Part shown: piece after piece, positions 1-24,507 of the stretch
Numbering within the stretch: position 1 is the stretch's first letter
Layout of the letters: each line of letters opens with the position of its first letter
Source: a virus
Length of the DNA stretch: 24,507 nt
Virus record (IMG/VR): IMGVR_UViG_3300012923_000052
Span: 1 to 24,507 of that record
Direction: 5' to 3' (one strand)
Notes under the pieces: model-generated
What the model was told of the DNA's origin: nothing
Seen by the model: the letters and a program-made list of their open reading frames with translations, nothing else
Database searches by the model: none
Position numbers and translations under genes: made by a program

Positions 1-510
1 ATGGACGGGTATAGCAATTACCCCACGGTATTCACCATGCAGGGGTTCAACCTATTCTACAATACTCCGACGAAGACAGTCGTCCCTCTCCATGCGGAAG
101 AAGATTCGTTCTTTCCGTGTGCTAAGATTAAGGGACAACTACATTTAGTCCGACCTGAGGTATTGGTTTCCCTTGACATTGAGTACGGGAATGGCGTACA
201 ATTCAAACGTCGGAGGGTGAAGCTTCTGCTCCCCTACCGAAAGAAAGCTCGTGGTCCATGGAAGACGCTGGGTGGAAAGCCCCTGCCTCGTGCCCTGCAA
301 GGATGGCGAGGGAAAGAAAGCGTTGAGAGACTTCACATCGTTGAAGCCTACATGTACGTAGGTCGTCAGACTTACTGGGACAAGTCTCTCGATGGTGGAT
401 ATTCGACACTCCAATGTCCTATTCAATTTCCAAACGTAGAGAAGAATTGGCTACCACGTTATTATGAGTACACTAGAACATTCGAAGAGTCTCAACGAGA
501 TAATCGTTGA
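1..510 (+). CDS. Gamma-glutamylcyclotransferase-like (GGCT/AIG2-like) protein, possibly 5'-truncated by the window edge
   Basis: Open frame of 169 residues that begins with an ATG at the very first base, so the true start may lie upstream of the window. The core KIKGQLHLV, followed by LVSLDIEYGNGVQFKRRRV and later VEAYMYVGR, resembles the small beta-barrel fold of phage GGCT-like proteins, in which a 'KGxLY' strand is followed by an 'LDxxEG' region and an 'RRxV' strand. The usual N-terminal YGSN-like loop is not clear, which fits a missing N-terminus or a divergent member. The protein might act on gamma-glutamyl peptides, but no activity can be asserted. Its 3' end overlaps the primase-helicase gene by 47 nt in another frame, so the two are probably co-transcribed. 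The family call is by pattern memory only. Confidence 0.55.
   Translation: MDGYSNYPTVFTMQGFNLFYNTPTKTVVPLHAEEDSFFPCAKIKGQLHLVRPEVLVSLDIEYGNGVQFKRRRVKLLLPYRKKARGPWKTLGGKPLPRALQGWRGKESVERLHIVEAYMYVGRQTYWDKSLDGGYSTLQCPIQFPNVEKNWLPRYYEYTRTFEESQRDNR
173..202 (+). promoter_or_regulatory. Candidate sigma70-type promoter inside the first gene
   Basis: TTGACA at 173-178 and TACAAT at 197-202 are separated by 18 nt: a perfect -35 and a 5/6 match to the -10. It lies within coding sequence about 260 nt upstream of the primase-helicase start and could drive the replication genes by host polymerase. A chance match inside a gene cannot be excluded. Confidence 0.3.
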
Positions 511-2023
511 GCAGCATATTCCCTGTGATGACTGTGGTTCCTCCGACGCTCGGTGTGTATACGCCGACGGCCACAGTCATTGCTTTTCATGTAATGCCCA
601 CATACCCGCGAGGAGGGAGAAGGAAGAATATTTGAGTAACGAATTTACTTATGAGTATTTACCATACCGTGGGATTGAGAAAGAAACATTCCGCTTTTAT
701 GATACTAAGACGAAGATAGACAGCGAAGGTAAACCTATTGCTATCGGCTTCCCGTATCCTAACGGATCGATGAAGGTTCGGACATTACCTAAAGGCTTCC
801 ATACTATAGGCGATATAGCAAAAGGAGGTTTATATGGCCGAGACAAGTTCCCCGGTGGATCAAATATTATCATCACGGAGGGGGAGTTCGACGCTCTCTC
901 GCTTTATCAGGTCCTGCGTATTCCTTGTGTCAGTATTCGGAGTAGCAATACTGGGAAGCTGGACGCTGCAATCGATCGATCCTGGCTTAACTCATTCGAA
1001 CGCATTTACCTTGCATTTGATGGAGATGGGCCGGGGAGGGAAGCGGCTGCTGAAGTCGCAAGTCTCTTCGATTACAACAAGATATACCAGCTCAAGTTCC
1101 CCGGCGGTCTCCGAAAAGACGCCAACGACTATCTCCGAGCCGGAGAAGGGGAAGAACTAGCCCGTCTATTCAGGACTGCCAAGAGGTATACGCCTGAACA
1201 AATCGTATCCTCTTGGCATGACTTCGAAAAGATACTGTCCGAAGTACCCAAGCATGGTACACCATACCCGTTTCCTACATTGAACTACATGACTTATGGC
1301 ATTCGGACCGGTGAGTCCGTGTTAGTGACGTCTCAAGAAGGCGTCGGGAAAACGGAGTTTCTCCATGCGATCGAACATTATCTCCTCACCAATACAAGCG
1401 ATGCGGTCGGTGCTATCTACCTCGAAGAGGGTAAGAAACGGCACCTCCAAGCTCTGGCTGGAATACATCTCCAACGACCGATCCATCTACCAGACTGCAG
1501 TGTTACCGACGCTGAAGCGTACGCTGCTGTACAAGCCGTTGTACAAGAAGATGAGCGTCTACACATATATAGCCATTTCGGTTCTGATGATCCAGAAACT
1601 ATTCTGGATGCAATTCGGTTTCTCGTTTCTGCGCGTGGTTGTCGCTATATCCTTCTTGACCACATTACTATGGTTGTGTCCGGTCTCGGAGGAGACAACG
1701 AAAGACGAGCACTAGACTATCTCTCGACCAGACTAGAGATGATGGTTAAAGAACTAGACTTCGCGTTGATCATTGTCAGTCACGTCAATGACGACGGATT
1801 GACGCGAGGGTCTAGGAACATATCGAAGATTGCAGATATTCGTATTGATCTTACGCGGGATATAAAATCCCCAGACCCTATCATAAGGCGCACGATGCAT
1901 GTCATGGTGGGGAAAAATCGCTTCTCTGGAAGGACTGGTCCGGCAGGTGACCTCCTCTTCGATCCCCAAACATACACACTATCCGAAGATTACGGATTTG
2001 CAGAAATTATGAAAGCTAATTAA
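464..2023 (+). CDS. T7 gp4-like bifunctional DNA primase-helicase
   Basis: A 519-residue replication protein that would unwind the fork 5' to 3' and prime the lagging strand; T7 gp4 is 566 aa. The N-terminal zinc finger has Cys21, Cys24, Cys40 and Cys43, the same spacing as T7 gp4. A TOPRIM primase domain follows, with TEGEFDA (Glu139) and AFDGDGPG (first Asp186) as the metal-binding motifs. The C-terminal RecA-type helicase shows a Walker A variant SQEGVGKTE (Lys296), a Walker B strand ending in ILLDH, and an IIVSH switch histidine followed by a LTRGSRNISKIAD segment, typical of the DnaB/gp4 family. ATG 464 is chosen because it gives a full zinc-finger domain, despite a 47-nt overlap with the previous gene. 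Its stop shares one base with the next start (TAATG), which implies translational coupling with the uracil glycosylase. Confidence 0.95.
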   Translation: MSTLEHSKSLNEIIVEQHIPCDDCGSSDARCVYADGHSHCFSCNAHIPARREKEEYLSNEFTYEYLPYRGIEKETFRFYDTKTKIDSEGKPIAIGFPYPNGSMKVRTLPKGFHTIGDIAKGGLYGRDKFPGGSNIIITEGEFDALSLYQVLRIPCVSIRSSNTGKLDAAIDRSWLNSFERIYLAFDGDGPGREAAAEVASLFDYNKIYQLKFPGGLRKDANDYLRAGEGEELARLFRTAKRYTPEQIVSSWHDFEKILSEVPKHGTPYPFPTLNYMTYGIRTGESVLVTSQEGVGKTEFLHAIEHYLLTNTSDAVGAIYLEEGKKRHLQALAGIHLQRPIHLPDCSVTDAEAYAAVQAVVQEDERLHIYSHFGSDDPETILDAIRFLVSARGCRYILLDHITMVVSGLGGDNERRALDYLSTRLEMMVKELDFALIIVSHVNDDGLTRGSRNISKIADIRIDLTRDIKSPDPIIRRTMHVMVGKNRFSGRTGPAGDLLFDPQTYTLSEDYGFAEIMKAN

Positions 2024-2721
2024 TGATTTATCCTTGGAAATTGAAATATTGGACTACCGGTGAATGGCAAGTAGTCAACGAAAGACTACACGACATGGAG
2101 AAGAGTCATGAAGTCTATAATCCGACGCGTCGAAACTTATTTAAAGCACTTCAAACTCTCAAGCCCGAGGATTGCAAAGTCGTCATCGTCGGCCAAGACC
2201 CATACCCACAGTCACGATTTGCTACAGGCTACGCGTTCTCTATCCCAGACGGAATTGAAAAAGAGGATTACCCGCCGACTCTCAACACGATATTCAAAGA
2301 ATACCAGAGTGATCTACACTACGGAGTACCACCTAGCGGTAACTTGGAAAAGTGGGGAGACCGGGGAGTACTGTTATGGAACGCTATCCCCAGCTGTCGA
2401 GCAAATCAAAGCCTTAGTCACGACTGGGATGAGTGGTCTTACCTTACACGTGAAATTATCACCAAGCTTTCCGCACAAGGCGGGATCGTTTTTGCTTTTC
2501 TCGGAGCGGTGGCCAGACGTTATATCGAAGATGTCGACTACACAAAAAACGTTTCCTTGGTCACATCACATCCTTCGCCGAGAGGTTCCCTCAACAGTAG
2601 AAATCCATTCCTCGGGTCGCGCATATTCACGACCATCAACGACAAGATAGCTGATTTAGGAGGACAACCAATCGATTGGAGATTGGACGATGCCAAAGGT
2701 AAAGGAAATCCTAGTCCGTAA
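2023..2721 (+). CDS. Uracil-DNA glycosylase, family 1 (Ung-like)
   Basis: A 232-residue enzyme predicted to cut uracil bases out of DNA. The water-activating loop reads VIVGQDPYP (catalytic Asp59). LLWNA gives the uracil-recognition Asn120, and TSHPSPRGS (His183) matches the HPSPLS leucine-loop motif of family 1. The length equals that of bacterial Ung (about 230 aa). The usual GQDPYH is GQDPYP here, a variant I believe also occurs in some cellular Ungs. The gene is coupled to the primase-helicase by a one-base overlap and sits in the replication block. That suggests it removes uracil from replicating phage DNA or acts on uracil-containing host or rival DNA. Its presence argues that the phage genome does not use uracil in place of thymine. 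Confidence 0.93.
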   Translation: MIYPWKLKYWTTGEWQVVNERLHDMEKSHEVYNPTRRNLFKALQTLKPEDCKVVIVGQDPYPQSRFATGYAFSIPDGIEKEDYPPTLNTIFKEYQSDLHYGVPPSGNLEKWGDRGVLLWNAIPSCRANQSLSHDWDEWSYLTREIITKLSAQGGIVFAFLGAVARRYIEDVDYTKNVSLVTSHPSPRGSLNSRNPFLGSRIFTTINDKIADLGGQPIDWRLDDAKGKGNPSP

Positions 2722-2842
2722 GGAATGGAACGGACAAGTCTGGTATGAGACCAAGCCGGTAGAGGAAAAAGACGAAGAAAAAGACGAGAAAACTAGTCTC
2801 GACCCATTTCCCCGGTATGTTGGTACTCCCGACCCGAAATAA
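2690..2842 (+). CDS. Small highly charged protein (50 aa), unknown function
   Basis: A 50-codon frame starting at ATG 2690, inside the 3' end of the uracil glycosylase gene, and ending at TAA 2840-2842. GGAG about 9 nt upstream is a reasonable ribosome binding site. The product begins with a basic stretch (MPKVKEILVRK), has a middle run alternating Glu, Lys and Asp (EEKDEEKDEK), and ends Pro-rich. No family is recognised. The case rests on the ribosome binding site, the tight packing and the lack of any other gene filling the gap. Confidence 0.55.
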   Translation: MPKVKEILVRKEWNGQVWYETKPVEEKDEEKDEKTSLDPFPRYVGTPDPK

Positions 2843-2856
2843 CGCACCAGCGGGCT

Positions 2857-2875
2857 TCCTAGGGCATCCTAGGGC
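2857..2875 (+). repeat. Tandem TCCTAGGGC repeat that can fold as a hairpin
   Basis: TCCTAGGGC occurs at 2857-2865 and 2867-2875 with a period of 10. Each copy contains the palindrome CCTAGG, so 2858-2863 and 2868-2873 can pair over a GCAT loop. It lies in the short gap before the next small gene, just upstream of its ribosome binding site. It could be an RNA processing or regulatory site; this is inference. Confidence 0.5.
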
Positions 2876-2895
2876 CTATCTAGAAGGAGTCGACC

Positions 2896-3063
2896 ATGCA
2901 GAAATACACCAGATCCTTCATAGAATTCCAACTTTCAGGGGTTGAGCCGTTATTTGCGTGGGAAGTCAGGGAATACGGTAAGCCAGACTACTTCACGAAG
3001 TGGCGGAGGCACTATTTATTAAAACGGTTATTAGATATTCAGTTAAAGGAATTTGACAGATGA
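2896..3063 (+). CDS. Small basic protein (55 aa), unknown function
   Basis: Frame of 55 codons starting at ATG 2896, with a strong ribosome binding site (GAAGGAG, about 7 nt before the start) and stopping at 3061-3063. The product has aromatic residues in its first half and a basic amphipathic C-terminal stretch (WRRHYLLKRLLDIQLKE) that could be a helix. Its stop overlaps the next start as ATGA. No family is recognised. Confidence 0.7.
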   Translation: MQKYTRSFIEFQLSGVEPLFAWEVREYGKPDYFTKWRRHYLLKRLLDIQLKEFDR

Positions 3064-3374
3064 AAACAGGCACAGCCGAAATCATCGACTTCCAACAAGC
3101 GAAGGCTCAGACGGCAGGTAGTGGAGGAGGAGACGATTACTTTGCGGGTATGAAGTTAGGGACTATATTTTGCTGTGCGTTGAATGGAAGTAATACTTCC
3201 TTCTTAGACGAATATATGTTATGTTCTAAAGCCGGTGTGACGGTTCTGCTACAGAACGCCCACGATGGACGGTTTGAACGTCACATCGGTTATAAATTCT
3301 GGAAACAGAATACGCTAGTGCAAATTCTGCACATCCCGACAGAAAAAGAAGAAGAAAATGGGAAAAGTGTATAG
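3060..3374 (+). CDS. Hypothetical phage protein (104 aa)
   Basis: Starts at ATG 3060, overlapping the previous stop by 4 nt, which suggests coupled translation. Features visible are an N-terminal IIDFQQAKA segment, a Gly/Ser-rich linker near residues 19-25, two adjacent Cys (FCCALNG), and an acidic/basic tail (EKEEENGK). The frame between looks like a small alpha/beta domain, but no motif or family is recognised. Confidence 0.75.
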   Translation: MKTGTAEIIDFQQAKAQTAGSGGGDDYFAGMKLGTIFCCALNGSNTSFLDEYMLCSKAGVTVLLQNAHDGRFERHIGYKFWKQNTLVQILHIPTEKEEENGKSV

Positions 3375-3531
3375 CTACGACCAAGCTCATTGGTCGACTA
3401 TGCGCATGGTACAAGAGGCTAAGAAGTGGTGCGAGGAACGCAACCAAGACGGTTCTCGAACCGGCAGTATCAAAGAACACGATGCTGTCCTGAAGTCTCT
3501 CATCAGCGCACATTCGGAAGAGGCTGCATAG
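3358..3531 (+). CDS. Hypothetical small protein (57 aa)
   Basis: Frame of 57 codons from ATG 3358, overlapping the upstream gene by 17 nt, to TAG 3529-3531. The ribosome binding site is weak and purine-rich (AAGAAGAA). The product is hydrophilic and probably helical, with no recognisable domain. The stop codon lies in the loop of a 9-bp hairpin (3516-3540), so a helix in the mRNA covers the end of this gene. Confidence 0.6.
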   Translation: MGKVYSYDQAHWSTMRMVQEAKKWCEERNQDGSRTGSIKEHDAVLKSLISAHSEEAA

Positions 3532-3540
3532 GCCTCTTCC
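3516..3540 (+). other. Hairpin spanning a stop codon, possible RNA processing site
   Basis: GGAAGAGGC (3516-3524) pairs perfectly with GCCTCTTCC (3532-3540) around a 7-nt loop that holds the stop codon of the 57-aa gene. There is no T tract after it, so it is not a normal intrinsic terminator. A role as RNase III site or mRNA 3'-end stabiliser, as in T7 transcripts, is inference. Confidence 0.55.
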
Positions 3541-3571
3541 CTTAGGTCATACCGACCGAACGGAGATTGCA

Positions 3572-3715
3572 ATGCCTTGGTATACACACACTCTGATGAT
3601 TGTCACTTGTGTCATCGTCATCATCGTCGCCGGCGTCTGGCTCAGCAAGAATGTATCCTATGGGTGCATCGATCTGGGTTTCATCAAACACTGTGGTGCG
3701 ACAGTCACCCGATAA
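3572..3715 (+). CDS. Small single-pass membrane protein (47 aa)
   Basis: Frame of 47 codons from ATG 3572 with GGAG about 8 nt upstream, stopping at 3713-3715. Residues 8-24 are strongly hydrophobic (LMIVTCVIVIIVAGVWL), one membrane segment, followed by a short tail with two Cys and a C-terminal TVTR. No family is recognised. Small membrane peptides of this kind are common in phage early regions, and the function cannot be stated. Confidence 0.65.
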   Translation: MPWYTHTLMIVTCVIVIIVAGVWLSKNVSYGCIDLGFIKHCGATVTR

Positions 3716-3720
3716 AGATT

Positions 3721-3745
3721 GTTGGCCTGTATCTAGCAGGCCAAC
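3721..3745 (+). other. Strong hairpin just upstream of the DNA polymerase gene
   Basis: GTTGGCCTG (3721-3729) pairs with CAGGCCAAC (3737-3745) over a 7-nt loop TATCTAG. It ends 12 nt before the polymerase ATG and has no T tract, so it looks like an RNA processing or translation-control element rather than a terminator. Confidence 0.55.
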
Positions 3746-3757
3746 ATTAATGAGATT

Positions 3758-5707
3758 ATGCGAATAGTATTAGACATTGAGACTAACCGACTAATCAACC
3801 CCGACAGGGTCTGGGTTATAGTCTGTTACGATATTGATAAGGAAGAATACCATGTATTTAGACACGTCACTGATGATGAGGAAGAGGCAGAAAGATTTAG
3901 AAGATTTAGTCAAGGCTGTACACTCGTTGTCGGGCATAATCTTTTGGGGTATGATGCTCCAGTCCTTGATACTTTATGTGGGATTTATTTTGATGTACAA
4001 CAAACATTAGATACTCTCATCATCTCAAAGATGGTTGACTACTCCCGTAAGGGACATTCGGTAGAAGACTATGGATTAGAGTTTGGGTATGAAAAGATAA
4101 AGCACCAAGACTTCACGAAGTACAGTCAAGAACTAGAAGATTACTGTACCCGTGATGTAGATATAACCTATGGTATATATCTTAAGCATCTTAAGTATAT
4201 AGATAACCTTAAGTACAAAGATGCTATAACCTACGAACATAGGTTCCAAGGTATTGTTAATAACCTTAGCCTTAATGGCTTTAGTTTCAATAAAGATAAA
4301 GCTAATACATTATTAACTAAGGTACTTAAGGACTTAAGTATATTAGACGTACAGATATTGGATGCTTTCCCTCCTAAACTAAAGTTAATACGCGAGGTTA
4401 TGCCTAAGGAGACCAAACATGGTACTATCTCTCTTTCTTCTATACCGAAACTTCTTCGTCAAGATATTCTTTCTATGTCTGTTGGTGCTCCATTCTGTTA
4501 TTGTTCTTGGGTTGACTTTAATCCTTCTTCTCATAAACAAATTATTGAAGTTCTTAATGAAGCTGGCTGGTCTCCGGTAGTCAAAACGGAGACTCATAAG
4601 GAAGTAGAACGTGAATTAAGTAAATTACGTCATACTAGACGAGACGAAGCACTTGACATAAGGTATCAAGAACTATATACTAAGTACAATCAATTAAGAA
4701 TAACAGGTTGGAAGATATGTGAAGATAACCTAGAGACGCTTCCTCTTTCTGCTCCCCCAGCAGCGCGTCTTCTAGCTAAGCGCATCCTGCTTGAGTCCCG
4801 AAGACGCACCCTAACCGAATGGTTAGCCCTCACAAGCACGGACAACCGTATCCACGGTAAGTTCTATGGTCTCGGAGCGTGGACCCATAGAATGGCGCAC
4901 CGTCAACCTAATACTGCAAACATTCCCCTAGAGTTCGATACGGCCGGCAACAAGAAGTTATACGGCAAGGAACTCCGCTCTTTATGGCAGGCACCTAAGA
5001 ATAGACTACTCATAGGTGTCGATGCCGAGGGAATACAACTCCGGATATTTGCTCATCTGATTGATGATCCTGAATTTACCGAAGCTCTGGTAAAGGGGAA
5101 GAAGGATGACAAAACCGATCCTCACTCACTTAATCGACGAATACTTGGAGACGTCTGCAAAAGCAGGCAAGTTGCTAAGCGATATATCTACGCACTTCTC
5201 CTCGGGGCGGGAAAGGGAAAGCTCCAAGAAATATTGGAGAGCGACGAGGCGTCTGCAGCTGAGGCTTATGAGCGATTACTTCAAAGGTACACGGGATTTG
5301 CGTATCTCAAGAACACGATCATACCTGCTGACGCAAAACGAGGATGGTTCACTGGCATTGACGGTCGTCCAGTTAAAATCCCTTCAGAAACATTCGGAGG
5401 GCGAAAACATCTTGCAATGTCTGGTTACCTCCAGAACGGTGAAGCTGTAGTAATGAAACGTGCCACCCTGATGTGGCACGATAAATTGAAAGATTATGAT
5501 GCTTTGTTGGTTAACCTTGTCCATGATGAATGGCAGGTAGAATGTCCAAACAACATGAGCACAGCCTTGTCTATCGCAGAGATGATGGCTTCATCATTAA
5601 AAGAAGTTGGACAGGACCTAAAATTGAGATGTCCCCTTGCTGGCAGTTACTGGAACGATGATTTGAAAGATTATACAATAGCCACTAATTGGTCAAAAAC
5701 ACATTAA
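3758..5707 (+). CDS. Family A (T7-like) DNA polymerase with 3'-5' exonuclease domain
   Basis: Replicative polymerase of 649 aa (T7 gp5 is 704). The proofreading domain has DIE (Asp6, Glu8), GHNLLGYD (Asn61, Asp66) and YCTRD (Tyr129, Asp133). Polymerase motif A is GVDAEGIQLR (Asp422). Motif B is RQVAKRYIYALLLGAG (Arg470, Lys474, Tyr478), and motif C is VHDEW (Asp590, Glu591). Tyr478 matches the T7 Tyr526 position that sets dideoxynucleotide sensitivity. Two normally conserved residues differ: the motif A Glu (T7 Glu480) is Gln427, and the motif B Tyr (T7 Tyr530) is Leu482. ATG 3758 starts directly with the exonuclease strand and has only a weak ribosome binding site; a hairpin lies 12 nt upstream. 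The first half of the gene is clearly more AT-rich than the second. Confidence 0.96.
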   Translation: MRIVLDIETNRLINPDRVWVIVCYDIDKEEYHVFRHVTDDEEEAERFRRFSQGCTLVVGHNLLGYDAPVLDTLCGIYFDVQQTLDTLIISKMVDYSRKGHSVEDYGLEFGYEKIKHQDFTKYSQELEDYCTRDVDITYGIYLKHLKYIDNLKYKDAITYEHRFQGIVNNLSLNGFSFNKDKANTLLTKVLKDLSILDVQILDAFPPKLKLIREVMPKETKHGTISLSSIPKLLRQDILSMSVGAPFCYCSWVDFNPSSHKQIIEVLNEAGWSPVVKTETHKEVERELSKLRHTRRDEALDIRYQELYTKYNQLRITGWKICEDNLETLPLSAPPAARLLAKRILLESRRRTLTEWLALTSTDNRIHGKFYGLGAWTHRMAHRQPNTANIPLEFDTAGNKKLYGKELRSLWQAPKNRLLIGVDAEGIQLRIFAHLIDDPEFTEALVKGKKDDKTDPHSLNRRILGDVCKSRQVAKRYIYALLLGAGKGKLQEILESDEASAAEAYERLLQRYTGFAYLKNTIIPADAKRGWFTGIDGRPVKIPSETFGGRKHLAMSGYLQNGEAVVMKRATLMWHDKLKDYDALLVNLVHDEWQVECPNNMSTALSIAEMMASSLKEVGQDLKLRCPLAGSYWNDDLKDYTIATNWSKTH

Positions 5708-5717
5708 GGAATATACT

Positions 5718-5888
5718 ATGAAAGATTGGAATGTAGAATACGATTATACCATGCGCACCGGTGGTGCTATGACGTTTCAGGCAGAGACCCGTGACGAAGC
5801 GGAGAGCCTTGGTTATGATTACGTTCGTGAGACATACCCGGACGCTATTGAAATTGAAATTGTAGAAGTGGATGAAATTAAGAAGTGA
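5718..5888 (+). CDS. Small acidic protein (56 aa), unknown function
   Basis: Frame of 56 codons from ATG 5718, 10 nt after the polymerase stop, with AAGGA about 8 nt upstream, to TGA 5886-5888. The product is acidic and patterned like a small beta/alpha fold: WNVEYDYTM, a central helix rich in Glu and Ala (TRDEAESLGYDYV), then IEIEIVEVDE. The A of its stop codon is the A of the next start, giving coupling to the putative SSB. No family name is claimed. Confidence 0.7.
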   Translation: MKDWNVEYDYTMRTGGAMTFQAETRDEAESLGYDYVRETYPDAIEIEIVEVDEIKK

Positions 5889-6400
5889 TGGCTAATTACG
5901 ATAAGACGAAGCGCCTTTCCGTCAAAGGTAAGTGCAAGTGGGCTCATGTAACTCGATTGAATAGGTTCGAGGAATGGTCTCTAGAGTTATGGCCTACCCC
6001 TGAAGATCTTGAAGTTATTCGGGAACTTCAGAGTAGAGGTCTGAAGAATACTATGAGAAAGGACGAGGATGGATACAACATCCGATTTAAAAGAAGCCCG
6101 AAAAGAGACATCCGACTCAGGACTGGAGAAGTCAAGACACTTATTTTCTCTCCTCCTACTGTCGCTATGTCTGATGGTTCCCCCCTTCCTAGTGGGGTAT
6201 CTATTGGGAATGGCAGCGATGTTACCGTCATCCTTGAAGTGTATACTCATGGAACTCCAGGAGGCGGTAAGGCCGTTGCAGCTAGGTTAGAAGGTGTCCG
6301 AGTAGACAATCTTGTCCCGTTCAATCCGGACTCAGACTATGATGTTGAGACGAAAGCGAAGGTAGACGAGCTGAGAGATCAGCCCGAACATACCTTCTGA
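5888..6400 (+). CDS. Putative phage single-stranded DNA-binding protein (170 aa)
   Basis: Likely start is ATG 5888, giving 170 aa; a GTG one codon earlier overlaps the previous stop and is less likely. The N-terminal part (VKGKCKWAHVTRLNRFEEWSL) and a strand-rich body with Gly/Ser loops fit an OB-fold protein. The C-terminus becomes acidic (DSDYDVETKAKVDEL) and ends in Phe, as in T7 gp2.5, where the acidic tail and terminal Phe contact the polymerase and helicase. Position right after the DNA polymerase supports a role at the replication fork. No sequence motif proves DNA binding. It is the last protein gene before the giant RNA region, whose first helix begins only 11 nt after the stop. Confidence 0.6.
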   Translation: MANYDKTKRLSVKGKCKWAHVTRLNRFEEWSLELWPTPEDLEVIRELQSRGLKNTMRKDEDGYNIRFKRSPKRDIRLRTGEVKTLIFSPPTVAMSDGSPLPSGVSIGNGSDVTVILEVYTHGTPGGGKAVAARLEGVRVDNLVPFNPDSDYDVETKAKVDELRDQPEHTF

Positions 6401-6410
6401 TACCATGATC

Positions 6411-6496
6411 CCGTGAGCAGGGCAAACCGTCTGAAGTAGGCCCGCGGAGTGACGATCCGCTCACGGTTCCTCCCGCCGTCCATAGGCGGTAAGAGG
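6411..6496 (+). other. 5' domain of the giant RNA: stacked helices
   Basis: CCGTGA (6411-6416) pairs with TCACGG (6461-6466), extendable to 8 bp as CCGTGAGC/GCTCACGG. Directly stacked on its 3' side is GCGGA (6444-6448) with TCCGC (6456-6460). The next hairpin joins CCTC (6469-6472) to GAGG (6493-6496) and CCGCC (6473-6477) to GGCGG (6485-6489), over a GTCCATA loop. This dense start lies only 11 nt after the SSB stop codon. Confidence 0.65.
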
Positions 6497-6523
6497 TGTG
6501 GAGCTGCATAGAGGCGACTCTGG

Positions 6524-6706
6524 CGGCTAGAGACGACAGCCGGGATTGGAGTAAGACTCCACGTCTGGAGTGAATGAAGCAAATTCCTCAGTCGAAAACC
6601 ACAGCCCTGAAAGAGGCCGGGCATGAGAGTCCGAGACGTCTAGTCTCGTCTGTGATTGAGGTCGTGGAGTGAAATATACGGAGATGCCACGTTAATCCGC
6701 CGTATA
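6524..6706 (+). other. Giant RNA hairpins, second block
   Basis: Readable helices are CGGCT (6524-6528) with AGCCG (6538-6542), and TGGAGT (6547-6552) with ACTCCA (6556-6561) over a 3-nt loop. CGAGAC (6632-6637) pairs with GTCTCG (6643-6648), and TATACGG (6675-6681) with CCGTATA (6700-6706). All are perfect; each alone could arise by chance, but their spacing makes a folded RNA likely. Confidence 0.6.
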
Positions 6707-6774
6707 CCCCGCACTAGTGTGAAGACTTAGTTGTCAAGCAATAGGCGCTGAAGGGACACCCTAAACAAAAGGGA

Positions 6775-6985
6775 ACCGGTGCGAACCCGGTAAAGAACTG
6801 GAGCGTGAGCGGACTTTGTCATAAGCAGAACGTGCACCGGTCTCATTAGCCGGTATATAAAACCTCACGAGTGGAACTCGCGGTATCTCTTCGGGAACTG
6901 TGGTAACAGGGAACGATGATCTCCTTAGGAGAATTGATACCAAGGATGCAGCGTAACTCTCCATCTTCCATAGCCGAGGAGTTAC
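6775..6985 (+). other. Giant RNA hairpins, third block with repeated ACCGG stems
   Basis: ACCGG-TGCGAAC-CCGGT (6775-6791) is a 5-bp stem with a T-loop-like 7-nt loop. A second ACCGG (6836-6840) pairs with CCGGT (6850-6854). Further helices are CGAGT (6868-6872) with ACTCG (6876-6880), TCTCC (6920-6924) with GGAGA (6928-6932), and the long GTAACTC (6953-6959) with GAGTTAC (6979-6985). Confidence 0.6.
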
Positions 6986-7022
6986 ACAGTGGCAGAAATG
7001 AGCCAATCTTTCTGATCGAAAT

Positions 7023-7190
7023 AGAGGAGCGTGACCTCTCTCCGCGTCGCGGAGGCCTTGCGGGTAGTAGATCGGACAATGACAGCGGGACGTTCGAGTC
7101 GTCTGAATTAGGTGTAGCTGTCAGTGAAGTACGGATCGCTCTGCGGAATGCAAGCCGGGTGAAACCGGTTAATGTCGTGTCGAGCACGAC
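7023..7190 (+). other. Giant RNA core with an exact tRNA-like T-arm
   Basis: AGAGG (7023-7027) pairs with CCTCT (7035-7039), and CTCCGC (7040-7045) with GCGGAG (7049-7054). A 7-bp helix, TGACAGC (7080-7086) with GCTGTCA (7117-7123), encloses GGACG-TTCGAGT-CGTCT (7088-7104). That inner arm is a 5-bp stem with the canonical tRNA T-loop sequence and a G-C closing pair. Then come CCGG (7155-7158) with CCGG (7165-7168) around a GTGAAA loop, and GTCGTG (7174-7179) with CACGAC (7185-7190). Confidence 0.65.
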
Positions 7191-7239
7191 CTGTGTATCA
7201 AGCTTACAGCCTGGACGGAAGTTAACCACATAACGCCAT

Positions 7240-7383
7240 GCATCGAATGCCGATAGCTAGTCCAGAGACGCTCAATCTCTCGATTAGACTGTTAGGGTAT
7301 AGCAGAAATGCGTAGTGCTCTTCAGGATCAAACGTCCATTAACCGAGACACGCCGTGAAGCGTTGAGGACTGTTCGATCAGTC
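7240..7383 (+). other. Giant RNA hairpins, fifth block
   Basis: GCAT (7240-7243) pairs with ATGC (7247-7250). AGTC (7259-7262) with GACT (7287-7290) encloses AGAGA (7264-7268) with TCTCT (7276-7280), and GACTG (7368-7372) pairs with CAGTC (7379-7383) over a TTCGAT loop. The sequence between 7291 and 7367 has less obvious local pairing and could take part in long-range contacts. Confidence 0.55.
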
Positions 7384-7477
7384 TAGTATGCGACAATCGT
7401 AGACACAGCCTAGGGGAAACCGTCGGGTAGTCTGCTGAGAGTTAAGCATTACTGACCGACCCTGTTTGGATGACAAC

Positions 7478-7730
7478 CGTGAGCGAAGAGCTTACGAAGA
7501 ATGGCACCAGTAGTTGACTGGAGGTCATTGATCTTCCGACATCGGAAGGATATCGAGGTAAGAACTCCTATACGTGGAGCACCGAAAGCTAGATAGTTCT
7601 AGGGCAAGACCGTAAAGCCTGACAGTAACTCAGGTCCCATCTGGACGTAGTCGAGAGAGCTTTCAAGAACATGTTAGTACATCGTTCACAACGATATCAA
7701 ACTAGGAAGAGGGTTAACGACCTATTCCTA
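7478..7730 (+). other. Giant RNA hairpins, sixth block
   Basis: CGTGAGC (7478-7484) pairs with GCTTACG (7490-7496), including a G-U pair that favours the + strand. Others are CCAGT (7507-7511) with ACTGG (7517-7521) and CTTCCG (7533-7538) with CGGAAG (7543-7548). AGAACT (7561-7566) with AGTTCT (7595-7600) closes a small subdomain. CCTGA (7618-7622) pairs with TCAGG (7630-7634), ATCGT (7681-7685) with ACGAT (7691-7695), and TAGGAA (7703-7708) with TTCCTA (7725-7730). Confidence 0.65.
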
Positions 7731-7768
7731 ATCACAGACTACTGACATAAGCCTGCGCGATGGCGATG

Positions 7769-7998
7769 AGCCTAGCCGGAGCTGAATGGAGCAGCGGAAC
7801 TACGACGAGGTGCAATTCCTCAACGCCTAGAGGCTAGAGCAGTTTCACATACTGCTGACCGTAGCTGTAACAGAAGACTCCTTGTCTGCAAGTCCATCAA
7901 TTCAACGCACCAGATTAGTGCACCACCGGAATGGAAGGTACGAGAACCAGACAGATCAACAGTGACCCTCTAGCAGAAGGAGACGCGCTATGTGCGTC
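7769..7998 (+). other. Giant RNA hairpins, seventh block
   Basis: AGCCT (7769-7773) with AGGCT (7831-7835) may close a subdomain that contains GAGG (7807-7810) with CCTC (7818-7821). AGCAGT (7838-7843) pairs with ACTGCT (7851-7856), GCAC (7907-7910) with GTGC (7918-7921), and GACGC (7982-7986) with GCGTC (7994-7998). The last helix overlaps the start codon region of a 21-codon ORF and could control it. Confidence 0.55.
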
Positions 7999-8055
7999 AT
8001 GAACACTGTGTCTAAACTTCTCAAATACCACTCTCGGTTTGAGATGCCGCCTTAA
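7990..8055 (+). CDS. Possible 21-aa peptide near the 3' end of the giant RNA
   Basis: ATG 7990 is preceded by a near-perfect ribosome binding site, AGAAGGAG, ending 7 nt before the start, and runs 21 codons to TAA 8053-8055. The peptide begins MCVMNTVSKLLKYH and carries several basic residues. The helix 7982-7986/7994-7998 straddles the start codon, and a second helix (8020-8025/8038-8043) lies within the ORF. It could be a leader or regulatory peptide for the downstream membrane protein, or a chance ORF in structured RNA. Confidence 0.35.
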   Translation: MCVMNTVSKLLKYHSRFEMPP

Positions 8056-8118
8056 GCAGATTAGGGCGGGAACGTAGTGCCAAGAGCAGTGAAAGCTTCT
8101 TCAGGTATAGTTCCCGCC
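8020..8118 (+). other. 3' terminal stems of the giant RNA region
   Basis: CTCAAA (8020-8025) can pair with TTTGAG (8038-8043). A 9-bp perfect helix joins GGCGGGAAC (8065-8073) to GTTCCCGCC (8110-8118), extended by a G-U pair (8064-8119). CCGCC (8047-8051) could alternatively pair with GGCGG (8065-8069), so two mutually exclusive folds are possible, as in attenuators. There is no T tract after the long helix. Confidence 0.6.
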
Positions 8119-8130
8119 TCCCCAAACTAG

Positions 8131-8148
8131 ACGCCAGCTTCGCTGGCT
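8131..8148 (+). repeat. Hairpin repeat, copy 1 (ACGCCAGCTTCGCTGGCT)
   Basis: The 18-nt sequence is identical to 11377-11394. GCCAGC (8133-8138) pairs with GCTGGC (8142-8147) over a 3-nt TTC loop. It sits between the giant RNA and the ribosome binding site (AGGAG) of the 100-aa gene, which suggests a processing or stabilising hairpin used at two transcript junctions. Confidence 0.7.
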
Positions 8149-8160
8149 TAGGAGACGAAC

Positions 8161-8463
8161 ATGAAGACCCTCGAACGAATGATGTTGGAGATGCTCTTCG
8201 ATAAGAAACTGGAAGCGCCTCCGACAAAGAAGAAAATCGCTAGGGACTTGACAGTGAAGCAATTCATCAAAGTCCTTAAGAACATGCCAGAGTTCAAGAG
8301 AGAGTTTGAAGAAGCTCTGAAACATCTTGAACCGAAGGGCAAAGAAAAAGACAAGCTATCGCTTGGCCAGAAATATATGATGTGGACGTTGGCCGCAATA
8401 ACGTTGCCGCCTCTGTATGTGGCGCTCATTCACGCGCTCTTCACGACAATCTCTGGTAAGTAA
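8161..8463 (+). CDS. Basic protein with one C-terminal membrane segment (100 aa), next to the giant RNA
   Basis: ATG 8161 has AGGAG about 7 nt upstream. The first 75 residues are rich in Lys, Arg and Glu and look helical (KKIARDLTVKQFIKVLKNMPEFKREFEEALKHL in two stretches around residues 25-57). They are followed by a hydrophobic segment at about residues 77-96 (WTLAAITLPPLYVALIHALF) and a short polar end. The likely topology is a charged cytoplasmic head anchored to the inner membrane by its C-terminus. No family is recognised. Its place immediately downstream of the giant RNA, on the same strand and with only a hairpin between, makes it the obvious candidate protein partner, by analogy with OapA beside OLE RNA. 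It might alternatively be a small lysis or superinfection protein. Confidence 0.75.
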   Translation: MKTLERMMLEMLFDKKLEAPPTKKKIARDLTVKQFIKVLKNMPEFKREFEEALKHLEPKGKEKDKLSLGQKYMMWTLAAITLPPLYVALIHALFTTISGK

Positions 8464-8467
8464 ATAC

Positions 8468-8520
8468 TAGGCCTCGCCTTTAAGTGGGACGCTGTGGGTG
8501 TTGTAACCCTCCGAGGCCTA
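8468..8520 (+). other. Branched hairpin before the nuclease gene
   Basis: TAGGCCTCG (8468-8476) pairs perfectly with CGAGGCCTA (8512-8520), enclosing GGGT (8496-8499) with ACCC (8506-8509). The structure starts 4 nt after the stop of the membrane protein gene and ends 14 nt before the nuclease ATG. Without a long T tract it is more likely a processing site or weak attenuator than a terminator. Confidence 0.6.
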
Positions 8521-8534
8521 TTAATTGGATTAAA

Positions 8535-9401
8535 ATGAAAAGCATAGATACTCTCATCAAGGATATACAGAGTCTTGTCGGAAACAAACAAGGATGGTTC
8601 ACCGAAGAGGTGGCAAAGACGTACGCCGAGGAAGTCACAGTCAGACTCCGACGCTCGTTTGGAGCTAGACAGGATGTACCTAGACTACGTCTCAGCCAAA
8701 TGGGCCCGAAGTGCCCAAGAGCATTGTGGCACTCCATTCATAGTCAAGGGCTTGCAGAACCCCTCCCCGCTTCCGCCGTGGTCAAATTCACTTATGGACA
8801 TCTAATCGAAGCCCTCGTAATCGCGTGGGCTAAACAAGCTGGACACGAAGTAACAGGAGAGCAAGATGAGCTATCTCTTCTCGATATCACCGGTCATAGA
8901 GATTGTGTTATTGACGGTTGTGTGGTCGACGTCAAATCTACTGCCAGTCGCAGCTTTGTCAAGTTCAAGGATCACACGCTTAGGGATTCTGACAGTTTTG
9001 GGTATCTGGATCAACTGGATGGCTATCTTGCAGCTTCGGCTAATGACCCTCTGGTCAGAACTAAAGATGTCGGATATTTATTCGCTGTTGACAAACAACT
9101 AGGACATATGGTGCTTTATGAACACAAGCTCAGAGAAGCTAGTATCCGTGAAAGAATTCAAAGCTATAAAGAAATCATTGCAAGAAGCGAACCTCCCGCC
9201 TGCACGTGCGGAACAGTACCTGACGGTCAAGCGGGCAATATCAAGCTTGACGTCAACGCAAGTTATTCTGCTTTCAAGTATGCTTGCTTCCCAAACCTCC
9301 GGACTTTTCTTTATTCCGACGGACCAAGATACCTCACCAAGGTAGTGAGAAAACCAGATGTAATCGAGGTAAATCGTCATGGACAAATCGTATATAACTA
9401 A
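8535..9401 (+). CDS. RecB/Cas4-like PD-(D/E)XK exonuclease (288 aa)
   Basis: Predicted nuclease that could replace T7 gp6 exonuclease, degrading DNA during recombination or host-chromosome breakdown. The PD-(D/E)XK core is visible: GHLIE (His89), GHRD (Asp123), VVDVKST (Asp132, Lys134) and the RecB-type motif YLDQLDGYL. Four cysteines, Cys60 (KCPR) and Cys223, Cys225 and Cys251 near the C-terminus, suggest an iron-sulphur cluster as in Cas4 and AddB. An upstream GTG at 8484 would start inside the 8468-8520 hairpin and add residues with no resemblance to the family, so ATG 8535 is preferred. That start lacks a normal ribosome binding site and has the leader ATTGGATTAAAATG, which also occurs at the 188-aa gene. 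Confidence 0.88.
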   Translation: MKSIDTLIKDIQSLVGNKQGWFTEEVAKTYAEEVTVRLRRSFGARQDVPRLRLSQMGPKCPRALWHSIHSQGLAEPLPASAVVKFTYGHLIEALVIAWAKQAGHEVTGEQDELSLLDITGHRDCVIDGCVVDVKSTASRSFVKFKDHTLRDSDSFGYLDQLDGYLAASANDPLVRTKDVGYLFAVDKQLGHMVLYEHKLREASIRERIQSYKEIIARSEPPACTCGTVPDGQAGNIKLDVNASYSAFKYACFPNLRTFLYSDGPRYLTKVVRKPDVIEVNRHGQIVYN

Positions 9402-9576
9402 TCCAAGTCATGGTGGTAAAGTCACTTGCCACAAGTGTAATGGTTTTATCAAAGAAGGAGATGAAGTAGGGTATTGGGATCATCAACATCCAAATGAATT
9501 CCCTGCTATTCATTTTCATAAGGATTGTTATAACCAATATGAGCACTATTATGGACTGGACAAACCCATAGATTAA
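9379..9576 (+). CDS. Small zinc-binding protein (65 aa)
   Basis: Starts at ATG 9379 within the end of the nuclease gene, with GAGGT about 9 nt upstream. Residues 17-50 form a compact zinc site: CHKC (Cys17, Cys20) and HFHKDC (His45 or His47, Cys50), with WDHQHP between. This resembles a PARP- or LIM-type single zinc finger. The acidic, Tyr-rich tail has no motif. It could bind DNA or protein, but the role is not known. Confidence 0.8.
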   Translation: MDKSYITNPSHGGKVTCHKCNGFIKEGDEVGYWDHQHPNEFPAIHFHKDCYNQYEHYYGLDKPID

Positions 9577-9586
9577 GTGGTATAAT
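9557..9586 (+). promoter_or_regulatory. Strong candidate sigma70 promoter with extended -10
   Basis: TGGACA at 9557-9562 (5/6 of the -35) and a perfect TATAAT at 9581-9586 are 18 nt apart. TG at 9578-9579 adds an extended -10. It lies across the end of the zinc-protein gene and would start transcription near 9593, just before the 61-aa gene, so host RNA polymerase could drive the small-gene block. Confidence 0.6.
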
Positions 9587-9607
9587 TAAGAAAGAAAAGG
9601 ATACCTT

Positions 9608-9793
9608 ATGAATAATACAGTTAATTACAACATCACTAACGCCGAGAATGGCTATATTGTTAATAAGTCTGTTGAGACTGAAACCGAGAAGGACGATACT
9701 TTCAGCTCTTCGTTCACTAGCGAAACCTATGTCTTTGGTGACTGGGCCGCTGTCCTCGAATGGCTGAAGAATGCCGAAGCCGACCAAGGCTAA
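9608..9793 (+). CDS. Hypothetical acidic phage protein (61 aa)
   Basis: ATG 9608 has AAAGGA about 8 nt upstream and follows the promoter candidate at 9557-9586. The product has beta-strand-like alternation at its N-terminus, a Ser/Thr-rich acidic middle and a C-terminal YVFGDWAAVLEWLKNAEA segment. That ending resembles small conserved proteins of unknown function in marine phages. It overlaps the endonuclease VII gene by 23 nt. Confidence 0.75.
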   Translation: MNNTVNYNITNAENGYIVNKSVETETEKDDTFSSSFTSETYVFGDWAAVLEWLKNAEADQG

Positions 9794-10289
9794 ATCAGAC
9801 AAGGGGGTTGTTCAGCTTCCCCCTTCTCTCGCTAAATTAACATTGACTGAGTACCAACGGGATTGGAGAAGAAAGAAAAGAGAAGATCCTGAATTCAGAT
9901 TAAAGGCGGCAGAAATACAACGACGTTATTACGCAAACGATCCCAACAAAAGTGAAAAAGCTTTTATATATCGTTTAAAAACAAGATATGGTTTAACAAA
10001 AAAACAATACGACGAGTTGTTCGCCAAGCAAGAAGGTCGATGTTTTTTGTGCGGGAAACATCAATCTGAATTAAAAACTAGATTGGCGGTGGACCACGAT
10101 CACCAAAGTTTTGAAGTTAGATCGCTCCTGTGCGGCTATTGTAATCTACGTGTTGTAGGAAGGCTTAGAATTGATACCGTCCAAAAAGTATACGAATATT
10201 TAAACAGAGAATATACGGGTATCTTTGTTTCAAAGAAGAAGAAATGGCGAAAGAGAAAGAAATCAAAGCGGCGACGTACGTCTGGATAG
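9771..10289 (+). CDS. Recombination endonuclease VII-like (HNH-fold) nuclease
   Basis: A 172-aa protein with the endonuclease VII signature. CFLCG (Cys91, Cys94) and CGYCN (Cys121, Cys124) bind a structural zinc, and LAVDHDH (Asp108-His111) forms the His-metal active site. An N-terminal helical basic region (WRRKKREDP, then YRLKTRYGLTKKQYDEL) is the usual companion segment. The C-terminal tail from about residue 155 is almost entirely Lys and Arg. In T4, endo VII cuts Holliday junctions and branched DNA before packaging; here it may stand in for T7 gp3. A homing role is possible for HNH proteins but less likely given the family motif and the setting. It overlaps both neighbouring genes. Confidence 0.9.
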   Translation: MPKPTKAKSDKGVVQLPPSLAKLTLTEYQRDWRRKKREDPEFRLKAAEIQRRYYANDPNKSEKAFIYRLKTRYGLTKKQYDELFAKQEGRCFLCGKHQSELKTRLAVDHDHQSFEVRSLLCGYCNLRVVGRLRIDTVQKVYEYLNREYTGIFVSKKKKWRKRKKSKRRRTSG

Positions 10290-10384
10290 GGGCAGGAACG
10301 ATGTTCCTTCTGTGTCTTCTCATTGGATTAGCAGACAAATGGGGGATACTCGATCCAGTCTTGGATTATTTAAATATTAAATGA
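10244..10384 (+). CDS. Small single-pass membrane protein (46 aa)
   Basis: Starts at ATG 10244 in the basic 3' tail of the endonuclease VII gene, with a purine-rich AAGAAGAAG site upstream. After a basic start (MAKEKEIK), residues 11-30 are hydrophobic (one membrane segment), followed by a short tail. The stop overlaps the next start as ATGA. No family is recognised. Confidence 0.65.
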   Translation: MAKEKEIKAATYVWIGAGTMFLLCLLIGLADKWGILDPVLDYLNIK

Positions 10385-10524
10385 ACTATGCTAACATTCT
10401 AGAGACATACACTCTGGAAGAGATACTTGAATTGAACGATAAGACTACCGAAGATTGTTTAGAATTTCTAGTCGAAGAAGGGTTTGTCAAACTACCTTCG
10501 ATTAAACCATTGGATTTCGAATGA
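10381..10524 (+). CDS. Small acidic helical protein (47 aa)
   Basis: ATG 10381 overlaps the previous stop by 4 nt and ends at 10522-10524, again overlapping the next start. The central TLEEILELNDKTTEDCLEFL looks like two short helices, as in a small helix-turn-helix. The protein ends VKLPSIKPLDFE. Similar tiny proteins occur in T7-like phages, but the function is unknown. Confidence 0.65.
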   Translation: MNYANILETYTLEEILELNDKTTEDCLEFLVEEGFVKLPSIKPLDFE

Positions 10525-10682
10525 AGAAGCGTCATCCAAGTAATCGTCGTGAACGGATGCAGCTAGAAGCTGTCAAGAAAGAACAAAGTGCGAAGAAAGA
10601 GAGCGCCTACGTTAGGCGACGAACTGCCGACCTCCAACAGAAGGAAGCAGAAGATGACATTCGGAAAGAAGTTCTCGGATAA
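10521..10682 (+). CDS. Small basic helical protein (53 aa)
   Basis: ATG 10521 overlaps the previous stop by 4 nt; the frame ends at TAA 10680-10682. The product is rich in Lys, Arg, Glu and Gln with no hydrophobic core, probably one long helix or disordered, and might bind nucleic acid. No family is recognised. Confidence 0.55.
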   Translation: MKKRHPSNRRERMQLEAVKKEQSAKKESAYVRRRTADLQQKEAEDDIRKEVLG

Positions 10683-10866
10683 GTTCGGTGAAGACCGGAT
10701 GATTGAAATCTCAGCCGCTAACATCCATGCTGCAGTCGAGACGTTCCTCCGCAGTGTGAAGAAGTTGAAAGATTCCGACGATGTCTTTTCCATCAATCTG
10801 GATGAGATCGTGGGCAAGAAGCCGGCAGACGTGATTCGTGTCGGAATAAGAATAAGGAAGGAATAA
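10654..10866 (+). CDS. Hypothetical protein (70 aa)
   Basis: Preferred start is ATG 10654, with AAGGA about 9 nt upstream; an upstream start at 10588 would add a low-quality basic extension lying in the previous gene. The product has a basic N-terminus, a helical centre (IEISAANIHAAVETFLRSVKKL) and a C-terminal strand (VIRVGIRIRKE). No family is recognised. The overlap with the 53-aa gene is 29 nt. Confidence 0.65.
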   Translation: MTFGKKFSDKFGEDRMIEISAANIHAAVETFLRSVKKLKDSDDVFSINLDEIVGKKPADVIRVGIRIRKE

Positions 10867-10867
10867 G

Positions 10868-11119
10868 TTGGTACGGACGGACAGAAACTACGCAAAGGAA
10901 ACAGCGTATGAGGATACTCCGGCGCAAGTCAAACGTCGTATTGCCCGTAATCGAGCAAGACGCAAAGCACTCAGACAAGGTCGAGTCCATAAGGGGGATT
11001 CCAGAGAACTTGACCACGTGGGATTTCATCGGACTGGTAGCCTTGACCGTGTTGCTACCCGTGTGGTCAGCAGGACTGCGAATAGACGAAGACAACCCCC
11101 AAGAAAATCAAGGCATTGA
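10868..11119 (+). CDS. Degenerate HNH-like small basic protein (83 aa), TTG start
   Basis: The start is TTG 10868, supported by a strong GGAAGGA site 6-12 nt upstream. The body KRRIARNRARRKALRQGRV, then GDSRELDHVG and RVVSRTANRRR, follows the pattern of small phage HNH proteins, which read 'GDGKEVDH ... LRVVSRSANR'. The Asp-His pair is present, but the zinc ligands and other catalytic residues are not evident. It may be an inactive or non-catalytic DNA-binding member. It shares most of its length with another frame (10908-11138) that also has a ribosome binding site. Confidence 0.7.
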   Translation: MVRTDRNYAKETAYEDTPAQVKRRIARNRARRKALRQGRVHKGDSRELDHVGFHRTGSLDRVATRVVSRTANRRRQPPRKSRH

Positions 11120-11138
11120 CAACATAAAGAAAGAATGA
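10908..11138 (+). CDS. Possible overlapping membrane protein (76 aa) in another frame
   Basis: ATG 10908 has AAAGGA about 8 nt upstream and runs 76 codons to 11138, almost wholly inside the HNH-like gene but in a different frame. The product has a basic N-terminus, a hydrophobic segment at about residues 40-56 (FIGLVALTVLLPVWSAGL) and an acidic tail. The good start and the credible membrane segment argue that it may be real; the frame overlap argues for caution. Confidence 0.4.
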   Translation: MRILRRKSNVVLPVIEQDAKHSDKVESIRGIPENLTTWDFIGLVALTVLLPVWSAGLRIDEDNPQENQGIDNIKKE

Positions 11139-11144
11139 TACAGT
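11116..11144 (+). promoter_or_regulatory. Candidate sigma70 promoter
   Basis: A perfect TTGACA (11116-11121) stands 17 nt from TACAGT (11139-11144), a 4/6 match to the -10. It is placed about 30 nt upstream of the 54-aa gene start and could supply transcripts for it and the 188-aa gene. Confidence 0.4.
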
Positions 11145-11175
11145 GATATGGTTAATACAACCAAAGGAAAAAGGC

Positions 11176-11340
11176 ATGAACCAACATGTTAGAGAAGATC
11201 AAGGAGCTTTGGCTCCGGTTTTGGACATGGCTGACAAGCCCGTCCAAGACGATGTTACTTACGTCCAAGACGACGGTGACTATCCCGTCGATCCCCTCGA
11301 CGCTACCGGCGCAGACGCCCCGGAAGTCAAGGAAGACTAA
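11176..11340 (+). CDS. Very acidic small protein (54 aa)
   Basis: ATG 11176 follows AAAGGAAAAAGG, a clear ribosome binding site; a GTG at 11143 is rejected because it overlaps the -10 of the promoter candidate. The product is Asp-rich through its second half (QDDVTYVQDDGDYPVDP) and probably disordered. It could be a DNA mimic or a scaffold-like peptide, but nothing in the sequence proves this. Confidence 0.65.
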   Translation: MNQHVREDQGALAPVLDMADKPVQDDVTYVQDDGDYPVDPLDATGADAPEVKED

Positions 11341-11358
11341 AGTTAAACTGCCGATGTA

Positions 11359-11373
11359 GGAAGCTTTGCTTCC
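11359..11373 (+). other. Short tight hairpin
   Basis: GGAAGC (11359-11364) pairs with GCTTCC (11368-11373) over a TTT loop. It is the first of three successive hairpins between the 54-aa and 188-aa genes. Confidence 0.6.
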
Positions 11374-11376
11374 GTC

Positions 11377-11394
11377 ACGCCAGCTTCGCTGGCT
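11377..11394 (+). repeat. Hairpin repeat, copy 2 (ACGCCAGCTTCGCTGGCT)
   Basis: Identical over 18 nt to 8131-8148, more than 3 kb away. It forms the same 6-bp hairpin with a TTC loop and lies between two other hairpins in a non-coding gap. Confidence 0.7.
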
Positions 11395-11408
11395 AAATCG
11401 GATACTCG

Positions 11409-11439
11409 GGGGAGTGTGCTCCGGCCACTCCCTCTTTTT
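11409..11439 (+). terminator. Intrinsic terminator or attenuator before the 188-aa gene
   Basis: GGGAGTG (11410-11416) pairs with CACTCCC (11426-11432) over a 9-nt loop, with a possible extra G-T pair (11409-11433). It is followed by a T-rich run at 11433-11439. The 188-aa gene starts 13 nt later with no promoter between, so read-through or partial termination would set its level. Confidence 0.65.
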
Positions 11440-11451
11440 ATTGGATTAAAA

Positions 11452-12018
11452 ATGTTCGAAATAATTGACGATACGATAGCATCTTGCAAACCTGCGATGC
11501 CACAGAATATGTACGAGCTGTTTCAAGACCACCTCGTCAGTTCTGTGAAATCAAATCAAGAAGGGATAACCCCCATGCGTTATAATGACGCTCCCCAAGT
11601 TGCTAATGCTGCCGTCGCTCTGGTTGCTCCGGTTTCTGTCGAAGCTACCCAGCGTGACTTCCTCACCCAGCGTGTCACTCAGGTGACTTACGAGCACGAC
11701 ATGGACCTGCGTAAGCAGTTCTTCATGGACGCGGAAGATCGTCCTCAGACTGCCGAAGAGTTGATCAAAGCCATCGAAGAGGGTAATTACATCTTCGATC
11801 AGGAGATGGTCGACAAGGTCGGCGAGGATATCGTCCACTACAACAACGAATTCGGAATTCGTTGGGGTAAGGATAAGCCTGACCGCAAAGGCTACAAGGC
11901 TGCGAAGGCAATCCTCAAAGAGGCTGCTCAGGATGTCATCGATACGGTGACGACTGCCTCGATCGAAGAGGCGCGCAAAGCACTGAAAGACTTCCAGGTC
12001 TGGACGTACGTAGCCTAA
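11452..12018 (+). CDS. Unknown phage protein (188 aa), last gene of the rightward unit
   Basis: The frame from ATG 11452 gives 188 aa. ATG 11575, preceded by AAGGGA, would give 147 aa and fits where the better-structured sequence begins (MRYNDAPQVANAAVALVAPV). The body is acidic and helical (AEELIKAIEEGNYIFDQEMVD in two runs) and ends in an amphipathic EEARKALKDFQVW. From about 11575 on, codons favour C-ending forms (GTC, CTC, ATC), unlike the AT-rich polymerase half, which may reflect high expression. It lies between an attenuator-like hairpin and a strong terminator, alone. No family is recognised. An abundant DNA-binding or accessory protein is a guess. Confidence 0.75.
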   Translation: MFEIIDDTIASCKPAMPQNMYELFQDHLVSSVKSNQEGITPMRYNDAPQVANAAVALVAPVSVEATQRDFLTQRVTQVTYEHDMDLRKQFFMDAEDRPQTAEELIKAIEEGNYIFDQEMVDKVGEDIVHYNNEFGIRWGKDKPDRKGYKAAKAILKEAAQDVIDTVTTASIEEARKALKDFQVWTYVA

Positions 12019-12031
12019 ACTAACTCAAACG

Positions 12032-12062
12032 AAAACCCCCGATTTGTGTCGGGGGTTTTTTT
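12032..12062. terminator. Strong bidirectional intrinsic terminator
   Basis: AAAACCCCCGA (12032-12042) pairs with TCGGGGGTTTT (12049-12059) over a TTTGTG loop, followed by a T tract to 12062. On the other strand the stem is followed by TTTTCGTTT. It lies exactly where the rightward replication unit and the leftward late operon converge, so it probably stops both. Confidence 0.9.
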
Positions 12063-12074
12063 GTGCTTATTAGC

Positions 12075-12485
12075 TTAGTGAATATTAAACTTAAATCCGA
12101 AGCCTCCAGAACTAGGCCTCCAGCCTAAATACCAGAGAACCCTTTTACCAGAATAACTCACGAATGGAGCCCATCCGTTTATGACACTCCAGTTCCATCC
12201 ATACCTGTGTGGATTAGCATCATACAGAGTTGTCAGCATTACATCGTCTTTAGGGCCTTTGACCCAATAACCTCTTCCTTCGAAGCCTATTACGAATCCC
12301 ATGAAATTGCCGAGAGGATTACGCCAGAACCAGTAGAAGTCTCTTAAGAATTGATTCTTGGTGTTGGGAAGATACGGTACTCCGTTGTTGATTTCAGGAG
12401 CATGCCATGAATCTCCGGTCCGAAAGAACCAGAGAAATCCGGTGGGACGAGGAGTTGGGGGTACGTAGATTGTTTCTGTCGTCAT
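12075..12485 (-). CDS. Conserved-looking aromatic-rich phage protein (136 aa)
   Basis: Last gene of the leftward operon. The protein is unusually rich in Trp, Phe, Tyr and Gly. It has a proline-rich start (YVPPTPRPTGF), a central FYWFWRNPLGNFMGFVIG segment and a C-terminal beta-like region rich in Trp and Gly. The WRNPLxNF pattern recalls small phage proteins of unknown function (possibly the DUF7338 type; not certain). It has no clean membrane segment despite the hydrophobicity. It could be a minor virion or lysis-related protein. Confidence 0.75.
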   Translation of the reverse strand: MTTETIYVPPTPRPTGFLWFFRTGDSWHAPEINNGVPYLPNTKNQFLRDFYWFWRNPLGNFMGFVIGFEGRGYWVKGPKDDVMLTTLYDANPHRYGWNWSVINGWAPFVSYSGKRVLWYLGWRPSSGGFGFKFNIH

Positions 12486-12503
12486 TATGATAGGCGTTTT
12501 TGT

Positions 12504-12686
12504 CTATTCGGGTTTTAAATCGAGTTTTAAATCATTCATTGTCTTGATGTAGATTAAGACGGGTTCGAATAATGCGTCTGGAATTAGTTGTGGATTATAC
12601 CCAAAGAGATACTCTTCAGCATCGTCTTTGAAGTAATGTACTTCAGCTCTACCTTGGGTGGATTCCCATTTCTCTACATATGTCAT
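12504..12686 (-). CDS. Hypothetical acidic protein (60 aa)
   Basis: ATG at 12686-12684 overlaps the stop of the 646-aa gene by 4 nt (ATGA), so translation is probably coupled. The product is acidic and mixed alpha/beta in pattern (VEKWESTQGRAEVHYFKDD, then ALFEPVLIYIKTMNDL). No family is recognised. Confidence 0.7.
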   Translation of the reverse strand: MTYVEKWESTQGRAEVHYFKDDAEEYLFGYNPQLIPDALFEPVLIYIKTMNDLKLDLKPE

Positions 12687-14623
12687 TTCCAGATGTCTTC
12701 GTGCTCTTGTCTAAGCTTCTTAAGTCTAGCTTTATCAAATTCAGAGTGAGGATATCTCCTCATAAGTTCATCAATTTGTTTATTTACTCTAGCATTAGCC
12801 TCCATATCTATTTCTTTTCTCTCTACAGCAGAAGTAGGTTCTCTAGGATTGTGAATTACACTATCTCCTTCAAACCATTCTTTTGGTTTATTATCGTTCG
12901 CTCCACGTCTGAATGGAATTACCTCCGACTTCATCGGTCCTTCTCCCCACGGAGGTGGGGGTTCATTCTGGAACATCCTAGGCATATCATACTCTTCTGA
13001 TCGATACGGAGGAATTAATTTCTTCGTTTCAAGTTCATAATATAATCTAGCCTGCACATTCCTAGCTTCGACTTCTCCTCTTAGCCTTCTATATAACGCA
13101 TGATGCTCCCTCGCTGCATCTTCTAGATGAATCTCCGATTGAACTATATTCTTCAACCTTATAAAGTTTGGAGAATCCTTAGCCGCATCTAGCGCTTCTT
13201 TCATTCCAGGACCAAGCTGTTTTCCTTTAAGACTATCATATATGATTGCTTTAAGCTCTGCAATCTCTTCTGGAAGAAACCCCGACGCAACAATGTCTTT
13301 CTCAGTCTTCGTTCTAACCTTCTTGAAGAATGCTTCTGCCTCGTCGAGCTGTTTAGTCCTAAACATTTCAGAACTTCCGCCTCGGGTAAATCCCTCTATG
13401 TCTTGGATCTTATGCTGAACTTCATGCATTATGATACTTCGAACTTCTTCTTCAGTAAGATTGGGAGCCAGAAAGAGAGTTTTCCCTAACATCATTCCCT
13501 TCGTACCCATTGCAAGTTCTTCAGGAGGAAGCTCTTTAACTTGGAGTCCTCTCACTTCAGGATAAGCTTTGAATAATTCAGGATGATTTACAGATTGTTC
13601 AAGAGTCTGTCCCTTGCCTCGACCCTTCTGTAGGAAGTCTAGAATATCTTCGAGAGAAGCATTATCCTTCAGAGCAGGAAGACCTGATCCTTTAGGAGTA
13701 AATGTAATCTTATCCCCGTCGATAGTCTTATCGAAAGCTCCCTCTTTCAACGTCATGTCAGCGTCGTGGATCTCATATCGCCAACGATTATCAGCCCCAC
13801 GGAAGAATCCAGTTTTCTTCCAGATATAATCTCTGATGTCTCCGATCTTACCGGAAGGAAGTCCACGACTTTCTAAGATCTGAGCTTGCGCTAACTTATT
13901 CTTGTCGAGAGTCTTCGACGTAACACCAGCGAATGAACCTAGCGATCCTTCAGCCAACTTAGAAGCAACTGGAGCTGGACCGAAGGTCATAAGACCTGCT
14001 AAATCCGCAGCCTTCTCAATCGCTTGAGTAGAAGTATGAACTTCACCAGTCTCAGGATCTACTCCCCACTCAGGAGCTTGAGTTAAACTGAAAGCATTCT
14101 TAGCAGTCTCATATAAACCAGACAATATCTCGGTCGTCCGAGGACGAGGGAAAGGAGTCTGTCTCTCCGGAGGATTCATGTAACTTGGAGCTGGATAGTA
14201 AGTATCTCCCTGCCAATGTCCTGCTAAGTCTGGACGATCTTTGGCGTACTGAGATTGGTCAGAGAAGGTGGGATGGTTAGGTTTCTTAAACGTGTCAGGC
14301 CAATGTCCTGTCTCCTTGTCAGGTTGTACTCCAGCTTGAAAAGCACCTCTCAGATCATAGTCAAATCCAGAATCGTTAGGAGCGTTCTGAGCCTTCCAAT
14401 CTTGGAATTTAGTCTCCTCTTCAGGGGTTAAACTAGTCTCATACTGATTCCCCGGTATCCCAGTACCTCCAGATGGTTTTAACGCATCAGCGGGCTCCGT
14501 AGGGGCTTGAGGAGGCATTGTAGAATCAATCGTCGGTTGTTCTTGGACAGGCCTGATGCCTATCGAGCCCATCTTGTATTGGACTTCATCGTCATAGACT
14601 TTATCACCGACTGCGATGGGCAC
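12683..14623 (-). CDS. Virion-associated protein with HEVQH metallopeptidase motif (646 aa)
   Basis: A large protein at the end of the ejection module. Residues 1-160 are Pro- and Gly-rich and probably disordered (PPQAPTEPADALKPSGG). Around residues 395-415, SIIMHEVQHKIQDIEGF forms the zinc-protease motif HExxH (His400, Glu401, His404), and Glu409 follows. The same HEVQH..Q..EGF..GG arrangement occurs in phage and plasmid polyvalent-type proteins. Helical, charged sequence follows to the end. The start is GTG 14623, sharing one base with the previous TAG, with AAGGGA upstream. It may cleave host or virion proteins during DNA entry. Whether it is in the virion is inferred from position only. 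Confidence 0.8.
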   Translation of the reverse strand: MPIAVGDKVYDDEVQYKMGSIGIRPVQEQPTIDSTMPPQAPTEPADALKPSGGTGIPGNQYETSLTPEEETKFQDWKAQNAPNDSGFDYDLRGAFQAGVQPDKETGHWPDTFKKPNHPTFSDQSQYAKDRPDLAGHWQGDTYYPAPSYMNPPERQTPFPRPRTTEILSGLYETAKNAFSLTQAPEWGVDPETGEVHTSTQAIEKAADLAGLMTFGPAPVASKLAEGSLGSFAGVTSKTLDKNKLAQAQILESRGLPSGKIGDIRDYIWKKTGFFRGADNRWRYEIHDADMTLKEGAFDKTIDGDKITFTPKGSGLPALKDNASLEDILDFLQKGRGKGQTLEQSVNHPELFKAYPEVRGLQVKELPPEELAMGTKGMMLGKTLFLAPNLTEEEVRSIIMHEVQHKIQDIEGFTRGGSSEMFRTKQLDEAEAFFKKVRTKTEKDIVASGFLPEEIAELKAIIYDSLKGKQLGPGMKEALDAAKDSPNFIRLKNIVQSEIHLEDAAREHHALYRRLRGEVEARNVQARLYYELETKKLIPPYRSEEYDMPRMFQNEPPPPWGEGPMKSEVIPFRRGANDNKPKEWFEGDSVIHNPREPTSAVERKEIDMEANARVNKQIDELMRRYPHSEFDKARLKKLRQEHEDIWK

Positions 14624-16827
14624 TATTTCATTCCCTTCTTCAGCTGAGTCAGACCAATCTGACGTGCAACATCGGCTGGGATATTATCTACCTGAGATAA
14701 TGCTTGAGGTCCGACTGCTTGGGCGATAGTACCTAGAATAAAAGCTTCAACACTCCCGCCTCCTACTTCTGCAACGTGCTTGAAGTTAGCAAGATTAGAA
14801 TTGATACGACTGACAGCACTCTGGACTGTCATATATTCAGGATCAGCCGAAGGAGTGTAGACAGTTCCTTGTTGTGAGATTGCACGACCACCACGTTCAG
14901 TAATCGCTTGATCGTTATAAGTCGGAACGAACCGTTTATTATCACTGTCCCAACCGACACGGATGGAAGGATTTCTGATCTCTCCGAGGTAACGGAGTTC
15001 TCTGGAGATTAACTCATTGCCTAGAGTTTCCTGTGTCCAGTCTACGTAGTTCTTCCACAATCCGGGATGTGTCTGTCCTAGTCGGTACATCTCCTTTGTA
15101 ATATCAGGAGAAGTGAACTTCTGGAAGACTGCGTTCTGTCCTTGGATGACATTCCCACGTTCATCCTTGCTGTCTATGTTTAGCTTGGAAATGAATTCTC
15201 TATTGTTCGGATGAAATGCTGTCAGAGCTAGATTTACTTTGATAGCGTCAGGAACATTCGGATCAGCAATCCGAGTAATCTCATCAACCATGCTCGCATT
15301 CATCTTACGCTTCTCGGAGTCAGTCGCATCCTTCATTTTAGTTCTGAATTCATCGAACGCTCTATTCAATGTAAGCGGAACACCACTCGTCTCCATGTCA
15401 GTCTGACTTTGGATTGCTTTGACCCAATTGTCTTGGTAAACTTGAAATTTACCACTCAAACCATTCGTTAGTTTACGAAGGTTCTCACTCTGAAGGTACT
15501 GTTCACCACCAATACGTCTGATAGTTTCGATCGATCGCATGGGAGGTCCAACAATGCTGTCTTGGAATACTCTCTTCTGGTCTTCGTCGCCTTGAGCCCT
15601 AATCCACTGCGCTGTCTTGTAGATACCACCGCTGTCTTTATTAAAGATTCGCTTACCAATCTCATCCATTTGTTTCATGGCAGCATCAGTCCGGGTATTG
15701 ACTTCGTCAATGCCTATAGCCGCAGTAATACCTTTCTCTCGGGCATCTCTAAGAATAGCCTGTCTAAGCTGAAGTTGTTTAGTCTGCCATTCGTCTCCGA
15801 TCTCAGCCCATCGCTTAGAAGTAATTTCACCATTCTTAGTCTTAGCGTCAATAGCCTCAGCATCAGCTTGAGAACTAATCCCAATCCGACTCATGAAATT
15901 TTCTACATTAGTCTGAACGACTCCTGCAATACCTGTATCGAAGAGTTCTTTACCCCTCTGCTTACGGTCTTCCATCGAGAGCTTTTTATCATTAAAGACA
16001 GCGGCGCGGTCAGTAAGTTCTAATCGGAAGCGCTCTTGCGGAGCTGCCCATTTTACGACGTCTGTTCCACCCCATTCGCCTGTCTCTACCTTTCGATAAG
16101 CGTCTTCTGCACCTTGATATCCAGCTCGACTACGAATGTAAGACAGTTGTCGATTACGTTCACTATTCTGATTAGAATTAGCTCGGTTGATATCGTTGAT
16201 CAAACCAGTGATCACAGCATTGGCTGGATTAACTCCGGTCACCTTTGCGAACTCGTGGTCAATCTCTTGTTTAAAACCAGGATATCTATTCCGTAAGTCC
16301 TTCGCTGCTTCTAAAAGTCTTCCTTGGTAGTCGGTCTTGCTGAGCTTGCCTCCATCCCTGGCACTCTGGAGAGTACCTAACGTGTCAGGCAGGTCTGAGA
16401 TCTCTTGGGGAGTTTCTTCGTCCATCTCTGCATGAGCGTCTAAGATGCCTTTACCACCACCAGCTTTGATCTTCTCTAGTTCGGCTGTGTAAGCTAGACG
16501 TTCTTTGTTAGCGACTTCGTAAACCTGATCTTCGATGTCCTTCTTAACCATATGGACTCCGGCCTTAGCCATGAAGTCTCCGATGCCTACGATACCTGCG
16601 AACAGATCGCCGTAACCTTTTTCAGCCACCGCCTGTCCTTGCAGACCATACGCTGCAGCTTGACCAAGATATTCTGCACTTCGGTCAGCTATTTCTTGAC
16701 CCTTCGGGAGGATACGGTTATCCTCTACACCTCTGGGCTTAATAGTATCAGGTATGTCTATAGGACGACTACGTTGCTCGTAGTTAGGATCGTTAGTCGG
16801 TTGGATTGGCGTATTTATTTGGGCCAA
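14623..16827 (-). CDS. Internal virion (ejection) protein, T7 gp15-like (734 aa)
   Basis: Length is close to T7 gp15 (747 aa), which forms part of the periplasmic conduit of the T7 ejectosome. The segment near residues 155-200, LSKTDYQGRLLEAAKDL then RNRYPGFKQEIDHEFAKVTG and NPANA, is a hallmark of gp15-like internal proteins in podoviruses. The remainder is largely helical and charged, with no membrane segment. It starts at TTG 16827, directly after the TAA of the 1733-aa gene, with GGAG about 9-12 nt upstream. The start choice rests on that site and the otherwise gapless join. Confidence 0.82.
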   Translation of the reverse strand: MAQINTPIQPTNDPNYEQRSRPIDIPDTIKPRGVEDNRILPKGQEIADRSAEYLGQAAAYGLQGQAVAEKGYGDLFAGIVGIGDFMAKAGVHMVKKDIEDQVYEVANKERLAYTAELEKIKAGGGKGILDAHAEMDEETPQEISDLPDTLGTLQSARDGGKLSKTDYQGRLLEAAKDLRNRYPGFKQEIDHEFAKVTGVNPANAVITGLINDINRANSNQNSERNRQLSYIRSRAGYQGAEDAYRKVETGEWGGTDVVKWAAPQERFRLELTDRAAVFNDKKLSMEDRKQRGKELFDTGIAGVVQTNVENFMSRIGISSQADAEAIDAKTKNGEITSKRWAEIGDEWQTKQLQLRQAILRDAREKGITAAIGIDEVNTRTDAAMKQMDEIGKRIFNKDSGGIYKTAQWIRAQGDEDQKRVFQDSIVGPPMRSIETIRRIGGEQYLQSENLRKLTNGLSGKFQVYQDNWVKAIQSQTDMETSGVPLTLNRAFDEFRTKMKDATDSEKRKMNASMVDEITRIADPNVPDAIKVNLALTAFHPNNREFISKLNIDSKDERGNVIQGQNAVFQKFTSPDITKEMYRLGQTHPGLWKNYVDWTQETLGNELISRELRYLGEIRNPSIRVGWDSDNKRFVPTYNDQAITERGGRAISQQGTVYTPSADPEYMTVQSAVSRINSNLANFKHVAEVGGGSVEAFILGTIAQAVGPQALSQVDNIPADVARQIGLTQLKKGMK

Positions 16828-19800
16828 TTATTCTTCTCCACGTTGTTTAGCTTTGACACGTTCTGATCTTGACAGAGCGTCCATGCCTACGTCTTTGTCT
16901 TGTTGACTGCTCGGACGTTTAACATAGAAGTCAAACGTTACCTTGTCTAATATACTTTGATTTTCTGCCGCTGCTCTGCTGACAACACCGGAGATCTTAT
17001 CTTCTGGATAACCTCCGATAGTCAGAAGAACCTTCGCACGAGTAAAGAATTTAGTAGCTAATTCTTCATTACCGTCTTGGCTTGCGATAGCACCGCGTCG
17101 ATATTCTTGCTGGAACTGTTTTTCGATCTCTTTCTCGTATTCCGTCTGATGTTGAAGTGCATTCCGCATAGTCTGAATATCATTCACACGCTGATCTTTA
17201 AAGCCAGCGATACCAGCGAAGACTGCTTGAAATGGAGTAGTATCTGCCAACCATGCTTCCTTCTTTGATATCCATCTTCCGGTATGGAAGGCAGCTAACG
17301 TTCTGAAGAAAGAGTTGACTGAACTAATATTCTTAAGCGGATCGATGAAATCTTCAGGAGCAGGTTGGAATAGATCACCATCGTCTCTGACAAGGTTAGT
17401 CATTACTCTCCAGAAGCCGTCTGACGCTTCGACAGTCCCCTTCACAAGACTCCACGCAGGTCCTCCGATGATATCTAGAAAACTCTTATCCGAACGATTG
17501 ATACCGCCGAGGAAATCAAATCCCTTCGTACCTAACCGTTCTGGGAAGTCATACCATGTTCCAGCCTTTGGATCTCCCTTGCCTGTCGCAAGCGCACCGA
17601 GAGAAGACAACACTCCTTCCATCGCTGTAGAACTGAAGAAATCGTCTCCGACGACATATCCATTCTCCATCATCTTCTGTCGCATATAACCTGCGAGAGG
17701 AATGCCGGAAACACCAGTACCCATCGGAATACCATACAGAAGCATATTCGTAGCAATCAGACGACGCTTTTCTTCGCCAGTCAATCGACTGCCACCCATC
17801 AGTTCCGTCAACCTGAGTTGGTAGGTGTAGAACTGAGTAGGGACGCTCATAGCACCTGAATGCAGAGCAGAACTACTAGCACGGGACATATTGATGTTGA
17901 GAAGATCAGCTCGTTGAAGAATGTCAGCTCTGTCTTGTTCGGTTATACGCCCGACAGGTTTGACGTCTCTGAATTCCTTCATAGCCGTATACCAAGCACC
18001 GTACCTAGAATTACGTTCACCGTTACGGACAAAGAAAGTACTAGCGTCTAGGAACGTCTGTCCTGCAGCTGAAACAACCTTCTGGTTCATAGGATCGTCT
18101 AACGCAGCATACTCGCCACCGACGTTACCGAAGCCAGTCTTCTTAAACTCTTCTAACGCTTCTTTGAACTCTCCAGGTTTATACTTAGACGAACCAGGAA
18201 TGTAGAACTTACTCGCCATCTTGTCGAGGAAGTCAATGATCTCGGGATTGGAATTAACTCTACTCCAGAAGTGAAGCTGTGCTCCTAACGTTCCGGGCGC
18301 GGCATATTTAAAGCCAGCGATACCCAGGATATTAGAATAGTTGCCGGACTGAACTATATACTGTGGAATACTCCAAAGTCCCATAGCTGCGTGGTAGGTT
18401 ATGGTACGGATGAACTTAAACGGATCACGAAGCTTAGCCAAATCCCATTCAGGAGTTAAGACTGAGTTAGGTCCTAGCTTGTCGTAGGTAGCGTCTGAGA
18501 GTTTCTGGCTTATAATCTGAAGCTTAGTCGCTGTCTCACTCGGCTGTTGGATGAGCTGTTCGATATGAGCTTTAGCCGTCTCTAGCCGTCCCCTAATATC
18601 AGCAGGAGCGCTGGGTAGAAACTTAGCTTCTCTAAAGTAATAGAATGGGGAGTGTCTGATCTCAGACTCGGAAGCATTAAGATAATTCTTAGCTTGCTGC
18701 AGCCAGTGCTCAACGCTCATGGTTTTATAGTCATCCATGAAGTTTGACTTAGCTATGCGTTCTAATCCACGATTGAGGCTGGTTATTGGATCAACCTTAT
18801 CTGCCTGGATAAGATTATACAGCGGATTACGGGCAGTACCTTTATTTTCTAACGTAAAGACATCGAAAGCATCTCGTTCCTCGGAGAACTGTACTCGGTT
18901 CTGACGGGCAGCATTGCCTTCTTTATTACCATTCCTGAAGTTGGCATATCTCTTAGCAAGAGTATTATCTACATCGACGAGAGATTTATTCTTCTCAATG
19001 ACTTGAATAGGTTCATTCAGGGACAGTCTAGCCCCACGCCACTCACCGGAGGGAAGTTTCTCACCCTTAAACCAGCTTTCGACGGTGCTCCATTCTAGAT
19101 GAAGGTTCTTGTTTGAAAATTCACGGGCAGCTACTTCATTCTTGTCTAACAGATATTTACGGACAGTATCTAACTTACTAGCGACATCCTGCGCCATCTT
19201 ATGAAACATCATCGGCATAATCGTAGTATCGCCTTCATACCAATTACTGCCACTGGCATTATCGAACTTAATTTTAGCTTGCTTGATGTAGTAAGAATGT
19301 TCGTATTCGACGTGACCACCGCCGCGACGTGGGATATGGTTCCAGTCTAGATCTCTGGTTTCGGAGATCTTAGCAAGAACATACCGTATCTTGTCGTCTC
19401 CGATATTGCCATAACCTTTCAATGGACGTAGATCAGTATTATATATTTCGAAGTACTTCCACTCTCCACCGTCGATTAGGTCTTGCATCTCCTTCTTGTC
19501 TTTGACAGAGATATCTCCGAGGTTGCGAACCCTTTCATGTCCGTATCTTTCTCCGATGATGGCTACGTTATCCGTACTACCACCGATACTCTTTTTAGTC
19601 ATACCGGAGAATTCTGGGGAAGGAATAGCTTTACCGTCTGGATCGGCAGAAATAACACGATGTGTTTCAGCGCCTAGACGAGTCTGATTACGATGCTCTG
19701 CGATGTTTCTAAAGACACGATCGATTTCCATCCCACGTTTGAATTCGAAGTAAGCCGCTACCTCGTCTTGGTCAGGCATGCGCTTGAACCAAGACCAATA

Positions 19801-22029
19801 AGCTTCTTCTAATTCACCGGGACTCTTGAAGAAGTAACCCTTCTGTTTAGTCTCCGTATCCCACAACTCTTGTCCGTTTTCTAATACACGTTGAAAGTCT
19901 TCCCACTTCTTGCCAGCTTTAGAAAATCTACTTCCTTTACGGAGAGCCTCGCCTGAAATCTTCTGAATAGTCGGAGCATTCTTGGCTAGAACTTCGAAGA
20001 TTGCTGATGGTGTATACGTGACGATCAATCGGTTGGCACGTTCAGCCTTAGACAGAGTCTCTTCTGGAGTTCTATATTTACCCACTCCCCATGCGTTGAA
20101 GAATGAAGAGATAGTATTGTCCGGAATTTTTGTATTAGTCGTACTTGCGATGACGTCTCTGACAACATCGTCAGTCTCGTTTATAGGTTTGGTAACTTTG
20201 ATGTAATAGCCTAAGCCTTGCTGCTCTACCGTGGCTCTCTGAGCTATCGCGGGATCAAGCTTGGCTTTGTAACCAGGAATAGCTTCCTCTTTAAGGAACT
20301 GGAGAGTATCCTGATCTCTAGCAGCCTTCTCAGGAGTACTGTACTTATTCTCTTTGATACGTCCTTCAATCTTCTTGACAGTATCTTCAGCGTTAGCTAT
20401 CTGGCGTTGAATAGTCTCAACGTTTTTAGCAGCCTTAGTCTTGGACAGGCTACTACCTTCTATGATCTGACCACTCTTAAGGCCATAATATTCTAACGCA
20501 TTCTCAGCGACAGTCCTCTGAGTGAAGTAAGTTCCATCGGCATTCCCGAGATGAAAATCGACAAACCAGTTACCTGCAAAGTTCTCACGGTAAGGACGGC
20601 TGGTATCGATTATAGCATTCTTCAGACCTCTGTAAGTATCTTTCATACCGTCAATGATTAAACGTACCGACGTTTCGTTGCTCATGACTTCAGGAAGGCG
20701 TTCTACCTTAGAAATCTTCTCAGCAGTGTCTAGGACAGAACCGACTACACTTGTATTCTGTTGTTCAATACGGTTAACTATGTCTTGACCGTATCTGCCA
20801 GGACGGGCTTTAATATCTTCTAGGTCTGTTCTGAAAACATCAGACAGAGCTTCTAAAGCTCTCTTCCGAGGATCAGTTATATTCTTAGCGTCGCCGACAG
20901 CGTTTGCAGTAGCTCTGGTTACAGCGGACTGTTCTAGATCACCTGCCGCAGCTTCCATAGTCGACTTAGACACACCGGGATCGGCAGAAGCTCTTACCAT
21001 ATCTTCTGCAGCATTTGCAGTATCTTTCAGAAGAGTACTTTCTCCTCTGATAAGTCTACTAGCAGTCCTATATCCTAACTTACCTAAACCTAAACCGGTA
21101 ACGTCTACTCCGAGAGCTATATCCTTGAAGATAATATCTCTCGTAGAAGTACCAAGCACAGCTCGAAGATAATCCGCTGCAAGGGTAGGATTACCGCCCA
21201 GCATACCTCGACGCATTGGTTCTACAATCTGCTTCAACGCAGGGAGAAGTTGATCTTGCGGAAGACGAAGAAGTTCTACACGCTGCTTCTCTAAATTCTC
21301 TCCGAGAAGACCACCAGCGAAGACGCCAGTCTTAGGGGTAAGACCACGCATCTGAACGTCTTGATAACCCGGGACCATGTACTTAGCTTGATCCCAACCC
21401 CAACCTATCCAACCTTGATGCTTCAGTTCATCTTCAACATCTTCAAGATATGTATTGACAATTTCTCGTTTAGCGACAAGACTACCGTGATCATTCAGGA
21501 TCTTGGCAGTCTCTTCTGGATATTTTTGCTTAGCATCGTTGAGAAAGCTGTCCGGCTTCTGCATGGCAGTTCTGTCTAACGTAGATATGAACTGCTTGCC
21601 ATAGGCCTCTTCGAAGACGGTGTCTGGGTTAGTGTTCTGAGACATGCCCATAACGATAGTCGTCAGTCCTCCCAGCTCTTCGGGAGTTAATTCAGAACCT
21701 TTATTCTGGATAGTCTGCGTAATCAGACTTTGCAATCCAGCGGCCTTGCGCTTATCTATCTCACCAGCTGCCTGTTCTCTCATCTGAGGCTCTTCGCCTT
21801 GAGAGAGACCAGCATAGATTTCATCCTTAGTTTTCTTCAGAACCTCGTCTAAACCGTACTTTACCTTGAACGAACGCTTCTCGATAGTATCCGGAGAACT
21901 CACCGGAGCAACACTTCTAGACGAAGTGTCGACCTCCATCGGCTCTTGCTGAGGAGTTGTGATAGGTGAAACGTTAAATTCGGACTGTGGGGCCGCTTCA
22001 GGCCTTGACATTGGAAGAGGTATTGCCAT
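16828..22029 (-). CDS. Giant internal virion (ejection) protein, gp16-like (1733 aa)
   Basis: The largest gene in the window. Residues 1-50 are Pro/Ser-rich and probably disordered; most of the rest is helical. The C-terminal third, with HAAMGLWSIPQYIVQSGNYSN in two runs, then NMSRASSSALHSGAMSVPTQF and a hydrophobic MLLYGIPMGTGVSGIPL near residues 1420-1445, resembles the C-terminal region of large internal core proteins in podoviruses. T7 gp16 (1318 aa) has an N-terminal transglycosylase; no such motif is seen here. The protein is coupled to the gp14-like gene by TAATG and lies before the gp15-like gene, so the gene order differs from T7 (14-15-16). It probably spans the cell envelope during DNA injection. 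Confidence 0.83.
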   Translation of the reverse strand: MAIPLPMSRPEAAPQSEFNVSPITTPQQEPMEVDTSSRSVAPVSSPDTIEKRSFKVKYGLDEVLKKTKDEIYAGLSQGEEPQMREQAAGEIDKRKAAGLQSLITQTIQNKGSELTPEELGGLTTIVMGMSQNTNPDTVFEEAYGKQFISTLDRTAMQKPDSFLNDAKQKYPEETAKILNDHGSLVAKREIVNTYLEDVEDELKHQGWIGWGWDQAKYMVPGYQDVQMRGLTPKTGVFAGGLLGENLEKQRVELLRLPQDQLLPALKQIVEPMRRGMLGGNPTLAADYLRAVLGTSTRDIIFKDIALGVDVTGLGLGKLGYRTASRLIRGESTLLKDTANAAEDMVRASADPGVSKSTMEAAAGDLEQSAVTRATANAVGDAKNITDPRKRALEALSDVFRTDLEDIKARPGRYGQDIVNRIEQQNTSVVGSVLDTAEKISKVERLPEVMSNETSVRLIIDGMKDTYRGLKNAIIDTSRPYRENFAGNWFVDFHLGNADGTYFTQRTVAENALEYYGLKSGQIIEGSSLSKTKAAKNVETIQRQIANAEDTVKKIEGRIKENKYSTPEKAARDQDTLQFLKEEAIPGYKAKLDPAIAQRATVEQQGLGYYIKVTKPINETDDVVRDVIASTTNTKIPDNTISSFFNAWGVGKYRTPEETLSKAERANRLIVTYTPSAIFEVLAKNAPTIQKISGEALRKGSRFSKAGKKWEDFQRVLENGQELWDTETKQKGYFFKSPGELEEAYWSWFKRMPDQDEVAAYFEFKRGMEIDRVFRNIAEHRNQTRLGAETHRVISADPDGKAIPSPEFSGMTKKSIGGSTDNVAIIGERYGHERVRNLGDISVKDKKEMQDLIDGGEWKYFEIYNTDLRPLKGYGNIGDDKIRYVLAKISETRDLDWNHIPRRGGGHVEYEHSYYIKQAKIKFDNASGSNWYEGDTTIMPMMFHKMAQDVASKLDTVRKYLLDKNEVAAREFSNKNLHLEWSTVESWFKGEKLPSGEWRGARLSLNEPIQVIEKNKSLVDVDNTLAKRYANFRNGNKEGNAARQNRVQFSEERDAFDVFTLENKGTARNPLYNLIQADKVDPITSLNRGLERIAKSNFMDDYKTMSVEHWLQQAKNYLNASESEIRHSPFYYFREAKFLPSAPADIRGRLETAKAHIEQLIQQPSETATKLQIISQKLSDATYDKLGPNSVLTPEWDLAKLRDPFKFIRTITYHAAMGLWSIPQYIVQSGNYSNILGIAGFKYAAPGTLGAQLHFWSRVNSNPEIIDFLDKMASKFYIPGSSKYKPGEFKEALEEFKKTGFGNVGGEYAALDDPMNQKVVSAAGQTFLDASTFFVRNGERNSRYGAWYTAMKEFRDVKPVGRITEQDRADILQRADLLNINMSRASSSALHSGAMSVPTQFYTYQLRLTELMGGSRLTGEEKRRLIATNMLLYGIPMGTGVSGIPLAGYMRQKMMENGYVVGDDFFSSTAMEGVLSSLGALATGKGDPKAGTWYDFPERLGTKGFDFLGGINRSDKSFLDIIGGPAWSLVKGTVEASDGFWRVMTNLVRDDGDLFQPAPEDFIDPLKNISSVNSFFRTLAAFHTGRWISKKEAWLADTTPFQAVFAGIAGFKDQRVNDIQTMRNALQHQTEYEKEIEKQFQQEYRRGAIASQDGNEELATKFFTRAKVLLTIGGYPEDKISGVVSRAAAENQSILDKVTFDFYVKRPSSQQDKDVGMDALSRSERVKAKQRGEE

Positions 22030-22913
22030 TATCCAAACAACCTTGCTGGATTATATGTAGTGTTCGAACCGCCGAACAGTTGATTGGTATTCATACCCAT
22101 CTGGAACAATGAAGGACCTGCCGAGAAGAAGGATTGTCCAGACGCTATTTGAGCTTGTCCGAGTGCGGCTTGACCTCCACCACGGGCAATCAGTCCAGCA
22201 CCTTGGCTCATTATTGCCTGAGTATCTGCTAGACGCGTCTGGTAGCCTGCGTTCGAGACGGCATATTGATAAGTAAGGTTTGCTTTGGCGGTTTGGTTAG
22301 CTGCTTGCTGTAACGCATAGGTATGTTCAAGTTCATTTCCTGCGATCCTTTGGTTAGAGATGTTTTGATTAAGTCCGAAGATGTCTCTTCCGATTTCGAG
22401 GTTCTGTTGTACGCCGAGTAGATTGGTTCCGGTCTGACCGGAGATCTGACCATACGCACCTCCACGTGCAGACGCACCGGAGACGAAGCCACTTCCACCC
22501 TGCGCAACACCTGTAGTAAGCGACAAAGCTCTGCCACGTTGTTGGTTACGAATGATCTCCATCTGCTGACGACGTGCGTCTATCTCCATAGCCTGCATCT
22601 TTTGTTTCTCGATGCCTTGCTCGGAAGTTATAATGTTTTTGCTGATGCCAAAGCTTTGGTTACTAGCTTCTATACTTTGCTGACTCGCAAGAAGATTAAT
22701 ATCTCTTTCTTGCCCAGCGAAGCCGACAGAACTGGCAGCCTGCTCCTTACTGATCCCAGCTTGCTGTCTAGCAGCTTCTGCTTGCTCTTGCGCACCCTGC
22801 TGCTGAAGGGCATAGCCTTGTTCAGCTTGCTTCTGACCTTGTGTCTTTTCATAGACACCATAAGCCATGCTACCTATGCCGGCAGCTAAAGCCAATGCAG
22901 TTAATGCAGCCAC
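22029..22913 (-). CDS. Internal virion (ejection) protein, T7 gp14-like (294 aa)
   Basis: The N-terminus is a hydrophobic Ala/Gly segment (residues 2-20, ALTALALAAGIGSMAYGVY). It is followed by a long Gln- and Ala-rich coiled-coil-like region (EQAEAARQQAGISKEQAA and similar) and a Gly-rich C-terminus. This is the normal look of gp14-like proteins, which form the outer-membrane pore of the ejection machine. It is longer than T7 gp14 (196 aa). The start is GTG 22913, sharing a base with the TAG of the acetyltransferase gene; its stop overlaps the giant gene start. The Gln-rich repeats make family alignment hard, so the call relies on composition and position. Confidence 0.82.
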   Translation of the reverse strand: MAALTALALAAGIGSMAYGVYEKTQGQKQAEQGYALQQQGAQEQAEAARQQAGISKEQAASSVGFAGQERDINLLASQQSIEASNQSFGISKNIITSEQGIEKQKMQAMEIDARRQQMEIIRNQQRGRALSLTTGVAQGGSGFVSGASARGGAYGQISGQTGTNLLGVQQNLEIGRDIFGLNQNISNQRIAGNELEHTYALQQAANQTAKANLTYQYAVSNAGYQTRLADTQAIMSQGAGLIARGGGQAALGQAQIASGQSFFSAGPSLFQMGMNTNQLFGGSNTTYNPARLFG

Positions 22914-23338
22914 TACAACACCTTCATGTAAGCTCTTTCATAAAGCTTATATCCTTTATCCTCGTAAAATCTGGACAGTCCATCGTCTAGACAAACCATA
23001 TTAATCATAGTACAACCGGCCTTTTCCTTCGCCCAATATTCGAATGCAGAAAGAAACTCCGCCCCAACTCCGCTACCGCGCTTGTCAGGCTCTACCCACC
23101 ATGCTATTTCGGTGGCAAGTAAGTGCTGACCAAATAAGAAAGGAGTAGCACAACCAGCCAGAAAACCAACACCGGGCTGAAAAATAATAATCTTTTCATT
23201 CTGTTCACCAGTAATCAAAGTCTCTATCAATCTTTCGATAGTCTCTCTATCCGAGAAGAAAGCATAACCAGTCGTCGCCATAAACTTCATAGACATGTCT
23301 GCAATTTCAGGAAGATCTTCTAACGTAGCTATCTTCAC
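22913..23338 (-). CDS. GNAT-family N-acetyltransferase (141 aa)
   Basis: A complete small GNAT domain: an N-terminal helix after the first strand (LPEIADMSMKF), the central EIAWWVEPDKRGSGVGAEFL with the acetyl-CoA loop RGSGVG (Arg87-Gly92), and the C-terminal SRFYEDKGYKLYE, the usual FYxxxGF/Y motif. It would transfer an acetyl group from acetyl-CoA to an unknown amine, perhaps a protein side chain of phage or host. GNATs of this kind sit beside ejection protein genes in several T7-like phages. Its start overlaps the previous stop (ATGA) and its stop overlaps the next start. Confidence 0.9.
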   Translation of the reverse strand: MKIATLEDLPEIADMSMKFMATTGYAFFSDRETIERLIETLITGEQNEKIIIFQPGVGFLAGCATPFLFGQHLLATEIAWWVEPDKRGSGVGAEFLSAFEYWAKEKAGCTMINMVCLDDGLSRFYEDKGYKLYERAYMKVL

Positions 23339-23496
23339 TTATCAACTCCAATGAGTTTAATCGTAAAGAACGCAGCGAGATAGACTAACACTATGGTGTT
23401 CAAACGTATAGCAGCAAGAATTCTCATTTGAATATCATTGCCACGTAAATGTAGTTCGGAGGGAAAATTGGATAATCTAAGATGACTAAAAGGCAT
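23335..23496 (-). CDS. Small single-pass membrane protein (53 aa)
   Basis: This frame exactly fills the gap between two genes: ATG at 23496 shares a base with the previous TAA (TAATG), and TGA overlaps the acetyltransferase start (ATGA). Residues about 30-50 (IRLNTIVLVYLAAFFTIKLIG) form one membrane segment after a basic N-terminal half. The precise end-to-end coupling is strong evidence that it is translated. Its function is unknown; a lysis-related role is possible. Confidence 0.75.
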   Translation of the reverse strand: MPFSHLRLSNFPSELHLRGNDIQMRILAAIRLNTIVLVYLAAFFTIKLIGVDK

Positions 23497-23813
23497 TATT
23501 CTTGTACCTGTGTAATCTCTACATTCCTGCGCTTGAAATAGTTTCGAGCATGTTCAAGGAGGGGAGAGAATTCTGTAAATTGATGTTGAAGTCCACCGGG
23601 AAGACCTCCAACGTCATAGTGCATAGTCCACATTCCCTTTATGTCATCGTAGGTAGCGTGGAGTTTATTCTCACCATTGAAGAGGCGTTTATCGACGGAG
23701 CCAGTACTAGACAAGGCTGTCTTCCCGTCAATAGGCCTAAGAACTAAGATACGGTCGTCCGACTTCATCTTATTCCTACGTCTCTCGTCTACATCATATT
23801 GAACGATACTCAT
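23496..23813 (-). CDS. Conserved-looking hypothetical phage protein (105 aa)
   Basis: The frame begins with an overlap of the upstream stop (ATGA). An in-frame Met at residue 16 is a possible later start, since the family-like part begins near DDRILVLRPIDGK. The segments SSTGSVDKRLFNG and YDDIKGMWTMHYDVGGLPG resemble small proteins of unknown function near late genes of other T7-like phages. The fold looks mostly beta. No enzymatic motif is seen. Confidence 0.8.
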   Translation of the reverse strand: MSIVQYDVDERRRNKMKSDDRILVLRPIDGKTALSSTGSVDKRLFNGENKLHATYDDIKGMWTMHYDVGGLPGGLQHQFTEFSPLLEHARNYFKRRNVEITQVQE

Positions 23814-24250
23814 GCCTTTGCAATCCTTGTCACGTTGACAGCACCTTCATAGAGGAAGTAGAAGCCAATCGCGGCAGTTATAATCTGCCATTGATTAGGA
23901 TCAAGAATGTCAGTCCGATAGATATTGCATTCTAAAGCTCTTCCAGCTTCACCAGCACATCCGTGGAAGGAGCCGATAACCTTATCCCAGACAAGTAACT
24001 TGGCAATGATGATTGCTACGGAAGCTCCCATAGTCGCACGCATAATAGCGTTGATTTTGGAAGAACCGCTCTCAGCAATCATTACGTCTCTCTTAGCTTG
24101 AAGAGAGTCAATCCGTTCTTGTGAAGCTATCCGCTGTTGATCTGTCTTAGCCTCAATCAGCTTCAACCGTTCGTTAGCGATAGCATTCGTAATACCGTTG
24201 ATTGTATTGAATGCCCCGGGTATTAAACCGAGAAGGAGAGACCACATCAA
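23810..24250 (-). CDS. Putative holin-like membrane protein (146 aa)
   Basis: Three hydrophobic segments can be seen: residues 2-14 with a Gly/Pro break (MWSLLLGLIPGAF), 68-88 (MRATMGASVAIIIAKLLVW) and about 119-136 (IITAAIGFYFLYEGAVNV). Between the first two is a charged helix, ERLKLIEAKTDQQRIASQE. This layout matches three-segment phage/GTA holins that open the inner membrane for lysis. The neighbouring upstream gene is another small membrane protein, consistent with a lysis pair. No endolysin or spanin is in the window. The start could be either of two adjacent ATGs. Confidence 0.65.
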   Translation of the reverse strand: MMWSLLLGLIPGAFNTINGITNAIANERLKLIEAKTDQQRIASQERIDSLQAKRDVMIAESGSSKINAIMRATMGASVAIIIAKLLVWDKVIGSFHGCAGEAGRALECNIYRTDILDPNQWQIITAAIGFYFLYEGAVNVTRIAKA

Positions 24251-24498
24251 GAACTCTCAGGGATTAGAGTCCTGCGTCGAGCAAGCTCAACACCAACACC
24301 TTGAATGATCGTAATCAATCCTAACCAAATGACTTGGTTCTTATTGAACCCTGTGTCTACATTAAGACTAAGCAACGGTGCCCAGTTCATTGCGCCAGTG
24401 GCAGCAATGACTATACCGACGACGGTTGTTATACGAGCGAGTAAGATGGTTGCAGAATAATGGAAGAAGGCTTTTGTCTTAGTCCAGAAATCTTTCAT
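24247..24498 (-). CDS. Small two-segment membrane protein, holin-like (83 aa)
   Basis: First late gene visible, 9 bases from the window end. A basic N-terminus (MKDFWTKTKAFFHY) is followed by hydrophobic segments at about residues 18-37 (ILLARITTVVGIVIAATGA) and 57-72 (VIWLGLITIIQGVGVEL), then an Arg-rich tail (ARRRT). Two segments and small size suit a holin or antiholin paired with the next gene, which it overlaps by 4 nt. GGAAAATAA just before the ATG is a weak ribosome binding site. Confidence 0.7.
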   Translation of the reverse strand: MKDFWTKTKAFFHYSATILLARITTVVGIVIAATGAMNWAPLLSLNVDTGFNKNQVIWLGLITIIQGVGVELARRRTLIPESS

Positions 24499-24507
24499 TT
24501 ATTTTCC

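Follow-up and report, generated by a model that had tools for sequence, protein, structure and literature searches.

The window, a stretch of 24,507 nucleotides from IMG/VR virus record IMGVR_UViG_3300012923_000052, carries a region of about 1.7 kb between a gp2.5-like SSB gene and a gene for a small membrane protein, which is followed by a Cas4-domain exonuclease gene (Table 1). The region was bounded by the stop codon of the SSB gene and the last conserved helix 5' of the membrane-protein gene, and the two flanking genes named in an earlier reading made without database searches (the sequence-only reading) were both found in place. It lies inside the replication module of the window. In relatives the RNA described below usually measures 1.2–2 kb. 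A search of the + strand for sigma-70 promoters and intrinsic terminators between 6398 and 8160 gave no match.

Table 1 Features of the giant RNA region and its neighbours in the window.
Feature	Position	Strand	Remarks	Basis
gp2.5-like SSB gene	5885..6400	+	5' neighbour	PHROG 112, E 2e-6
Giant structured RNA	6398..8125	+	about 1.73 kb, ends approximate	covariation, strict helices, synteny
Hairpin with 7-nt loop CUCAUUA	6836..6854	+	recurrent; closing stems vary	
tRNA T-arm-like hairpin, loop UUCGAGU	7088..7104	+		
Two-hairpin module	7144..7196	+	recurrent	alignment A3, pair counts, model R1
Conserved hairpin, CAGAUUA loop	7906..7922	+	outermost pair unformed in window	
Shine-Dalgarno AAGGAG of micro-ORF	7977..7982	+		sequence
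Micro-ORF MCVMNTVSKLLKYHSRFEMPP-stop	7990..8055	+	21 codons; candidate ribosome-arrest peptide	
Stable stem, 8064-8073 with 8110-8119	8064..8119	+	just 3' of Pro-Pro-stop	
Gene for 100-aa Lys/Glu-rich protein	8161..8463	+	one C-terminal hydrophobic helix	inspection suggests tail anchoring
Cas4-domain exonuclease gene	8535..9401	+	3' neighbour	PHROG 1990, E 1e-25

The sequence-only reading had seen no credible long protein gene in this region, which stands insofar as no long ORF is kept in homologues, but the region conserves a micro-ORF of 21 codons close to its 3' end, so that the RNA is in part an mRNA. No ORF of at least 50 aa lies wholly within 7234–8020 on either strand, the region's two longest ORFs, one of 105 aa on the + strand and one of 127 aa on the − strand, had no match in Pfam, and the corresponding 2037 nt of the relative L016 hold no ORF of at least 80 aa. 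Among the ORFs tested in families A (46) and B (32), the micro-ORF alone, in family A together with its nested starts, retains start and stop codon and is free of in-frame stops in all aligned members, and a coding explanation for the region was rejected. In family C, one 11-aa ORF keeps its start and stop intact with 2 synonymous and 10 non-synonymous changes and is taken as a chance occurrence.

Comparative analysis of family A, i.e. the window aligned with L002, L015, L016 and L070, revealed 189 pairs with changes on both sides, compared with 82 ± 10 in 16 column shuffles (maximum 102), and an RNAalifold energy of −691.7 compared with −454.5 ± 16.1 in 16 such shuffles. The remaining two subfamilies agreed with this result, showing 130 and 139 two-sided pairs against shuffle means of 48 and 73. 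Polymerase DNA of the same phages, used as a control, gave little covariation signal, although the family B polymerase coding DNA retained a weak one (z(E) −5.3, z(cov) 2.1). The family A alignment yielded 101 predicted helices, 21 of which qualified as strict: they comprise at least 4 bp, include at least two two-sided pairs and are at least 90% paired. The proposal of a giant structured RNA was thus borne out by covariation in three subfamilies, in which helices are kept through compensatory change, and positions 6398–8125 are confirmed as a structured RNA common to a phage clade. The G-U pairs said to point to the + strand do so: pairs predicted on both strands comprise 131 G-U cells versus 82 A-C cells, an excess that favours this strand. 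The suggested comparison of folding energies with dinucleotide shuffles had a divided outcome, as the minimum free energy of 6401–8125 (−594.5) does lie below that of 20 shuffles (−552.4 ± 9.8, z −4.3), but z reaches −5.4 for coding DNA of the window, so that single-sequence folding energy does not discriminate. A reading without an RNA, in which the region would be spacer DNA, the remains of decayed genes or an origin or similar DNA structure, could draw on its position in the replication module, at a junction that is occupied by other insertions in some relatives; it is contradicted by compensatory changes that greatly exceed those of the controls, the + strand G-U excess and the conserved micro-ORF also argue against it, and we consider it barely credible.

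Several hairpins recur within the RNA. Counted in 68 gaps, from which the near-duplicates L014, L020, L043, L049 and L055 were excluded (as they were from the 65 loci discussed below), the CUCAUUA loop was found on stems of at least 5 bp in 19. Hairpins resembling a tRNA T-arm, defined by the pattern G-UUC[A/G]ANN-C with a stem of at least 5 bp, occurred 87 times on the + strand and not once on the − strand of these gaps, compared with 7 in 691 kb of other + strand DNA, and the example in Table 1 shows two-sided changes in 4 of its 5 pairs in family A. The two-hairpin module consists, in this order, of a hairpin with a GUG[A/C]AA loop, a short AUG-like linker and a second hairpin, which takes the form of a T-arm in most of the aligned relatives and bears a UCGAG loop in family A. 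Model R1, built from this module, matched the window with E 3.5e-16, the window being one of the 17 model-building sequences, and gave full-length matches (E ≤ 0.01) in 32 of 70 RNA loci, including the 17 that built it; in 48 outgroup loci it returned four partial matches, every one in a tRNA-Arg gene. The strand bias and density of the T-arm-like hairpins would suit a tRNA-mimicking decoy that binds tRNA-handling enzymes or the ribosome and diverts them from the host. However, T-loops are also frequent modules of tertiary contacts, 18 of the 68 gaps lack the T-arm-like pattern, and the second hairpin of the module departs from it in family A as described, which makes such a decoy very improbable.

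All 61 rows of the polymerase tree with both the RNA region and the partner membrane-protein gene fall in one fully supported clade of 75 rows, and none of the 48 rows outside this clade has the partner gene. RNA, Pro-Pro-stop micro-ORF and membrane-protein gene form a syntenic module of the whole clade. A profile search joined 60 of 73 non-coding stretches into one component, with 0 hits on reversed sequences; the other 13 are unlinked to it by sequence, and some of the links may depend on small inserted ORFs. Outside the clade, those large gaps between SSB and exonuclease genes that were listed hold ORFs, most of about 220–580 aa, which in the larger gaps occupy anything from about half to most of the sequence. 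One such gap, in L116, measures 456 nt and holds no ORF of 100 aa. The label "T7-like" given to the phage by the sequence-only reading proved loose: among annotated relatives, Zobellviridae/Cobavirinae and unclassified roseophages come closest, with polymerase identities under 40%.

In all 64 gaps that extend as far as the exonuclease gene, the membrane-protein gene stands 3' of the RNA. Neither a Pfam nor a PHROG family is common to 43 members of this protein, and its structure model is of low confidence (pTM 0.28). A micro-ORF ending in Pro-Pro-stop was found no more than 330 nt from the partner gene at 60 of 65 de-duplicated loci, its stop codon lying 40–315 nt 5' of the membrane-protein match, which leaves five loci devoid of it at this distance and three within about 480 nt. 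These 65 loci, which include L094–L098 and omit L048, missed by the second HMM, differ from the 65 gaps with a membrane protein. The 60 micro-ORFs span 8–33 codons, end in TAA in 59 cases, and carry R (27) or Q (20) before Pro-Pro, while the first Pro codon is CCT in 21, CCA in 19, CCC in 11 and CCG in 9. Each has a Shine-Dalgarno match of 4–7 nt (just 4 nt in 13), a score that is inflated because the start codon was picked by the best such match. The synonymous fraction amounts to 0.50 versus 0.13 overall in family B and 0.40 versus 0.16 in family A; in the three members of subfamily C, the stop codon of the Pro-Pro-stop ORF is always retained (3/3) and its start codon never (0/3), and two of them contain in-frame stops. 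Across 840 kb, 46 of 59 CCNCCTTAA sites on the + strand lie within 260 nt 5' of a membrane-protein match. A stable hairpin usually follows the micro-ORF and precedes the membrane-protein gene, and 65-nt windows after the stop codon gave a mean folding z of −2.0 versus −0.35 for windows placed at random in these RNAs. A three-strand switch between the Pro codons, a G-rich and a C-rich strand appeared attractive in family A and was discarded after strand swaps over 62 loci (p 0.49). An anti-Shine-Dalgarno reading of CCUCCUUAA was dropped as well, because its third base varies as it does among synonymous Pro codons.

In E. coli, a C-terminal Pro-Pro hinders termination in YbeL-PP, according to PMC3834316, and by this analogy ribosomes would probably arrest at the Pro-Pro-stop ending. 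The phage micro-ORF thus resembles Pro-stop and RAPP-type arrest uORFs (the YbeL-PP model, uA_NSP-stop, CruR) in being a conserved short ORF upstream of a gene with Pro or Pro-Pro at or near its stop, and several of these uORFs sit 5' of membrane- or transport-linked genes, as described in PMC3834316, PMC10987492 and PMC9426467. It differs from them in being phage-borne and placed on a giant structured RNA, and its peptide has 8–33 residues, whereas the spacer alone of Sec/YidC monitors exceeds 30. The R-A/G-P-P signature of the RAPP family near the C terminus was not found, the ending being mostly R-P-P-stop or Q-P-P-stop. The entire RNA might be a giant cis-acting leader, that is, the UTR of the membrane-protein gene, with the micro-ORF as an arrest switch responding to a host or infection signal and the RNA body as its sensor. 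A leader of 1.2–2 kb would be far longer than any we know of, the Pro-codon/hairpin switch is not conserved, and T-arm-like hairpins have no evident place in it. The short distance between micro-ORF stop and membrane-protein match agrees with it, as does the control of downstream genes of transport or membrane machinery by RAPP-type uORFs (PMC9426467 and PMC10987492); we regard it as somewhat improbable.

Comparison with known RNAs revealed no recognised class, in line with the sequence-only reading. Rfam models, those of OLE, GOLLD and ROOL included, found nothing in the window at gathering score, DnaX (E 1.5) and CLRN1-AS1 (E 1.6) were the sole hits of a permissive scan of 6380–8180, and 11 relatives returned one tRNA and nothing else. 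Group I and II introns, HEARO and riboswitches were without an Rfam match, and tmRNA was found neither with Rfam nor with ARAGORN. With hundreds of nucleotides of covarying nested helices and no long ORF, the molecule is an ornate large RNA in the loose sense of the term. Like GOLLD (PMC12286853), it is a giant phage-encoded RNA; however, GOLLD is often >800 nt long and near tRNA islands, while the present RNA measures about 1.2–2 kb and lies between SSB and exonuclease genes. The window contains no tRNA gene, and among the available stretches of 60 relatives six have one tRNA call each, with no island; only the call in L011 and an odd one in L045 fall inside the RNA region. ROOL, an ornate RNA of phages and prophages (PMC12286853), likewise differs in gene context. 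Size, phage origin and dense covarying helices would be compatible with an ornate particle made of RNA alone, a homo-oligomeric cage of the type of GOLLD and ROOL, in which the micro-ORF only controls the neighbouring membrane-protein gene, and the tRNA gene of L011 recalls the tRNA that GOLLD sometimes carries in its linker (PMC12286853). The missing match to either Rfam model and the near-constant company of membrane-protein gene and micro-ORF render this distinctly unlikely.

We favour, with a probability of about 0.45, a new class of ornate RNA acting as a ribosome- and membrane-linked RNP, for which the anatomy of the RNA is well supported and the mechanism is what we infer. The RNA would be produced within the replication-gene transcript, and a ribosome on the micro-ORF would stall at the stop codon because the C-terminal Pro-Pro hinders termination, coming to be parked near the 3' end of the RNA against the downstream hairpin. 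The parked ribosome could shield or define this 3' end, gate translation of the membrane protein and turn the folded RNA into a component of a ribosome-bound particle, which the co-inherited membrane protein might anchor to the membrane during phage replication, as OapA does for OLE RNA; that this protein binds RNA is suggested by analogy only. A more specific version, which would amount to an entirely new category of RNA machine and in which the RNA programs its own ribosome parking, the ribosome is a structural part and the membrane protein fixes the particle beside the replication apparatus, seems rather doubtful. OLE offers a close parallel as a large ornate RNA that is partnered by a membrane protein (OapA; PMC12286853), the gene of such a protein adjoining the RNA here, and ribosomal protein bS21 is reported in the OLE complex (PMC12054373). 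OLE, however, is bacterial and about 600 nt long, the membrane protein here has no detectable Pfam family, and the consulted portions of the OLE descriptions do not mention a Pro-Pro-stop micro-ORF.

If true, this would be the largest class of ornate RNA known to us, roughly twice the size of GOLLD and kept across a whole phage clade. OLE has been linked to both the membrane and bS21, GOLLD is reported from pull-downs to bind ribosomes (PMC12286853), and the roles of OLE, GOLLD and ROOL are open. Here, a likely arrest signal, T-arm-like hairpins and a membrane protein reside on one inherited unit, which makes the ribosome/membrane idea directly testable.

Searches for further relatives gave no match among INPHARED phages at the DNA level and no relative in genome contigs with a profile of the polymerase alignment. 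A phage RNA polymerase had no match in six relatives, the control genomes being equally without one. Screening for additional family A members by DNA pattern or SSB led only to contigs already known; the SSB search added one relative from another subfamily, L093, on the contig of L078.

The IMG/VR virus record of 24,507 bases encodes on its + strand a replication module of primase-helicase, UDG-like protein, family-A polymerase and gp2.5-like SSB, and 1.76 kb past SSB the same strand continues with an ORF of 100 aa, an exonuclease with a Cas4 domain, and endonuclease VII. This gene order bears out the position between an SSB-like gene and a membrane protein gene that the sequence-only reading had assigned to a giant structured RNA. 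Its claims that the stretch holds no credible long gene and belongs to no recognised class agreed with the absence of ORFs of at least 50 aa from both strands of 7234-8020 and with an Rfam search of the window, which returned no match at gathering score; a permissive search of 6380-8180 gave two matches only, at chance level.

A polymerase search yielded 89 IMG/VR stretches, from which 80 loci were retained. Relatives having both genes showed SSB-exonuclease spacings of 1.5-4.2 kb with long ORF-free parts, and 73 such gaps were extracted, the exonuclease being reached in 64. The interval from the SSB stop to the membrane-protein ORF start ranged from 1191 to 3750 nt (median 1839, 65 loci); because the longer intervals include extra ORFs behind SSB, the RNA length is estimated at 1.2-2 kb. 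Blastn matches to the window RNA were limited among the relatives to L002 (entire RNA, 94%), L015, L016 and L070 (in patches) and L047 (27 nt), while gap-gap matches were same-strand throughout (622/622). Iterated profiles, from which the final 220 nt before the membrane-protein match were excluded where such a match exists, joined 60 of the 73 non-coding stretches in one component, some links of which may be carried by small inserted ORFs; reversed sequences gave 0 hits.

MAFFT alignments of three subfamilies, A (including the window), B and C (5, 8 and 4 sequences), were folded with RNAalifold and compared with 16 column shuffles each. Energies of -691.7, -374.6 and -549.1 against shuffled means of -454.5, -247.5 and -384.5 (z -14.7, -10.9 and -14.4), together with 189, 130 and 139 pairs with two-sided changes against 82, 48 and 73 in shuffles, revealed in all three the covariation by which the sequence-only reading had proposed to judge its helices. 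When polymerase DNA from these same phages went through this procedure with 11 shuffles, family A scored 0.2 in z(E) and 0.8 in z(cov), and family B scored -5.3 and 2.1, with 42 two-sided pairs against 33 +/- 4 shuffled; the covariation signal is much weaker there than in the RNA, though not nil in B. The other proposed measure, folding energy against shuffled sequence, was low for the RNA (single-sequence MFE, z -4.3), but coding DNA reached z -5.4, so that it fails to set the RNA apart and is uninformative. The reverse complement of the RNA alignments covaries too, as Watson-Crick pairs must, and the + strand folds better (-692 vs -667; -375 vs -336). Among pairs predicted on both strands in the three families, 131 G-U cells against 82 A-C cells (one-sided binomial p 0.0005, the cells coming from related sequences and not being independent) favour the + strand, as had been claimed.

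Word counts in 68 de-duplicated gaps placed GGTTCGAGTCC, CTCATTAG, CCNCCTTAA and other words well above shuffled gaps. GGTTCGAGTCC equals a tRNA T-arm loop plus inner stem, and T-arm-like hairpins with stems of at least 5 numbered 87 on the + strand (50/68 gaps) and 0 on the - strand of the 68 gaps; elsewhere on the + strand of these loci, 691 kb contained 7. In an alignment of 17 loci, a module of two hairpins, the first with a GUG[A/C]AA loop and the second a T-arm, joined by an AUG-like linker, has 10 of its 11 pairs changed on both sides; its covariation score was 0.743, while shuffling gave 0.238 +/- 0.037 and sliding at most 0.166. At E of 1 or lower the module's model, R1, matched 80 times in 70 RNA loci. 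Of these matches 79 are on the + strand, 76 of them within the RNA region and the others in L052, L062 and L065, where the first two fall in tRNA genes. Model-spanning matches at E <= 0.01 came from 32 loci, 15 outside the building set, with E-values that are rough and some matches shortened, and 48 outgroup loci gave four partial matches, each in a tRNA-Arg gene. The GGAGGCTAAA motif, common to distant relatives in the word counts, occurs in the RNA regions of 14 of the 68 gaps (e.g. L033, L072) and is absent from the window. The tRNA call in L045 is possibly a giant-RNA domain instead of a tRNA.

Coordinates of features in the window and in related IMG/VR loci (L-numbers)
Sequence	Coordinates	Strand	Feature	Remarks
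Window	2023-2718	+	UDG-like protein (uracil-DNA glycosylase, Pfam UDG)	Between primase-helicase and polymerase; PHROG 12143, function not assigned in PHROG
Window	6398-8125	+	RNA region
Window	7144-7196	+	Two-hairpin module (R1)
Window	7990-8055	+	Micro-ORF	Near RNA 3' end
Window	8161-8463	+	Membrane protein	100 aa
L011	9425-9496		tRNA-Ile (GAT) gene	Inside RNA region behind SSB; ARAGORN; Rfam 46 bits
L045	9065-9160		tRNA call with 4-nt anticodon	Inside RNA region; ARAGORN
L078	6001-8370		Polymerase match	Split, longer than usual
L078	7188-7346		Endonuclease-VII-like match	Within the split polymerase match
L080	6001-8271		Polymerase match	Split, longer than usual

The word CCNCCTTAA translates as Pro-Pro-stop and ends a micro-ORF (8-33 codons, median 14; SD match 4-7 nt) in 60 of 65 loci, counted where it ends no more than 330 nt from the HMM match of the membrane protein and with the in-frame start having the best SD; in the window it reads MCVMNTVSKLLKYHSRFEMPP. 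All four synonymous codons are in use for the first Pro, the second is CCT in 49/60, the stop is TAA in 59/60, and the preceding residue is Arg in 27/60 and Gln in 20/60. Among 46 ORFs in family A and 32 in family B, only the micro-ORF (in A including nested starts) keeps start and stop without in-frame stops in every aligned member, and its synonymous fraction was 0.40 vs 0.16 overall in A and 0.50 vs 0.13 overall in B; for family C the counts are 3/3 for a kept stop and 0/3 for a kept start, with 5 synonymous vs 35 non-synonymous changes. Counted over 840 kb, the + strand has 59 CCNCCTTAA sites, of which 46 precede the membrane-protein match by at most 260 nt. A stable hairpin tends to come after the stop (mean z -2.0, 62 loci), with z below -1 in 43 loci vs 18 random windows. 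According to PMC3834316, the C-terminal Pro-Pro of E. coli YbeL-PP impairs termination, leading to stop-codon cleavage and tagging, and cleavage of this kind is suppressed by stable downstream structure; PMC10987492 reports arrest at the stop codon by toeprints for two other Pro-stop uORFs, and CruR is a RAPP uORF in PMC9426467. In L010, L047 and L006, the hairpin 3' of Pro-Pro-stop itself carries a loop that resembles a T-loop (GUUCGAG or a near variant).

A profile seeded with the window's 100-aa protein found a membrane-protein homologue in every gap reaching the exonuclease (64/64). The protein is fast-varying, with a Lys/Glu-rich middle and, by inspection, one C-terminal hydrophobic helix; AlphaFold2 modelled 68-98 as a helix, its overall confidence being low (pTM 0.28), and Pfam and PHROG searches of the members returned no family in common. 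These comparisons show an RNA family on the + strand that contains a conserved micro-ORF and is inherited together with the membrane-protein gene, and we infer that ribosomes may arrest and that the RNA may form an RNP and be anchored to the membrane. Consensus promoters (sigma-70-type only) and terminators, sought on the + strand inside the RNA region, were absent, which is compatible with a particle acting in trans as well as with a giant leader acting in cis. Among known ornate RNAs, PMC12286853 gives OLE as 577 nt and GOLLD as frequently >800 nt, places tRNA islands frequently near ROOL and GOLLD, and describes ribosomes in a GOLLD pull-down and OapA as a membrane protein. A literature search covering few subscription papers found no report of the present RNA.

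A polymerase tree of 123 rows (quick method, midpoint root), with 59 added loci (L094-L152) and five cultured phages, contained one clade of 75 rows (SH-aLRT 100). In this clade 61 rows have both the RNA region and the membrane protein, 13 are cut contigs, and one is L048, in which a first HMM found the membrane protein and a second missed it. Among the 48 rows outside the clade, the SSB-exonuclease distance was at most 1 kb in 32 and larger in 6, the other 10 rows being cut, and membrane-protein hits were absent. Two further scans added L181, a new contig, and L184, the other end of the L066 contig, each of which carries the membrane protein, a Pro-Pro-stop and T-loops. With presence confined to one polymerase clade, the module was most simply gained once; no loss was seen in any complete locus. 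SSB and exonuclease homologues are separated by 7-93 nt in CRP-4, CRP-9 and CRP-13. In L083, L086, L167 and other loci outside the clade, this junction takes insertions other than the RNA: among phages without the RNA it is filled by small ORFs and by thymidylate synthase, the annotation of CRP-5 and ICBM2 placing both between SSB and the annotated exonuclease. The polymerase region of L078 looks as if it had received a homing-element insertion.
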